Source: Streptomyces sp. Je 1-369 (GTDB taxonomy: Bacteria > Actinomycetota > Actinomycetes > Streptomycetales > Streptomycetaceae). From it: DNA of 64,000 nt. The stretch lies in NCBI RefSeq assembly GCF_026810505.1, contig NZ_CP101750.1, forward strand, positions 2,385,448 to 2,449,447. The letters run 5' to 3'. Shown here one piece after another: positions 1-64,000 of this stretch. A program made the position numbers and the translations under genes. The number at the start of each line of letters is the position of its first letter. Positions within the stretch are counted from its first letter, which is position 1. The notes beneath the pieces were generated by a model, which ran no database searches, had not been told where the DNA came from, and was given only the letters and a program-made list of their open reading frames with translations.

Positions 1-727
1 GCTTCCGCTCTTTCCGCTCAACTCGGTGCTGTTCCCCGGCCTCGTGCTGCCGCTGAACGTCTTCGAGGAGCGATATCGCGCCATGATGCGCGAGCTGCTC
101 AAGACCCCCGAGGAGGAGCAGCGCCAGTTCGCCGTCGTCGCGATCCGCGACGGCCAGGAGGTGGCGCCGAGCGCGCCAGGACTCCCCGACCCGACGGCGC
201 TGCCCGAGCACGGCCCCTCCGCGGGGTTCGGCGACGATCCGCTCAAGGCCTTCCACGGCATGGGCTGCGTGGCGGACGCCGCGACGATCAGGGAGCGCGA
301 CGACGGCGGCTTCGAGGTCCTCGCGACGGGCACGACACGGGTGCGCATCACGTCGGTCGACGCGTCCGGGCCGTTCCTCACCGCCGAGGTCGAGGAGGTG
401 CCCGAGGAGTCCGGCGAGGGTGCGGGCACGCTCGCCGAGGGCGTCCTGCGCGCCTTCCGCTCGTACCAGAAGCGGCTGGCGGGGGCGCGGGAGCGGTCGC
501 TGTCGACGGGCGCAGAGCTGCCCGACGACCCGTCCGTCGTCTCCTACCTGGTCGCCGCCGCGGCCGTCCTCGACACCGGCACCAAGCAGCGGCTCCTGGA
601 GGCGCAGGACACGGCGTCGCGGCTGCGGGACGAGCTGACCCTGCTGCGCTCCGAGACCGCGATCATCCGCAACCTGCCCTCGCTGCCCGCGACGGAGCTG
701 ACGCGCGGGACGACGAGCCTCAACTGA
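1..727 (+). CDS. Lon substrate-binding (LAN) domain protein, 5' end cut by window
   Basis: The reading frame is already open at base 2 and begins with LPLFPLNSVLFPG, the usual opening of stand-alone Lon N-terminal substrate-binding domain proteins (PUA-like fold). Only a few N-terminal residues should be missing; the GTG at 26 is therefore probably internal. Over about 240 residues the protein shows the PLNVFEERYR helix and a GMGCVADA strand pair, then a helical C-terminal half. There is no AAA+ or protease domain, so it is not Lon protease itself. Its substrate is unknown. The YbaK gene follows 47 bases later on the same strand and may be co-transcribed. Confidence 0.85.
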   Translation, partial: LPLFPLNSVLFPGLVLPLNVFEERYRAMMRELLKTPEEEQRQFAVVAIRDGQEVAPSAPGLPDPTALPEHGPSAGFGDDPLKAFHGMGCVADAATIRERDDGGFEVLATGTTRVRITSVDASGPFLTAEVEEVPEESGEGAGTLAEGVLRAFRSYQKRLAGARERSLSTGAELPDDPSVVSYLVAAAAVLDTGTKQRLLEAQDTASRLRDELTLLRSETAIIRNLPSLPATELTRGTTSLN

Positions 728-774
728 CGCGGGCCCCACAGCCCGTCTTCGCACCGACGTAAGGCACGAGCACC

Positions 775-1281
775 TTGGCGAAGAAGCAGAAGAAGCAGAC
801 GGCACAGGCCGCGGGGACGCCCGCGACGGTCGCGCTCACCGCGGCCGGGGCGTCCTTCACCGTCCACTCCTACGAACACGACCCGTCCCATCCCTCGTAC
901 GGCGAAGAGGCCGCCGAGGCGATGGGCGTGTCGCCCGACCGGGTCTTCAAGACGCTGGTCGCCGAGGTCGACGGCGCGCTCACCGTGGCGGTCGTCCCGG
1001 TGGCGGGCTCCCTCGACCTGAAGGCGCTGGCCGCCGCGGTCTCCGGCAAGAAGGCCGTGATGGCCGACCCGGCGGCCGCCGAGCGCACCACGGGCTATGT
1101 ACGGGGCGGCATCTCGCCGCTCGGCCAGCGCAAGAAGCTGCGCACGGTCCTGGACGATTCGGCGTCGGCGCACTCCACGATCTGCGTCTCGGCGGGCCGC
1201 CGCGGCCTTGAGGTCGAGCTGGCGCCGGGCGACCTGGCGTCGCTCACGGACGCGGTGCTGGCGCCGATCGGCCGGTCCTGA
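775..1281 (+). CDS. ybaK: YbaK/EbsC-type Cys-tRNA(Pro)/Cys-tRNA(Cys) deacylase
   Basis: A 168-residue single-domain protein of the YbaK/ProX editing family, which hydrolyses mischarged aminoacyl-tRNA (Cys-tRNA-Pro in YbaK). A lysine-rich N-terminus (MAKKQKKQT) is followed by the family core: the VFKTLVAEVDG strand carrying the conserved lysine, the KKAVMADPAAAERTTGYVRG segment, and GISPLGQRKKLRTVLDD, the typical GxxxPxG-like catalytic loop. Start is a TTG at 775, which gives the normal length. Family assignment is firm; the exact tRNA substrate is inferred from the family. Confidence 0.9.
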   Translation: MAKKQKKQTAQAAGTPATVALTAAGASFTVHSYEHDPSHPSYGEEAAEAMGVSPDRVFKTLVAEVDGALTVAVVPVAGSLDLKALAAAVSGKKAVMADPAAAERTTGYVRGGISPLGQRKKLRTVLDDSASAHSTICVSAGRRGLEVELAPGDLASLTDAVLAPIGRS

Positions 1282-1325
1282 AAGTGCCCTCGACACCTGT
1301 CCCGGACGGGACTAGTACCGAGGGC

Positions 1326-1400
1326 ATGTCGAAGAAGACGCGCATGCGGAAGTGGCGGGCCAAGAAGCGCAAGGCCAACCACGGCAAACGTCCCGCCTAG
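1326..1400 (+). CDS. 50S ribosomal protein bL37 candidate (24 residues)
   Basis: A 24-codon ORF with ATG at 1326 and TAG at 1398-1400, preceded by a GAGGG Shine-Dalgarno-like stretch. The product is extremely basic (13 Lys or Arg) and ends in KANHGKRPA. That tail closely matches the C-terminus I recall for actinobacterial bL37 (ANHGKRPNA in mycobacteria), a 24-residue large-subunit protein found by ribosome cryo-EM. Length, charge and tail all agree. It lies 44 bases after ybaK. Identification rests on remembered family sequence, not on an alignment. Confidence 0.75.
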   Translation: MSKKTRMRKWRAKKRKANHGKRPA

Positions 1401-1401
1401 G

Positions 1402-1428
1402 ATCCCGTAGATCCCGTAGCTCCCGTAG
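1402..1428. repeat. Three tandem 9-bp units after the bL37 candidate
   Basis: ATCCCGTAG at 1402-1410 and 1411-1419, then CTCCCGTAG at 1420-1428, immediately downstream of the small ORF. They lie in the 62-bp gap between convergent genes and do not form a hairpin. Function unknown. Confidence 0.6.
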
Positions 1429-1462
1429 TTGCTGCGGATGCCTCAGATCCCGTGCCCAGGGC

Positions 1463-2125
1463 TCAGGGTCCTGGGTACGGCTCCGGGTCCCGCGGGCCGA
1501 ACAGTCCCGTGAGGCCGAGATGCACGGCCAGCGCCGCCACCGGCCAGGCGAGGACCGTGCCCATCGCCTTGAGTTCCAGCGGCGCGTCGAAGACGACGCC
1601 CTTGCCGAGGGACTTGGCGTGCGCCACGACGTCCGTCTCGGGGCCCAGCCAGATGCCGACCCGCCACGCGAGCAGCGCGCCGAGCAGGCTGCCGACCGCC
1701 AGCCCCGCGACCAGCGGGATCCCGCCGCGCTTGCGGAGCAGGAAGACGACGACGCCGCTGACCAGGCCGAAGCCGAGCGACAGCAGGGTGAACGTTCCGT
1801 CTATTCCGATGGCCTGCTCGCCCTCGGTGTCCTTGAGGTACACCGCCTTGCCGTCCGAGACGAGCGGCACCCGCGGCGCCAGCCACATCCACAGCGCGCC
1901 GAGCAGCACACCGGCCACGGCCACCGCGACCACGATCACTGCGGCCTGCACCACTTCGGCCCGCAGGCCCGCACCGTCCCGCTCGTACCCGTCGGGAGAC
2001 CCGTAGGGAGACCCGTCGGGGGACCCGTAAGGAGACGTCGCTCCCGAGGGCTGCTCGGGGGTCTGCCAGGGGTCGTGCGGGGGTTGTTCGTCCGGCGGTT
2101 GGGAGGGAGTCAACGGTGCGGTCAC
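1463..2125 (-). CDS. DUF2567-type actinobacterial membrane protein
   Basis: A 220-residue protein starting at GTG 2125. The first ~50 residues are Pro/Gln/Ser-rich and contain a short repeat (SPYGSPDG twice). About four hydrophobic segments follow: AAVIVVAVAVAGVLLGALWM, LLSLGFGLVSGVVVFLL, IPLVAGLAVGSLLGALLAW and a C-terminal one near VLAWPVAALAVHLGL. This layout fits the DUF2567 family of actinobacterial integral membrane proteins, whose role is unknown. The gene lies 34 bases downstream of the ABC permease on the same strand and may be transcribed with it. The family name is from recalled motif layout; membrane location is clear. Confidence 0.7.
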   Translation of the reverse strand: MTAPLTPSQPPDEQPPHDPWQTPEQPSGATSPYGSPDGSPYGSPDGYERDGAGLRAEVVQAAVIVVAVAVAGVLLGALWMWLAPRVPLVSDGKAVYLKDTEGEQAIGIDGTFTLLSLGFGLVSGVVVFLLRKRGGIPLVAGLAVGSLLGALLAWRVGIWLGPETDVVAHAKSLGKGVVFDAPLELKAMGTVLAWPVAALAVHLGLTGLFGPRDPEPYPGP

Positions 2126-2159
2126 CCCCACATCGTGCCAGCACACCCTGTGCGGCGCG

Positions 2160-2981
2160 TCACCGGACGGCCGCCCGGCGGAACGCCCACGTGGCGACGG
2201 CCAGGGAGACCACGCCGACGCCCGCGCAGACCGCGAGGTCCAGGGCGACGACGACCCAGTCAGGATCAGGACCGAACGTATGGGCGAAGGCCTCCACGCC
2301 GTACGTCGACGGCAGCAGGTCACGCGCGTACTGCAGCACCGTCGGCATCCGGTCGGCCGGGAGCACGCCGAGCAGCAGCGCCGCCGACATGCCCATCTGA
2401 CCGAGCAGGGTGGCCAGTTCGGGGCGTGGCGCGAGCAGGCCGAGGGCGGCGCCGAGTCCCGCGAGGGCGGCACCGGCCAGCGGGATCACCGCGAGCAGCA
2501 CCCACAGGTGGGTGAAGGGCAGCCCGAAGAGCCCGCACCCGACGATCGCCGTCACGAACGTGCCGGGCACCGTGAACGAGGCGTACGCGGCCGCGGCCCC
2601 CAGGACCACGGCGGCGGGCGGCACGGGGAGCGTGGCGTAGTGGTCGAGCCCGCCGTCGGAGCGGAGCTGCCCGAAGTACTGGGCGAGCAGGTTGAGGGCG
2701 ACGAACGCGACGACGAGCACGGAGGACCCGGCGACGACGGCCCGCGCCTCACCGCCCCCGTCGACGACGCCGCGCATCAGGATCATGATGCCGACGGACT
2801 GGAAGGTCGCCACGAAGAGCAGCGGGATGCGGGCGACCCTGGCCCGCGAGAGCTGGGCGCGGTAGACGGCCGAGAGCGCCGGCAGCAGCCGGGCGGGCGG
2901 CCCGAGGGGTGCGGGGCCCGGCGCGGCCGCCTCGGCCCGCCCGTCGGCCCGCACCACGGCTTCGAGGGGAACGGCACTCAC
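2160..2981 (-). CDS. ABC-2 type transporter permease
   Basis: A 273-residue membrane protein with about six hydrophobic segments, including IPLLFVATFQSVGIMILM near residue 50 and VVVALDLAVCAGVGVVSLAVA at the end. It also has the LPSTYGVEAF loop before the last helix, typical of ABC-2 export permeases. It starts with GTG at 2981, 43 bases after the end of the ABC ATPase gene, which strongly implies a two-component exporter. The substrate cannot be told; ABC-2 systems commonly export drugs, lipids or glycans. Confidence 0.85.
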   Translation of the reverse strand: MSAVPLEAVVRADGRAEAAAPGPAPLGPPARLLPALSAVYRAQLSRARVARIPLLFVATFQSVGIMILMRGVVDGGGEARAVVAGSSVLVVAFVALNLLAQYFGQLRSDGGLDHYATLPVPPAAVVLGAAAAYASFTVPGTFVTAIVGCGLFGLPFTHLWVLLAVIPLAGAALAGLGAALGLLAPRPELATLLGQMGMSAALLLGVLPADRMPTVLQYARDLLPSTYGVEAFAHTFGPDPDWVVVALDLAVCAGVGVVSLAVATWAFRRAAVR

Positions 2982-3024
2982 CGGGCAACCCTTCTGTCGC
3001 TGTTCCTACGCACTGTGCTCGGTG

Positions 3025-4059
<1,035 letters not shown>

Positions 4060-4122
4060 GAAGGACGAGCCTACGGGGTCGGCGGGCGCGGAGTGCGCCC
4101 GGGGCGCCCCGTACGTCCTGTG

Positions 4123-5361
4123 TCAGTCGCCTGCCCGGTCGCCCGCGGGCGCGTGCTCCGCGGCCGTGCGCCCGTCGACCTCGCGCCAGAAGCCCGCCCT
4201 GATCGCGTACCGGTCGTGCTCGTCGATCTGGTCGTCCTTGTGCGCGAGCAGGCCGAACCGTGCGGCGTAGCGGAGCAGCTCGCCGTCGACGCGGTGCGGG
4301 ATGCGGGGGTACATCGTGGACAGTTTCTGCAGGTTGTGCTGTTCCGGGAGCCGCGCCATCCAGCGCCGCGCGAACACCTGACCGACCTCGAAGGGGTCGC
4401 CGCCGACGGTGGTGATGTCCTCCTCGCGGTCGGCCCAGCGCTGTTCGGCCGTGGTCAGCTGGGCGAGGGTGGGCAGCGCGGCGGCCTCGGCGGCCTCCGG
4501 GGCGCCGCCCGGGCGCTCGACCCAGCCCTTGTCGGAGGACCAGCGCAGCGTCGCGTTGGTGGGGTGCTGCGCGGGCTGGGTGCCGGGGGCGCGCAGGGCG
4601 GCCAGGTCCTTGGGGGTGGGCACGCCCTTGCCCGGCGGCATGCGGTGCTCGTCGGGCTGCCTGCCGTTGGCCGCGGGTTCGGGGTGGTGGTCCTGGGCCT
4701 CTTCCTCGGCGTGCTGCGCGGCGGCGGCGAGCGCGGACTCCGGGAGCGGGGCGGAGAGGATCGCGGCGATCTCGGGGCGCGGCACGGGCGGGGGCGCGCA
4801 GATGCCGGTGAGCTCCTTGGGGCGGACGGCCTTGGTGATCCAGGCGCGGTCGAGGACGCGCCGCTCGTCGGCCTCCGCGACCAGGTCCTCGGACTGGTTG
4901 TAGTCCCCGTCGGCGGCCTGTACGGCCCACAGGTGGACGGCGACGCCGTGTTCCTTGGCGGCCATCATGCCGGGCAGCAGATCGCCGTCGCCGGTGACGA
5001 GCACGACGTCGGAGCAGGCGCGGTTGCGGGCCAGCTCGGTCAGTTCGGCGTGCATCGCGGCGTCGACGCCCTTCTGCGCCCAGCGGCCGTCGCTGCGGGT
5101 CAGGGCGCCGAGGCGGACGGTGACGCGGGGCATGACGCGCAGTCTGCGGTGTTCGGGCTGGGGGACGCGGTCGGGGGCGCCGTCGAACCAGTAGATGCGC
5201 AGGAGGGGGCGCTCGGTGTCGGCTTCCGCGCGTTCGCGCAGGCCCTGGATGAGGGCGGAGTGATCGACGGTGATCCGGGACCTGGACGGTTCGCCCGCGA
5301 GGAGACTCGCGGCGGCACCCAGCAGATAACCGGCGTCCACCAGGACGATGCAGCGATCCAC
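4123..5361 (-). CDS. NYN-domain (PIN-like RNase fold) protein
   Basis: A 412-residue protein whose first ~190 residues are an NYN domain: CIVLVDAGYLLGAA carries the first acidic residue, QKGVDAAMHAEL the second, and DVVLVTGDGDLLPGM the third acidic cluster, together the metal-binding site of LabA/DUF88-type nucleases. A Pro/Ala-rich linker follows, then a C-terminal helical domain (about 300-400). Of two GTG codons nine bases apart I prefer 5361, which lies at a better distance from AAGAGG; 5370 is the alternative. An RNA-cleaving role is inferred from the fold. Target unknown. Confidence 0.8.
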   Translation of the reverse strand: MDRCIVLVDAGYLLGAAASLLAGEPSRSRITVDHSALIQGLRERAEADTERPLLRIYWFDGAPDRVPQPEHRRLRVMPRVTVRLGALTRSDGRWAQKGVDAAMHAELTELARNRACSDVVLVTGDGDLLPGMMAAKEHGVAVHLWAVQAADGDYNQSEDLVAEADERRVLDRAWITKAVRPKELTGICAPPPVPRPEIAAILSAPLPESALAAAAQHAEEEAQDHHPEPAANGRQPDEHRMPPGKGVPTPKDLAALRAPGTQPAQHPTNATLRWSSDKGWVERPGGAPEAAEAAALPTLAQLTTAEQRWADREEDITTVGGDPFEVGQVFARRWMARLPEQHNLQKLSTMYPRIPHRVDGELLRYAARFGLLAHKDDQIDEHDRYAIRAGFWREVDGRTAAEHAPAGDRAGD

Positions 5362-5698
5362 GCGGTCCACCCTCTTTCCCTGGAGGTTCCCTGACGTGCC
5401 TGGAGGTTCCAGGACAGTGCTACGTGCCTGGAGGTCTCTGGACGTTCCCTCGAAGGCCCACGAAGACACCCTGTCCGGCCAACGAATCAGGGGTGCGGGT
5501 CCGCGTCGGGTTCCCTTCGAGTCTGCCCGACCCGGCGGAGGTTAACGGCCGGAACTCGATCTTCGGCGTGGCGCATCGGCGAATCGCTCCCCGACAGGCC
5601 GTATGACGCACGGTAATTATCCGAAATGCGCGCTTTGCCGCCATATGTGAATCTGGTCGCGTCCTGGCCCCCAGATCCCCCTCAGGAGGAAGATCACC
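5362..5698. other. 337-bp intergenic region between divergent genes
   Basis: This gap separates the NYN gene (leftward) and a 61-codon gene (rightward). It contains three near-identical CCTGGAGGTTCC units at 5379-5390, 5399-5410 and 5428-5439 (last copy imperfect) and, near the right end, the AGGAGGAAG Shine-Dalgarno of the small gene at about 5685. An AT-richer stretch near 5605-5660 probably carries that gene's promoter, but no clear -35/-10 pair could be assigned. No other ORF looks real. Confidence 0.5.
5379..5439. repeat. Three direct repeats upstream of the NYN gene
   Basis: CCTGGAGGTTCC occurs at 5379-5390 and 5399-5410, with a degenerate third copy (CCTGGAGGTCTC) at 5428-5439. Spacings are 20 and 29 bases. 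They lie just upstream of the NYN start codon on the minus strand, where a regulator might bind. Confidence 0.6.
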
Positions 5699-5884
5699 AT
5701 GGCCAAGAACAAACACCGCAAGCAGGGCGGCCAGCAGAACCGCTCCTCGCAGGCCGAGCAGGCGCAGGAGGAGGCCAAGTCGACCGCCGTCGACGCCCAG
5801 ACCTCGATGCAGCCGCAGACGCAGGCCCAGGGCAGCCCTGCTGATGTTGCACGTAAGCACCAGCGGCGCTTCGGTCACAACTGA
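5699..5884 (+). CDS. Small hydrophilic conserved protein (61 residues)
   Basis: ATG at 5699 is preceded by a strong AGGAGGAAG ribosome-binding site. The 61-residue product starts MAKNKHRKQGGQQNRSS, is rich in Gln, Ala and Lys, and ends ARKHQRRFGHN, so it is basic at both ends with no hydrophobic segment. I do not recognise a named domain; similar small proteins with this KHRKQGGQQNRSSQ start seem familiar from streptomycetes. A strong hairpin follows 26 bases after the stop, so it is probably monocistronic. Function unknown. Confidence 0.75.
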   Translation: MAKNKHRKQGGQQNRSSQAEQAQEEAKSTAVDAQTSMQPQTQAQGSPADVARKHQRRFGHN

Positions 5885-5910
5885 CGCGCGCGCAGGCACA
5901 CATGGCACGC

Positions 5911-5945
5911 ATGAGGGGCGCACCCGGTCCGGGTGCGCCCCTCAT
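5911..5945. terminator. Bidirectional hairpin between small gene and dnaE
   Basis: ATGAGGGGCGCACCCGG (5911-5927) and its exact reverse complement (5929-5945) flank a single T. The palindrome lies between the convergent 61-codon gene and dnaE, so it can stop transcription from both sides. It lacks a U-run, as is common in streptomycetes. Confidence 0.85.
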
Positions 5946-5976
5946 GGCAGGTGTCGGTCGGTGACCGGGGGCCGGA

Positions 5977-8900
5977 TCAGCCCGCCAGGCAGGACGGGCC
6001 GAGCAGCACCTTCAGGTCGCCGAAGAGCGCCGGGTCCGGCTTCACGCGGTGCCGGTCGAGGCGCAGCACGGTGGTCTTCTGCGCTCCCTGGAGCTTGATC
6101 CGCACCTCGCTGTTGCCGCGGTGGTGGCTGAGGACCTCTCCGAGGCGGGTGATCATCGGCGGGCTCACCTTGACCGTCGGGATGGTGATGATCACGGGCG
6201 CGTTGGTACCCGCGTTCGACAGGTCGGGGACCTGCATCTCCATCGCGACGAGCCGCGGCACGTCCTCGCGCTTGTCGAGGCGTCCCTTGACGAACACCAC
6301 GGCGTCCTCGACCAGTTGCGTCGACACCAGCTGGTACGTGGCCGGGAAGAACATGCACTCGATGGATCCCGCGAGATCCTCGACGGTGGCGATCGCCCAG
6401 GCGTTGCCCTGCTTGGTCATCTTGCGCTGCAGGCCCGAGATGATGCCGCCGATGGTGACGACCGACCCGTCGGAGAAGTCACCGCCGGTGAGCTGCCCGA
6501 TGCCCGCGTCCGCCTTGTCGGACAGGACGTGCTCCAGGCCGAAGAGCGGGTGGTCGGAGACGTAGAGACCGAGCATCTCGCGCTCCTGGGCGAGCAGGTA
6601 GGTCTTCTCCCACTCGTCCTCGGAGAACTCCACGTCCAGGCCGAAGCCGGGCTCGTCGCCGCCGGTCTCCTCGCCCATCCCCCCGAAGAGGTCGAACTGT
6701 CCCTCGGCCTCCTTGCGCTTGACCGCGACCACGTTGTCGATCATCGGTTCGTACTGCGCGGTGAGGCCCTTGCGGGTGTGCCCCATGGTGTCGAAGGCGC
6801 CCGCCTTGATCAGCGACTCCGTGGTGCGCTTGTTGCAGGCGGTGGCCTCGACCTTGTCCAGGTAGTCGGGGAAGGAGGTGAACTTCCCCTTGGCCTTGCG
6901 GGACCGGATGATCGACTCGACCACGTTCGTGCCGACGTTGCGCACGGCCTCCAGGCCGAAGAGGATCTCGTCGTCTCCCTGGGCGGCGAAGTTGTGCACC
7001 GACTCGTTCACGTTCGGCGGCAGCACCTTGATGCCCATGCGCCGGCACTCGTTCAGATAGACGGCCGACTTGTCCTTGTCGTCCTTCACCGAGGTGAGCA
7101 GCGCGGCCATGTACTCGGCCGGGTAGTTCGCCTTCAGGTAGGCGGTCCAGTAGGTGACCAGGCCGTACGCGGAGGAGTGCGCCTTGTTGAACGCGTATCC
7201 GGCGAACGGGACCAGGACGTCCCACAGGGCCTGGATCGCCTCGTCCGAGTACCCGTTCTTCTTCGCGCCCTCCTGGAAGAGGACGAAGTTCTTCGCCAGC
7301 TCCTCGGGCTTCTTCTTGCCCATCACGCGGCGCAGGATGTCGGCTTCACCCAGCGAGTACCCGGCGACGATCTGGGCGGCCTTCTGCACCTGCTCCTGGT
7401 ACACGATGAGGCCGTAGGTGAGGCCGAGCGTCTCCTTCAGGGGCTCTTCGAGCTCCGGGTGGATCGGCGTGATCTCCTGGCGGCCGTTCTTGCGCTCGGC
7501 GTAGTTGATGTGCGAGTTCATGCCCATCGGGCCCGGCCGGTACAGGGCCGAGACGGCGGAGATGTCCTCGAAGTTGTCGGGCTGCATCTGGCGGAGCAGC
7601 GAGCGCATGGGGCCGCCGTCGAACTGGAAGACGCCGAGCGTCTCACCGCGGCAGAGCAGTTCGAAGGTCTTGGGGTCGTCCAGTTCGAGGGAGAGCATCT
7701 CCAGGTCGATGCCCTTGTCGTTCCGCACCATCTTGACGGCGTCGTCCATGATGGTGAGGTTGCGCAGGCCCAGGAAGTCCATCTTGAGCAGGCCGAGCGA
7801 CTCGCACTGGGGGTAGTCCCACTGCGTGATGGTCACGCCGTCGGTGTGCCGCGTCCAGAGCGGGGCGTGGTCGACGATGGGCTCGCTGGACATGATCACG
7901 CCGGCCGCGTGCACACCCATCTGCCGGACCAGGCCCTCGACGCCCTTGGCGGTGTCGATGACCTTCTTCACGTCGGGCTCGTTCTCGTACATCCCCCGGA
8001 TCTCGCCCGCTTCGCTGTAGCGCGGGTGCTTGGGGTCGGTGATGCCGGAGAGGTCGATGCCCTTGCCCAGGACGTCGGCGGGCATGGCCTTGGTGAGGCG
8101 GTCGCCCATCGCGTACGGATATCCGAGCACGCGCGCGGAGTCCTTGATCGCGTTCTTCGCCTTGATCTTGCCGTACGTGCCGATCATGGCGACCTTGTCG
8201 GCGCCGTACTTCTCCGTCACGTACCTGATCACCTCGACGCGCCTGCGCTCGTCGAAGTCGATGTCGACATCGGGCATGGAGACGCGCTCGGGGTTGAGGA
8301 ACCGCTCGAAGATCAGGCCGTGCGTGATCGGGTCGAGGTCGGTGATGCCCATGGCGTACGCCACGATCGAACCGGCCGCGGAGCCTCGGCCCGGGCCGAC
8401 CGCGATGCCGTTGTTCTTGGCCCACATGATGAAGTCGGCGACGACCAGGAAGTACCCCGGGAACCCCATCTGGATGATGATGTCCATCTCGTACTCGGCC
8501 TGCTTCTGGCGGTCCTCGGGGACGCCGCCCGGATAGCGGCGCTCCATGCCGCGGCGGACCTCCTCCTGGAACCAGGTGACCTCGGTGAAGCCCTCCGGGA
8601 TGTCGAACTTCGGCATCAGGTCGCGCTTCTCGAACATGCCCGTGGTGTCGATCTGCTCGGCCACCAGGAGCGTGTTGCGGCAGCCCTCCTGCCACGCCTC
8701 CGAGGAGTCGATGGCGTACATCTCGTCCGTGGACTTCAGGTAGTAGCCCGTGCCGTCGAAGCGGAAGCGGTCCGGGTCGGAGAGGTTCTTGCCGGTCTGG
8801 ATGCACAGCAGCGCGTCGTGCGCCACGGACTCGTGCGCGTACGTGTAGTGCGAGTCGTTCGTCACCAGGGGCGGGATGCCGAGCTTCTTGCCGACCCGGA

Positions 8901-9519
8901 GCAGGTCGTCACGGACCCGGCGCTCGATGTCGATGCCGTGGTCCATCAGCTCCAGGAAATACCGGTCCTTGCCGAAGATGTCCTGGTAGTCCGAGGCCGC
9001 CTGCACGGCCTCGTCGAACTGTCCGAGCCGCAGCCGCGTCTGCAGCTCGCCCGAGGGGCAGCCGGTGGAGGCGATAAGACCCTCCGACCACTGGGAGATG
9101 GTCTCCTTGTCCATGCGCGGCCACTTCTGCAGCCAGCCCTCGGCATAGGCGTCCGAGGACAGCTTGAAGAGGTTGTGCAGGCCCTTCTCGTTCGCCGCCC
9201 AGATCGTTTTGTGGGTGTAACCACCCGAACCGGACACGTCGTCGCGCTTCTGGTGCGGCTGCCCCCACTTGATCTTGCGCTTGTTCCGGCGCGACTCCGG
9301 CGCCACGTACGCCTCGATGCCGATGATCGGCGTCACGCCCGCCTTCTGCGCCGAGTGGAAGAAGTCGTACGCACCGTGCAGGTTGCCGTGGTCGGACATG
9401 GCGATATGCGTCATGCCCATCTCATTGGCCGCGTTGAACATGTCCTTGAGCCGCGCGGCACCGTCCAGGAGCGAGTACTGCGTGTGGACGTGCAGGTGCG
9501 TGAAGGGCGGCTTGGTCAC
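5977..9519 (-). CDS. dnaE: DNA polymerase III subunit alpha
   Basis: A 1180-residue replicative polymerase of the DnaE1 class. The N-terminal PHP domain begins HLHVHTQYSLLDGA. The catalytic palm contains GPGRGSAAGS and the aspartate motif MPDVDIDFDERRR. The tandem helix-hairpin-helix region and an OB-fold (VTIGGIISGLQRKMTKQG, about residue 1000) complete the standard order. Start is GTG at 9519. Length and motif order are those of a complete essential enzyme. It reads toward a strong hairpin at 5911-5945. Confidence 0.97.
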   Translation of the reverse strand: MTKPPFTHLHVHTQYSLLDGAARLKDMFNAANEMGMTHIAMSDHGNLHGAYDFFHSAQKAGVTPIIGIEAYVAPESRRNKRKIKWGQPHQKRDDVSGSGGYTHKTIWAANEKGLHNLFKLSSDAYAEGWLQKWPRMDKETISQWSEGLIASTGCPSGELQTRLRLGQFDEAVQAASDYQDIFGKDRYFLELMDHGIDIERRVRDDLLRVGKKLGIPPLVTNDSHYTYAHESVAHDALLCIQTGKNLSDPDRFRFDGTGYYLKSTDEMYAIDSSEAWQEGCRNTLLVAEQIDTTGMFEKRDLMPKFDIPEGFTEVTWFQEEVRRGMERRYPGGVPEDRQKQAEYEMDIIIQMGFPGYFLVVADFIMWAKNNGIAVGPGRGSAAGSIVAYAMGITDLDPITHGLIFERFLNPERVSMPDVDIDFDERRRVEVIRYVTEKYGADKVAMIGTYGKIKAKNAIKDSARVLGYPYAMGDRLTKAMPADVLGKGIDLSGITDPKHPRYSEAGEIRGMYENEPDVKKVIDTAKGVEGLVRQMGVHAAGVIMSSEPIVDHAPLWTRHTDGVTITQWDYPQCESLGLLKMDFLGLRNLTIMDDAVKMVRNDKGIDLEMLSLELDDPKTFELLCRGETLGVFQFDGGPMRSLLRQMQPDNFEDISAVSALYRPGPMGMNSHINYAERKNGRQEITPIHPELEEPLKETLGLTYGLIVYQEQVQKAAQIVAGYSLGEADILRRVMGKKKPEELAKNFVLFQEGAKKNGYSDEAIQALWDVLVPFAGYAFNKAHSSAYGLVTYWTAYLKANYPAEYMAALLTSVKDDKDKSAVYLNECRRMGIKVLPPNVNESVHNFAAQGDDEILFGLEAVRNVGTNVVESIIRSRKAKGKFTSFPDYLDKVEATACNKRTTESLIKAGAFDTMGHTRKGLTAQYEPMIDNVVAVKRKEAEGQFDLFGGMGEETGGDEPGFGLDVEFSEDEWEKTYLLAQEREMLGLYVSDHPLFGLEHVLSDKADAGIGQLTGGDFSDGSVVTIGGIISGLQRKMTKQGNAWAIATVEDLAGSIECMFFPATYQLVSTQLVEDAVVFVKGRLDKREDVPRLVAMEMQVPDLSNAGTNAPVIITIPTVKVSPPMITRLGEVLSHHRGNSEVRIKLQGAQKTTVLRLDRHRVKPDPALFGDLKVLLGPSCLAG

Positions 9520-9745
9520 GGTGGAAGGCCTCCGGCGAACGAGGGGTGACAGGCTGCGGGCAGTCTGGGGGGACAGCGTGGAAGTCTAATCCGGGGCGCT
9601 GACAACCGGTGGGCACTCGGGAGTACGGTCGAGCGTTGGAAGGGGCGGAACACCTGCCCCGAGGGGCGGAAGATCCCCCTGTCCCCGGAGGCGGAGCGTC
9701 CGCCCCCGTGTCACGCACCACCCCTGTACCAGGAGGCACCCAGCG

Positions 9746-11074
9746 ATGTCGGTCCCGCAGCCCACGGCTGAGCAGCGCGGCGAGGAGATCCTCGCCGTCT
9801 TCGACACCGCGTTCGGCGAGCTGCTCGCCGCGGACCCCGCCGCGTTCCGGGTCAAGTTCCGGAAGATGGCCTCCTCCGCCTTCGCGTTCTACCGCGGCAC
9901 GGCCTGCCTGTTCTACGGCGACCTGGAGCGCGAGCAGCACGGCGGGCCCTACCTCGACGACCGCACGGGCCGGGTGTGGATCCACGGCGACCTGCACGCC
10001 GAGAACTTCGGTACGTACATGGACGCGCAGGGCCGCCTGATCTTCAACGTGAACGACTTCGACGAGGCCTACGTGGGCCCCTTCACCTGGGACCTGAAGC
10101 GCTTCGCCGCCTCCGTGGCCCTGATCGGGTACACGAAGGCGCTCGGTGACGACCAGATCACCGACCTCGTGCGGACGTACGCGTCGGCGTACCGCGAGCG
10201 GATCCACGACCTGGCGACGGGCGCCAAGAGCGACGAGGTGCCGCCCTTCACGCTGGACACCGCTCAGGGCCCCCTCCTGGACGCCCTGCGCGACGCCCGC
10301 TCCCTGACCCGCTTCGGGCTGCTCGACTCGATGACCGAGATCCGCGACTTCGAGCGCCGCTTCGCGGACGGCGGCGGCTCCATCGAGCTCGACGCCGCCA
10401 CGCGGTACAAGGTCCTCGCCGCGTTCGACGGCTATCTGGAGACGCTGCCGGAGTCCTCGCTCACCCGCCCCGACTCGTACCGCGTGAAGGACGTCGTGGG
10501 CCGTCGCGGCATCGGCATCGGCTCCGCGGGCCTGCCGTCGTACAACATCCTCCTGGAGGGCAACAGCGACGCCCTGGAGAACGACGTCGTGATCTACCTC
10601 AAGCAGGCGCAGACCCCCGCCGTCTCGCGCCACATCACGGACCCGGCGGTCCGTGGGTACTTCCAGCACGAGGGCCACCGCACCGTCATCTCGCAGCGCG
10701 CCCTCCAGGCGCACGCCGACCCGTGGCTCGGCTGGACCGAGCTGGACGGCGCGGGCCAGCTGGTCGCCGAGGTGTCGCCGTACGCCGTGGACCTGGACTG
10801 GTCGGACATCGACGAGATCGACGAGATCTCCGCCGTCGTCGCCGACCTGGGCCGCGCCACGGCCACGATGCACGCCGCGGCGGACGACGAGAGCGGCCAC
10901 TCCGACCTGGTGCCGTTCTCCACGGAGCGCGCCATCGACGCCACGATCGCCGCGGACGAGGACGGCTTCGCGGACCTGCTCGTCGACTTCGCGCACTCGT
11001 ACGGGGCACGCGCGCGTGCCGACCACCAGATCTTCGTCGACCTGTTCCGCAACGGCAGGATCCCGGGCCTGTAG
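9746..11074 (+). CDS. DUF2252 protein, aminoglycoside-phosphotransferase-like
   Basis: A 442-residue protein of the DUF2252 family. The diagnostic segment WIHGDLHAENFG (about residue 87) resembles the HGDxHxxN catalytic loop of APH/choline-kinase folds. FNVNDFDEA about 20 residues later supplies the DFD-type metal ligand. A C-terminal acidic helical region ends SYGARARADHQIFVDLF, also typical. The catalytic residues are present, so a small-molecule or protein kinase activity is plausible, but no substrate is known to me. The 226-bp gap to dnaE on the opposite strand should hold both promoters; I could not define them. Confidence 0.85.
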   Translation: MSVPQPTAEQRGEEILAVFDTAFGELLAADPAAFRVKFRKMASSAFAFYRGTACLFYGDLEREQHGGPYLDDRTGRVWIHGDLHAENFGTYMDAQGRLIFNVNDFDEAYVGPFTWDLKRFAASVALIGYTKALGDDQITDLVRTYASAYRERIHDLATGAKSDEVPPFTLDTAQGPLLDALRDARSLTRFGLLDSMTEIRDFERRFADGGGSIELDAATRYKVLAAFDGYLETLPESSLTRPDSYRVKDVVGRRGIGIGSAGLPSYNILLEGNSDALENDVVIYLKQAQTPAVSRHITDPAVRGYFQHEGHRTVISQRALQAHADPWLGWTELDGAGQLVAEVSPYAVDLDWSDIDEIDEISAVVADLGRATATMHAAADDESGHSDLVPFSTERAIDATIAADEDGFADLLVDFAHSYGARARADHQIFVDLFRNGRIPGL

Positions 11075-11093
11075 GCGTCGCCCACAGGAACAC

Positions 11094-11798
11094 ATGGCAC
11101 ACTCCTCCGCGATGGACATATCCGGGATGCAGCTCAGAGTGGTGCGCGCGGCGCTCTTCACGGCACTCGTCGTGACGCTGTCCGCCGCGTCGCACGTGCT
11201 GCTGTCCCGCGTTCCCCTGCCGCTGACCACCGTCGCGGCGATCGCCGCCGCCGTCTTCGTCATCGCGTACGCGACGGCGGGGCGCGAGCGCGGGTACGGG
11301 CGGATCGCGGCCCTGCTGATCCCCCTGGAGCTGGCAGCCGACACGGTGTTCACCGCGGGGCAGCACGTCTGTTACGGCGAGGCGGGCGGCCCCGTCGCGG
11401 GCCCGCTGCGCGCCGTCGGCTTCGACGTGCTGTGCGGCGGGGCGCCCGTGGGGACCCCGCTGGCCAGGATGACCGCCGAGGGGCACGGCGCGGCCGCGCT
11501 CCTCACCGACGTGGATCCGGGCGCGGCCTGGCTGCTGCTCGGTGCGCACGTCGGGGTGGGCCTCCTCGCGGCGGCCTGGCTGCGGCGCGGCGAGCGGGCG
11601 CTGGCCCAGCTGCTGCGCGCGGTCGCCGCCGCGACGTTCCGGCCCCTGCTGATCGCGGTCGCCGCGGTCACCACCTCCCGCAGGCCCGTACGCCGCCTGC
11701 CGCGCCCCGCGCGCCGGGTGCGGGCGGCGGCGCGCACGCGGCTCCTCGTGCACTTCGTGGGACGGCGTGGACCGCCGTGCTCGGCCGTCATCGCCTGA
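11094..11798 (+). CDS. Hypothetical membrane protein
   Basis: A 234-residue protein with hydrophobic segments near residues 16-36, 43-60 and 72-85 (AALLIPLELAADTVF), a central cysteine-containing loop (GQHVCYGE, FDVLCGG) and another helix near 150 (WLLLGAHVGVGLLAAAWL). The C-terminus is very arginine-rich and presumably cytoplasmic. Start could be ATG 11094 or ATG 11112; 11094 has a weak CAGGAA before it. It is followed closely by the DsbA-like gene, so a shared role in an extracytoplasmic process is possible. Family not recognised. Confidence 0.65.
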   Translation: MAHSSAMDISGMQLRVVRAALFTALVVTLSAASHVLLSRVPLPLTTVAAIAAAVFVIAYATAGRERGYGRIAALLIPLELAADTVFTAGQHVCYGEAGGPVAGPLRAVGFDVLCGGAPVGTPLARMTAEGHGAAALLTDVDPGAAWLLLGAHVGVGLLAAAWLRRGERALAQLLRAVAAATFRPLLIAVAAVTTSRRPVRRLPRPARRVRAAARTRLLVHFVGRRGPPCSAVIA

Positions 11799-11841
11799 GT
11801 ACAGCTCCCCCACGCAGTTCGTCCACACGGAGAAAAAGATC

Positions 11842-12642
11842 ATGAGCAAGCGCAACAGCCAGGCCGCCAAGTCCGCAGCGCGCGAGCGCATCCGCGTCCA
11901 GCAGGAGGCCGAGCGCAGGCGCGAGAAGCGCAAGCGGGGCGCCATCGTCGCCGGCGCGATCGTCGGCGTCCTCGCGATAGCCGGCGGCGTCGGCTACGCC
12001 GTCATGCAGTCCAACGCGCCCTCGAAGTGGGAGGAGGCCGCCGACGCCAAGGTGGTCGTCCCGGCGAACACCTCCGGCAAGGACGGCACCACGGTCACGA
12101 TCGGCAAGTCCGACTCGAAGAACAAGGTCCACCTGTACGAGGACCCGCGCTGCCCCGGCTGCGCGGCCATGGAGCAGTCCATCGGCTCCGCGGTCGACAA
12201 GGGCATGAAGGACGGCGACTACAAGCTGACCTTCACCATCGGCACGTTCCTCGACAACAACCTCTCGGGCGAAGGGTCGAAGAACGCCCTGAGCGCGCTC
12301 GGCGCCGCCCTGGACGTCAGCTCCGACGCGTTCCTGGAGTACAAGACCGCGCTGTACTCGTCGAAGTACCACCCCTCGGAGTCCGCCGACGACTTCGCGA
12401 AGGACGAGTACCTGATCAAGGTCGCGAACACCGTGGACGCCCTCAAGGGCAACAAGAAGTTCAAGAGCGCCGTCGAGAAGGGGAAGTTCGACCCCTGGGC
12501 CCTCAAGATGAGCGACTCCTTCCAGTCGGCCGAGGGCGTGGACTCCACCCCGACCATCAAGATCAACGACAAGGCCATCGAGACGCCGAAGACCCCGGAC
12601 GACTGGAAGGCCGCCCTGAAGAAGGCGGGCGTCACGAAGTAG
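11842..12642 (+). CDS. DsbA-like thioredoxin-fold protein, membrane-anchored
   Basis: A 266-residue protein starting at ATG 11842. A basic N-terminus of ~35 residues precedes one hydrophobic anchor (AIVAGAIVGVLAIAGGVGY), followed by an exported DsbA-family domain. The redox motif is CPGC within YEDPRCPGCAAME (about residue 100), and VDSTPTIKIND is the cis-proline loop. This is the layout of actinobacterial extracytoplasmic thiol oxidoreductases (Thioredoxin_4 family). Substrates are unknown. Transcription likely ends at the hairpin at 12710-12738. Confidence 0.88.
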   Translation: MSKRNSQAAKSAARERIRVQQEAERRREKRKRGAIVAGAIVGVLAIAGGVGYAVMQSNAPSKWEEAADAKVVVPANTSGKDGTTVTIGKSDSKNKVHLYEDPRCPGCAAMEQSIGSAVDKGMKDGDYKLTFTIGTFLDNNLSGEGSKNALSALGAALDVSSDAFLEYKTALYSSKYHPSESADDFAKDEYLIKVANTVDALKGNKKFKSAVEKGKFDPWALKMSDSFQSAEGVDSTPTIKINDKAIETPKTPDDWKAALKKAGVTK

Positions 12643-12700
12643 CGGACTGATCATCCCGATCAGTAGTGGGCTGATAGCTCCGCCTGGGTAGCGGGCTGAT
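12640..12700. repeat. Three ~24-bp direct repeats between dsbA-like gene and phoD
   Basis: TAGCGGACTGAT (12640), TAGTGGGCTGAT (12664) and TAGCGGGCTGAT (12689) recur at 24- and 25-bp spacing. The first copy includes the TAG stop codon of the DsbA-like gene. Within the first unit CTGATC and GATCAG form a short inverted repeat. Confidence 0.65.
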
Positions 12701-12709
12701 CACCCAACA

Positions 12710-12738
12710 GGGGGGCGGACTTAACGCGTTCGCCCCCC
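12710..12738 (+). terminator. Hairpin after the DsbA-like gene
   Basis: GGGGGGCGGA (12710-12719) pairs with TTCGCCCCCC (12729-12738) with one mismatch and a 9-base loop. It lies between the DsbA-like gene and phoD and is the likely end of the upstream transcript. Confidence 0.75.
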
Positions 12739-12771
12739 TCGTGCGATTACCGCTCAGTATCGTGATCGCCT

Positions 12772-14430
12772 GTGACCAGTCGAAACGATCTTCATTCGTC
12801 GCTCAACTCCCCGGCGCCCAGCCGCCGTACGGTCGTCAAGGCCGCGGCCGCCACCGCCGTACTCGGCGCCCCCCTCGCCGCCATACCCGCCCACGCGGCC
12901 GAGAGACCCGCCTTCCACCACGGCGTCGCCTCGGGCGACCCGCTGCCCGACGGCGTCCTGCTCTGGACCCGTGTGACGCCCGCCCCGGACGCCGTGCCCG
13001 GCTCCGGCAAGGGCCCCGACACCGAGGTGACCTGGCAGGTGGCCGAGGACAAGGGGTTCACCCGGGTCGTCGGCCGCGGCAGCACCACCGCGCGGGCGGA
13101 GTCGGACCACACGGTGAAGGCCGACGTAAGGGGCCTGCACCAGGCGACCACCTATTACTTCCGCTTCTCCGTAGGGGATGTGCACTCCCCCGTGGGGCGT
13201 ACCCGCACCACCCCCGCGCACGACGCCTCCGCGCACGGCGTCCGCTTCGGAGTGGTGTCCTGCGCCAACTGGGAGGCCGGTCACTTCTCCCCGTACCGCC
13301 ACCTCGCGGCCCGCACCGAACTCGACGCGGTCCTCCACCTCGGCGACTACATCTACGAGTACCGGAGCGGCGAGTACCCCTCGGCCGAGAACGTCGTACG
13401 CCAGCACGAGCCGAAGCACGAGATCAGGACGCTCGCCGACTACCGCACCCGGCACGGCGTCCACAAGACCGACCCCGACGCGCAGGCGATGCACGCCACG
13501 CACCCCGTCATCGCGATCTGGGACGACCACGAGTTCGCCGACAACGCCTGGTCGGGCGGGGCCGTGAACCACTCACCGGAGACCGAGGGCGACTGGGCGG
13601 GCCGCATGGCGGCGGCCAAGCAGGCGTACTTCGAGTGGATGCCCGTGCGCGCCTCGACCGCGGGCACCGTCTACCGCCGCGTCCGGTTCGGCAGGCTGGC
13701 CGATCTGCACCTGCTCGACCTGCGGTCCTTCCGCTCCGAGCAGGCCGGGTTCGGCAGCGGCGAGGTCGACGACCCGGACCGCACGATCACCGGCCGCGCG
13801 CAGCTCGACTGGCTGAAGTCGGGCCTGGCCGCCTCGGACGCCGCCTGGAAGCTCGTCGGCACCTCGGTGATGATCACGCCGGTCGCCTTCGGCTCCCTGC
13901 CCGCGCATCTCCTGAAGCCCCTCGCGGAGTTGCTCGGCCTGCCCGGCGAGGGCCTGGCCATCAACACCGACCAGTGGGACGGCTACACGGACGACCGCAA
14001 GGAACTCATCTCCCACCTGCGGGACAACAAGATCCACAACACCGTCTTCCTCACCGGCGACATCCACATGGCCTGGGCGAACGACGTGCCGGTCAAGGCC
14101 GCCACGTACCCGCTGTCGGCCTCGGCCGCCACCGAGTTCGTGGTCACGTCGGTGAGCTCCGACAACATCGACGACATGCTCCACGTCGCCCCGCACACGG
14201 TCTCCCTCGTGGCGGCGGCCGCCCTCAAGGCCGCCAACCGGCACGTGAAGTGGCTCGACATGGACTCGCACGGCTACGGCGTCCTCGACGTCACCGCCGA
14301 GCGCTCGCAGATGGACTACTACGTCGTCTCGGACCGGACCGACCCGGCGGCCACCTCGTCCTGGGCCCGTTCGTACCGCACGCTGAGCGGCACGCAGAAG
14401 GTCGAGCGCGTGCACGCCCCGGTCCGCTGA
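12772..14430 (+). CDS. phoD: PhoD-family alkaline phosphatase, Tat-exported
   Basis: A 552-residue secreted phosphodiesterase/phosphatase of the PhoD family. The N-terminus has a twin-arginine signal: SRRTVVKAA at residues 17-25, then a hydrophobic stretch ending [11 protein letters not shown] PhoD N-terminal domain follows ([20 protein letters not shown]), then metallophosphatase motifs: [22 protein letters not shown] and [10 protein letters not shown] carry the metal ligands. PhoD enzymes use Ca2+ and Fe3+ and release phosphate from organic phosphates outside the cell. The gene would be expected under PhoP control, but I could not see a convincing PHO box in the short upstream gap. Start is GTG 12772. 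Confidence 0.93.
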
Positions 14431-14453
14431 CCGCCGATCCCCAGGGGCAGGCT

Positions 14454-15023
14454 CTAGAGGGTCTCCAGGAAGCCGAGCGCCGTGCGCCACGTCGCCTCCG
14501 TGGCCTCGGCGTCGTAGTCGTCGAGGTCCGGGTCGGTGAAGAGGTGCCCGGCGCCCGCGTACCGGTAGATCTCCACGTCGGCGCCCGCCCGGCCCATCCG
14601 CAGGTACCAGGCGCTCAGCCAGTCGTCGGACTCGAACGGGTCGGGCTCGGCGACGTGCAGCTGCACGGGCAGCTCGTCCACGGCCGCGTTCTCCGCGAGG
14701 TCGGAGGTGCCGTGCAGGAGCAGCAGCCCGCGCGCCTTCTCGTCGCCGAGGGCGAGGGTCTGCGCGGTCGCGGCGCCGAGCGCGAAGCCCGCGTAGACGA
14801 GCCCCCGCTCCGAGTAGGGCGCTGCGGCGAGGATCGCGCGCTTCAGGATCTCGTCCTTGCCGAGCTCGTTCTGAAAGGTCCTGCCCTCCTCGACGCTGTC
14901 GAAGACGCGGCCCTCGAAGAGGTCGGGGGTCCACACCTCGTGCCCGGCGGCACGCAGCCGGTCGGCCGCCGCGTGCACCGCGGGCCGCAGGCCGTACGTC
15001 GAATGGAAAAGCACGATGTTCAT
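14454..15023 (-). CDS. Dienelactone hydrolase family protein
   Basis: A 189-residue alpha/beta-hydrolase. It begins MNIVLFHSTYGLRPAV, has the GFALGAATAQTL turn in place of the nucleophile elbow, VQLHVAEPDPFE carrying the acid residue, and YAGAGHLFTDPD with the catalytic histidine. In classical dienelactone hydrolase the nucleophile is Cys in GxCxGG; here the motif reads GFALGAA, so no nucleophile is evident at that place. The protein may be non-hydrolytic or use another residue. Start is ATG 15023; the longer reading overlaps the divergent MscS start. Confidence 0.75.
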   Translation of the reverse strand: MNIVLFHSTYGLRPAVHAAADRLRAAGHEVWTPDLFEGRVFDSVEEGRTFQNELGKDEILKRAILAAAPYSERGLVYAGFALGAATAQTLALGDEKARGLLLLHGTSDLAENAAVDELPVQLHVAEPDPFESDDWLSAWYLRMGRAGADVEIYRYAGAGHLFTDPDLDDYDAEATEATWRTALGFLETL

Positions 15024-15066
15024 GGGGCCATCGTGCCATCCGGGCCGTACCCCTACCCTCGGAGGC

Positions 15067-16164
15067 ATGGAGAACGTACTGCGTCCGTTGATCGTGGTCG
15101 GCGGCTCGGTCGTGCTCACGGTGGTCGTCGGCTATCTGGTCGACGTACTGCTGCGCCGGGCCGACGAGCGGCACCACGACACACCGCTGTGGGGGCTGCT
15201 GCGCCGCTGCCGCATACCGCTGCAAGTCGTCCTGTGCACCGCCATCTTGAGAGGCTCCTACGCACAGACGAAGATCGCCAAGGACCACTCGGCGGACATC
15301 AGCCGCACGCTCACCCTCGTCCTCATCGGCTCCACCGCCTGGCTCGTCGTGCGGATCGCGGCGGCCATAGTCGAGTCGTCGTACGCGCGCTACGCGGCCA
15401 TGCACCGCGACCCGGCCCGCGTCCGCCGCGTCCGCACACAGGTGACCCTCATCCAGCGGGTGGTCACCGCGATCGTCGGTGTCGTGGCCGTCGCCGCGAT
15501 GCTCCTGACCTTCCCCGCCATGCAGGCCGCGGGCGCCTCACTGCTCGCCTCCGCCGGCATCCTCGGCATCGTCGCCGGTGTCGCCGCCCAGTCCACCCTC
15601 GGCAACCTCTTCGCGGGGCTGCAGATCGCCTTCGGCGACATGGTGCGACTCGGCGACACGGTGGTGGTGGACGGCGAGTGGGGCACGGTCGACGAGATCA
15701 CGCTGACCTTCCTGACCGTCCGCACATGGGACGAGCGCCGGATCACCATGCCCGTGTCGTACTTCACGTCGAAGCCGTTCGAGAACTGGTCGCGGGGCGG
15801 CGCCGAGATGACCGGCACGGTCTTCTTCCAGCTGGACCACTCGGCGCCGATCGCGCTGATGCGCGACCGGCTCCACGACATCCTGCGGGACTGCGCCGCG
15901 TGGGACGGCAGGGACTGGGGCCTCGCGGTCACGGACACCACGCCGACGACGATCCAGGTCCGCGCCCTGGTCACCGCGAAGGACGCGGACGACATCTGGA
16001 CGGTGCGGGTCACGGTGCGCGAGCAGATGGTCCGCTGGCTCACCGAGCACCACGCCTACGCGCTGCCGCGGGTCACCACCGGCACCGCCGAGTCGGCGTC
16101 GAACGGCCACCGCCCGCACTTCGAGCAGTTCACGCCGGACGCGCCCCGGACGGGACGCGGCTGA
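15067..16164 (+). CDS. MscS-family mechanosensitive ion channel
   Basis: A 365-residue membrane protein. Three or four hydrophobic helices occupy about residues 5-160. The last, pore-lining one is GASLLASAGILGIVAGVAAQ and runs into STLGNLFAGLQIAFGD, the MscS pore and beta-domain junction. The beta-domain motif VRLGDTVVVDGEWGTVDEI and a C-terminal alpha/beta cage follow. Such channels release solutes at hypo-osmotic shock. Start ATG 15067 lies 43 bp from the divergent hydrolase start, so both promoters must be compact or overlapping. Confidence 0.92.
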   Translation: MENVLRPLIVVGGSVVLTVVVGYLVDVLLRRADERHHDTPLWGLLRRCRIPLQVVLCTAILRGSYAQTKIAKDHSADISRTLTLVLIGSTAWLVVRIAAAIVESSYARYAAMHRDPARVRRVRTQVTLIQRVVTAIVGVVAVAAMLLTFPAMQAAGASLLASAGILGIVAGVAAQSTLGNLFAGLQIAFGDMVRLGDTVVVDGEWGTVDEITLTFLTVRTWDERRITMPVSYFTSKPFENWSRGGAEMTGTVFFQLDHSAPIALMRDRLHDILRDCAAWDGRDWGLAVTDTTPTTIQVRALVTAKDADDIWTVRVTVREQMVRWLTEHHAYALPRVTTGTAESASNGHRPHFEQFTPDAPRTGRG

Positions 16165-16170
16165 GCCGAG

Positions 16171-17757
16171 TCACCGCAGACTCCGTATGTCGAGGTGGTG
16201 CAGGACCCGGTCGACGACCTCGGGGTCGGCGCCGGGTTCGCTGCGGGCGGCAAGCACTTCGTGCCGGGCGGCGGACATCATCTCGCGCTGGATGCGCTGG
16301 ACGGCCTTCCACCGGTCGACGCGCTTGGCGTACCGCTCGCGGCGCTCGTCGTCGACCAGGTCCGGGCTGATCCTGGCCCCGATGTCGAACGCCCCGCGCT
16401 GGAGCCGCTCGGTGACGTCCTCGGGGAGCTCCTCGACCTCCTCGATCTCCTTGAGGCGTCGCTTGGCGGCCTTGGCCGCCCGCAGGGCGAGCGTGCGCTC
16501 CAGCTCGCGCTCCTTGTCGGCGTCGGCGCGCACCCCGAGCCTGCGCACCAGCCAGGGCAGGGTGAGACCCTGCGCGATGAGGGTCGCCATGATCACGCAG
16601 AACGCGATGAAGATGATCTCTTCGCGGGCCGGGAACGGAGAACCGTCCTCCGTCTTGAGCGGAATGGCGAGCGCCAGCGCCACCGACGCCACGCCCCGCA
16701 TCCCCGACCACCACATGACGACGGTCTCGCGCCAGGTGGTCGGGATCTCCTCGTCGACGTCGCGCAGCTTGTGCAGCCGCTTGGCCAGCCACGTCGCGGG
16801 CAGCAGCCACAGCAGGCGTACGCCGACGACGACGGCGACGATCGCCGCGCCCCAGCCGAACATCTCCCACTGGCGGCCGCTCGCGATGCCGAAGACGTTG
16901 TGCAGCTCCAGGCCGATGAGGCCGAAGGCGATGCCGGTGACCAGGGTGTCCACGATCTGCCAGAACGTCTGCCCGGTGATCCGGCCGAGCACGTCGTCGG
17001 CGTCGACGGCGTTCTCCGCGAGGTAGAGCGCGGTGACGAGGACCGCGAGCACACCGGATCCGTGCAGCTCCTCGGCGAGCACGTAGCTGACGAACGGCAC
17101 GAGGAGGGTGAGACCGGTCTGCAGGGTGGCCTCGCCGAGGAGCCCCATGAGCTTGTTGGTGAGCCAGCCGAGCACGAGGCCGACGACGATGGCGACCACG
17201 GCCGACAGGACCAGGAGCCCCACGGCGGAGGGCCAGGAGAAGGAACCGCTCACCGCCGCCGTGATCGCCACGTGGTAGAGCACGATGGCCGTGACGTCGT
17301 TGAAGAGGCCCTCGCCCTCCAGGATCGAGACGAGCCTGCGCGGCAGCCCCAGCGACCCGGCGACCGCGGTCGCGGCGACCGGGTCGGGCGGCGCGACGAG
17401 CGCCCCCAGCGCCACGGCCGCAGCGATCGGCAGCCCCGGCACGAACGAGTTGGCGACCGCCGCGACCGCCGCGGTCGTCACGAAGACCAGCGCCACCGCG
17501 AGCAGCAGGATCGGGCGGATGTTGGCCGTGAACTGCCGCCACGACGTGCGCTGCACGGCGGCGTAGAGCAGCGGCGGGAGCACCAGCGGAAGGATGTAGT
17601 CCGGCGGGATCTCCACATTGGGCACGAACGGCAGCAGCGCCATGCCGATGCCGGCCAACGTCATCAGGACCGGCGCGGGCAGCCCGAGCCGGTCCCCCAG
17701 GGGCACCGTGACCACGGCACCGAGCAGCAAGATGAGCACCAGCGCCAGTTGATCCAC
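16171..17757 (-). CDS. Na+/H+ antiporter, CPA1 family
   Basis: A 528-residue transporter with about 12 membrane segments over residues 1-400. The motif APPDPVAATAV followed by EGEGLFNDVTAIVLYHVA contains the paired acidic residues of the CPA1 ion-binding site. The last ~130 residues are charged and cytoplasmic (KERELERTLALRAAKAAKRR), suggesting a coiled-coil regulatory tail. Expected role: exchange of Na+ or K+ for protons across the cytoplasmic membrane. The gene ends 6 bp from the convergent mscS stop. Confidence 0.92.
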   Translation of the reverse strand: MDQLALVLILLLGAVVTVPLGDRLGLPAPVLMTLAGIGMALLPFVPNVEIPPDYILPLVLPPLLYAAVQRTSWRQFTANIRPILLLAVALVFVTTAAVAAVANSFVPGLPIAAAVALGALVAPPDPVAATAVAGSLGLPRRLVSILEGEGLFNDVTAIVLYHVAITAAVSGSFSWPSAVGLLVLSAVVAIVVGLVLGWLTNKLMGLLGEATLQTGLTLLVPFVSYVLAEELHGSGVLAVLVTALYLAENAVDADDVLGRITGQTFWQIVDTLVTGIAFGLIGLELHNVFGIASGRQWEMFGWGAAIVAVVVGVRLLWLLPATWLAKRLHKLRDVDEEIPTTWRETVVMWWSGMRGVASVALALAIPLKTEDGSPFPAREEIIFIAFCVIMATLIAQGLTLPWLVRRLGVRADADKERELERTLALRAAKAAKRRLKEIEEVEELPEDVTERLQRGAFDIGARISPDLVDDERRERYAKRVDRWKAVQRIQREMMSAARHEVLAARSEPGADPEVVDRVLHHLDIRSLR

Positions 17758-17837
17758 GTGTGCACTCCGGCGGTCGAGACTTGGACGATCAAGACCTCAA
17801 CCCTGCCACGCCCGCACCACCAACCGGAGCAGCGCGC

Positions 17838-18317
17838 TCACTGGGCTCGCTGGGTGAGTGACTTCCGCATGGCGCGGTGCGGGATACCGGCGTCGGGGAA
17901 CTCCGGCCCATACACCTCGTACCCGAGGCGTTCGTAGAAGCCCAGGGCGTGGGTCTGCGCGTGCAGGTCGACCGCGCTCAGGCCACGCGCGCGTGCCGTG
18001 TCCTCGATGGCCCGGACCAGGGCGGCGCCCACGCCGAGCCCGCGCGCGGCCCGCGTCACCGCGAGCCTGCCGAGGGCGCCCACGGTGGTGTCCCCGCCGT
18101 TCTTGGCGGCCGCGGCGGATCCGGTCAGGAGGCGGCCCGTGCCCAGCGGGACGCCGTCCGCACGGACGGCCAGGACGTGCACCGCCCGGGCGTCGTACTC
18201 GTCGTACTCCAGCTCTTCGGGGACCTGCTGCTCGGCCACGAAGACGTCCTTGCGGACGGCGAAGCAGGCCTCCACGTCGTCGGTGTTCTCGGCGACCCGG
18301 ACCGTCACTCCGGTCAC
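17838..18317 (-). CDS. GNAT-family N-acetyltransferase
   Basis: A 159-residue single-domain acetyltransferase. [14 protein letters not shown] in the N-terminal third resembles ElaA/YjcF-type proteins. [20 protein letters not shown] supplies the V-x-x-x-x-R-x-x-G-x-G acetyl-CoA loop near residue 90, and [17 protein letters not shown] is the usual C-terminal strand. Its start overlaps the end of the upstream pseudouridine synthase by four bases, so they are probably translationally coupled. Substrate unknown. Confidence 0.88.
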
Positions 18318-19255
18318 GAGCTCTCCGCCCGGACCCGGTCGAGCGCCTTCTGGAGGTCCTCGGGGTAGCCGCTCTCATACTCCACCCACTGGCCGTCGCC
18401 CGGGTGCTCGAAGCCGAGCCGGACCGCGTGCAGCCACTGGCGGGTGAGGCCGAGACGCTTGGCGAGGGTCGGGTCCGCGCCGTACGTCAGGTCGCCCACG
18501 CACGGGTGCCGGTGGGCCGACATGTGCACGCGGATCTGGTGCGTGCGTCCCGTCTCCAGCTTGATGTCGAGCAGGGAAGCGGCGCGGAAGGCCTCGATGA
18601 GGTCGTAGTGCGTCACGGAGGGCTTGCCCTCGGCCGTGACCGCCCACTTGTAGTCGTGGTTCGGGTGGCGGCCGATGGGGGCGTCGATGGTGCCGCTCAT
18701 CGGGTCGGGGTGGCCCTGGACCAGCGCGTTGTAGCGCTTGTCGACCGTACGCTCCTTGAACTGGCGCTTCAGGGAGGTGTACGCCCGCTCCGACTTGGCG
18801 ACGACCATCAGGCCGGACGTGCCGACGTCGAGGCGGTGCACGATGCCCTGGCGCTCGGCCGCGCCGGAGGTGGAGATCCGGTATCCGGCCGCCGCGAGGC
18901 CGCCGATCACGGTCGTGCCGGTCCAGCCCGGGCTGGGGTGCGCGGCCACGCCGACCGGCTTGACGATCACGACGATGTCGTCGTCGTCATGCACGATCTC
19001 CATGCCCTCGACGGGCTCGGCGACGATCTGCACCGGAGCGGGCGCCTGCGGCATCTCGACTTCCAGCCAGGCGCCGCCGTGCACCCGCTCGGACTTGCCG
19101 ACCACCGAGCCGTCGACCGAGACCTTCCCCGCCGCGGCAAGCTCGGCGGCCTTCGTACGGGAGAACCCGAACATGCGCGAGATGGCGGCGTCGACGCGCT
19201 CGCCCTCCAGGCCGTCCGGCACGGGCAGGGTACGGATCTCGGGAATCGTGCTCAC
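18314..19255 (-). CDS. rluD: RluA/RluD-family 23S rRNA pseudouridine synthase
   Basis: A 313-residue RNA-modifying enzyme. An N-terminal S4 domain (about 15-75, [21 protein letters not shown]) binds RNA. The catalytic domain carries [16 protein letters not shown] with the essential aspartate, LVQGHPDP and [11 protein letters not shown]. Length and order fit RluD, which modifies helix 69 of 23S rRNA, but RluA-group specificity cannot be fixed from sequence alone. It is downstream of lspA on the same strand, the classic lspA-rluD neighbourhood. Confidence 0.9.
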
Positions 19256-19335
19256 CCATTGAGTATGCAGGAGCGCACCGACACTCCCGCACCACAGGGT
19301 TCCCGCCCGCGTCCGGAAGGTCGGCTCTCAGGCTC

Positions 19336-20004
19336 TCAGTCCTTGTGGACGGTGCCGTCCGGGTCCAGGCCGCGGAAGGAGAGCAGCACGATCAGGATGC
19401 CGCCGCAGACGATCGCCGAGTCCGCGAGGTTGAACACCGCGAAGCCCTTGGGGGCGATGAAGTCGACGACCGCGCCCTCGAAGACGCCGGGCGTGCGGAA
19501 GAGGCGGTCGGTGAGGTTGCCGAGGGCGCCGCCGAGGAGCAGGCCGAGCGCGATCGCCCACGGCAGGCTGTACAGCTTGCGGGCGAGCCGTGCGATCACC
19601 ACGATGACCGCCGCGGCGATGCACGTGAAGATGATGGTGAAGGCCTCGCCGAAGCCGAAGGCCGCGCCCGCGTTGCGGATCGCGGAGAGGCGGAGCCACT
19701 CGCCGACCAGCTCGATCGGCTCGTGGTGCTCCAGCTTGGCGACCACGATCATCTTGCTGATCAGGTCGAAGGCGTACGCGACGACGGCCACCGCGAAGAG
19801 CACGGCGATCCTGCGCTTGCCCTTGCCGTCGGCGGTCCCGGCCTCGGCCTCGGCGTCGGCCGCGCCTTCGGCGTCGGGCTCGGCCCGCTGCCCGTCCTGC
19901 TCGGCCGCCGCCGACTCCCCGGAGTCCGGACCGGACTGCTCCGGCCCGTCCCCGGCCGCCTCAGGGATGTCCGGCGTACCGATGATGCGCTCCGCCTCTG
20001 CCAC
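19336..20004 (-). CDS. lspA: Lipoprotein signal peptidase II
   Basis: A 222-residue inner-membrane aspartic protease that cleaves prolipoproteins after lipidation. About 60 acidic, Ala/Glu-rich residues precede the core, an extension usual in streptomycetes. The core has four membrane helices: the first near 66-85, then [14 protein letters not shown] with the conserved Asn, [11 protein letters not shown] with the first catalytic aspartate and [12 protein letters not shown] with the second. Start is GTG 20004; the 78-bp gap to the DksA-like gene upstream shows no clear hairpin. Confidence 0.95.
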
Positions 20005-20082
20005 GTGAGTCCCTCAACCTAGGTACCTGACTGGGGACGAGAGTACGGCACACACGTACGGTCCCCGGTGCCCAGGCCGTGC

Positions 20083-20985
20083 TCAGTAGCGCCGTTCCTG
20101 CTTCTGCTTGCACTCCACGCACAGCGTCGCGCGCGGGAAGGCCTGCATCCGTGCCTTGCCGATCGCGTTGCCGCAGTTCTCGCAGAGGCCGTACGTCCCC
20201 GCGTCGAGGCGCTCCAGGGCGCGCTCGGTCTGCAGGAGCATCTCGCGCGCGTTGGCGGCGAGCGCCATCTCGTGCTCCCGCGTGATGTTCTTCGTGCCGG
20301 TGTCCGCGTCGTCGTCGCCCGCTCCGTCCCCGGAGTCCCGCATCAGCCCCGCAAGGGCGTCCTCGGAGGACGCGATCTCGCTGCCGAGCCGCAGCACCTC
20401 GCTCTGCAGCTCCGTGCGGGCCTCGGCGACCTCTGCCGGGGTCCAGGGGTCCTCCCCGGGCCGGACCGCGAGCTCACCGGGCTCCGCGGCGGCGGCGCGC
20501 GCCTTGGGCACCGCCGTCGGCTGCTTCGCTGCTGTCGCCGTGCCCGGAGTCTTCTTCGCAACCACCGTCGTGGCTCCCGTCGTCTCCGCGGCCTCAGCCG
20601 CACCCTCGGCCGCGGACGCGGCCGTCTTCTTGGCCGTGCTCTTCTTGGCGGTGCTCTTCCTGGCGGTGCTCTTCTTGGCGGCCGCTTTCTTCACCGGGGC
20701 GGCTTCGCCCTCGGTACCGGAAGCATCCGCCTCGACGGCGGTCTTCTTGGCAGCGGTTTTCTCGGCCGCCACCTTCTTGGCCGCCGTCTTCTTGGCCGCC
20801 GTCTTCTTGCCGACGGCCTTCTTGGCCGCGGACCCACCCGCCGGGGCCTTCGCCGCGGTCGACGTCGTGGTCGGTGCCTTCTTCGCCGCCGTCTTCTTGC
20901 CGCTCACATCCTTGGCCGTCCCCGCGGCCGCGGGGGTGGATCTGCCGGACGCCGACTGCTGTACGGCGGTCTTCTTCGCCACCAT
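20083..20985 (-). CDS. DksA/TraR C4 zinc-finger protein with histone-H1-like N-terminus
   Basis: A 300-residue protein of two parts. Residues ~1-165 are low-complexity Lys/Ala/Thr sequence with many AAKKTA or AKKSTA units, resembling eukaryotic H1 tails and the tail of actinobacterial HupS. The C-terminal ~120 residues are a DksA/TraR module: a coiled-coil (ARTELQSEVLRLGSEIASSE, then ANAREMLLQTERALERLDAG) and a zinc finger with CENCG and CVECK. DksA-like proteins reach into the RNA polymerase secondary channel; the basic tail should bind nucleic acid. Start ATG 20985 has an AAGGGG site upstream. Confidence 0.87.
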   Translation of the reverse strand: MVAKKTAVQQSASGRSTPAAAGTAKDVSGKKTAAKKAPTTTSTAAKAPAGGSAAKKAVGKKTAAKKTAAKKVAAEKTAAKKTAVEADASGTEGEAAPVKKAAAKKSTARKSTAKKSTAKKTAASAAEGAAEAAETTGATTVVAKKTPGTATAAKQPTAVPKARAAAAEPGELAVRPGEDPWTPAEVAEARTELQSEVLRLGSEIASSEDALAGLMRDSGDGAGDDDADTGTKNITREHEMALAANAREMLLQTERALERLDAGTYGLCENCGNAIGKARMQAFPRATLCVECKQKQERRY

Positions 20986-21283
20986 GGCCGCGGCCCCTTC
21001 ACATATTGTGATCTTGCTCGCGAATCGTGCTGGGACGATAAATCGACTCCAGGCCCGCGGCAACGGGGCACGCCGCCCGATCCCCCGCCCCACGGGTGCC
21101 GCGAGGCGAGTCTGCAAGCGTTGTGCCCAACTCCCCGGCGGGTAATCCGCGGGACAGGACACGCCCGGAACCGCTCGCCCCGCATGTCGCCATTCGGGTC
21201 AGCCGAGGCCTCCTCCCCCACCCGCCCCGGGACTCCCGGAAAACCGGTCGGAGTACCCTCCCCGCGCGCCGTACACTGGACGG
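20986..21283. other. Divergent promoter region, dksA-like gene and ileS
   Basis: About 300 bp between the start of the minus-strand DksA-like gene and the ileS leader. It must hold both promoters. TACACT at 21272-21277 could be the -10 box for the ileS leader, but no good -35 box is visible. An AT-richer patch near 21000-21050 probably belongs to the DksA-like gene. No ORF here is convincing. Confidence 0.4.
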
Positions 21284-21577
21284 CAGCGAGAAGCGTGGAT
21301 GGGGACGAGTAGCGGCGTACGCAGCCATGAGCGACCCGGGGACGGTGAGAGCCCGGGGGCCGGCGCGACGTGAAGATCACCCCGGAGCCGCCGGAAGAAC
21401 GCCGAAGCGCCACAGCCGAGGCCAGTAGACCCGGTATCGCGACCCCAATGAGGGGGCTCACCGGTGCGAACCCCGCGCCGGAGGGCCAAGGAGGGTGGTA
21501 CCGCGGGAGCGCGCCGCACCAGGCGCACACGGCTCTCGTCCCTCCGACGGAAGGCAGCACATCCGCCGGAGGACTCG
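21284..21577 (+). promoter_or_regulatory. T-box riboswitch controlling ileS (translational type)
   Basis: The leader contains the T-box core AAGGAGGGTGGTACCGCGG at 21488-21506. Upstream, GTGAAGATCACC places an ATC (isoleucine) specifier at 21376-21378 in a short stem I, as in actinobacterial ultrashort ileS T-boxes; AGTAGACCCGG at 21424-21434 fits the stem III region. Downstream there is no U-rich terminator. Instead CCTCCGACGG (21541-21550) can pair with CCGCCGGAGG (21563-21572), the latter containing the Shine-Dalgarno. Uncharged tRNA-Ile should favour the antisequestrator and open the ribosome site. Confidence 0.93.
21541..21572 (+). promoter_or_regulatory. Shine-Dalgarno sequestering hairpin of the ileS T-box
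   Basis: CCTCCGACGG and CCGCCGGAGG pair over ten positions with one A-C mismatch and a 12-base loop. The right arm contains GGAGG (21568-21572), five bases before the TTG start of ileS. This arrangement marks translational, not transcriptional, control. Confidence 0.85.
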
Positions 21578-24500
21578 TTGAATACGCCGCCGCAGTACCG
21601 TCAGGTGCCCGCCCAGGTCGACCTGCCCGCCCTCGAGCACGCCGTGCTCGACTTCTGGCGCGAGCAGAAGATCTTCGCCCGGAGCCTCGAGCAGTCCGAG
21701 GGCCGCCCCGAGTGGGTGTTCTACGAAGGCCCGCCCACCGCCAACGGCATGCCGGGCGCCCACCACATCGAGGCCCGCGTCTTCAAGGACGTCTTCCCGC
21801 GCTTCCGCACGATGCGGGGCTACCACGTGGCCCGCAAGGCCGGCTGGGACTGCCACGGCCTCCCCGTGGAGCTCGCGGTCGAGAAGGAACTCGGGTTCAA
21901 CGGCAAGAAGGATATCGAGGCGTACGGCATCGCCGAGTTCAACGCCAAGTGCCGCGAGTCCGTGACCCGGCACACCGACGCCTTCGCCGAGCTCACGACC
22001 CGCATGGGGTACTGGGTCGACCTCGACGACGCGTACCGCACCATGAACCCCGAGTACGTCGACTCGGTCTGGTGGTCGCTGAAGGAGATCTTCAACAAGG
22101 ACCTCCTCGTCCAGGACCACCGTGTCGCCCCCTGGTGCCCGCGCTGCGGCACGGGCCTCTCGGACCACGAGCTCGCGCAGGGCTACGAGACGGTCGTCGA
22201 CCCTTCCGTCTACGTCCGTTTCCCCCTCACCTCCGGTCCTCTCGCGGGCGAGGCCGCCCTCCTGGTCTGGACGACGACCCCGTGGACCCTCGTCTCCAAC
22301 ACCGCTGTCGCCGCGCACCCCGACGTCACGTACGTCGTCGCGACGGACGGCAAGGAGAAGCTGGTCGTCGCCCAGCCGCTCGTCGAGAAGGCCCTCGGCG
22401 AGGGATGGGAGACCACCGGCGAGACCTTCACCGGCGCCGAGATGGAACGCTGGAACTACCAACGTCCCTTCGAGCTCGTAGAGTTCCCGAGCGCCGGCGA
22501 GGGGACCAATGGGCACAGCCCGGCCCCGGCGCACTACGTCGTGAACGCCGACTACGTCACGACCGAGGACGGCACCGGCCTCGTCCACCAGTCCCCCGCC
22601 TTCGGTGAGGACGACCTCAAGGTCTGCCGTGCGTACGGCCTGCCGGTCGTGAACCCGGTCCGCCCGGACGGCACCTTCGAGGAGGACATCCCGCTCGTAG
22701 GCGGCGTCTTCTTCAAGAAGGCCGACGAAAGCCTGACCAAGGACCTCGACGACCGCGGCCTGCTCTTCAAGCACATCGCCTACGAGCACAGCTATCCGCA
22801 CTGCTGGCGCTGCCACACGGCCCTGCTCTACTACGCGCAGCCGTCCTGGTACATCCGCACCACGGCCATCAAGGACCGCCTCCTCCAGGAGAACGAGAAG
22901 ACCAACTGGTTCCCGGAGTCGGTCAAGCACGGCCGCTTCGGCGACTGGCTGACCAACAACGTCGACTGGGCCCTGTCCCGCAACCGCTACTGGGGCACCC
23001 CGCTGCCCATCTGGCGCTGCGAGGAGGACCACCTCACCTGCGTCGGCTCGCGCGCCGAGCTCTCCGACCTGACGGGCACCGACCAGTCGGGCCTCGACCC
23101 GCACCGCCCGTACATCGACGCGGTCACCTTCGCCTGCCCGCAGGAGGGCTGCGGAGCGACGGCCACGCGCGTGCCGGAGGTCATCGACGCCTGGTACGAC
23201 TCGGGCTCGATGCCGTTCGCGCAGTGGGGCTACCCGCACAAGAACAAGGAGCTCTTCGAGAGCCGCTACCCCGCGCAGTTCATCTCGGAGGCCATCGACC
23301 AGACCCGCGGCTGGTTCTACACGCTGATGGCCGTCGGCACCCTGGTCTTCGACAAGTCGTCCTACGAGAACGTGGTCTGTCTCGGCCACATCCTCGCCGA
23401 GGACGGCCGCAAGATGTCCAAGCACCTGGGCAACACCCTGGACCCGGTCCCGCTCATGGACCAGCACGGCGCCGACGCGGTCCGCTGGTTCATGGCGGCA
23501 GGCGGCTCCCCGTGGGCGGCCCGCCGCGTGGGCCACGGCACCATCCAGGAGGTCGTCCGCAAGACCCTCCTCACGTACTGGAACACGGTCGCCTTCCAGG
23601 CGCTCTACGCCCGTACGTCGAAGTGGGCCCCCAGCGACGCCGACCCGGCGCCCGCCGACCGCCCGCTCCTGGACCGCTGGCTGCTCAGCGAGCTGCACGC
23701 ACTGACCGACCAGGTCACCCAGGCCCTGGAGAGCTACGACACCCAGCGCGCGGGCAAGCTCCTTTCCGTCTTCGTCGACAACCTCTCGAACTGGTACGTC
23801 CGCCGCTCCCGTCGCCGCTTCTGGCAGGGCGACAAGGCGGCGCTGCGCACCCTGCACGAGGTCGTCGAGACGGTCACGCGCCTGCTGGCCCCGCTGACGC
23901 CGTTCATCACGGAGCGCGTCTGGCAGGACCTGATCGTGCCGGTGACGCCCGACGCCCCGGAGTCGGTGCACCTCTCCACCTGGCCGGAGGCGGACCTCTC
24001 CGCCATCGACCCGGACCTGTCCCAGCAGATGGTCCTCGTACGCCGACTCGTCGAGCTCGGCCGCGCCACGCGCGCGGAGTCGGGCGTCAAGACCCGCCAG
24101 CCGCTCTCCCGCGCGCTGATCGCGGCGACGGGCTTCGAGTCCCTCAACCCGGAGCTGCACGCCCAGATCACCGAGGAGCTCAACGTCTCCTCGCTGGCGT
24201 CGCTCTCCGAGGTCGGCGGTTCACTGGTCGACACCACCGCCAAGGCGAACTTCCGGGCGCTCGGCAAGCGGTTCGGCAAGGGCGTCCAGGCGGTCGCCAA
24301 GGCCGTCGCCGACGCGGACGCCGCCGCGCTGTCCCTCGCCCTGCGCGAGGGCACGGCCTCCGTCGAGGTCGACGGCGAGACGGTGACGCTGGCCCCGGAC
24401 GAGGTCATCATCACGGAGACCCCGCGCGAGGGCTGGTCGGTGGCGTCCGAGTCCGGCGCCACGGTCGCCCTTGACCTGGAGATCACCGAGGAACTGCGCC

Positions 24501-24757
24501 GGGCAGGACTGGCCCGCGACGCGATCCGCATGATCCAGGAGGCCCGCAAGAACAGCGGCCTGGACGTCGCGGACCGGATCGCCCTGCGCTGGACCTCGAC
24601 GGACGAGGCGGTGTCCACCGCCCTGGCCGAGCACGCCGGTCTGATCGCGGACGAGGTCCTCGCCACCGACTTCGCCCGGGGCGAGGCGGACGACACGTAC
24701 GGAGAGCCGTTCACGGACGACTCCCTGAAGCTGACGTTCCGCCTCCGCAAGGCGTAA
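21578..24757 (+). CDS. ileS: Isoleucyl-tRNA synthetase, IleRS2 type with GAHH motif
   Basis: A 1059-residue class I aminoacyl-tRNA synthetase starting at TTG 21578. The nucleotide-binding fold opens FYEGPPTANGMPGAHHIEAR. Where HxGH is expected, the protein has G60-A61-H62-H63. The second signature KMSKH is intact in EDGRKMSKHLGNT. The CP1 editing domain (about 200-400), VDWALSRNRYWGTPLPIW and the C-terminal anticodon-binding region are present. Length and sequence are of the eukaryote-like IleRS2 branch, which is generally less sensitive to mupirocin. Expression should be set by the upstream T-box. A strong hairpin follows. Confidence 0.96.
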   Translation: MNTPPQYRQVPAQVDLPALEHAVLDFWREQKIFARSLEQSEGRPEWVFYEGPPTANGMPGAHHIEARVFKDVFPRFRTMRGYHVARKAGWDCHGLPVELAVEKELGFNGKKDIEAYGIAEFNAKCRESVTRHTDAFAELTTRMGYWVDLDDAYRTMNPEYVDSVWWSLKEIFNKDLLVQDHRVAPWCPRCGTGLSDHELAQGYETVVDPSVYVRFPLTSGPLAGEAALLVWTTTPWTLVSNTAVAAHPDVTYVVATDGKEKLVVAQPLVEKALGEGWETTGETFTGAEMERWNYQRPFELVEFPSAGEGTNGHSPAPAHYVVNADYVTTEDGTGLVHQSPAFGEDDLKVCRAYGLPVVNPVRPDGTFEEDIPLVGGVFFKKADESLTKDLDDRGLLFKHIAYEHSYPHCWRCHTALLYYAQPSWYIRTTAIKDRLLQENEKTNWFPESVKHGRFGDWLTNNVDWALSRNRYWGTPLPIWRCEEDHLTCVGSRAELSDLTGTDQSGLDPHRPYIDAVTFACPQEGCGATATRVPEVIDAWYDSGSMPFAQWGYPHKNKELFESRYPAQFISEAIDQTRGWFYTLMAVGTLVFDKSSYENVVCLGHILAEDGRKMSKHLGNTLDPVPLMDQHGADAVRWFMAAGGSPWAARRVGHGTIQEVVRKTLLTYWNTVAFQALYARTSKWAPSDADPAPADRPLLDRWLLSELHALTDQVTQALESYDTQRAGKLLSVFVDNLSNWYVRRSRRRFWQGDKAALRTLHEVVETVTRLLAPLTPFITERVWQDLIVPVTPDAPESVHLSTWPEADLSAIDPDLSQQMVLVRRLVELGRATRAESGVKTRQPLSRALIAATGFESLNPELHAQITEELNVSSLASLSEVGGSLVDTTAKANFRALGKRFGKGVQAVAKAVADADAAALSLALREGTASVEVDGETVTLAPDEVIITETPREGWSVASESGATVALDLEITEELRRAGLARDAIRMIQEARKNSGLDVADRIALRWTSTDEAVSTALAEHAGLIADEVLATDFARGEADDTYGEPFTDDSLKLTFRLRKA

Positions 24758-24763
24758 GCACTC

Positions 24764-24804
24764 GCGCGAAAGGCCCGGTCCCCATGGGGCCGGGCCTTTC
24801 GCGC
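24764..24804 (+). terminator. Terminator after ileS
   Basis: GCGCGAAAGGCCCGG (24764-24778) pairs with CCGGGCCTTTCGCGC (24790-24804); the loop itself holds CCCC-AT-GGGG. The long near-perfect hairpin lies seven bases after the ileS stop. Confidence 0.9.
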
Positions 24805-24829
24805 ACCCCACCTCCCGAGGTACACAAAA

Positions 24830-24864
24830 GGGCCGGGCCCCCAGAAACTCTGGGGGCCCGGCCC
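24830..24864 (-). terminator. Terminator after divIVA
   Basis: GGGCCGGGCCCCCAGA (24830-24845) pairs with TCTGGGGGCCCGGCCC (24849-24864) around AAC. On the minus strand it is followed by TTTTGTG, giving a classic terminator for the divIVA transcript arriving from the right. Confidence 0.88.
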
Positions 24865-24900
24865 TGAACGCTGCCGACGCCTAGGGCGTGGTCACGCCCG

Positions 24901-26010
24901 TCAGTTGTCGTCCTCGTCGATGAGGAAGCCGCGCATCGGCGACGGAGCCTGCTGCATCGGGGCGGGGCCCTGCGGCCGCACCGGCGCCATCGGCTGGGTC
25001 ATCGCGGGAGACATCTGCTGCTGGCCGCCGTAGGACGGGCCGCCGTTGGGCTGGTTGTTGCCCATCGACTGGTTGCCGCCGTAGGACGGGGCACCCGCAC
25101 CGGCCGGAGCCATCGACGGCGCCGGGGACGGCGGCAGCGAGGCGGTGGCCGGAGTGCGCGGGGGCGCCAGCGAGTCGTCGGCCTGGGTCTCCAGCTGACG
25201 CAGCTGCGACTCCAGGTACGACTTCAGACGCGTGCGGTACTCGCGCTCGAAGCCGCGCAGGTCCTCGACCTTGCGCTCCAGCGTGGCGCGAGCGGACTCC
25301 AGGGAGCCCATCGCGACGCGGTGCTTCTCCTGCGCGTCCCGCTCCAGGGCGTCGGCCTTGGCACGGGCGTCACGCTCAAGACCCTCGGCGCGCGAACGGG
25401 CCTCGCCGACGATCTTGTTGGCCTCGGAACGGGCCTCCGCGATCGCCTGGTCGGCGGTCTGCTGCGCAAGGGAGAGCACACGGGCGGCGCTGTCGCCACC
25501 GGGGCCCTGACCGGGCTGCGGCATCTGCGGGCCGCCCATGGGACCGCCGCCCATCGGACCGCCCATGGGGCCGCCCATCGGACCCTGCCCCATCGGGCCC
25601 GGACCCTGCTGACCGCCCTGCGGACCGTGTCCACTGGGACCTGCGGGCAGCTGCGGAGCGCCGCCGGGCAGCTGCGGCGGGCCGCCCATGGGGCCACCCA
25701 TCTGCTGCTGCGGCGGGACCGGCTGCGGACCCGATATAGCGGCGGGCACGGGGGCGCCGGGACCGCGCTGGTCCTGCGGGCCGGGGCCGCCGTCGGGGCC
25801 CTTGCGCATCCCGCCCTGCTGCTGGTTCTGCGCGGCGGCACGGGTGGCCGCGGCGAGCTTGGCGCGCAGGTCCTCGTTCTCACGGAGGAGCCGCGTCAGT
25901 TCGGCTTCGACCTCATCGAGGAAGGCATCGACCTCGTCCTCGTCATAGCCTTCTCGGAGGCGGACGGTCGTGAACTGTTTGTTCCGCACGTCCTCGGGGG
26001 TCAACGGCAT
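24901..26010 (-). CDS. divIVA: DivIVA (Wag31), polar growth determinant
   Basis: A 369-residue coiled-coil protein that gathers at curved membrane and directs tip growth in actinobacteria. The lipid-binding N-terminus MPLTPEDVRNKQFTTVRLRE and the first coiled coil (DEVDAFLDEVEAELTRLLRE) occupy residues 1-60. A long Pro/Gly/Met/Gln linker with GPMGG repeats spans about 65-165. The second coiled coil lies at about 165-275, and a disordered Pro/Gln-rich tail ends RGFLIDEDDN. The middle linker is far longer than in rod-shaped actinobacteria, as is typical of Streptomyces. It closes the dcw region. Confidence 0.96.
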   Translation of the reverse strand: MPLTPEDVRNKQFTTVRLREGYDEDEVDAFLDEVEAELTRLLRENEDLRAKLAAATRAAAQNQQQGGMRKGPDGGPGPQDQRGPGAPVPAAISGPQPVPPQQQMGGPMGGPPQLPGGAPQLPAGPSGHGPQGGQQGPGPMGQGPMGGPMGGPMGGGPMGGPQMPQPGQGPGGDSAARVLSLAQQTADQAIAEARSEANKIVGEARSRAEGLERDARAKADALERDAQEKHRVAMGSLESARATLERKVEDLRGFEREYRTRLKSYLESQLRQLETQADDSLAPPRTPATASLPPSPAPSMAPAGAGAPSYGGNQSMGNNQPNGGPSYGGQQQMSPAMTQPMAPVRPQGPAPMQQAPSPMRGFLIDEDDN

Positions 26011-26065
26011 CTCTTCACCTCAACGTAGTCGTCGGCATTCGGCAAGACCGTATTAGACATCGCAC

Positions 26066-26350
26066 TCACAGCTGACTCACGATGTGGATCAGGATGTAGA
26101 CGATGATCATCAGTACGAAGAAGGACAGGTCGAGCGCCACGCCCCCGAGACGCAGCGGCGGAATGAACCGCCGCAGGAGCTTGAGCGGTGGATCAGTGAC
26201 AGTGTAGGTGGCCTCCAGAACGACCACCATCGGCTTGCCTGGTTGCCATGAGCGGGCGAACTGGAAGACGTAGTCCATGACCAGCCGGAAGATCAGCACG
26301 ATGAGGAAGCACATCAGCGCGACATAAAGCACCTGCACGACCACGCTCAT
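26066..26350 (-). CDS. yggT: YggT-family membrane protein
   Basis: A 94-residue protein with two hydrophobic segments (VLYVALMCFLIVLIFRLVM near the start, ALDLSFFVLMIIVYILIHIV at the end) joined by a conserved loop VTDPPLKLLRRFIPPLRLGG. This is the YggT/YlmG family. In Gram-positive bacteria it lies between sepF and divIVA, exactly as here, and is linked to division-site organisation. Its molecular function is not settled. The 55-bp gap to divIVA suggests co-transcription. Confidence 0.93.
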   Translation of the reverse strand: MSVVVQVLYVALMCFLIVLIFRLVMDYVFQFARSWQPGKPMVVVLEATYTVTDPPLKLLRRFIPPLRLGGVALDLSFFVLMIIVYILIHIVSQL

Positions 26351-26430
26351 GTTCGCGGTTCCCTCTCCCCTGTTACTCGTACTTCGTCGTTCCGGTACTG
26401 CGTCTACGGCAACTACTGCATCACTGCGTC

Positions 26431-27066
26431 TCAGCTCTGGTTGAAGAACCCGCCCTCTGCGATGCGAGCCTTGTCCTCCGCCGTTACATCGACGTTAGCA
26501 GGCGACAACAGGAACACCTTCTGCGTCACTCGCTCAATGCTGCCATGCAGGCCGAAGACCAGACCGGCGGCAAAGTCGACAAGTCGCTTCGCGTCCGTGT
26601 CGTCCATCTCCGTCAGATTCATGATCACCGGAGTGCCTTCACGGAAGTGTTCCCCGATGGTACGGGCCTCGTTGTAGGTCCGGGGGTGCAATGTGGTGAT
26701 GCGGTAGGGCTCCCGCTCGGACACGACCTTGGGCATGATCACCGGTGCGTTCTTCTCCAGGCTCTGGCGTTCAGGTGTGATGGATGCCACGGGGGCGATT
26801 CGTGCCGGACGTCCGGATTCCGCGGCTGGCGAAGCGGAATGGGGCGCCGGCTCGCGCGGGGCGGGCGGCTGCACCACTCGTACCGATTCGTCCCTTTGCG
26901 ACTGGTGGGACTGGTGCGACTGATGCGACGGTTCGTGCCTCCTGCGGTCACGCTCGGGCTCCGGCTCGGGTTCGAACTCGTCATCGGGGTCGAACCCCGG
27001 ACCGTCGTACCCATCGTCCTCCACGAGGCCGAGGTAGACCGCCATCTTGCGCATCGCGCCGGCCAT
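26431..27066 (-). CDS. sepF: SepF, Z-ring membrane anchor
   Basis: A 211-residue cell division protein. The N-terminus [18 protein letters not shown] is the amphipathic membrane-binding helix. An acidic and Gln/His-rich linker (containing SHQ repeats) covers about 20-115. The conserved C-terminal domain (about 120-205) includes [35 protein letters not shown] and [15 protein letters not shown], which dimerises and binds the FtsZ tail. Start ATG 27066 has GGAGG ten bases upstream. In actinobacteria, which lack FtsA, SepF is the main FtsZ anchor. Confidence 0.95.
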
Positions 27067-27190
27067 GCTCTGAGTCCTCCGCTCTGTGGTGGATCGGCTG
27101 TCGTCACCAACTGCTCGCGATCCACGAGGTATCCCCGCCCAACAGCGAGAATGACCATATTTTCTGCTGTGGTCCGACTTCTTGGCGACG

Positions 27191-27910
27191 TTACCCGAGC
27201 CCGGGTCGGACTCCGAGTACCGCCGTTCCGACGCGCACATGTGTCGCCCCGGCCGCAACAGCCTGTTCGAGGTCCGCACTCATCCCTGCCGACACCATGT
27301 TCGCAGCAGGATGAGCCGCGCGCATGAGGGTTGAGAATTCCATCAACCGCTCGAACGCCGCCTGTTGCCGGCCCGCGTACGGTCCGGTGAGCGGCGCCAC
27401 GGTCATCAGACCGTCGAGCCGCAGCCCCGGCGCCCCGGCCACGAGGCCGGACAACTCTTCGATTCCGCCCGGGCCCACGCCCCCGCGCTCGCCCCGCCCG
27501 TTCTCCTCCGCGTCGAGCGCGACCTGGATCAGACAGCCGAGCTCGCGCTCCGCGCGCACCGCGGCCGCCGACAGAGCTGTGACGAGCTTGGGACGATCGA
27601 CGGACTGCACCACATCGGCATAACCGACCACGGAACGGACCTTATTGGTCTGCAACTGACCCACGAAGTGCCAGGTGAGAGGGAGGTCCGCGCACTCCGC
27701 CGCCTTCGGCGCCGCGTCCTGGTCACGGTTCTCCGCGACGTGCCGCACACCGAGTTCGGAGAGAATCCGCACATCGCTCGCGGGATAGGTCTTCGTGACC
27801 ACGATCAGGGTCACTTCTTCCCGCTTGCGCATCGCCGCGGCGCACGCCGCGGCGATGCGCTCCTCGACCTGCGCGAGATTCGCTGCGAGTTGGGACTTTC
27901 GCTCCGTCAT
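27191..27910 (-). CDS. yggS: YggS-family pyridoxal phosphate homeostasis protein
   Basis: A 239-residue PLP-binding protein with an alanine-racemase-like barrel and no second domain. The PLP lysine lies in [14 protein letters not shown], and [19 protein letters not shown] plus the phosphate-binding glycine loop [13 protein letters not shown] are family hallmarks. It controls free PLP and amino acid balance, with no known catalytic reaction. It lies 6 bp after pgeF in the ftsZ-pgeF-yggS-sepF order conserved in many Gram-positives. Confidence 0.94.
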
Positions 27911-27916
27911 GCCCTA

Positions 27917-28648
27917 TCAGTCCAGCCAGACATAGCCCGCGAGACGACCGGTGGTCCGGTCGCGGCGGTACGAGAAATGGTCACCGGATTCCAGGGTGCA
28001 CACCGGCGACTGCTCCCGGTCGCACACCCCGAGCCGCTCGAGCTGCGCGTGCACCCCGGCGGTCACGTCGACCGCGGGCGTGCCCCAGCTCGTCTCGGCG
28101 TGCGCCGCGGGTTCGACCGCGGCGGCGTCGGCGCGCATCGCCTCCGGCACTTCGTAACAGCGCCCGCAGACCGCGGGGCCGGTGCGGGCGACGATGCGGC
28201 CGGGCTCCGCGCCGAGTTCCACCATGGCCTCGACGGTGGCGGGAACGACGCCCGCCAGCATGCCGGGACGGCCCGCGTGCGCCGCGGCCGCGACACCGGC
28301 GACGGGGTCGGCGAGCAGGACGGGCGTGCAGTCGGCGGTGAGGACCGCGAGGGCGAGGCCCCTGCGGGCGGTCACCACCGCGTCGACGGCCGGGATGTCG
28401 GCGTCGGGTCCCCAGGGACCCTCGACCACCGCGACATCACGGCCGTGCACCTGGTTCATCCAGACGACGCGGACCGGATCGAGGTCGAGGGACTTGGCGG
28501 CGAGCGCGCGGTTGGTGCGCACGGCCTCGGGGTCGTCCCCGACCGCGCCGCCCAGGTTGAGCTCTTCGTACGGAACGGCGCTCACCCCGCCCCACCTGTC
28601 GGTGAAGGCGAAGTGCGCGCCGCTCACGGTGCTGTGCGTGCTTATCAC
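27917..28648 (-). CDS. pgeF: YfiH/YlmD-type multicopper-like purine nucleoside phosphorylase
   Basis: A 243-residue protein of the Cu-oxidase_4 (laccase-domain) family, now assigned purine nucleoside phosphorylase/deaminase activity or peptidoglycan editing (PgeF). Metal-site motifs are visible: [12 protein letters not shown] with the first histidine, [12 protein letters not shown] with the cysteine and [14 protein letters not shown] with the second histidine; DHFSYRRDR closes the site. The start GTG 28648 overlaps the ftsZ stop (GTGA), so translation should be coupled to FtsZ. Confidence 0.92.
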
Positions 28649-29874
28649 TTCAAGAAGTCCGGCACGTCCAGCTCCTCGGCCTGGCTGTCCTGGTAGGGAC
28701 GGGCCGGCGGAACCTGCGGCGGGGCCGAGGGCGCGGACGGGGCCTCGCTCACCGCGGCCGACTCCGCGGGCTCCGGGGCGGCGGGCTCGTCGCGCGGGGT
28801 GACGGAGCCGAGGCCGCCGAAGGCCGGGCGGGACGATTCGGCAGGGCGGGCGGGCGTCGCGGGCTCTTCCCGCTTGGCCTGGCCGGATGAAGCCGAACCG
28901 AGGACGGTGTCGCGCTTCGACGGCGGCTGGCCGCCGTCGAAGCCCGCCGCGATGACGGTGACCCTGACCTCGTCGCCGAGCGCGTCGTCGATGACCGCGC
29001 CGAAGATGATGTTGGCCTCGGGGTGCGCGGCCTCGCTGACCAGCTGGGCCGCTTCGTTGATCTCGAAGAGGCCGAGGTCCGAACCGCCGGAGATGGAGAG
29101 CAGCACCCCGCGGGCGCCGTCGATGGACGCCTCCAGGAGCGGCGAGGAGATCGCCATCTCGGCGGCGGCCACCGCGCGGTCGTCGCCGCGGGCCGAGCCG
29201 ATGCCCATGAGCGCCGAACCGGCCTCGGACATGACCGACTTGACGTCGGCGAAGTCGAGGTTGATCAGGCCGGGCGTGGTGATGAGGTCGGTGATGCCCT
29301 GGACACCGGAGAGCAGGACCTGGTCCGCCGACTTGAAGGCGTCGAGGACGGAGACCTGCCGGTCCGAGATGGACAGGAGCCGGTCGTTGGGGATGACGAT
29401 GAGGGTGTCGACCTCTTCGCGCAGCTCCGCGATGCCGTCCTCGGCCTGGTTGGCGCGGCGGCGGCCCTCGAAGGTGAAGGGCCGGGTGACCACGCCGATG
29501 GTGAGGGCGCCGAGCGAGCGCGCGATGTTGGCGACGACGGGTGCGCCGCCGGTGCCGGTGCCACCGCCTTCGCCGGCGGTGACGAAGACCATGTCGGCCC
29601 CCTTGAGGACCTCCTCGATCTCCTCGCGGTGGTCCTCTGCGGCCTTGCGGCCGACGGCCGGGTTGGCGCCGGCGCCGAGTCCGCGGGTGAGTTCACGGCC
29701 CACGTCGAGCTTGACGTCGGCGTCGCTCATCAACAGGGCTTGCGCGTCGGTGTTGATGGCGATGAACTCGACGCCCTTGAGACCGACCTCGATCATCCGG
29801 TTGATGGCATTGACACCACCGCCGCCGACACCGATGACTTTGATGACTGCGAGGTAGTTCTGCGGTGCTGCCAC
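28645..29874 (-). CDS. ftsZ: Cell division GTPase FtsZ
   Basis: A 409-residue tubulin homologue that forms the Z-ring. [19 protein letters not shown] opens the GTPase domain. The tubulin signature GGGTGTG lies in [17 protein letters not shown] (about residue 105), and the T7 loop [11 protein letters not shown] supplies catalytic aspartates. A disordered Pro/Ala/Ser linker (about 320-395) precedes the C-terminal binding peptide DVPDFLK, docking site for SepF. Start GTG 29874 has GAGAGG eight bases upstream. In streptomycetes ftsZ has several promoters in the gap upstream, one sporulation-specific. Confidence 0.98.
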
Positions 29875-30149
29875 GTCGAAGGCCTCTCGCCTCGAGTTAC
29901 GTGTCGCCGTTTCGCATGGATGCGATACGGCGACTGATGCCGAATGGGACGGTCCGAACGCCGACCCGAACCCTAACGCTGAAGTTTAGGGTTACCAGTG
30001 TGTCTGTTCCTTGGACTCTTCCGAACAGGACACTAAGTCGACAAGTGGCGCACGTTCAACGAACACGCCGAACCTCCCGTTTTTCTTTTCACCCTATGTG
30101 ATCAGCCGTAGCGCTGCCGAACCAGGGTGCTGGCCTGCGACGATATGCG
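29875..30149 (-). promoter_or_regulatory. ftsZ leader with two inverted repeats and GACAC motifs
   Basis: This 275-bp gap between ftsQ and ftsZ, the only large break in the dcw cluster, contains a near-perfect 28-base palindrome at 29905-29932 (CGCCGT-TCGCAT arms around GG) and AACCCTAA/TTAGGGTT at 29969-29976 and 29986-29993. GACAC, the core of WhiA sites, occurs at 29901-29905 (minus), 30000-30004 (minus) and 30029-30033 (plus). Known Streptomyces ftsZ loci carry multiple promoters here; exact -35/-10 boxes were not assigned. Confidence 0.7.
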
Positions 30150-30941
30150 TCAACTGCCCGACGATGCGGGGGCGGTGGGGACGCTCACGTCGAAGTGCCC
30201 TGCCTTGGGTGCCGCTTTCATGAGCGCGGTGAGGGTAGTGGCCTTGGAACGCCCCTTCTCGCCGCTGCCCCACTCGACGGTGCGCCCGCCCTTCAGCTCC
30301 AGGGAGATGGAGTCGTACGAACGGACCTTGACGTTCCGGGTATCGCGGGCGACCCCTTCGGGCAGGTCACCGGCGACCCGGACCGCCTCGCGCAGCAGCC
30401 GGTCGGCGCCGAAGCGGCGCAGGCTGGCCGCCGCACTGTCCCGGTCCACCCGCATTTCGAGCTTCGGGACTCCCCCCGGCGCGCGTCCGACCGTGGCGAA
30501 TCGCACTCCCTTGGCGTCCACTTCGACGAACTTTCCGCCCTTTTCGATGAGGAGAACCGGCTTGCGTTCCGTCACTTTGAGTCCGATTCCGTGCGGCCAG
30601 GAGCGGACGACGTCAACCGAGTCAATTCGGGGCAATTTTGAGCGCAGCCGGTCTTCGAGCGCATCCGTATCGACCGAAATCAGTGGTGCCCCGACGGGGG
30701 CGTCGGCCGCCTCGCGGACTTCTTCGGGCGTCAGGACGCGGGTTCCCGACGTCTTCACGTGTTCGAGACGCAGCCATGGCGAGCCGTAGAGCATCCAGAC
30801 CGCCCCGGCGCCGAACAGCACGGCGAGCACCGACATGATGATCACAGTGCGCGAACGCGGCAGCCGGAGGCGGCGGATGCGCTGCGGGCGGGGCGGGCCG
30901 GACTTCTTCTGCTGCCGTTCGGCGGTGGTCGGTCCGGCCAC
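30150..30941 (-). CDS. ftsQ: Cell division protein FtsQ
   Basis: A 263-residue single-pass divisome protein linking FtsL to the early ring. About 35 basic cytoplasmic residues precede the helix TVIIMSVLAVLFGAGAVWML. The POTRA domain starts LEHVKTSGTRVLTPEEVREA, followed by the FtsQ beta domain (VRSWPHGIGLKVTERKPVLL). Start GTG 30941 has CAGGGGA upstream and gives the usual length. A GTG at 30959 overlapping the murG stop is possible but would add six residues. Confidence 0.95.
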   Translation of the reverse strand: MAGPTTAERQQKKSGPPRPQRIRRLRLPRSRTVIIMSVLAVLFGAGAVWMLYGSPWLRLEHVKTSGTRVLTPEEVREAADAPVGAPLISVDTDALEDRLRSKLPRIDSVDVVRSWPHGIGLKVTERKPVLLIEKGGKFVEVDAKGVRFATVGRAPGGVPKLEMRVDRDSAAASLRRFGADRLLREAVRVAGDLPEGVARDTRNVKVRSYDSISLELKGGRTVEWGSGEKGRSKATTLTALMKAAPKAGHFDVSVPTAPASSGS

Positions 30942-30955
30942 GGTCCCCTGCCTTC

Positions 30956-32050
30956 TCACGCGTTGCGGCGTGACGCAATCGCCTCGTACACCATGCCGAC
31001 GAGCAGCTCGTCGGCGTCCCTGCGGCCGAACTCCGAGGCCGCGCGGGACATCTCGTACAGCCGGTGCGGGTCGGCGAGGACGGGCAGGACGTTGCCCTGG
31101 ACCCACTCGGGCGTCAGTTCCGCGTCGTCGACCAGCAGTCCGCCGCCGGCCTTGACCACCGGCTGGGCGTTGAGCCGCTGTTCGCCGTTGCCGATCGGCA
31201 GCGGGACGTAGGCGGCGGGGAGCCCGACGGCGGAGAGTTCGGCCACGGTCATCGCGCCCGCGCGGCAGAGCATCATGTCGGCCGCGGCGTACGCGAGGTC
31301 CATCCGGTCCACGTACGGTACCGGGATGTAGGGGGGCATCCCCGGCATCTGCTGTACCTGCGGCAATTCGTTCTTCGGGCCGACCGCGTGCAGGATCTGG
31401 ATGCCCGCGCGCTGCAGGACCGGAGCGATCTGCTGGACGACCTCGTTGAGCCGCCGGGCGCCCTGCGAGCCGCCGGAGACGAGCAGTGTCGGCAGGTTGG
31501 GGTCGAGACCGAAGGCGGCGCGCGCCTCCGGGCGGACCCTGGCCCGGTCCAGCGTGGCGATGGTGTGCCGCAACGGAATGCCAATGTAGCGGGAGTTGCG
31601 CAGCTTGCTGTCGGGCGTGGCGACGGCCACCCCGGAGGCGTATCGCGAACCGATCTTGTTGGCGAGGCCGGGGCGCGCGTTGGCCTCGTGCACCACGATC
31701 GGCGTCCCGGTCCGCTTGGCCGCGAGGTAGCCGGGCAGGGCCACGTAGCCGCCGAAGCCGACGACGCAGTCCGCCTTGGTGCGCTCCAGGATCTGCTCGG
31801 CCGCCTTGATGGTGCCGCGCAGCCGCCCCGGGACGGTGATCAGTTCAGGGGTTGGCTTGCGCGGCAGCGGGACGGCCGGGATCAGCGCGAGTTCGTAGCC
31901 CCGCTCGGGTACGAGTCGGGTCTCGAGTCCACGCTCCGTGCCCAGGGCCGTGATGCCCACGGTCGGGTCCTGCCTCCGCAGGGCGTCCGCGAGGGCGAGC
32001 GCGGGCTCGATGTGGCCGGCGGTCCCCCCGCCGGCGAGTACGACATGCAC
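30956..32050 (-). CDS. murG: MurG, lipid II-forming N-acetylglucosaminyltransferase
   Basis: A 364-residue GT28 glycosyltransferase that adds GlcNAc to lipid I at the inner membrane face. The N-terminal loop MHVVLAGGGTAGHIEPALAL is the first glycine loop. GFGGYVALPG and VVHEANARPGLANK follow. The C-terminal domain has LLVSGGSQGARRLNEVV and the UDP-GlcNAc-binding loop LCRAGAMTVAELSAVGLP. In most bacteria murC follows murG; here ftsQ follows directly. Confidence 0.97.
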   Translation of the reverse strand: MHVVLAGGGTAGHIEPALALADALRRQDPTVGITALGTERGLETRLVPERGYELALIPAVPLPRKPTPELITVPGRLRGTIKAAEQILERTKADCVVGFGGYVALPGYLAAKRTGTPIVVHEANARPGLANKIGSRYASGVAVATPDSKLRNSRYIGIPLRHTIATLDRARVRPEARAAFGLDPNLPTLLVSGGSQGARRLNEVVQQIAPVLQRAGIQILHAVGPKNELPQVQQMPGMPPYIPVPYVDRMDLAYAAADMMLCRAGAMTVAELSAVGLPAAYVPLPIGNGEQRLNAQPVVKAGGGLLVDDAELTPEWVQGNVLPVLADPHRLYEMSRAASEFGRRDADELLVGMVYEAIASRRNA

Positions 32051-32056
32051 CGAAAT

Positions 32057-33367
32057 TCACCGCTCTCCGGACGAACGCGCCTTGACGCGCCGTCGCATCG
32101 TGTTCCATCTCACCCGAGGTTGCCGCATGGCCAGGGCCGCCTTCGCCGCCGGATCCGACCGCGCGAAGGCGATGAGGAGTCCGATGGCGAACATGGTCGG
32201 CAGCAGGGCCGAACCCCCGTAGGAGAACAGCGGGAGCGGGACACCGGCGATCGGCAGCAGACCGAGCACCGCACCGACGTTGATCACGGCCTGCGCCGTG
32301 ATCCAGGTGGTCACGCCTCCCGCGGCATACCGTACGAAGGGGTCCTCCGTGCGTCCGGCCACGCGGATACCCGCATAGCCTAGAGCCGCGAACAGGGCGA
32401 GCACCGACAGTGTCCCTGCCAGGCCGAGTTCCTCCCCGGTGATGGCGAAGATGAAGTCGGTGTGCGGTTCAGGCAGTTGACCCCATTTTTCCACACTCGC
32501 GCCGAGTCCGGAACCGAAGAATCCACCGGAGGCCAGGGCGTAGATGCCGTGCACGGCCTGCCAGCACTGGTCGCCGGGGCCCGGATCCGTGGCGCCGATG
32601 CAGCCGAGCCTCGCCATGCGGTTGGGGCTGGTCTTGATGAGGATCACACCGAGGACCGCCGCGATGCTGAGCACCCCCGCGAAGAGGCGGGTGGGCGCTC
32701 CGGCGAGCCAGAGCAGGCCGAAGAGGATCGCGGTGAGGATGATCGCCGTGCCCATGTCGCCGCCGAGCATGATGAGTCCGAGCAGCATGAAGGCGACGGG
32801 GACGAGCGGCACCAGCATGTGTTTCCACTGGGCGAGGAGCCGCTTGTCGTGCTTGCGCGCGAGCAGGTCGGCGCCCCACAGGACCAGGGCGAGCTTGCCG
32901 AACTCGCTGGGCTGGAGCTGGAACGGGCCGCCGAGGTAGATCCAGTTCTGGTTGCCGTTGACGCTGCGCCCTATGCCCGGGATCTGTACGAGGGCCATCA
33001 GGAAGACGGTCACCGCGAGGATCGGGTAGGCGAGCGCCCGGTGCAGTTTGATCGGCATCCGCATGGCGACCAGGAGCAGGATCGTGCCGAGCACGGCCGC
33101 CACGAACTGCTTGCGGAAGAAGTACGAGGCGGGCAGGTTCAGCTGCAGCGCCTGGATCATCGAGGCCGAGTAGACCATCACCAGGCCGAGCACGGTGATC
33201 AGCAGGCTGCTGCCGAAGATCAGGTAGTACGCCGTGAGCGGCCTGTCCCAGGCCTTGCGCGCCCTGTTGTAGAGCCGCCTCGGCCCGCTCTCGCCCGGGG
33301 GCTGGGTGGCTCCCCTGGCGCGTACCGGAGCCGGTCGCCTTGCGACCCGCACGGAAGACCTGGCCAC
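32057..33367 (-). CDS. ftsW: FtsW, septal SEDS peptidoglycan polymerase
   Basis: A 436-residue protein with ten predicted membrane helices. After a basic N-terminus the first helix is near LTAYYLIFGSSLLITVLGLV. SEDS landmarks include GGPFQLQPSEFGKLALVLW, MLGGDMGTAIILT, SGLGASVEKWGQLPEPHTDF and PLPLFSYGGSALLPTM. FtsW polymerises lipid II together with FtsI. Start GTG 33367 has TTGGGAGGGG ahead and gives a usual length. It lies between murD and murG, with a 6-bp gap to murG. Confidence 0.96.
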   Translation of the reverse strand: MARSSVRVARRPAPVRARGATQPPGESGPRRLYNRARKAWDRPLTAYYLIFGSSLLITVLGLVMVYSASMIQALQLNLPASYFFRKQFVAAVLGTILLLVAMRMPIKLHRALAYPILAVTVFLMALVQIPGIGRSVNGNQNWIYLGGPFQLQPSEFGKLALVLWGADLLARKHDKRLLAQWKHMLVPLVPVAFMLLGLIMLGGDMGTAIILTAILFGLLWLAGAPTRLFAGVLSIAAVLGVILIKTSPNRMARLGCIGATDPGPGDQCWQAVHGIYALASGGFFGSGLGASVEKWGQLPEPHTDFIFAITGEELGLAGTLSVLALFAALGYAGIRVAGRTEDPFVRYAAGGVTTWITAQAVINVGAVLGLLPIAGVPLPLFSYGGSALLPTMFAIGLLIAFARSDPAAKAALAMRQPRVRWNTMRRRVKARSSGER

Positions 33368-33416
33368 GTTCCCCTCCCAAGGGTGTGCCCGGCGCCCCGC
33401 CGGGCGGTAAGCCCGG

Positions 33417-34841
33417 TCAGGCGCTCGTGGAGCCGAGCTCGCGGACGGCGTCCGCGAACGCTTCACCACGCTTGTTGTAGTTGGTGAACATGTCCATCGA
33501 CGCGCAGGCCGGAGCCATCAGCACGGTGTCCCCCGGCTGGGCCAGCTCTGCCGCCCGGCGTACCGCCTCGGACATCGCCCCAGTGTCGGTCCGGTCGAGG
33601 TCGACGACCGGGACCTCGGGCGCGTGTCGCGCGAGGGCTTCGCGGATCAGCTCGCGGTCGGCGCCGATGAGGACGGCGCCGCGCAGCCGCTTCGCCGCGT
33701 TCTCGACGAGTTCGTCGAAGGTGGCGCCCTTGGCGAGGCCGCCCGCGATCCAGACGATCGACTCGTACGCCGCCAACGACGCCTCGGCGGCGTGGGTGTT
33801 GGTGGCCTTGGAGTCGTCGACGTACGCCACGCCCTCGACGTCGGCGACGTGCTCGATGCGGTGGGCGTCCGGGCGGAAGGCCCGCAGGCCGTCGCGGACG
33901 GCCGTCGCCTGGACGCCGAAGGCGCGGGCGAGGGCGGCCGCGGCCAGCGCGTTGGCGATGTTGTGCGGCGCGGGCGGCTGGACGTCGGAGATCTCGGCGA
34001 GCTCCTGGGCCTGCTTCTGGCGGTCCGGCACGAAGGCACGGTCGACCAGGATGCCGTCCACGACGCCCAGTTGCGAGGGCGCGGGCGCATTCAGCGTGAA
34101 ACCGATGGCGCGGCAGCCCTCTTCGACGTCGGCCTCGCGGACCAGGTCCTCGGTGGCCCGGTCGGCGACGTTGTAGACGCAGGCGATCGTGTTGCCCTCG
34201 TAGATACGCCCCTTGTCGGCGCTGTACGCCTCCATGGAGCCGTGCCAGTCCAGGTGGTCCGGCGCGAGGTTGAGGACCGCCGCGGAGTGGGCGCGCAGCG
34301 AGGGCGCCCAGTGCAGCTGGTACGAGGAGAGCTCGACGGCGAGCACGTCGTACGCGTCGTCGCCCTCCAGGATCACGTCCACGATCGGGGTGCCGATGTT
34401 GCCGACGGCCGCCGTGCGCAGGCCGCCCGCCGTCAGGATCGAGGCGAGCATCTGGGTGGTCGTGGTCTTGCCGTTGGTGCCCGTGATGGCGAGCCAGGGT
34501 GCCGCGTCGGGGCCGCGCAGGCGCCAGGCGATCTCGACGTCGCCGATGACGTCCACGCCCGCGTCCGCGGCCGCCGCGAACAGCGGCGAGGAGGGCTTCC
34601 AGCCGGGCGAGGTGACCACCAGGTCGGTGCCCGCGGGGAGCGTCTGTGCGTCTCCGAGCCGTACGGAGATGCCCTCGCCCTCCAGGGAGGCGGCACGTTC
34701 CTGGTGCGCCTCTCCGGAGCCACCGTCCACGACGGTGACCGTCGCGCCGAGGCCGGCCAGGGCGCGGGCGGCGCTGATGCCGCTCACGCCGAGACCGGCG
34801 ACGGTGATGTTCTTGCCCTGCCACTCGGACACAGTGGTCAC
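33417..34841 (-). CDS. murD: MurD, UDP-MurNAc-L-alanine:D-glutamate ligase
   Basis: A 474-residue Mur ligase that adds D-Glu to UDP-MurNAc-L-Ala. The N-terminal domain begins [18 protein letters not shown]. The ATP site is [15 protein letters not shown] (about residue 125), and the central domain includes [16 protein letters not shown] with the conserved histidine. The C-terminal domain has [18 protein letters not shown]. Start GTG 34841 overlaps the mraY stop (GTGA). Longer readings merely run into mraY. Confidence 0.96.
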
Positions 34842-35908
34842 TTTTCGGCTGCCCATCCCGCGTAGAAGAGTCCGAGACCGACGATCACGCACATGCCCTG
34901 GATGATCCAGAAGCGGACCACCACAAGGACCTCGGACCACCCCTTGAGTTCGAAGTGGTGCTGGAGTGGCGCCATCCGGAAGACGCGCTTGCCGGTGAGC
35001 TTGAACGAGCCGACCTGGATGACGACCGACATGGTGATCATCACGAAGAGGCCGCCGAGGAGCGCGAGGAGCAGCTCCGTGCGGGAGCAGATCGCGAGGC
35101 CGGCGAGCGCGCCGCCGAGGGCCAGGGAGCCGGTGTCGCCCATGAAGATCTTGGCGGGCGAGGTGTTCCACCACAGGAAGCCGAAGCAGGCGCCCATGAG
35201 TGCGGAGGCGACCACCGCGAGGTCGAGGGGGTCCCGTACCTCGAAGCACGCCTGGGGGTTGGTCAGGGTGACCGCGTTGGCGCAGGACTCCTGGTACTGC
35301 CAGACACCGATGAAGGTGTAGGCGCCGAAGACCATCACGGAGGCGCCGGTGGCGAGGCCGTCCAGACCGTCGGTGAGGTTCACGCCGTTCGACATCGCGA
35401 GGATCATGAACAGCGCCCAGACCACGAACAGGACCGGGCCGATCGACCAGCCGAAGTCCGTGACGAACGACAGCTTGGTGGAGGCCGGGGTCTGGTTGCG
35501 GTTGTCCGGCCAGTTCAGCGCGAGCACGGCGAAGCCGATGCCGACGATCAGCTGACCGGCCATCTTCGCCTTGGCGCGCAGACCGAGCGAGCGCTGCTTG
35601 ACGATCTTGATGTAGTCGTCGAGGAAGCCGACGAGGCCCATGCCCGCCATCAGGAAGAGCACCAGGAGGCCGGAGAGCGTCGTCTCCGTGCCGGTGATGA
35701 CCTTCGTGAGGAAGTAGGCGATGAGCGTGGCCAGGATGAAGGCGATACCACCCATGGTCGGCGTACCGCGCTTGCTGTGGTGCTCGCGCGGGCCGTCGTC
35801 CCGGATGAACTGGCCGTAGCCCTTGCGGGCCAGGAGCTTGATCAGCAGCGGGGTACCGACCAGGGTCAGGAAGAGCCCGATCACACCCGCGAAGAGGATC
35901 TGCCTCAT
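34838..35908 (-). CDS. mraY: MraY, phospho-MurNAc-pentapeptide translocase
   Basis: A 356-residue integral membrane enzyme with ten helices that makes lipid I from UDP-MurNAc-pentapeptide and undecaprenyl phosphate. Catalytic motifs are [19 protein letters not shown] with the paired aspartates, [15 protein letters not shown] and the C-terminal [13 protein letters not shown] with the HHH-like loop. [10 protein letters not shown] is also conserved. Start ATG 35908 overlaps the murF stop (ATGA), and its own stop overlaps murD. Confidence 0.97.
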
Positions 35909-37320
35909 CGGCCGGAGACCTGCCCCTCAGAAGACACCGCGGCGTCGTCGAGAAGCGCCGTGGCGACCTTCTCGAGACCGACCGATCTGGACGCCTTCAC
36001 CAGTACGACGTCTCCTGCGCGCAGCTCGCTGCGCAGCAGGTCGATCGCCGCCTGTGCGTCGGACACGTGCACCGACTCCTCACCCCACGAACCCTCGTTG
36101 TATGCGCCCAGTTGGAGCCAGGACGCTTCCCTGCCCCCGACTGCCACGAGCTTGCTCACGTTGAGCCGGACGGCAAGGCGTCCGACCGCGTCGTGCTCGG
36201 CGAGCCCCTCGTCCCCGAGCTCGGCCATGTGGCCGAGCACCGCCCACGTACGACGCCCCTTGCCCATGGCCACGAGCGCGCGCAGGGCGGCTCGCATGGA
36301 CTCGGGGTTCGCGTTGTAGGCGTCGTTGACGACCGTCACGCCGTCGGGGCGCTCGGTGACCTCCATCCGCCAGCGGGACAGCGTGCCCGCCTCGGAGAGC
36401 GCGAGGGCGATCTCGTCCACGGACATGCCCAGCTCATGGGCGACGGCGGCCGCGGCAAGCGCGTTCGACACGTGGTGCTCACCGTACAGCCGCAAGGTCA
36501 CGTCGCTGCACCCGGAGGGTGTGTGCAGCGTAAAAGCAGGCTGTCCGTTCTCTGTGAGCCGGACATTTTCCGCCCGTACGTCGGCGTCGTCGGACTCCCC
36601 GAAGAGGAGGACGCGTGCCTTCGTGCGGGAAGCCATGGCGCGGACGAGCGGGTCGTCGGCGTTGAGGATCGCGGCCCCGTCCGCGGGCAGCGACTCCACC
36701 AGCTCACCCTTCGCGACCGCGATCTGCTCGCGGCCGCCGAACTCGCCGATGTGGGCGGTGCCGACGTTCAGGACGAGCCCGATCTTCGGCGGGGTGAGAC
36801 CGGCGAGGTACCGGATGTGGCCGATTCCGCGCGCTCCCATCTCGAGGACGAGGAAGCGCGTCTCGTCGGTGGCGCTGAGCGCGGTCAGCGGCAGGCCGAT
36901 CTCGTTGTTGAGCGAGCCCGGCGTGAAGACCGTGGGCGCCTTGCGCTGGAGCACCTGCGCGAGGAGGTCCTTGGAGCTGGTCTTGCCGACCGATCCGGTC
37001 AGCGCCACCAGCGTGGCGCCGAGCCGCTCCACGACGTGGCGCGCGAGGGCTCCGAGGGCCGCCTGCACATCGTCGACGACGACGGCGGGCACGCCGACGG
37101 GCCGCGAGGCGAGCACGGCGACCGCGCCCGCCGCGACCACGTCGGCCGCGTAGTCGTGGCCGTCGACGCGCTCGCCGACGAAGGCGACGAAGAGGCTGCC
37201 GGGCTCCACCTCACGGGAGTCCCGGACGACGGGTCCTGTGACCTGGACGGCCGGATCCGGTATGTCGTACGTCTGCCCGCCGACGACGGTGGCGATCTCG
37301 GCGAGGGAGAGGGCGATCAC
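35905..37320 (-). CDS. murF: MurF, UDP-MurNAc-tripeptide:D-Ala-D-Ala ligase
   Basis: A 471-residue Mur ligase completing the UDP-MurNAc-pentapeptide. The N-terminal domain holds [21 protein letters not shown]. The ATP P-loop is [19 protein letters not shown] (about residue 110), [12 protein letters not shown] and [11 protein letters not shown] lie in the central domain, and [15 protein letters not shown] is the MurF-specific C-terminal motif. GTG 37320 starts four bases after the murE stop. Confidence 0.96.
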
Positions 37321-37324
37321 AACT

Positions 37325-38977
37325 TCATCCCTGGGTTTGCTGGATAGCTTCGCGAAGCACCTGGCGGTCGTCGAAGGGACGCACCACCCCGGCGATGTCC
37401 TGTCCCTGCTCGTGGCCCTTGCCCGCGACCAGGACGGTGTCGCCCGGCCTGGCGCGGACGACGGCGGCACGGATGGCGGCGGCCCGGTCCTCGAAGACGG
37501 CGACGTCGCCGCGCTCGTGGGCCGGCACGTCGGCGGCGCCGGCGAGCATCGTGGCGAGGATCGCGAGGGGGTCCTCGCCACGCGGGTTGTCCGACGTCAG
37601 TACGGCGGTGTCGGCGAGGCGGGCCGCGGCCGCGCCCATCGGCATCCGCTTGGTCTTGTCGCGGTCGCCGCCGCAGCCGAGCACGATGTGCAGCTTGCCC
37701 TCGGTGACCTTGCGCAGGGCGCGCAGGACCGATTCGACGGCGTCCGTCTTGTGGGCGTAGTCGACGACGGCGAGGTAGGGCTGGCCGGCGTCGATGCGCT
37801 CCAGGCGGCCGGGGACGCCGGGCACCGCGGCGACGCCGTCGGCGGCCTGCTGCGGGTCGAGCCCGGCGACGGCCAGCGAGACGATCGCGGCGAGGGTGTT
37901 GGCGACGTTGAAGGGGCCCGCGAGCGGCGACTTGGCGTTGATGCGCTCGCCCTTGGGTCCGACGGCGACGAACGTCGAGTCGAGCGGCCCGACCTCGACG
38001 TCCTCGGCGCGCCAGTCGGCGTCGGGGTGGCCCTCGGCGGAGAAGGTGGTGACGGGCACCTCCGACTCGGTGATGAGCCTGCGCCCGTACTCGTCGTCGA
38101 AGTTGACCACGCCGACGCGCGAGCGGTGCTTGGTGAACAGCTGCGCCTTGGCCTGGAAGTAGTCCTCCATGCCGGAGTGGAACTCCATGTGCTCCGGGCT
38201 GAGGTTGTTGAAGACGGCGACGTCGAAGACGCAGCCGTCCACCCGGCCGAGCACCAGCGCGTGGCTGGAGACCTCCATGGCGACCGCCTCGACGCCGCGT
38301 TCGCGCATCACCGCGAACAGCGCCTGGAGGTCGGTGGCTTCGGGGGTCGTGCGCTCCGACTTGATGCGCTCGTCGCCGATGCGCATCTCGACCGTGCCGA
38401 TGAGACCGGTCGAGCGCACGCCCTTGAGGCCGCCCTCGATGAGGTACGCGGTCGTGGTCTTGCCGGACGTGCCGGTGATGCCGATCTGCAGCAGGTCGCG
38501 TCCTGGGTGGCCGTAGACCGTCGCCGCGAGCTCGCCCATGCTGCCGCGCGGGTCGTCGACGGCCAGGACCGGCAGGCCGGTGGCGGCCGCGCGTTCGGCG
38601 CCCGTCGGGTCGGTGAGCACCGCGGCGGCGCCGAGGTCGGCGGCCTGCGCGACGAAGTCGGCGCCGTGCATGCGGGCGCCGGGCAGCGCGGCGTAGATGT
38701 CGCCGGGACGGACGGCGCGCGAGTCGTGCGTGATGCCCGTGATCTGCGCGCTGCCCGGGTCGGCGAGGCCCAGCTGGCCCGCGAGCTCGGTCAGCGAGGC
38801 CGGTGAGACCCGGTCCGGCCGCGGCGGTCCCGGATATGTCACGGGAGCGCCCTTCTGGGTGGTTTGGGACTGATCAGCGTGTGGCACGGCGGTGAGCGTA
38901 CCGGGCGTACCCCTCTCGGAGCGAAGTGAGGGGCGTGCCGGGGGGCGGTTCCCCGGGTCGGGGGTGATCGTTGTCAC
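37325..38977 (-). CDS. murE: MurE, UDP-MurNAc-dipeptide:diaminopimelate ligase
   Basis: A 550-residue Mur ligase that adds diaminopimelate at position three; streptomycetes use the LL isomer. About 50 disordered residues precede the core. THDSRAVRPGDIYAALPGAR is the N-terminal domain signature. The ATP site is GITGTSGKTTTAYLIEGG, and TSDNPRGEDP contains the DNPR motif that marks diaminopimelate over lysine specificity. Start GTG 38977; an internal GTG before TYPGPP would remove the disordered region. Confidence 0.95.
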   Translation of the reverse strand: MTTITPDPGNRPPARPSLRSERGTPGTLTAVPHADQSQTTQKGAPVTYPGPPRPDRVSPASLTELAGQLGLADPGSAQITGITHDSRAVRPGDIYAALPGARMHGADFVAQAADLGAAAVLTDPTGAERAAATGLPVLAVDDPRGSMGELAATVYGHPGRDLLQIGITGTSGKTTTAYLIEGGLKGVRSTGLIGTVEMRIGDERIKSERTTPEATDLQALFAVMRERGVEAVAMEVSSHALVLGRVDGCVFDVAVFNNLSPEHMEFHSGMEDYFQAKAQLFTKHRSRVGVVNFDDEYGRRLITESEVPVTTFSAEGHPDADWRAEDVEVGPLDSTFVAVGPKGERINAKSPLAGPFNVANTLAAIVSLAVAGLDPQQAADGVAAVPGVPGRLERIDAGQPYLAVVDYAHKTDAVESVLRALRKVTEGKLHIVLGCGGDRDKTKRMPMGAAAARLADTAVLTSDNPRGEDPLAILATMLAGAADVPAHERGDVAVFEDRAAAIRAAVVRARPGDTVLVAGKGHEQGQDIAGVVRPFDDRQVLREAIQQTQG

Positions 38978-38996
38978 GGGTGGTTCCTGGTCGGTC

Positions 38997-40970
38997 TCAG
39001 GGCTTGAAGGTCACCGGCAGACGGGCCGGGCCGCTTCCGGTGGGCGGGACTTGGAGCGTCTTGAGGGCGAACTCCATGACCTCCTTGTAGATGGGGCCGC
39101 AGATCTGGCCGCCGAAGTAGCTGCCCTTGGTGGCGTTCTGGATGGCGCAGTAGACGGTGACGCGCGGTTTGTCGGCGGGCGCGAAGCCGGCGAACGACGA
39201 GGTGTAGCCCTTGTAGCGGCCGGTCTCCGGATCGACCCGGTTGGCCGTACCGGTCTTGCCCGCGACGCGGTAGCCGGGGATGCGCGCCTTGGTGCCGGTG
39301 CCCTCCTCGTCGTCGACGACGGACTCCAGCATCTGCGCCACGGTCTTCGCGGTCTTCTCGCTGACGACGCGGTTCTTCTTCGGCCTGGGCGCGGGCGTGA
39401 AGCGGCCGTCGGGACCCTTCGTGCCGCGCACCAGGGTGGGTTCGACGCGTACGCCTCCGTTGGCGATGGTCGAGTAGACGGAGGCGGCCTGCATGGCGTT
39501 GAGGGAGAAGCCCTGGCCGAAGGGGATCGTGAACTGCTGCGAGGTGGACCACTTGGCGGGGCGCGCGAGGATGCCGGACGTCTCGCCGGGGAAGTCGAGC
39601 CCGGATTCCTTGCCGAGGCCGAACTTGCGCAGGTACGAGTAGAGGACCTTGTTGACGTCCTTCTGTGTCCTGCCCAGCTCCCCGGTGGCGAGGATCGTGC
39701 CGATGTTGGACGACTTGGCGAGGACGCCGTTGAGCGTCAGGTGCCAGGTGGGGTGGTCGATGTCGTCCTGGAAGAGGCGGTCGCCGCGGTGCAGCCGGTT
39801 GGGCACCGTCACGCGCGTGCCGGGGGTGGCCACCTTCTCCTCGAGGACGGCGGCCATCGACATGACCTTGGCGGTGGAACCCGGTTCGAAGGCGTCCTGG
39901 AGGGCGGCGTTGCCGAGGGCCGCGCCGTTGGCCTGCGAGAGGTCGTTCGGGTCGAAGCCGGGGGCGTTGGCCATGGCGAGGACCTCGCCGGTCCGGGTGT
40001 CCTGCACTATCACGTAGCCCCGGTCGGCCCTGGACTTCTTGACCTGCTCGCTGATGGCGTTCTGCGCGGCCCACTGGATGTCGCGGTCGATGGTGAGCTC
40101 GACGTCGGAGCCGGGCACGGCGGGCGTCTCCGTGGAGCCCGCGGTCGGCACCTGGCGGCCACCGGACTGCGCGTAGCGGATCTTGCCGTCCTCGCCCGCC
40201 AGCTGCTTGTCGAGCTGCGCCTCCAGGCCGCCCGCGCCCTTGCCGTCGGAGTTGACCCAGCCCAGTATCCCGGCGCCCAGCTCGTCGTTCGGATAGACCC
40301 GCTTGCTGCTGGGGTCGGCCAGGACGCCGGCCAGGACGTTCGGGGAGGCCGGGTCGGCGCCCGCCCGCTCGGCGAGCGCGCCGCGCAGGTCCTTGATCTG
40401 CTTCCACACCTGGGGTGTCTGGCGGCGGGCGAGCAGGACGTAGCGCGTGTCGGGGGTCTTGAGCTTCTTGGTGAGCTCGGCGGTGTCCTTGCCGAGGATG
40501 GGGGCCAGGAGCGCGGCGGCCTGTTCGGGCGCGTCCTTGGTCTTGGCCTCCTTCGGCGCGAAGAGCGTGGGGTCGGCCGTGATGTCGTACGCGTCGACGC
40601 TGGCGGCCATCTCGACGCCGCCGCGGTCGGTGATCCGCCCGCGCTCGGCGGTGAGGGTGTGGGTGAAGTAGCGGTTCTTCTCGGCCTTGGCGGCGTACGC
40701 GCTCGCGTCGACGGCCTGCACCTGGAGAAGCCGTACGACGAAGGCCAGCATCACCAGCGTGAGTCCGAGGCTGACCATGCGCAGGCGCGGCCGGGGGCTG
40801 CCCAGGCGGATGGTGCGGGCCTTGCCCTTTCCCTTGGCGGCGGGGCGGCGGGCGGCGGGGCGGCCGCCCTGGGCAGGTCGGCGGGGCGCGCCGGGCCGTG
40901 CGGGCCTGACGGGCTTCGCCGGTCCTGGCACCCGGCGCCGCGGGGGTTCCCTGTCGGACACTTGCGTCAC
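38997..40970 (-). CDS. ftsI: Penicillin-binding protein 2 / FtsI septal transpeptidase
   Basis: A 657-residue class B PBP. A Pro/Arg-rich cytoplasmic tail (~60 residues) precedes the single helix RMVSLGLTLVMLAFVVRLL. The dimerisation domain starts RGRITDRGGVEMAASVDAY. The transpeptidase domain carries EPGSTAKVMS (SxxK serine), LAKSSNIGT (SxN) and VAGKTGTANRV (KTG). It crosslinks septal peptidoglycan with FtsW. GTG 40970 overlaps the ftsL stop (GTGA), so synthesis is coupled to FtsL. Confidence 0.96.
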   Translation of the reverse strand: MTQVSDREPPRRRVPGPAKPVRPARPGAPRRPAQGGRPAARRPAAKGKGKARTIRLGSPRPRLRMVSLGLTLVMLAFVVRLLQVQAVDASAYAAKAEKNRYFTHTLTAERGRITDRGGVEMAASVDAYDITADPTLFAPKEAKTKDAPEQAAALLAPILGKDTAELTKKLKTPDTRYVLLARRQTPQVWKQIKDLRGALAERAGADPASPNVLAGVLADPSSKRVYPNDELGAGILGWVNSDGKGAGGLEAQLDKQLAGEDGKIRYAQSGGRQVPTAGSTETPAVPGSDVELTIDRDIQWAAQNAISEQVKKSRADRGYVIVQDTRTGEVLAMANAPGFDPNDLSQANGAALGNAALQDAFEPGSTAKVMSMAAVLEEKVATPGTRVTVPNRLHRGDRLFQDDIDHPTWHLTLNGVLAKSSNIGTILATGELGRTQKDVNKVLYSYLRKFGLGKESGLDFPGETSGILARPAKWSTSQQFTIPFGQGFSLNAMQAASVYSTIANGGVRVEPTLVRGTKGPDGRFTPAPRPKKNRVVSEKTAKTVAQMLESVVDDEEGTGTKARIPGYRVAGKTGTANRVDPETGRYKGYTSSFAGFAPADKPRVTVYCAIQNATKGSYFGGQICGPIYKEVMEFALKTLQVPPTGSGPARLPVTFKP

Positions 40971-41530
40971 CTGCCGGAGGTCGTCGTGGGCCGGGGAGTC
41001 GTGGGGGCCTGGGCAGCGTGGCTGTCGGCGGGCTGCGCGGGCGGCGGTGGGGCGGCCGGGTCCGGGGCCGCGGAGGACGGCGGGGGCGTGGCCGGGAGGG
41101 AGACGGTGGCGGCGGGGGACGCGACCTCCTGCGGGCGGGGCGCGGGGTACGACAGCGAGGAGGGGCGGGCCGCGGTGCCGGGGACGCCGCGGACGGTGCC
41201 GTCGGGGTTCAGGAAGGCCGGGTCGCCGCCGGGGACCATGCCGAGCTCCTGGGCGCGGCGCTGCAGGGCGTCGGGGGCCGCGTAGCCGTCGACCTCGCGC
41301 TGGAGCTCCTGTTCCTCCTCGGTGAGGTCCTTGGTCTCCTTCTTCAGCTCGCTCAGCTGGAACGAGCCCTCGTTGAGGGAGGAGTTCAGGATGAGCAGCG
41401 CGATCAGGCCACCGCCGAGGAGCAGGACCACGAGGAGCACGAAGGGGGTCCGTGCGGCCTGGCTCGGGCCCTGGGGCAGCAGCCGCGCGAGGCGGGCGGC
41501 CCTCCCCCGCAGCTCGGGCTTCTTGCTCAT
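40967..41530 (-). CDS. ftsL: FtsL-type divisome protein
   Basis: A 187-residue bitopic protein. A basic N-terminus is followed by the membrane helix TPFVLLVVLLLGGGLIALLI (residues ~28-47), then a heptad-like coiled coil (LSELKKETKDLTEEEQELQR) and the AQELGMVPGG motif typical of FtsL/DivIC. A long Pro/Ala-rich extracytoplasmic tail of about 75 residues is an actinobacterial addition. It would recruit FtsW and FtsI with FtsQ. ATG 41530 is preceded by GAGGAGGCTCC. Confidence 0.9.
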   Translation of the reverse strand: MSKKPELRGRAARLARLLPQGPSQAARTPFVLLVVLLLGGGLIALLILNSSLNEGSFQLSELKKETKDLTEEEQELQREVDGYAAPDALQRRAQELGMVPGGDPAFLNPDGTVRGVPGTAARPSSLSYPAPRPQEVASPAATVSLPATPPPSSAAPDPAAPPPPAQPADSHAAQAPTTPRPTTTSGR

Positions 41531-41576
41531 GGAGCCTCCTCGCGGCCTCTGATCAGGGGTTCTGCGCGGGCAGCGG

Positions 41577-42536
41577 CTATCCGACGTCTTCGCGGATGCG
41601 CTGGGCGCCCCGCAGCCGGGCCGGTGCCGCCCTGCGGTTCTCGGCGATCTCTTCCTCGGTGGGGAGTTCGGCACCCCGGGTCAGGAGCTTGAGCCGTGGC
41701 TGGTAGCGCTCGGGTACGACGGGCAGGCCGGGCGGCGCGGTCGTCGCGGCGCCGGCCGCGAGCACCTGCTTGACGAGGCGGTCCTCCAGCGACTGGTACG
41801 ACAGGACGGCGATCCTGCCGCCGACGGCGAGCGACTTCACCGCGGCGGGGACGGCCTGCTCCAGGACGCTCAGCTCGCCGTTGACCTCGATGCGCAGGGC
41901 CTGGAAGGTGCGCTTGGCGGGGTTGCCGCCGGTGCGCTTGGCGGCCTGCGGCAGGGAGTCGCGGATGAGTTCGACGAGTCGGGCGCTGTTGCTGAACGGC
42001 TCCTTCTCGCGCTCGCGCACCACGGCGCTCACGATGCGCTTGGCCTGCTTCTCCTCGCCGTACGCCCGCAGGATCCGCACCAGTTCGCCCGGCGCGTAGG
42101 TGTTGAGCACCTCGGCGGCGCTGACTCCGGTGGTCTGGTCCATGCGCATGTCGAGGGGGGCGTCCTGGGCGTACGCGAAGCCGCGGTCCGCCTCGTCGAG
42201 CTGCATGGAGGAGACGCCGAGGTCGAAGAGGACGCCCTGGACGCGTGGGATGCCGAGGCGGTCGAGTACGTCGGGGAGTTCGTCGTAGACCGCGTGGACC
42301 AGGGTGGCCCGGTCGCCGTAGGGGGCGAGGCGTTCGCCGGACAGGCGCAGCGCTTCCTTGTCGCGGTCCAGGGCGACGAGGCGGGCGGAGGGGAAGGTGG
42401 TGAGGAGGGCCTCGCTGTGGCCGCCGAGGCCCAGGGTGCAGTCGACGACGACGGCGCCCGGCTCGGCGAGCGCGGGGGCCAGCATGTCCAGGCATCGCTG
42501 AAGCATCACCGGGACGTGTCGGCTGTTGTCGCTCAA
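41577..42536 (-). CDS. rsmH: RsmH, 16S rRNA m4C1402 methyltransferase
   Basis: A 319-residue SAM-dependent enzyme that N4-methylates C1402 of 16S r[16 protein letters not shown] is the family start. The SAM site is [27 protein letters not shown] and [20 protein letters not shown] with [12 protein letters not shown] follow, then [12 protein letters not shown] near the end. TTG at 42536 is the start, with GAGAGGG upstream. It heads the dcw cluster; no mraZ lies before it. Confidence 0.96.
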
Positions 42537-42958
42537 GGGGCCCTCTCAGGTCCGGCGCGGCGTGCGTACGCACCGCCGGGTCCCCACCCGCTCCGTGAAG
42601 GGGAATGGACTGCTGGCGCCGGGGAAGTGGCGTCAGCCGACCGGGAGCGGGAGGAGGCCGAGCCGTACGTACGCGCCGCGCACGTGGGGGGATTCTGGGA
42701 ATCCCCGGGATGTGCGGTCCAGTGGGGAGCAGGTCACGTCTCCCGCTTCGCGTCACTTTAGTCCACCGTGTCTCGCGGTCAATCAACCGGCCTGCGCGTC
42801 GCGCACGGGTCGCGGGCGGGGGTCTCGAACCGGCTGGTTCACCCGTTCAGCTGCATCTTCGGGACCCCCTGTGGGTTAGCTCACAACAAGAGTCTTTGAC
42901 GTTCTTTGTCCCTCCTCACAGCGGGCCCGGACGATCAGCGCGCATTAACGTCGTAGCC
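42537..42958. other. 422-bp divergent promoter region, dcw cluster and carbonic anhydrase
   Basis: It holds the predicted dcw promoter (42755-42782, minus). On the right, an AT-richer stretch near 42870-42925 with TTTGACG (about 42892) probably carries the carbonic anhydrase promoter, though no clear -10 box was found. The long ORF running through this gap into the carbonic anhydrase frame is not supported by codon pattern or a ribosome site. Confidence 0.5.
42755..42782 (-). promoter_or_regulatory. Predicted promoter of the dcw cluster
   Basis: On the minus strand TTGACC (42782-42777) and TAAAGT (42760-42755) are separated by 16 bases, a good vegetative-type promoter about 220 bases before rsmH. 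The spacer contains GACAC, the WhiA core motif. Confidence 0.6.
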
Positions 42959-43513
42959 ATGTCGACTTCCGCAGCCTCCCCGGACCGCACGCCCGACACG
43001 ACCGGCGCCATAGCCGTCGGAGGCGTCACCGACCGCCTCGTCGAAGCCAACGGGAAGTACGCCTCCCGGTTCACCGACCCCGGCATGGACGCGCGGCCCG
43101 TCCTCCAGGTCGCCGTCGTCGCGTGCATGGACGCCCGTCTCGACCTGCACGGCGCCCTCGGTCTCGACCTCGGTGACTGCCACACCATCCGCAACGCGGG
43201 CGGCGTGGTCACCGACGACGTCATCCGCTCCCTGACCATCAGCCAGCGCGCGCTCGGCACCCGCAGCGTCGTGCTGATCCACCACACCACCTGCGGCCTG
43301 GAGTCCCTCACCGAGGAGTTCCGGCACGACCTGGAGATGGAGGTCGGACAGCGCCCCGCCTGGGCGGTGGAGGCCTTCCGGGACGTGGACCAGGACGTAC
43401 GGCAGTCGATGGAGCGGGTGCGGACCTCGCCGTTCCTGCTGCACACCGACGACGTCCGGGGCTTTGTCTTCGACGTGAAGACGGGTCTGCTGCGGGAGAT
43501 CGACCCTGCGTGA
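42959..43513 (+). CDS. Beta-class carbonic anhydrase
   Basis: A 184-residue zinc enzyme for CO2/bicarbonate interconversion. Zinc ligands fit C56 and D58 in VVACMDARLD (with R60 forming the Asp-Arg dyad), H109 and C112 in IHHTTCG. IRNAGGVVTDDVIRSL is the conserved helix. Its small size and sequence match the actinobacterial Rv1284-like group. Start ATG 42959; a longer upstream reading is not supported. A small GC hairpin follows the stop near 43538-43551. Confidence 0.92.
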   Translation: MSTSAASPDRTPDTTGAIAVGGVTDRLVEANGKYASRFTDPGMDARPVLQVAVVACMDARLDLHGALGLDLGDCHTIRNAGGVVTDDVIRSLTISQRALGTRSVVLIHHTTCGLESLTEEFRHDLEMEVGQRPAWAVEAFRDVDQDVRQSMERVRTSPFLLHTDDVRGFVFDVKTGLLREIDPA

Positions 43514-43537
43514 CCGACAAGGGGCGTGACTGACAAA

Positions 43538-43551
43538 GGGCCGCAAGGCCC
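43538..43551 (+). terminator. Possible weak terminator after carbonic anhydrase gene
   Basis: GGGCC-GCAA-GGCCC at 43538-43551, 25 bases after the stop codon, with AATT shortly downstream. The stem is only five pairs. Confidence 0.4.
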
Positions 43552-43567
43552 GACAATTCGCCGCCAG

Positions 43568-43576
43568 TTATCCACA
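43568..43576 (+). other. Perfect DnaA-box sequence
   Basis: TTATCCACA at 43568-43576 is identical to the consensus DnaA box. It stands alone in the 239-bp gap between the carbonic anhydrase and moxR genes. No second box or AT-rich unwinding region is evident, so it is not an origin. Confidence 0.5.
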
Positions 43577-43752
43577 GGCGAGTGACACGACCCGGTATGC
43601 CCAACAACAATGCGGGGGTGGCATCACGCGGAACCATTCCCGCGTGCTGCCGATGAATTCTGGGTGGACCGGGTCGTGCGCGCGAGCGTCCGGCCCGGAC
43701 ATGGGGTATCCCCTGCTCCTCGTGAGCTCGGGGAAGGGCCGAGGAGGGCCGG

Positions 43753-44775
43753 GTGACGACCTATGACGATCGAGCGAGCCTCACAGATCTGACCACGACC
43801 GCGGAGCGTGTCCGCAGGTCGGTGGAGGGTGTGATCGAGGGCAAGCCAGAGGTCGTACGGCTTTCGCTGACTGTGCTCCTGGCGGAGGGGCACCTGCTCA
43901 TCGAGGATGTGCCGGGCGTGGGCAAGACCATGCTCGCCAAGGCACTCGCGCGGTCCATCGACTGTTCCGTGCGGCGGATCCAGTTCACGCCGGACCTGCT
44001 GCCGTCGGACATCACCGGGGTGTCCATCTTCGACCAGCAGCGCAGGGATTTCGAGTTCAAACCGGGCGCGATCTTCGCGCAGATCGTGATCGGCGACGAG
44101 ATCAACCGCGCGTCTCCGAAGACGCAGTCCGCGCTCCTGGAGTCCATGGAGGAGCGCCAGGTCACCATCGACGGGCAGACGTACGAACTGCCGAGTCCTT
44201 TCATGGTGGTGGCCACGCAGAACCCCGTCGAGATGGAGGGGACCTATCCCCTGCCCGAGGCGCAGCGCGACCGCTTCATGGCGCGCGTCTCGATCGGCTA
44301 TCCGGCGCCGGAGGCCGAGTTGCAGATGCTCGACGTCCACGGCGGTGTCTCACCCCTGGACGACCTCCAGCCGGTGGCGCACGCGCACGAGATCGTGAAG
44401 CTCATCGACGCGGTGCGCACGGTCCACGTGGCCGAGCCCGTGCGGAGGTACGCGGTGGACCTGGTCTCCGCGACCCGCAACCACCCGGACCTCAGACTTG
44501 GGGCGTCCCCGCGCGCGACGCTGCACCTGCTGCGCGCCGCCAAGGCCTCCGCCGCCCTGAGCGGCCGTGAGTTCGCCCTCCCGGACGACGTGCAGGCCCT
44601 GGCCGTCGCGGTCCTCGCGCACCGCCTGCTGCCCACGGCACAGGCCCAGTTGAACCGGCGCACGGCCGAATCCGTCGTCCTGGAGATCCTGCAGCACACC
44701 CCGGTGCCCGCCGCGGCGCAGCCGGCTCCGAACGCCTACTTCAACCAGCAGCCGCCCGGCGCCCGGAGGCTGTGA
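43753..44775 (+). CDS. MoxR-family AAA+ ATPase
   Basis: A 340-residue AAA_3 chaperone-like ATPase. Walker A is EDVPGVGKTMLAKALA (about residues 51-66), Walker B is IVIGDEINRASPKTQ and sensor 1 lies in MVVATQNPVEMEGTYPLPEAQ. The C-terminal lid begins near residue 240. MoxR proteins mature partner complexes and usually sit beside DUF58/VWA genes, as here. The stop overlaps the next start by one base (TGATG), so the two are coupled. Confidence 0.95.
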   Translation: MTTYDDRASLTDLTTTAERVRRSVEGVIEGKPEVVRLSLTVLLAEGHLLIEDVPGVGKTMLAKALARSIDCSVRRIQFTPDLLPSDITGVSIFDQQRRDFEFKPGAIFAQIVIGDEINRASPKTQSALLESMEERQVTIDGQTYELPSPFMVVATQNPVEMEGTYPLPEAQRDRFMARVSIGYPAPEAELQMLDVHGGVSPLDDLQPVAHAHEIVKLIDAVRTVHVAEPVRRYAVDLVSATRNHPDLRLGASPRATLHLLRAAKASAALSGREFALPDDVQALAVAVLAHRLLPTAQAQLNRRTAESVVLEILQHTPVPAAAQPAPNAYFNQQPPGARRL

Positions 44776-46139
44776 TGACGGCCGGGGGGAGGCCGGCGGG
44801 CCCCGCCGAGGGCGAGAAGGGCGGGGTGCGCACGGCTCTCGCGGGACTGACCACCCGCGGCCGTTCCTTCCTCGCGGCCGGTGTCGCCGCCGCCATCTGC
44901 GCCTATGTTCTGGGCCAGAGCGACCTGCTGCGCGTCGGGCTGCTGCTCGCCGTGCTGCCCCTGGTGTGCGCCACCGTCCTGTTCCGCACCCGGTACCGCG
45001 TGGCGGGCAGCCGCAGGCTGTCCCCCGCGCGCGTGCCGGCCGGTTCGGAGGCCCGCGTCCATCTGCGGATGGACAACGTCTCGCGGCTGCCCACCGGGCT
45101 CCTGATGCTCCAGGACCGGGTGCCGTACGTGCTGGGGCCGCGACCCCGGTTCGTGCTCGACCGCGTCGAGGCGGGCGGGCGGCGCGAGGTGTCCTACCGC
45201 GTCCGCTCCGACCTGCGGGGCCGCTACCCGCTGGGCCCGCTGCAGCTGCGCCTGACGGACCCGTTCGGCATGTGCGAGCTGACGCGTTCCTTCTCGACGT
45301 ACGACACCCTGACGGTCATCCCGCGCGTGGAGGCGCTGCCTCCGGTGCGGCTCACCGGTGAGGCGAAGGGGTACGGCGACGGGCGCAACCGCTCGCTTGC
45401 CCTGGCCGGCGAGGACGACGTCATCCCGCGCGGCTACCGGCACGGCGACGACCTGCGCCGGGTCCACTGGCGCTCCACGGCGCGCTACGGCGAGTTGATG
45501 GTGCGCCGCGAGGAGCAGCCGCAGCGCGCCCGTTGCACGGTGCTCCTTGACACCCGGGCCGCCGGGTTCCGGGGCGCTGGACCGGACTCGGCCTTCGAGT
45601 GGGCGGTGTCGGGCACGGCGTCGACCCTGGTGCACATGCTCGAACGGGGCTTCTCGGTGCGTCTGCTCACCGACACGGGCGCCTCGGTGCCGGGTGAGGG
45701 CTCGGACGGCTTCGCGGGGGCCAGCCAGGAGTCGGCGGACGCGGCCGGACTGATGATGGACACGCTCGCGGTGGTCGACCACTCGGACGGTGCGGGGCTC
45801 TCGCGGGCGTACGACGTGCTGCGCGGCGGGAACGAAGGCCTCCTCGTCGCCTTCCTCGGCGACCTGGCGGAGGAGCAGGCCGCGGTGGTCGCCAAGATGC
45901 GCCGACGCAGCGGCTCCGCGGTCGCGTTCGTGCTGGACAGCGCGGCGTGGGCGCAGGGTCCCGGCGCTCTGCCGTCCGGTGCCGGTGAGGCGCGCGTGCA
46001 GATGCTCCGCGAGGCGGGGTGGGCGGCGCTGATGGTGCCGCCCGGGGTGGGCTTCGCGGACCTGTGGCGGCAGGCGGACCACGCCCGCGCGGCCGCGGGG
46101 CCCGCGGCCGCCGCGGGCACGACCGGGGGTTGGGCATGA
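44775..46139 (+). CDS. DUF58 protein, MoxR partner
   Basis: A 454-residue protein. Two hydrophobic segments near residues 34-70 (AAGVAAAICAYVLG, VGLLLAVLPLVCATVLF) anchor it. A beta-rich central region precedes the DUF58 signature PRGYRHGDDLRRVHWRSTAR (about residue 220-240), and the C-terminal half resembles a VWA-like domain without an obvious MIDAS. Partners are the MoxR ATPase upstream and the transglutaminase downstream. Its stop (46137-46139) overlaps the ATG of a 33-codon mini-ORF. Confidence 0.92.
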   Translation: MTAGGRPAGPAEGEKGGVRTALAGLTTRGRSFLAAGVAAAICAYVLGQSDLLRVGLLLAVLPLVCATVLFRTRYRVAGSRRLSPARVPAGSEARVHLRMDNVSRLPTGLLMLQDRVPYVLGPRPRFVLDRVEAGGRREVSYRVRSDLRGRYPLGPLQLRLTDPFGMCELTRSFSTYDTLTVIPRVEALPPVRLTGEAKGYGDGRNRSLALAGEDDVIPRGYRHGDDLRRVHWRSTARYGELMVRREEQPQRARCTVLLDTRAAGFRGAGPDSAFEWAVSGTASTLVHMLERGFSVRLLTDTGASVPGEGSDGFAGASQESADAAGLMMDTLAVVDHSDGAGLSRAYDVLRGGNEGLLVAFLGDLAEEQAAVVAKMRRRSGSAVAFVLDSAAWAQGPGALPSGAGEARVQMLREAGWAALMVPPGVGFADLWRQADHARAAAGPAAAAGTTGGWA

Positions 46140-46237
46140 ACGGCCGGGGCCGTTGGACCGTGAAAGACAGTGTCGTGAGGGTCAGTGACGTGGGGGTCAG
46201 GGACGTGGGGGCCAGGGACGTGGGGGAACTTTCATGA
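46136..46237 (+). CDS. 33-codon mini-ORF with DVG repeats, linking DUF58 and TgpA genes
   Basis: ATG 46136 overlaps the DUF58 stop as ATGA, and its TGA (46235-46237) overlaps the ATG of the next gene as ATGA. The product would be 33 residues, mostly SDVG/RDVG repeats from 15-bp DNA repeats, with no hydrophobic segment. I cannot assign a function. It may be a real peptide, a device that carries ribosomes across the gap to the transglutaminase gene, or chance; the double overlap makes chance less likely. Confidence 0.45.
   Translation: MNGRGRWTVKDSVVRVSDVGVRDVGARDVGELS
46184..46228 (+). repeat. 15-bp tandem repeat, three copies
   Basis: GTCAGTGACGTGGGG, GTCAGGGACGTGGGG and GCCAGGGACGTGGGG follow one another between the DUF58 and transglutaminase genes. 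The unit length is a multiple of three, so each copy keeps the mini-ORF frame and encodes V/A-S/R-DVG. Confidence 0.85.
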
Positions 46238-48660
46238 GCGGACGCGCGCGGCTCGCGGTCTGCGCCACGGCGGCCACGCTGATGGCGTCGGGCTCGCTGC
46301 TGCCGCTCGTCGATCCGGCGACGTGGTTCTTGCAGGCGATCGTCCTGCTCGTGCTGCAGAGCGGGGTGGGCGCGCTGGCCCGGCGGGTGCCGCTGGCCAG
46401 GCCCCTGACCGTGGCGGTGCAGGCCCTGGTGTCGCTGTTCCTGCTGACGCTGGTGTTCGCCCGCGAACAGGCGCTGGCCGGGATCGTGCCGGGGCCGGAC
46501 GTGTTCCGCAGGTTCGGGACGCTTCTGGAAGCGGGCGGCAACGACGTCAGCCAGTACATGATCCCGGCGCCGCTCAGCGACGGCATCCGGCTGATGCTGG
46601 TCGGCGGCGTGCTGGTGATCGGCCTCGCGGTGGACGCGCTCGCGGTGACCTTCCGTACGGCGGCCCCCGCCGGACTCCCGCTGCTCGCCCTGTACTCGGT
46701 CGCGGCGGGGCTCTCCGACGGCGGCGCGGGATGGCTGTGGTTCCTGCTGGCGGCCGCCGGATATCTGCTGCTGCTCCTGGCCGAGGGCCGGGACCGGCTC
46801 TCGCAGTGGGGCCGTGTCTTCGGCGGCGCGGCGCGCGCGCCGGGGCGGGTCAGCGCGGGCCTGGAAAGCGACGGCGGGGCACTCGCCCCGGTCCGCACGG
46901 GGCGCCGCATCGGGGCCGTCGCCCTGGGCATCGCCCTGGTGGTGCCGCTCGCGCTGCCCGCCCTGGACGGCGGTCTGCTTGACGGCTCCGGCGGTGCGGG
47001 CGGTGACGGATCGGGCGGCGGCGGAACGATCTCGGCGGTCAATCCGCTGGTGGCGCTCCAGGACAGCCTGAACCAGCCGGAGGACCGCGAGGTCCTGTCG
47101 TACCGCACGAACGCCGACACGACCGACGGGATGTATCTGCGGATCGTCTCCCTCGACCAGTTCGACGGCACGACGTGGAAGACCACCGTCCGGCGCATCC
47201 AGGACGTGCCGTCGCCGCTGCCGACCCCCCAGGGGCTGCGCCCCGACGTCCGCAGGACCGAGATCCAGACGAACATCGGGGCCGCCGACAGCTACGCGCA
47301 GAACTGGCTCCCGATGCCGTTCCCCGCCAGCCAGGTGGAGATCGACGGCCGCTGGCGGTACGAGCCGGTGGGCCGCGCCCTCGTGGGCGACCGGGGCCAG
47401 ACCACGCGGGGTGCGCAGTACAAGGTGAAGAGCCTGGTCGTGGAGCCCACGGCCGAGCAGCTCGCGGCCGCGCCCGAGCCGCCCGACGATCTGCGGCGCG
47501 AGTTCACGAAGGTGCCGGACTCGCTGCCCCAGCTGGTCGCGGACCGGGCCCGTCAGGTCACCAAGGGCGCCGGGAACCCGTACGAGCAGGCGGTCAAGCT
47601 CCAGGACTACTTCGCGTCGGACGGCGGGTTCACGTACAACACGCAGGTGCGCGCGGGCAGCGGTCCCTCGGCGATCGAGCGGTTCCTGAAGCAGAAGGAG
47701 GGCTTCTGCGTCCACTTCTCCTTCGCGATGGCCTCCATGGCACGGACGCTGGGGATACCGGCCCGGGTCGCGGTGGGTTTCACTCCGGGCACGGCCGAGG
47801 GGGACGGTTCGATGTCGGTCGGGCTGCGGGACGCGCACGCCTGGCCCGAGCTGTACTTCGAGGGCGTGGGCTGGACCCGTTTCGAGCCGACGCCGAGCCG
47901 CGGCACGGTGCCGGACTACACCCGCGCGGACGTCCCGTCCGGCGACACGGACGACCCGGACACCCCGGAGCCTTCCACCTCCTCCGAGCCCTCCACGGCG
48001 CCTTCCGCCGCGGACACCTGCCCGCCCGACCAGAAGAAGCAGGGCGGCTGCGCGAGCATCGCCCCGGCGATCGCGGGTGGTTCGGGCGATGACGGGCCGC
48101 CCGTCGCGATGATCGTGGGCATCGGTCTGGCGGCGCTGCTCGCCCTCACCCTGCCTCTGCTGCCCCTGCTGTGGCGGACCAGGGTCCGGGCCGCGCGCCT
48201 GGGTTCCGGCGGCCGCACCCCGCGGGACGCGGCGGCGCGCACGCTGGCCGCCTGGCTGGAAGTGACCGATACGGCCTGGGACCACGGCATTGCGCCGGAC
48301 GAGTCACAGACCCCGCGGAAGGCCGCCGCGCGGATCGTCCGCGTGGGGCAGCTGGCCAGTGGTCCCGCGGAGGCCGTCCATCGGGTGGCGGCCGCGGTGG
48401 AGCAGGTGCTCTACGCTCCGCATCCGCAGCCCGCGGCGGGCCTCGCCGAGGACGTCCGGCGCGTCCAGGACGGCCTGAACGCTTCGGTGGGCCGGACGAC
48501 GCGACTGCGGGTGACGCTCGCGCCGCGTTCGGCCGCGCGGGTGGTGTGGGCGGCCTCGGACCGGTGGGCGGCGTTCGGGGAGCGGTGGCGCGAGCGGACC
48601 GCCAAGCGGTGGTCGGCGCTCGCACGGAAGCTGCCGCGCCGGGCCGGCCAGGAGAACTGA
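46234..48660 (+). CDS. TgpA-like transglutaminase-domain membrane protein
   Basis: An 808-residue protein. About six helices fill residues 1-190 and another lies near 230-245. The exported transglutaminase-like core has the catalytic cysteine C492 in KQKEGFCVHFSFAMA, H535 in LRDAHAWPELYF, and TRFEPTPSRG. A Pro/Ser/Thr-rich stretch (~565-600) leads to a last helix near 625-650 and a cytoplasmic DUF4129-like tail. It completes the MoxR-DUF58-TgpA trio, a widespread but poorly understood envelope system. A long hairpin follows the stop. Confidence 0.93.
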   Translation: MSGRARLAVCATAATLMASGSLLPLVDPATWFLQAIVLLVLQSGVGALARRVPLARPLTVAVQALVSLFLLTLVFAREQALAGIVPGPDVFRRFGTLLEAGGNDVSQYMIPAPLSDGIRLMLVGGVLVIGLAVDALAVTFRTAAPAGLPLLALYSVAAGLSDGGAGWLWFLLAAAGYLLLLLAEGRDRLSQWGRVFGGAARAPGRVSAGLESDGGALAPVRTGRRIGAVALGIALVVPLALPALDGGLLDGSGGAGGDGSGGGGTISAVNPLVALQDSLNQPEDREVLSYRTNADTTDGMYLRIVSLDQFDGTTWKTTVRRIQDVPSPLPTPQGLRPDVRRTEIQTNIGAADSYAQNWLPMPFPASQVEIDGRWRYEPVGRALVGDRGQTTRGAQYKVKSLVVEPTAEQLAAAPEPPDDLRREFTKVPDSLPQLVADRARQVTKGAGNPYEQAVKLQDYFASDGGFTYNTQVRAGSGPSAIERFLKQKEGFCVHFSFAMASMARTLGIPARVAVGFTPGTAEGDGSMSVGLRDAHAWPELYFEGVGWTRFEPTPSRGTVPDYTRADVPSGDTDDPDTPEPSTSSEPSTAPSAADTCPPDQKKQGGCASIAPAIAGGSGDDGPPVAMIVGIGLAALLALTLPLLPLLWRTRVRAARLGSGGRTPRDAAARTLAAWLEVTDTAWDHGIAPDESQTPRKAAARIVRVGQLASGPAEAVHRVAAAVEQVLYAPHPQPAAGLAEDVRRVQDGLNASVGRTTRLRVTLAPRSAARVVWAASDRWAAFGERWRERTAKRWSALARKLPRRAGQEN

Positions 48661-48675
48661 GGCGCGGGTCCGTAC

Positions 48676-48720
48676 ATGTGTGAGGGGCGGCCACCCAGTG
48701 GGTGGCCGCCCCTCACACGT
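48676..48720. terminator. Terminator between convergent tgpA-like and DUF3040 genes
   Basis: GTGTGAGGGGCGGCCACCC (48678-48696) pairs perfectly with its complement (48700-48718) around AGT. It serves both converging genes. Confidence 0.88.
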
Positions 48721-48756
48721 ACCTACGTCTGTTCGGTCAGGCGTGAGCCGCTGGGC

Positions 48757-49170
48757 TCACTGACCGCCCTGCTGTTCGTCGCGGCGACGCTGCCACCGCT
48801 GCTCGATCCGGTTCATGACGGAGCGGCGCTGCCTCGCCGGCCGTGGGGCCGCTGCCCCACCTGGCGCGGCGGCCGTGCCCGAAGCCTGCTCGCCCGGTTT
48901 CGGCGCTTTGCGCCAGCCGGTGACGGCGAGCACCGCGCAGCCCAGCATGACGAGGAACCCCACCACGCTGATCCAGATCTGCTGGGCGACCATTCCGGAC
49001 ATGAGAAGGGCGATGCCCACAAGGAAGCCCACGACCGCTTGGTAGACCCGCTTCCGGGTGTACGTGCGCAGCCCGCTTCCCTCAAGCGCTGTCGCGAACT
49101 TGGGATCTTCGGCGTACAGCGCTCGCTCCATTTGCTCGAGCATGCGCTGCTCGTGCTCCGAGAGCGGCAC
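48757..49170 (-). CDS. DUF3040 small membrane protein
   Basis: A 137-residue actinobacterial protein. It opens MPLSEHEQRMLEQMERALYA, the DUF3040 signature, followed by DPKFATAL. Two adjacent helices (QAVVGFLVGIALLMSGMVA, WISVVGFLVMLGCAVLAVT) span about 46-85. The tail is basic, with RQRRSVMNRIEQRWQRRRDE. Start GTG 49170 has GAGGAGG nicely spaced. Function unknown; genes of this family often sit near dcw or dinB loci. Confidence 0.9.
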   Translation of the reverse strand: MPLSEHEQRMLEQMERALYAEDPKFATALEGSGLRTYTRKRVYQAVVGFLVGIALLMSGMVAQQIWISVVGFLVMLGCAVLAVTGWRKAPKPGEQASGTAAAPGGAAAPRPARQRRSVMNRIEQRWQRRRDEQQGGQ

Positions 49171-49445
49171 GGAGTCCTCCTCATCGTGCAGTCGCCGGGG
49201 CGACCGGGGGTCCCCTTCAGGATAGGCAGGGAATCGCCCCCGTGAAACCCGCCCCTCTACGCCAACTTCGCCAAACCGGACCTTCACTCCGCTCCGGCTC
49301 GCTGAAGCGTGCATTCCCCAGCGGCCGAACCGTCATGCAGAACGGTGTCCCTCGATCATACGGCGCCCGTAGCCCGTTCGGGGGGCCTGTGGCGTACTCC
49401 ATGTGCGGCTGCGCCCCTGATCAGCCGGTGAGCCACGGGAGCAGC

Positions 49446-50225
49446 TCAGGTCGCGGACGTCTCCCGTGCCTCGCCGAGCACGTGCAGCTGGGTGGCCACG
49501 GCATGGAAAGCGGGCAGCTCGGCCGCGGCGGCCTCCAGCTGGAGGAGGGCCTCCATGGCGCCAGGCTCGGTGTCCACGAGGACGCCGGGGACCAGGTCGG
49601 CGAAGACGCGGACGCCGTGCACCGCGTCGACGCGCACGCCCGCGGACTCGACGAGCGCGGTGAGCTGCTCGGCGGTGAAGCGGCGCGGCACGGGGTCGCC
49701 TGCGCCCCAGCGGCCCGCCGGGTCGGCGAGTGCGGTCTGCGCCTCCTTGAAGTGCCCGGCGAGGGCGCGGGCGAGCACGGCGCCGCCGAGGCCCGCCCCG
49801 AGCAGGCTGAGGATGCCGGCGGGGCGCAGCGCGTCGACGGCGAGGCGGACGCCCTCGGCGGGGTCGTCCACGTACTCCAGGACGCCGTGGCACAGGACCG
49901 CGTCGAAGCCGCCCCGCTCGACGACGTCGAAGAGGCCGAGGATGTCGCCCTGGACGCCGCGGACCCGGTCGGCGACGCCTGCTTCGGCGGCGCGGCGCTC
50001 CAGTGCGAACAGCGCGTTCGGGCTGGGGTCGACGACCGTGACGCGGTGGCCGAGCCGGGCGACGGGCACGGCGAAGTTGCCGCTGCCGCCGCCGGTGTCG
50101 AGCACGTCGAGTTCGGTGCGCGACTCCCTACCGGTGGCCTTGACCCGGCGGTCCAGGGCGTCCTTCAGGACGTCCCAGACCACTGCTGTACGAAGAGAAG
50201 CGCGGGGGCGCATCGGGTCCGACAC
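49446..50225 (-). CDS. SAM-dependent methyltransferase
   Basis: A 259-residue class I methyltransferase. The SAM glycine loop is LDVLDTGGGSGNFAVPVA (about residue 40), motif II is VTVVDPSPNALFAL, and VLCHGVLEYVDDPAEGV is the post-II motif typical of small-molecule methyltransferases such as UbiE or SmtA/CmoM-like enzymes. GTG 50225 starts the gene. Substrate unknown. The 275-bp gap to the DUF3040 gene contains no recognisable gene. Confidence 0.88.
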   Translation of the reverse strand: MSDPMRPRASLRTAVVWDVLKDALDRRVKATGRESRTELDVLDTGGGSGNFAVPVARLGHRVTVVDPSPNALFALERRAAEAGVADRVRGVQGDILGLFDVVERGGFDAVLCHGVLEYVDDPAEGVRLAVDALRPAGILSLLGAGLGGAVLARALAGHFKEAQTALADPAGRWGAGDPVPRRFTAEQLTALVESAGVRVDAVHGVRVFADLVPGVLVDTEPGAMEALLQLEAAAAELPAFHAVATQLHVLGEARETSAT

Positions 50226-50324
50226 GGCAGGTGACTCCTCGGCGCGTGGGGTGCGGATATGGCTCCACCCTATTGCCTGCGCCGTGGTGCCAGGGCCACG
50301 TGTCCCACCGTGCGGACGCGCCGG

Positions 50325-50870
50325 TCAGCCCGCGTCCGGCGGCTCCCGGCCCGCGTCCTGGGACTCCTGCCGGGGCTGGGGCAGCACGGGCTGGAGCACG
50401 AGCATCCGCTCGACGATGCGCAGGAACATCGCGACGTCGCGGAGCAGGTCGTCGGCGTCGCGGGTGGTGGCTGCGGCCGCTATGCCCGCCTCGGCGCGGG
50501 CCCGGCGGGCGGCACCGGAGGCGAACAGGGCGCTCCACTCGGTCAGTTCGGGGGCTATTTCGGGGAGGACTTCCCAGGCGCTGCGGATGCGCTGCCTGCG
50601 GCGCGCGGTCGTCTCGGGGCGGCCGCGGGCGGCCAGGACGGCGGCGGCGGTGCGCAGGGCGGCGAGGTGTGCGGTGGCGTAGCGCTCGTGCGGGGCTTCC
50701 AGGCGGGCGGCCTCGTCGATGCCGGCGCGGGCCTGGGCCAGCAGTTCGAGGGCGGCGGGCGGGGCGGTCGCGCGGCGCAGGACGGGGTGGACATCGCTCG
50801 CCGGGCCGGTCAGTGAGGGAGCAGGGCCGACGGCGCGGTGCCGGTGGGCGGCTGCGGAAGTGCTGGCCAT
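50325..50870 (-). CDS. SAV_6107-type HEPN-domain protein
   Basis: A 181-residue helical protein resembling the actinobacterial SAV_6107 HEPN family. APPAALELLAQARAGIDEAAR starts the helical bundle, and HERYATAHLAALR contains an Rx4H motif, the catalytic signature of HEPN ribonucleases. The bundle continues to ADDLLRDVAMFLRIVERML. HEPN proteins often act as toxins or antiviral RNases, but no nucleotidyltransferase or antitoxin gene is adjacent. ATG 50870 has AGGAGG upstream. It is divergent from the ABC-like/YhgE/TetR operon and shares its promoter gap. Confidence 0.8.
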   Translation of the reverse strand: MASTSAAAHRHRAVGPAPSLTGPASDVHPVLRRATAPPAALELLAQARAGIDEAARLEAPHERYATAHLAALRTAAAVLAARGRPETTARRRQRIRSAWEVLPEIAPELTEWSALFASGAARRARAEAGIAAAATTRDADDLLRDVAMFLRIVERMLVLQPVLPQPRQESQDAGREPPDAG

Positions 50871-50959
50871 GACGAACCTCCTGTCGTCGTGTGACGGCGC
50901 AGTGGCCGTATGTGCCCATCGTGGAGTACGCCACTGACAATCGGCTCTGACCTGGGCCT

Positions 50960-50989
50960 TTGCCTCGGCCGGGGGTTCGGGCTTACTTT
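50960..50989 (+). promoter_or_regulatory. Predicted promoter of the ABC-like/yhgE/tetR operon
   Basis: TTGCCT (50960-50965) and TACTTT (50984-50989) are 18 bases apart. Transcription would start near 50996, inside the palindrome at 50993-51006. Confidence 0.55.
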
Positions 50990-50992
50990 TGT

Positions 50993-51006
50993 ACTGACCA
51001 GTCAGT
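50993..51006 (+). promoter_or_regulatory. TetR-type operator palindrome
   Basis: ACTGAC-CA-GTCAGT is a perfect dyad with 6-bp arms around CA, of the form commonly bound by TetR-family repressors. It overlaps the predicted start site of the operon whose last gene encodes a TetR regulator, so autoregulation is the simplest reading. Confidence 0.65.
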
Positions 51007-51057
51007 TCAAAAGCCGGTGCGGGTGCGCCCGGCGCGATGAAGGGGCAGGGGGGGACT

Positions 51058-51876
51058 GTGGACGGTCCGACCGATGGCGCGCGGGGAGCCGCCGTCACCG
51101 CCGAGGACTTCGGGCTCAAGGGTCCGCGCGGCTGGGCGTTCCGCGGCATCGGGATCCGTGCGGAGCCCGGGTCGCTGATCGCTCTGGAGGGCCCTTCGGG
51201 GTCGGGCCGCACTTGTCTTCTGCTCGCGCTGACGGGACGTATGCGTGCCACTGAGGGCCATGCGTCCGTGGGGCGCTTCCGCCTGCCGAAGCAGCTGGCC
51301 GCGGTGCGCGGGATCAGCGGGCTCGGGCCCGTGCCCGGTGTCACCGACCTCGACCCTGCCCTGACCGTCGGCGAGCACCTGCGCGAACGCGCGCTGCTGC
51401 AGCGGCGGTTCGGGGGTTCGCTGCGTGGACTCCTGCGGCCGCGCGGCGAACGGAGGAACGAGGCGCGGCTGCGCGTCGACGCGGCACTGGCCGCCGCCGG
51501 GCTCGACCCGGAGACGCTGCCCAAGGGGCGGCGGACCGCGGTGCGCGATCTGGAGCGGCTCGAAGTGCTGCGGCTCTCGGTGGCGCTGGCCCTGATCGGC
51601 CGCCCGCGCGTGCTGGGCGTCGACGACACCGACCTGAAGCTCTCCGACGCCGAACGGGCCGAGGCCTGGGGAATGCTGGCGTCCCTCACGGACCACGGCA
51701 TGACCGTCGTGGCGGTGTGCAGCGAGGCCCCCGAGGGCGCGGTCGTGGTCCGCACCGGCTCCCGCCCCGACGAACGTTCCGAAGCCCGTGCCGACGCACG
51801 TCCCGACGACCGATCCGACGACCGCTCCGACGACAAGGAGGCGGCGGATGCGCTCGCCGAAGCTCGCCGCGCTTGA
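51058..51876 (+). CDS. Degenerate ABC-ATPase-like protein paired with YhgE
   Basis: A 272-residue protein with an ABC nucleotide-binding fold but altered motifs. Walker A reads GPSGSGRT, with Arg for the essential Lys. The LSGGQ signature is replaced around VRDLERLEVLRLSVALAL. Walker B ends VLGVDDTD, with Asp for the catalytic Glu, and the H-loop His is replaced (VVAVCSEAP). The last 40 residues are charged Asp/Arg repeats (RPDDRSDDRSDD). Start is GTG 51058, which has GGGGGG before it; ATG 51037 has none. The gene overlaps yhgE by 29 bases. Confidence 0.85.
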   Translation: MDGPTDGARGAAVTAEDFGLKGPRGWAFRGIGIRAEPGSLIALEGPSGSGRTCLLLALTGRMRATEGHASVGRFRLPKQLAAVRGISGLGPVPGVTDLDPALTVGEHLRERALLQRRFGGSLRGLLRPRGERRNEARLRVDAALAAAGLDPETLPKGRRTAVRDLERLEVLRLSVALALIGRPRVLGVDDTDLKLSDAERAEAWGMLASLTDHGMTVVAVCSEAPEGAVVVRTGSRPDERSEARADARPDDRSDDRSDDKEAADALAEARRA

Positions 51877-53932
51877 GCTCAGGCGCTTCGGCAGGGGGAA
51901 GCTGCCGCGCGCCGCGCTCGTCGCACTCCTGCTGCTGCCCCTGCTGTACGGAGCCCTGTACCTGTGGTCCTTCTGGGACCCCTACGGCCGCCTCGACCGC
52001 ATCCCCGTGGCACTCGTCAACGACGACAAGGGCGCCACCGCGCAGGGCAAGAAGCTCGCGGCGGGCGACAACATCGTCGAGGGGCTGCGCGACAGCAAGA
52101 CCTTCGAGTGGCACGAGGTGAGCGACGCCGAGGCGCGCAGGGGCGTCGAGGACGGCACGTACTACCTGTCCCTGACGATGCCCACGGACTTCAGCAAGCG
52201 CATCGCGTCGAGTTCGGGGGACTCCCCCGAGACGGGTGCCTTGCGGGTCCGTACGAACGACGCCAACAACTACATCGTCGGGCAGATCTCGCGGACGGTC
52301 TTCTCCGAGGTGCGCTCCGCCGCGTCCACGAAGGCCTCGCGCTCGTTCCTCGACAAGATCTTCATCTCGTTCTCCGACATCCACGGGGCCACGCAGAAGG
52401 CCGCCGACGGCGCCGACAAGCTGGACAGCGGCATCGGCAAGGCGAAGAAGGGCTCCAAGGACCTCGCGAACGGCCTCGGGGACGCCAAGGACGGCAGCGG
52501 CAAGCTGTCCAGTGGCGTCGAGAAGCTCGACAAGGGTGCGGGCAGGCTCCAGACCGGCTCGAAGAAGGTCGCGGACGGTACGCAGAAGCTGGCCGACAAG
52601 GTCAACGGCACGGCGGACCAGGTGCGGCCCTTCCTGAAGGACAACGGCAAGACGATCGGGGACACGGCGCAGCTGGTCGCCGACTCCTCCAAGGCGATGC
52701 GCCGCAACCTGTCCACCTGGGTCGAGCTGGCGCCCGTGGCGGCCGAGGGCGCCAAGGACGGCTCCCGGGTCATCGGCGACTTCTACCGCGAGCGGTGCGA
52801 GAAGGCCCCCGTCCCCGATCCCCACTGCGCGCGGTTCAAGAAGGCCAGGACGGCCGCCGAGGACGTGTCGACCATCGCGGACGACATGAACACCGTCATC
52901 AAGGACCAGAACAGCGACGTCAAGAAGCTCGACAAGCACCTGGCCGCGCTGGAGAAGAAGTCCCAGGCGCTCGCCGACCGCGCCCCGCACCTCGACGAGG
53001 ACCTGAACACCGCCGTCACCCAGATCAACGACCTCAACAAGGGCGCGGGCGAGGTCGCCAAGGGCGCCAAGAAGATCCACACCGGCCTCGGCACCGCGAG
53101 CACCGGCGCCAACGACCTCGACGAGGGCATCGGCAAGCTGGAGACCGGCGCGAGCGACCTCAAGGGCGGCATGTTCAAGCTCGCCGACGGGTCGTCGAAG
53201 CTGTCCGGCGGACTGCACGACGGCGTCAAGAAGATCCCGGACTACGACAAGAAGGACCGTGACGAACGTACGGGCGTCATGTCCGACCCCGTGCAGCTCG
53301 CCTCCCAGTCGCTGCACAAGGCACCCAACTACGGGACCGGATTCGCCCCGTACTTCATCCCGCTCTCCCTGTGGGTCGGCGCGATGGTGGCGTACATGTT
53401 GATCCAGCCGCTCAACCGGCGCGCGCTCGCCGCGGGCGCCTCCGCGTGGCGCATCGCGCTCGCGGGCTGGCTCCCGGTGGCCGCCCTCGGGGTGCTCCAG
53501 ACGGCGGCGCTGCTCTCCGTACTGCACTGGGGCATCGGTCTGCAGATGGAGCGGGCGGCCGGGACGGTGGGCTTCCTGTTCCTGGTGACGGCGTGCTTCG
53601 CGGCGATCGTGCAGTGGCTCAACGCCCGCTTCGGAGCGGCCGGACGCATCCTCGTCCTCGCCCTGCTGATGCTGCAGCTGACGTCGGCGGGCGGCACGTA
53701 CCCCGTTCAGACGAGCCCCGGCTTCTTCAGCGCGATCCACCCCTTCCTGCCGATGAGTTACGTCGTCGAGGCTCTCCGGAGACTCATCACGGGCGGCGGC
53801 CTCGGTCCCGTCTGGCAGGGCTGCGCGGTGCTGACCGCCTTCACCCTGGGCGCCCTCGCCCTCACCGCGCTCTCCGCACGCCGCAAGCAGGTGTGGACCC
53901 TCGACCGGCTGCACCCGGAGCTGACGCTGTGA
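51848..53932 (+). CDS. yhgE: YhgE/Pip-family membrane protein
   Basis: A 694-residue protein. The first helix LVALLLLPLLYGALYLWSFW and IPVALVNDDKGA mark the YhgE/Pip start. A large extracytoplasmic region of about 400 residues holds coiled-coil pseudo-repeats such as GSGKLSSGVEKLDKGAGRL and GANDLDEGIGKLETGASDL. Five or so C-terminal helices (510-680) resemble ABC-2 permeases. Relatives include phage-infection protein Pip and the T7SS protein EsaA. Start ATG 51848 has AAGGAGGCGG. With the upstream ATPase-like gene it looks like an ABC-2-derived transporter. Confidence 0.93.
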   Translation: MRSPKLAALELRRFGRGKLPRAALVALLLLPLLYGALYLWSFWDPYGRLDRIPVALVNDDKGATAQGKKLAAGDNIVEGLRDSKTFEWHEVSDAEARRGVEDGTYYLSLTMPTDFSKRIASSSGDSPETGALRVRTNDANNYIVGQISRTVFSEVRSAASTKASRSFLDKIFISFSDIHGATQKAADGADKLDSGIGKAKKGSKDLANGLGDAKDGSGKLSSGVEKLDKGAGRLQTGSKKVADGTQKLADKVNGTADQVRPFLKDNGKTIGDTAQLVADSSKAMRRNLSTWVELAPVAAEGAKDGSRVIGDFYRERCEKAPVPDPHCARFKKARTAAEDVSTIADDMNTVIKDQNSDVKKLDKHLAALEKKSQALADRAPHLDEDLNTAVTQINDLNKGAGEVAKGAKKIHTGLGTASTGANDLDEGIGKLETGASDLKGGMFKLADGSSKLSGGLHDGVKKIPDYDKKDRDERTGVMSDPVQLASQSLHKAPNYGTGFAPYFIPLSLWVGAMVAYMLIQPLNRRALAAGASAWRIALAGWLPVAALGVLQTAALLSVLHWGIGLQMERAAGTVGFLFLVTACFAAIVQWLNARFGAAGRILVLALLMLQLTSAGGTYPVQTSPGFFSAIHPFLPMSYVVEALRRLITGGGLGPVWQGCAVLTAFTLGALALTALSARRKQVWTLDRLHPELTL

Positions 53933-53997
53933 GCGGCGCCCACTCCGTGCGCACGACGGGGCCGGGCGGCCCGGCGCGACCTGTGAGAATCAGGACC

Positions 53998-54618
53998 ATG
54001 GACAGCAGTGCAGGCAGCACCCGCCGCGAGGCCACCCGGCAGAAGCTCTACGAGGCCGCGGTCACCCTCATCGCGGAACAGGGCTTCTCGGCCACGACGG
54101 TCGACGAGATCGCCGAGCGGGCCGGAGTCGCGAAGGGCACCGTCTACTACAACTTCGCGAGCAAATCGGTCCTCTTCGAAGAGCTGCTGCGGCACGGTGT
54201 CGGCCTGCTGACCGCCTCCCTGAAGGAGGCCTCCGAGGAGGCGGCGAGGAGCGGCGGCAGCACGGTCGACGCCCTCGACGCGATGATCCGGGCCGGCCTG
54301 GTCTTCATCAACCGCTATCCGGCCTTCACACAGCTCTACGTGGCCGAGCTGTGGCGGACCAACCGCGCGTGGCAGTCCACCCTGCTCGTGGTCAGGCAGC
54401 AGGCCGTCGCGGTGGTCGAGGACGTACTGCGGGCGGGCGTGGAGAGCGGTGAGCTCAGCGACGAGATCGACATCCCGCTGACGGCCGCGGCGCTCGTCGG
54501 CATGGTGCTGGTCGCCGCGCTGGACTGGCAGGCCTTCCAGCCGGAGCGCTCGCTCGACGACGTGCACGCGGCACTGTCGCGGCTGCTGCAGGGCCGGGTC
54601 AGCGGCACGCGCGCGTAG
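53998..54618 (+). CDS. TetR-family transcriptional regulator
   Basis: A 206-residue repressor. The N-terminal helix-turn-helix domain runs ATRQKLYEAAVTLIAEQGFS, TTVDEIAERAGVAKGTVYYN and FASKSVLFEELL (residues 10-60); the C-terminal ligand domain is all-helical, ending ALVGMVLVAALDWQAFQPERS. It lies 65 bases after yhgE and is probably the operon's own regulator, binding 50993-51006 and perhaps 54780-54799. ATG 53998 has AGGA upstream. Ligand unknown. Confidence 0.92.
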   Translation: MDSSAGSTRREATRQKLYEAAVTLIAEQGFSATTVDEIAERAGVAKGTVYYNFASKSVLFEELLRHGVGLLTASLKEASEEAARSGGSTVDALDAMIRAGLVFINRYPAFTQLYVAELWRTNRAWQSTLLVVRQQAVAVVEDVLRAGVESGELSDEIDIPLTAAALVGMVLVAALDWQAFQPERSLDDVHAALSRLLQGRVSGTRA

Positions 54619-54658
54619 ACCTGCTTCTTCGATCTCTTTCGATCTCTCCAGGACGGCC

Positions 54659-54713
54659 AAGGGCGCGGCGCGGTTCCGCCGCCCCGTGTCGGCGGTACCG
54701 GCGCCGCGCCCTT
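54659..54713 (+). terminator. Terminator after tetR
   Basis: AAGGGCGCGGCGC (54659-54671) pairs with GCGCCGCGCCCTT (54701-54713); the loop contains its own CCGCCG/CGGCGG stem. It ends the ABC-like/yhgE/tetR transcript. Confidence 0.88.
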
Positions 54714-54764
54714 CTCCGTGCCCCACACTCTTCCGTCTCCGCAGGTGGGAGCCCATCCGTGCGG

Positions 54765-54799
54765 GTACTCATCTCACTCACTGAGTACGGATACTCAGT
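54765..54799. promoter_or_regulatory. Operator-like dyad upstream of the DUF4126 gene
   Basis: ACTGAGTA (54780-54787) and TACTCAGT (54792-54799) form a perfect 8-bp-arm dyad around CGGA. A further half-site GTACTCA lies at 54765-54771. The spacing and symmetry suit a TetR-type or other dimeric regulator; the neighbouring tetR product is a candidate. Confidence 0.6.
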
Positions 54800-54834
54800 C
54801 GTCCGTGTTCATCCCCAGGCCGATACGTTCACAA

Positions 54835-55467
54835 ATGGTTACGATCACGTCCGTGTCCGTACTCCCCCTGGTGTTCACCAGCGGCTGGGCGAGCGGGATC
54901 AACGCGTACGCCGTGGTCCTGCTGCTCGGCGTCTTCGGAGCGACCGGTGTGAGCGACGAGGTTCCCGAGGCGCTCCAGCGGCCCGATGTCCTGATCGCGG
55001 CCGGCGTGCTCTTCCTGTGTGAGGCCGTCGCCGACAAGATCCCGTACGTCGACTCGGTCTGGGACACGGTGCACACCGTGATCCGGCCGGTGTCGGGCGC
55101 CGTGGTGGGGGCGCTGCTCGCGGGCCAGAGCGGGTCGCTGTCGGATCTGGCGGCGGGCGCGGTGGGCGGGTCGACCGCGCTGGCCAGCCATGCGGTGAAG
55201 GCCGGGACGCGGATGGCGGTCAACACCTCGCCCGAACCGTTCAGCAACGTCGTGATGAGCACGGCCGAGGACCTCGGGGTCGGCGGCCTCATCAGCTTCG
55301 CGATGTTCTATCCGGAGGCCGCGGCGATCATCGCCGCGGTGCTGCTGGTGATCGGCCTGTTCCTGCTGTTCTTCCTCGTCTCGCGGATCCGCCGGTTCTG
55401 GCGGCGCAGGGCGCAGCGGCGCGAGGAGAAGCGGCTCGCGGAGCGGGTGGGGGCGCCGCCGCCGTGA
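54835..55467 (+). CDS. DUF4126 membrane protein
   Basis: A 210-residue protein with four or five hydrophobic segments. SGWASGINAYAVVLLLGVFG at the start and CEAVADKIPYVDSVWDTVH are DUF4126 hallmarks. A glycine-rich central region AAGAVGGSTALASHAVKAGTR and the terminal helix AAIIAAVLLVIGLFLLFFLV precede a basic tail. No Shine-Dalgarno is visible before ATG 54835, and a TACG-type -10 may lie only ~8 bases upstream, so a leaderless transcript is possible. Function unknown. It lies just after the operator-like dyad. Confidence 0.85.
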   Translation: MVTITSVSVLPLVFTSGWASGINAYAVVLLLGVFGATGVSDEVPEALQRPDVLIAAGVLFLCEAVADKIPYVDSVWDTVHTVIRPVSGAVVGALLAGQSGSLSDLAAGAVGGSTALASHAVKAGTRMAVNTSPEPFSNVVMSTAEDLGVGGLISFAMFYPEAAAIIAAVLLVIGLFLLFFLVSRIRRFWRRRAQRREEKRLAERVGAPPP

Positions 55468-55497
55468 CTGTCAGTGGCTGCCGATAAAGTCCCTGGC

Positions 55498-56997
55498 ATG
55501 GCACGGATTGTGGTGATCGGCGCAGGTCTCGGCGCGATGTCGGCGGCCGCCCGGCTGGCCGTCGCGGGCCACCGGGTGGTGGTGTACGAACGCGGGGAGA
55601 CGTTCGGCGGCGCGGTGGGCCGCGTCGAGCGGGACGGCTTCTCGTTCGACACGGGCCCGGGGCTGCTGCACCTCCCCGCGGTGTACCGCGACTTGTTCGT
55701 CAAGACGGGCAAGGAGCCCCTGGAGAAGTGCGTCGAGCTGTCCCAGGTGGAGCCCGCCGTGCGCCACGTCTTCGCGGACGGCACCACGGCCGACCTGCCG
55801 AACGCCTCACGCGCGGGCGTCGGCGAGGCCCTGGACACGGCTCTCGGCGCGGGCGCGGGCGCGCGCTGGTCGGCGTTCATGGACCGCGCGAGGGAGGCCT
55901 GGGACCGCACCCGCCGCCCCCTCCTCGAAGAGCCCCTGTGGCCGAACTGGGAGGTGCTCGCCGACCGCGAGCCCTACCCCTCGGTGCCTCACAAGCGGCT
56001 GCTGCGCCGTGAGCGCAGGGCGGCCACGCTCAGCGAGGTCGGCGAGCTGGAGCTGGGCGGTGACGCGCGGCTGGTGGCGCTCCTGGAGCAGTTCGCGCTG
56101 GCGCAGGGCCTGGATCCCCGTGCGACTCCGGCGAGCGCCGCGGTCCTGCCCTATCTGGAGCAGACGTTCGGCACCTGGTCGGCGCGGGGCGGCATGCGCG
56201 CCCTGGCCCGCGCGGTGTACGAGCGGTGTGTGGCCCGGCGGGTCGAGTTCGTGTTCGGCGCCGCGGTGACGCGGATCGTCGAGAAGGACGGCAGGGCGGC
56301 GGGCGTGGAGCTCGCGGACGGCACCACCGCGGACGCGGACTTCGTGGTCGCCGGGGTCGCCCCCTCGGTCCTGGACGGGATGCTGTCCGGTGTGAACATA
56401 CGGGCGGAGGGTGACGTTCCGGCGCGTTCCGGTCTGCCGAGCCGTCTGACGATCTTCCTGGCCCTGTCCGGCGCGCGCCCCGAGGGCACGCCGCTGCGCA
56501 CGGTGCTGCATTCGGCCGACCGTCAGGACGAGCTGGACCGCCTCTTCGGAGAGCGGCCCGGACTGCCCGCCTCCCCCACGCTCGCGGTGCTCCGCCCCGA
56601 CGACCCGGAGCTGACACCGGACGCAGCACACGAGGCGGTGACGCTCACGGCGACGGTGCCCGCCCACCTGGAGGTGACGGCCGAGGACGTGGCGCGGGTG
56701 ATCACCCGCGCCGAGGACGTGGTCCCGGAGCTGCGGAGCCGTCTGCTGTGGCACGAGGTCCGCACCCCGGCGGACGTCGCGGAGGCCACCGGCGCGCACG
56801 GCGGCGCCGTTCCCGCGCCGGCGCTCGCCGCGGCCGCCGGGGGGCTCCTGCAGCCGTCCAACAGCACGCGTCTGCCGGGTCTCTTCGCGGTCGGCGGCTG
56901 GGCCCATCCGGGCGGCGGTCTGCCCCACGCGGGCATGTCGGGCACGCTGGTGGCGGGGCTGATCGTCGAGGGGCCGGAGTTCCGCGGCTCCCAGTGA
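55498..56997 (+). CDS. FAD-dependent phytoene-desaturase-like oxidoreductase
   Basis: A 499-residue flavoprotein of the CrtI/amine-oxidase superfamily. The dinucleotide-binding loop ARIVVIGAGLGAMSAAARLA starts at residue 2, and VVVYERGETFGGAVGR is the second FAD motif. A C-terminal GLFAVGGWAHPGGGLPHAGM carries the GG-doublet FAD motif. The TWSARGGMRALARAVYERC segment is typical of carotenoid desaturases and retinol saturases. No carotenoid gene is nearby, so the substrate is uncertain. Start ATG 55498. Confidence 0.87.
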   Translation: MARIVVIGAGLGAMSAAARLAVAGHRVVVYERGETFGGAVGRVERDGFSFDTGPGLLHLPAVYRDLFVKTGKEPLEKCVELSQVEPAVRHVFADGTTADLPNASRAGVGEALDTALGAGAGARWSAFMDRAREAWDRTRRPLLEEPLWPNWEVLADREPYPSVPHKRLLRRERRAATLSEVGELELGGDARLVALLEQFALAQGLDPRATPASAAVLPYLEQTFGTWSARGGMRALARAVYERCVARRVEFVFGAAVTRIVEKDGRAAGVELADGTTADADFVVAGVAPSVLDGMLSGVNIRAEGDVPARSGLPSRLTIFLALSGARPEGTPLRTVLHSADRQDELDRLFGERPGLPASPTLAVLRPDDPELTPDAAHEAVTLTATVPAHLEVTAEDVARVITRAEDVVPELRSRLLWHEVRTPADVAEATGAHGGAVPAPALAAAAGGLLQPSNSTRLPGLFAVGGWAHPGGGLPHAGMSGTLVAGLIVEGPEFRGSQ

Positions 56998-57005
56998 GTG
57001 TCCGG

Positions 57006-57027
57006 GCCCCGCCGGACTCGGCGGGGC
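57006..57027. terminator. Possible bidirectional terminator
   Basis: GCCCCGCC (57006-57013) pairs with GGCGGGGC (57020-57027) around GGACTC, between two convergent genes. CGGCAGGGCTC then occurs twice near 57039 and 57059. Confidence 0.5.
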
Positions 57028-57067
57028 TCAGACCGGATCGGCAGGGCTCGGATCCGCTCGGCAGGGC

Positions 57068-57964
57068 TCAGTAGCGGTACTGCTGCTCGTTGTAGCCCGA
57101 GCCGTCGTGGTGGTCGCCCGGGTGTCCGCCCTGGTAGGGGTAGGGCTGCTCCGGCGGCAGTTCGCCGCTGTACTGGTCGTCGGTGCTGCGCTGCTGCGGC
57201 ACCCAGACGCCGCCGGGCGGCGTGTCGGTGTACGTGCTGTCGCTGTACGTCCCGCCGAGCCCGCCGCTGTACGTGTCGCCTCCGTAGGGGGCGTACTGCT
57301 GCTGGTCGCCGTAGGTGTCGTAGCTCTGCCGGGCGCCGTAGGTCTGCGTGCCGATGTACGGGTCGGAGTAGGCGGCGTACTGCTGGCCGCCCGTCTCGTC
57401 GTAGCTGTAGTTCTGCTGGTCGTAGCCGCCGAAGGCCGCCGCGTCGTAGCCGTAGCCCTCGCTCTGGTGGGCGTTGCCCGCCGCGGGCGGGGCGTGGGCC
57501 GCGTCGTTGTACACGCCGTACTGACCGGTGTCGTCGGGCATCGGCTCCGGCGCGTACACCCCGCCCCCGGGAACGTCGGGGACGTCAGGGATGTCGGGGC
57601 CGTGCGCGGGGGGCGGCGGGACCTGCTCGTACTCCAGGTCGGAGACCTGCAGCGTCGGCTCCTTGGCGGCGGCCCGCGCCGGTGCCCTGCGGCGCTTGCT
57701 CAGGCCCGGCCGTCCGCCGAGCGCCCAGCCGGTGGAGAAGCCCTTGCGGAACGACAGCGTCACGTACGTCTGGCCCGTGGCGAAGGCGATGGCACCCAGC
57801 CCGATGATCCACACCGACGGAATCAGCACGCCGACGACGACACCGAGGAAGCCGACGAAGGCCAGCAGGCGCCAGCGCAGCCTGGCCTTGTACTGCAACA
57901 GCACCTCGCCGAGCAGCCACAGCGCGACGAATGCGAACGCGATGTAGAGGACCGTCCAGCCCAT
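57068..57964 (-). CDS. Membrane protein with Tyr/Gly/Gln-rich disordered tail
   Basis: A 298-residue protein with two parts. Residues 1-95 contain three hydrophobic segments: VLYIAFAFVALWLLGEVLL, LLAFVGFLGVVVGVLI and WIIGLGAIAFATGQTY. Residues ~100-298 are low-complexity, dominated by Tyr, Gly, Gln, Asp and Ser, with repeated (S/T/D)Y pairs and QQYAPYGG-like units, and end NEQQYRY. Such tails can phase-separate or act as adhesion surfaces; that is inference. Topology suggests the tail is cytoplasmic if three helices are right. No known domain recognised; metF lies 54 bp upstream. Confidence 0.75.
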   Translation of the reverse strand: MGWTVLYIAFAFVALWLLGEVLLQYKARLRWRLLAFVGFLGVVVGVLIPSVWIIGLGAIAFATGQTYVTLSFRKGFSTGWALGGRPGLSKRRRAPARAAAKEPTLQVSDLEYEQVPPPPAHGPDIPDVPDVPGGGVYAPEPMPDDTGQYGVYNDAAHAPPAAGNAHQSEGYGYDAAAFGGYDQQNYSYDETGGQQYAAYSDPYIGTQTYGARQSYDTYGDQQQYAPYGGDTYSGGLGGTYSDSTYTDTPPGGVWVPQQRSTDDQYSGELPPEQPYPYQGGHPGDHHDGSGYNEQQYRY

Positions 57965-58018
57965 GTACGCCCCTCTCCCCTGCGGCCGCCCGCTGGTACG
58001 GGTACGGGTACGACCGCT

Positions 58019-58945
<927 letters not shown>

Positions 58946-59039
58946 TTAGCCAGGCCCGGGCGGTCCCCCAACCGGGGCCGGAAGTTTTGGCCGGTTTGCC
59001 GGTTTCTTGTCCACGGATCGGACACTCCCGGGCCACGCC

Positions 59040-59696
59040 TCACCCGGCGTCGCGCAGCCGCTTCGCGAACTCCGCGGCCGCCGCTCCGGGGTCGTCGGCC
59101 TCGGTGATCGCCCGTACGACGACGACGCGCCGCGCGCCCGCGTCGAGGACCTCGTCGAGGTTGTCCGCGTCGATGCCGCCGATGGCGAACCAGGGGCGGT
59201 CCGTGCCGAGCGAGGCCGTGTACCTGACCAGGTCGAGGCCCGGGGCATGGCGGCCCGGCTTGGTGGGCGTGGGCCAGCAGGGTCCCGTGCAGAAGTAGTC
59301 CACGCCCTCCTGGACGGCGGCCGCGGCGGCCTCCGACTCGGCGTGCGTGGAGCGGCCGATCAGCACGTCGGCGCTGCCGCCGAGGATGGCGCGGGCCGCG
59401 GGGACGGGCAGGTCGCCCTGGCCGAGGTGCAGCACGTCGGCGCCGATGGCGTGGGCGACGTCCGCGCGGTCGTTCACGGCGAAGAGCTTGCCGTGCCTGC
59501 AGGCGGCGTCCGCGAAGACTCGGAGGTGCTCCAGCTCCTCGCCGGCCTCCATGCCCTTGTCGCGCAGCTGCACGATGTCGACGCCGCCCGCGAGGACGGC
59601 GTCGAGGAACTCGGGGAGGTCCCCCTGGCGCCTGCGGGCATCCGTGCACAGGTAGAGCCGGGCGTCGGCGAGCCGGTCGCGGCGGTCTGCGGCCAT
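59040..59696 (-). CDS. thiE: Thiamin phosphate synthase
   Basis: A 218-residue TIM-barrel enzyme joining HMP-PP and thiazole phosphate. [17 protein letters not shown] begins the barrel. [17 protein letters not shown] carries the pyrimidine-binding QxRxK motif, [20 protein letters not shown] the Mg2+ site, and [18 protein letters not shown] the phosphate-binding loop. GRSTHAESE is typical ThiE. Start ATG 59696. It serves the pathway whose thiazole half (thiO-thiS-thiG) lies 2 kb away on the other strand. Confidence 0.95.
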
Positions 59697-59772
59697 GGAG
59701 AGGTCCCCCCGTTGTCGGTGGTGTGCGGGCCGCGTGGGATCAGCGGCCCGCACACCGGACGATGTGTTCAGG

Positions 59773-60138
59773 TCAGACGGCGAGCGCCTGGGCGCGGCGC
59801 TTCACCTCCGTGCCGCGATTCTCGCTCAGCGCCTGCGCGGGGGTGCCGGGCAGGCTCGGGTCGGGGGTGAAGAGCCATTCGAGCATCTCTTCGTCGGAGA
59901 AACCGTCGTCCCGCAGGAGCGTCAGGGTGCCGCTGAGGCCCTTGACGACCTTGTCGCCGTCGATGAAGGCGGCCGGCACCTGGAGCGCCCGGTTCTCCCC
60001 GCGGCGCACGGCGATCACCTGGCCCTCCTTGACCAGCTGGCGCACACGGGTCACCTCGATGTCGAGCATCTCCGCGATGTCGGGGAGGTGCAGCCACTCG
60101 GGGACGAGAGCATCGGTCTTTGCGTCAATCTCGGTCAC
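59773..60138 (-). CDS. Rv2175c-family helix-turn-helix DNA-binding protein
   Basis: A 121-residue protein. [20 protein letters not shown] (residues ~16-35) is a winged HTH, followed by [18 protein letters not shown]. The C-terminal part includes [29 protein letters not shown] residues shared with Rv2175c, a small actinobacterial DNA-binding protein known in M. tuberculosis as a Ser/Thr kinase substrate. Several Thr are near the N-terminus ([11 protein letters not shown]). Targets unknown. Start GTG 60138. Confidence 0.88.
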
Positions 60139-60203
60139 GGGTCAAGCGTATCTCCGGCCACTGACACGCACCGGGTGGCACCGCCCCACCGGCGAGCGGC
60201 CCG

Positions 60204-61454
60204 CTACAGCACCGCCTTCTTCAGCGGAATCGACGGGTCCGCCGTCAGTGCCGGGTCGAGGCGCGCACCCGACTCGATCAGCCGACGGCCCTGCGCCAGG
60301 TCCCTGGGGCGGCCCACGGCGAGAACCGCGACCAGGGCGCCGTCCCGCAGCCAGCACACCGACCAGGCCATGCCGTCCGGGTCCCCGCGCCACACCAGCT
60401 CGTCGGCCCCGGCGTGATGTCCCGCGTACTGCACGAAGCGGCCGAACTGCTCCGACCAGAAGTACGGCACGGGGTCGTACGCGGCCGGCGTCTCACCGAT
60501 GATGTTCGCCGCCACCGTGCGCGGCCCCTGGAGTGCGTTGTCCCAGTGGTGCACGAGGAGCCGCTCGCCGTACCGGCCGGAGGGGAACGAGGCGCAGTCC
60601 CCGACCGCGTACACGTCCGGCGCCGACGTGCGCAGGCCCTCGTCGGTGACGACCTCGCGGTGCGTGCCGAGCTCGATGCCGGAGCCGGTGAGCCAGCCCG
60701 TCGCGGGCCGTGCCCCGATGCCGACGACGACGGCGGTCGCGGGCAGCGTGGTCCCGTCGGACAGGACGACGGCGCCGGGTTCGACGCGCTCCACGCGCGC
60801 GTGGGTGCGCAGGACCGCTCCGGAGTCCGCGTACCAGCCCGCCATGGGGGCCGCGACCTCCTCGGGGAGCGCCCCCGCGAGCGGCCTGCCCGCGGCCTCG
60901 ACGACGGTGACGGAGCAGCCCGCCTCGCGCGCGGCGGTCGCGAACTCCGCGCCGATCCAGCCCGCCCCGACGACCACCACGTCGTGCTGCCCCGCGAGGA
61001 CCGGGCGCAGCCGCGCGGCGTCGTCCAGGGTGCGCAGCAGGTGCACGCCGGGGATGTTCTCGGTGCCGGGCAGGCGGATCGGTTCGGCGCCGGTCGCGAG
61101 GACCAGGACGTCGTACGTGAGGGCCCCGTCGGCGGTGTCCAGCTCGTGGTCGGCGGGGCGCACGCCGGTGACCTCGCGGCCCAGGTCCAGCTCGATGCCG
61201 AGCGCCGGGAAGTCGATGTCGAAGGTGGAGCCCTCCGCCTTGCCGAGCAGCACCGCCTTGGACAGCGGTGGCCTGTCGTACGGCGGGTGCGGCTCGGCGC
61301 CGACGAGGGTGACCCGGCCCGTGAAGCCCTGCTCGCGCAGGGCCACCGCGGTCTGCACGCCGGCCATCCCGGCGCCGACGACCACGACGTGCCGCTCCGC
61401 CTGTCGCCGCTTCCCGCTCTGCTGCTGCTCGCTCTGCCTCTGCTGCTCGCTCAC
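60204..61454 (-). CDS. FAD/NAD(P)-dependent oxidoreductase, ferredoxin-reductase-like
   Basis: A 416-residue flavoprotein. After a Gln/Arg-rich N-terminus, HVVVVGAGMAGVQTAVAL is the FAD site and VVVVGAGWIGAEFATAAREA the NAD(P)H site. PPYDRPPLSKAVL and VYAVGDCASFPS are typical of the rubredoxin/ferredoxin/putidaredoxin reductase family. The C-terminal domain (~330-416) includes YAGHHAGADELVWRGD. No ferredoxin gene is adjacent; the electron acceptor is unknown. Start GTG 61454; the last gene before the divergent thi operon. Confidence 0.88.
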   Translation of the reverse strand: MSEQQRQSEQQQSGKRRQAERHVVVVGAGMAGVQTAVALREQGFTGRVTLVGAEPHPPYDRPPLSKAVLLGKAEGSTFDIDFPALGIELDLGREVTGVRPADHELDTADGALTYDVLVLATGAEPIRLPGTENIPGVHLLRTLDDAARLRPVLAGQHDVVVVGAGWIGAEFATAAREAGCSVTVVEAAGRPLAGALPEEVAAPMAGWYADSGAVLRTHARVERVEPGAVVLSDGTTLPATAVVVGIGARPATGWLTGSGIELGTHREVVTDEGLRTSAPDVYAVGDCASFPSGRYGERLLVHHWDNALQGPRTVAANIIGETPAAYDPVPYFWSEQFGRFVQYAGHHAGADELVWRGDPDGMAWSVCWLRDGALVAVLAVGRPRDLAQGRRLIESGARLDPALTADPSIPLKKAVL

Positions 61455-61591
61455 CCGATCACTCTAGGGCGGTTGTCGAGGGCGCCCTCAGGTGTGGTCG
61501 GGGAGATCTCTGACACAACGTCACCGCCCATACCCGGACAGCTCCCCTACTGCCGCACGAAGCGACGGGCTAGGGTGGCCCGTGCAGAGCA

Positions 61592-61686
61592 CTCGCGGGA
61601 GCCCGGACGCACCGGGCTGAGAGGGAGGCTGGGACGGCCTCCGACCGTACGAACCTGATCCGGGTCATGCCGGCGAAGGGAGGGGC
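61592..61686 (+). promoter_or_regulatory. TPP riboswitch for thiOSG
   Basis: CTGAGA at 61617-61622 and ACCTGATCCGGGTCATGCCG (61653-61672) with GCGAAGGGAG (61673-61682) are the diagnostic THI-box elements. The Shine-Dalgarno of thiO (GGGAGGGG, 61678-61685) overlaps the 3' end of the aptamer, so thiamin pyrophosphate should close the ribosome site. TAGGGT at 61571-61576 may be the -10 box. Confidence 0.95.
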
Positions 61687-61695
61687 TGGACGCCC

Positions 61696-62906
61696 ATGCA
61701 TCCACGTACGACATCACCATCCGCCACCTCTGACGTCCTGATCGTCGGAGGCGGCATCATCGGCCTGGTCACGGCCTGGCGGACCGCGCAGCGGGGGCTC
61801 TCCGTGGCGGTCGTGGACCCCGAGCCGGGCGGCGGCGCCGCCCAGGTCGCGGCGGGCATGCTGGCCGCCGTCACCGAACTCCACTACGGCGAGCAGACGT
61901 TGCTCGGCCTCAACATCGCCTCCGCGCGGCGCTATCCGGCGTTCGCCGACGAGCTGACCGAGGCGAGCGGCCACGACCTCGGCTACCGCGCGTGCGGCAC
62001 GCTCGCCGTCGCGCTGGACTCCGACGACCGTGCCCACCTGCGCGAACTGCACGCCCTGCAGCAGCGTTCGGGCCTGGAGTCCGAGTGGCTGAACGGCCGC
62101 GAGTGCCGTCGCCTCGAACCGATGCTGGCGCCGGGTGTGCGCGGCGGCCTTCGGGTCGACGGCGATCACCAGATCGACCCGCGGCGGCTCGCGGGCGCGC
62201 TCGTGGTGGCCTGCGAGCGGGCCGGTGTGGTCTTCCACCGCGCCTGGGCCGAGCGTCTGTCGGTCGTACGCGACCGTGCGCACGGCGTCGTCCTCGCGGA
62301 CGGCACCGAGCTGGGCGCGGGTCTGACGGTCCTCGCGGCGGGCAGCCTCAGCGGGCGCCTCGCGGGCGTCCCCGACGACGTCCTGCCGCCCGTGCGCCCC
62401 GTCAAGGGCCAGGTCCTGCGTCTTACGGTGCCCGGGCCCTACGCCCCGTTCCTGAGCCGCACCGTGCGGGCCGTGGTGCGCGGCAGCCACGTCTACCTCG
62501 TGCCGCGCGAGAACGGCGAGCTCGTCGTCGGCGCGACCAGCGAGGAGCTCGGCTGGGACACCACGGTCACCGCGGGCGGCGTGTACGAACTGCTGCGGGA
62601 CGCGCACGAGCTCGTGCCCGGCATCACCGAGCTGCCGCTGACCGAGACCCGCGCGGGTCTGCGCCCCGGCTCCCCCGACAACGCGCCGATGCTCGGCCCG
62701 ACACGGCTCGACGGGCTCCACCTGGCCACCGGGCACTTCCGCAACGGCGTCCTCCTGACGCCCGTCACGGGCGACGTCATGGCGCACGCCCTGACCACGG
62801 GCGCGCTCCCGGAAGAGGCGCTCCCGTTCACCCCGCGCCGCTTCGACGGCGCGTCCCCCGAGATCTCCGCCCCGGCCCGCACGCAGCACGACACGGAGCA
62901 GCCCGC

Positions 62907-62910
<4 letters not shown>
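61696..62910 (+). CDS. thiO: Glycine oxidase ThiO
   Basis: A 404-residue FAD enzyme that oxidises glycine to iminoglyoxylate for thiazole synthesis in aerobes. TSDVLIVGGGIIGLVTAWRT is the FAD loop, and AQVAAGMLAAVTE follows it. The C-terminus has the DAAO-family ETRAGLRPGSPDNAPMLGP motif and HFRNGVLLTPVTGD near the end. It starts at ATG 61696 under a TPP riboswitch; the stop overlaps thiS as ATGA. Confidence 0.95.
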
Positions 62911-63919
<1,009 letters not shown>

Positions 63920-64000
63920 GCAGTCCCCCCAGGGGCTCCGCCTGTTACAGCTCGGCTGCAGTCCAGCCGTGAGGGCGCCCGCCCGGGACGAGGTGTCGGC

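What the first reader, a model, noticed from the sequence alone, without database searches (positions are those of the whole stretch)
21755..21766. IleRS with GAHH in place of HxGH: predicted mupirocin hyper-resistance
Codons 60-63 of ileS read Gly-Ala-His-His, so the first and third positions of the class I HxGH signature are swapped. HIGH is among the most conserved motifs of class I synthetases and is needed for activation. Certain bacterial IleRS2 enzymes with a GxHH motif have been reported to be extremely resistant to mupirocin while remaining active. The rest of the protein (KMSKH, IleRS2 type, 1059 residues) is intact and it is the only ileS here, under a T-box, so it is presumably the housekeeping enzyme. 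I infer strong intrinsic mupirocin resistance.
Basis: partly seen in the sequence, partly recalled or inferred. Interest (0 to 1): 0.7.

Follow-up and report, generated by a model that had tools for sequence, protein, structure and literature searches.

The report
Streptomyces IleRS with swapped HIGH motif
This Streptomyces enzyme that attaches isoleucine to its tRNA has two letters of its catalytic motif swapped, a natural change already shown in relatives to make the enzyme nearly immune to the antibiotic mupirocin, so the finding is correct but ordinary for this genus.

Summary
ileS (21578-24757, +, TTG start, 1059 aa) has Gly-Ala-His-His at codons 60-63 (21755-21766). It is the only ileS found in the 8.82-Mb one-contig genome and lies behind a translational T-box. 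GAHH looks fixed in the genus: 121 of 121 proteins read, 80 of 80 loci. In Actinobacteriota, 165 of 252 genomes read carry the swap. Small extensions: X is Thr, Ala, Phe or Ser in 101 of those 165; two enzymes inside a swapped family read HIGH again; one genome seems to have acquired the swapped type laterally; 161 of 163 swapped enzymes have Thr at the E. coli Tyr-59 position. Resistance of this strain itself is inferred, not measured.

The parts
21578..24757 (+). ileS, type 2 isoleucyl-tRNA synthetase, 1059 aa, TTG start
21755..21766 (+). GAHH, the swapped class I signature (codons 60-63)
21737..21739 (+). Thr54 codon, at the position of E. coli IleRS Tyr-59
   Evidence: column table; Tyr-59 and NKIL numbering from PMC4861432 passages
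23411..23425 (+). KMSKH, second class I signature (codons 612-616)
21293..21388 (+). T-box leader, 5' part; AUC at 21376-21378 read as the Ile specifier
   Evidence: RF00230 41.6 bits, below the gathering score 93; GAA-N-AUC found in 74 of 80 named leaders
21488..21543 (+). T-box leader, antisequestor part, UGGU at 21496-21499
   Evidence: RF00230 15.7 bits, E 0.29, below the gathering score; GTGGTACCGCG found in 80 of 80 named leaders
21538..21574 (+). hairpin that covers the Shine-Dalgarno sequence GGAGGA (21568-21573)
   Evidence: -19.2 kcal/mol, z -2.29

Best explanation
This is the housekeeping type 2 isoleucyl-tRNA synthetase of a Streptomyces, carrying the known swapped signature G-x-H-H. 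[quoted passage not shown] The same His62 is expected to clash with mupirocin, so the Ki should be in the millimolar range. The gene is probably induced at translation by uncharged tRNA-Ile through the T-box. Shown here: sequence, single copy, uniformity in the genus, T-box parts. Shown in the literature for the S. griseus enzyme or for other or engineered IleRS2: activity, Ki, structure. Inferred: that this strain's enzyme behaves the same and that the cells are resistant.
For: Motif and frame. Intact IleRS2 by profile and solved relatives. Every PF00133 match of the own genome is accounted for: ileS, two ValRS, LeuRS, MetRS, MshC (the piece L008 lies in the same frame as the LeuRS piece L006). 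955 identical of 1064 aligned columns to L222, labelled S. griseus. S. griseus IleRS: Ki 10 mM, supports growth of E. coli lacking functional IleRS (PMC4861432 passages). GXHH mechanism and structure 8C8W (PMC10485003).
Against: No kinetic or MIC data for this strain. Nothing found shows that the L222 strain is the S. griseus strain assayed. The published steric clash with mupirocin is a model made by superposition, not a solved complex. The legend of Fig. 1 in PMC10485003 does not list Ala among the X residues, though S. griseus is named as a carrier of the same motif.
Confidence: 0.94

Rival explanations
1. The GAHH copy is a damaged or specialised paralogue and a canonical IleRS does the housekeeping work.
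For: The first His of HIGH is normally needed for activation (PMC10485003).
Against: No second IleRS in a one-contig genome scored 100% complete; the other class Ia frames are ValRS, alt_ValS, LeuRS, MetRS and MshC. Identical motif in 121 of 121 and 80 of 80 relatives read.
Confidence: 0.01
2. The swap in Streptomyces is not kept for mupirocin resistance but is a neutral or catalytic feature of this IleRS2 lineage, inherited and held by epistasis; resistance is a by-product.
For: The swap is fixed over whole lineages: 165 of 252 actinobacterial genomes read. Natural D. radiodurans ALHH has no catalytic trade-off against canonical IleRS2 (PMC10485003).
Against: Two published gains and a ~10^3-fold resistance effect fit selection (PMC10485003); one apparent lateral gain here, G225. 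None of this excludes neutrality.
Confidence: 0.4
3. Base-calling or assembly error at the motif.
For: None found.
Against: Identical motif in the relatives read; no stop in the frame.
Confidence: 0.005

Closest known systems
Streptomyces griseus IleRS2 (SgIleRS; PMC4861432, motif noted in PMC10485003)
   Same: Same genus, same IleRS2 type, swapped motif; L222, labelled S. griseus, reads GAHH with 955 of 1064 columns identical
   Different: Nothing of note found; kinetics not measured for the window's enzyme
Deinococcus radiodurans IleRS2 (ALHH; Ki 6.6 mM, PMC10485003)
   Same: Swapped first and third positions
   Different: Ala in the first position; not compared in sequence here
P. megaterium GVHH-IleRS2 mutant, structure 8C8W (PMC10485003)
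   Same: Aligns over residues 20-1029 with GVHH under GAHH
   Different: Engineered from HVGH; activity somewhat reduced and Ki 460 uM
MupA/MupB acquired mupirocin-resistance IleRS (NCBIfam NF000257, NF000258)
   Same: IleRS relatives (761.8 and 736.5 bits)
   Different: Far below the curated cut-off of 1900; here the sole chromosomal ileS

Membership tests
Type 2 IleRS (IleRS2) | Closer in sequence to IleRS2 than to IleRS1 | tested here: met
   T. thermophilus 1ile 896.5 and P. megaterium IleRS2 870-883 bits; P. megaterium IleRS1 (8c9e, 8c9f) and 1ffy/1qu2 326-335 bits
Type 2 IleRS (IleRS2) | No Tyr at the E. coli Tyr-59 position, no NKIL signature | tested here: met
   Thr54; Ala66-Arg67 where 40 of 40 IleRS1 have Asn-Lys
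G/AXHH hyper-resistant IleRS2 | Gly or Ala first and His third in the signature | tested here: met
   GAHH
G/AXHH hyper-resistant IleRS2 | Mupirocin Ki in the millimolar range with normal activation | not testable with these tools
   Published for S. griseus (10 mM) and D. radiodurans (6.6 mM), not for this strain
Translational ileS T-box of Actinobacteria | T-box sequence, Ile specifier, hairpin over the Shine-Dalgarno sequence | tested here: met
   Two RF00230 pieces below the gathering score, AUC at 21376-21378, hairpin, conservation; type described in PMC1262725 (passages)
Translational ileS T-box of Actinobacteria | Response to uncharged tRNA-Ile | not testable with these tools
   Needs an experiment
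MupA/MupB | Score over the curated NCBIfam cut-off of 1900 bits | tested here: not met
   761.8 and 736.5 bits

The most novel reading that the evidence does not exclude
The swap is reversible, but only on a permissive background. In Actinobacteriota it occurs in IleRS2 enzymes with a small residue (nearly always Thr) at the E. coli Tyr-59 position and Arg at column 67, and never in the sister IleRS2 type with Phe and Gly/Ser there. Two enzymes inside a swapped family have gone back to HIGH, and both share Asp50, Ala64, Thr66 and Phe602, which would make these a coupled second shell. If so, the change at the editing-control residue came first and opened the way to hyper-resistance.
Probability: 0.25. 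Interest if true: 0.45.

Novelty: already known. Interest (0 to 1): 0.14.

Why it matters
It shows that a swapped signature in a Streptomyces genome is the normal, chromosomal, intrinsic state and not an acquired resistance gene, which helps when resistance is read from environmental genomes. The census adds two natural reversions and one apparent lateral replacement that could be used to ask when the most conserved motif of class I synthetases can be rearranged.

Tried and rejected
A second, canonical ileS was sought in the own genome and not found. The other PF00133 matches were scanned with NCBIfam: ValRS at 3.06 Mb (1185 bits), MetRS, LeuRS and MshC, alt_ValS at 7.62 Mb (1463.7 bits). The eighth match, L008, was not scanned; it lies in the same 983-codon frame as the LeuRS piece.

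MupA/MupB membership was considered and rejected on score. Assembly error was considered and rejected.

Coupled residues: 45 of 962 columns separate the 163 swapped from the 45 HYGH-type enzymes (44 HYGH, one HFGN) with an overlap of 0.05 or less. That split is largely deep clade against deep clade, so ancestry explains it as well as coupling does. Beside 60 and 62, the filter for changes shared by both reverted enzymes gave columns 50, 64, 66 and 602, and also 85, 130, 134 and 290, to which I can give no role. T. thermophilus and P. megaterium IleRS2 have Glu50, Thr54 and Arg67 with HVGH, so none of these is strictly tied to the swap.

Literature: seven searches. Seen beyond the listing: PMC10485003 (parts 1-4 of 7, and passages), PMC4861432 (passages), PMC1262725 (passages). 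In what I read, reversion to the canonical motif is reported for Deinococcus-Thermus only; supplementary files and the source alignment were not read, so I do not claim that actinobacterial reversions are unreported. I found no MIC of mupirocin for Streptomyces in these listings, without opening the listed papers.

No structure prediction was run, since solved structures with and without the swap exist.

Full report
OBSERVATION. ileS runs from a TTG at 21578 to its stop at 24755-24757 on the + strand and encodes 1059 residues. Bases 21755-21766 are GGC GCC CAC CAC, in frame, codons 60-63, Gly-Ala-His-His. The second signature reads KMSKH at 23411-23425. The protein passes TIGR00392 ileS at 899.6 bits (cut-off 621.4) and has tRNA-synt_1, Anticodon_1 and DUF5915 domains.

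TYPE AND COPY NUMBER. The best solved relatives are 1ile (T. thermophilus IleRS, organism recalled; 896.5 bits) and the P. megaterium IleRS2 chains 8c8u, 8c8v, 8c8w and 8c9d (870-883 bits); P. megaterium IleRS1 (8c9e, 8c9f) and 1ffy/1qu2 score 326-335 bits (identities of the 8C8/8C9 entries from PMC10485003). So it is IleRS2. In the own genome (G000, 8,820,026 bases, one contig, completeness 100, contamination 1.54) it is the only strong match to itself; five further matches have 26-31% identity and lie in two frames. A PF00133 search gives eight matches: ileS; ValRS (1185 bits, cut-off 704), MetRS (two pieces), LeuRS (two pieces, one scanned) and MshC; and alt_ValS (1463.7 bits, cut-off 900).

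HOW ORDINARY IT IS IN THE GENUS. The protein search scored 8000 candidates, all matching, and listed 120. These 120 and P0001 read PPTANGMPGAHH and KMSKH: 121 of 121. All 80 read GAHH. L222, titled S. griseus subsp. griseus NRRL WC-3645, has 955 identical of 1064 aligned columns. Both lists hold the nearest relatives only, so 'fixed in the genus' is an inference from them.

WHAT IS KNOWN. Brkic et al. 2023 (PMC10485003; parts 1-4 of 7 read; passages) reported 86 G/AXHH enzymes in a set of 379 IleRS, none of them IleRS1, and that S. griseus IleRS2 carries the motif. D. radiodurans ALHH has a mupirocin Ki of 6.6 mM, falling 823-fold when changed to HVGH. In their structures the third His takes the place of the first; [quoted passage not shown] mupirocin modelled into the swapped site clashes with the third His. 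Cvetesic et al. 2016 (PMC4861432; passages) measured a Ki of 10 mM for the S. [quoted passage not shown] coli lacking functional IleRS.

T-BOX. The gathering scan of the window finds only a TPP riboswitch. A relaxed scan finds two RF00230 pieces upstream of ileS: 21293-21388 (41.6 bits, E 6.3e-8) and 21488-21543 (15.7 bits, E 0.29); the gathering score is 93. They are the only RF00230 matches in the genome up to E 10. AUC stands at 21376-21378, which I read from the alignment as the specifier, and UGGU at 21496-21499. A hairpin at 21538-21574 covers the Shine-Dalgarno sequence GGAGGA (-19.2 kcal/mol, z -2.29); part of its upstream strand can instead pair with the T-box side (21484-21548 folded alone: -32.5 kcal/mol, z -1.91). 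Folded together (21484-21583, -47.9 kcal/mol) the sequestering hairpin is kept, as expected without tRNA. In the 80 named leaders GTGGTACCGCG was found in 80, GAA-N-AUC-A-C/T-C in 74, and GGAGG near the start in 77. This is the translational ileS T-box that PMC1262725 describes for Actinobacteria (passages).

CENSUS. Phylum draw: 149 genomes searched, all with some match; motif read in 146. Not read: G010 (no IleRS-like match on re-search), G128 (IleRS-like match split over two frames of one contig, not fetched) and G139 (match begins at residue 92 at a contig edge). Result: 85 swapped, 61 canonical at the first and third positions. Class draw: 148 genomes searched, 13 already read in the phylum draw, 106 read anew: 119 of 148. 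Of the 119, 84 are swapped and 35 HYGH. Of the 29 unread, 21 have matches of 62-69% identity and were left out for the fetch cap, 5 have partial or split matches, and 3 (G175, G179, G187) show no IleRS-like match. Together 252 genomes: 165 swapped, 87 canonical. X in the 165: Thr 53, Val 46, Ala 22, Phe 15, Ile 13, Ser 11, Leu 5. The legend of Fig. 1 in PMC10485003 names Ile, Val, Leu, Met and Tyr; Thr, Ala, Phe and Ser, 101 of 165, widen that list. No HxHH or GxGH was seen among the 252.

TREE. 250 of the 252 were aligned (L095 and L117, matched over fewer than 600 residues, were dropped) and a FastTree built. Rooted on 40 IleRS1, parsimony needs 4 changes between swapped and canonical. Two of these are single enzymes reading HIGH, L037 (G103) and L040 (G070), inside a nine-member clade (support 1.0) of one family, whose seven others read GIHH or GVHH. 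One or two events is not settled: L037 pairs with L032 (0.96), L040 with L045 and L036 (0.75). G103 has 7% contamination; neither genome shows a second IleRS-like match above 30% identity. Several deep branches have very low support (0.005, 0.106) and are not used.

RESIDUES NEAR THE MOTIF. Column 54 is Thr in 161, Ser in 1 and Tyr in 1 of 163 swapped IleRS2, Phe in 45 of 45 of the HYGH-type clade (44 HYGH, one HFGN), and Tyr in 40 of 40 IleRS1. It is the E. coli Tyr-59 position: IleRS1 columns 66-67 are Asn-Lys in 40 of 40, at the right distance for NKIL 71-74 of that enzyme. Column 67 is Arg in 163 of 163 swapped, Gly or Ser in 45 of 45 HYGH-type. Both reverted enzymes keep Thr54 and Arg67. 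The T. thermophilus and P. megaterium IleRS2 chains have Thr54 and Arg67 with HVGH. Against a coupling claim: 45 of 962 columns separate the groups as cleanly, as deep ancestry would give. That Thr54 came first and made the swap possible is a hypothesis only.

LATERAL REPLACEMENT. In family f66, 11 of 12 genomes read have HYGH and one (G225; one contig, completeness 100, contamination 0) has GTHH as its only IleRS match. Two others of its genus (G167, G235) have HYGH. In the tree its enzyme, L300, falls in a ten-member clade (support 0.95) whose nine others all come from family f61. The swapped type has probably moved between families.

VERDICT. A correct observation and a correct interpretation of something already described in the genus. 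Interest is low for the window; the reversions and the replacement are modest extras.

Noticed in passing
G103 has 7% contamination.
   Followed up: partly
   Followed up: partly
L003 1435-3981 (own genome, about 7.62 Mb): A second valyl-tRNA synthetase, NCBIfam alt_ValS (1463.7 bits, cut-off 900), beside the ordinary ValRS at 3.06 Mb. Its role was not studied.
   Followed up: partly
   Followed up: no
window 61585-61698 (+): TPP riboswitch, the only Rfam match over its gathering score in the window (60.6 bits).
   Followed up: no
window 20083-21162 (-) and 24901-26010 (-): Flanking genes: a DksA/TraR-like zinc-finger protein with a long Lys/Ala-rich N-terminal part, and a DivIVA/Wag31-like protein (NCBIfam matches below the equivalog cut-offs).
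   Followed up: no
window 21458-24160 (-): A 900-codon open frame antisense to ileS, most likely a shadow of the high-GC coding strand; not tested.
   Followed up: no
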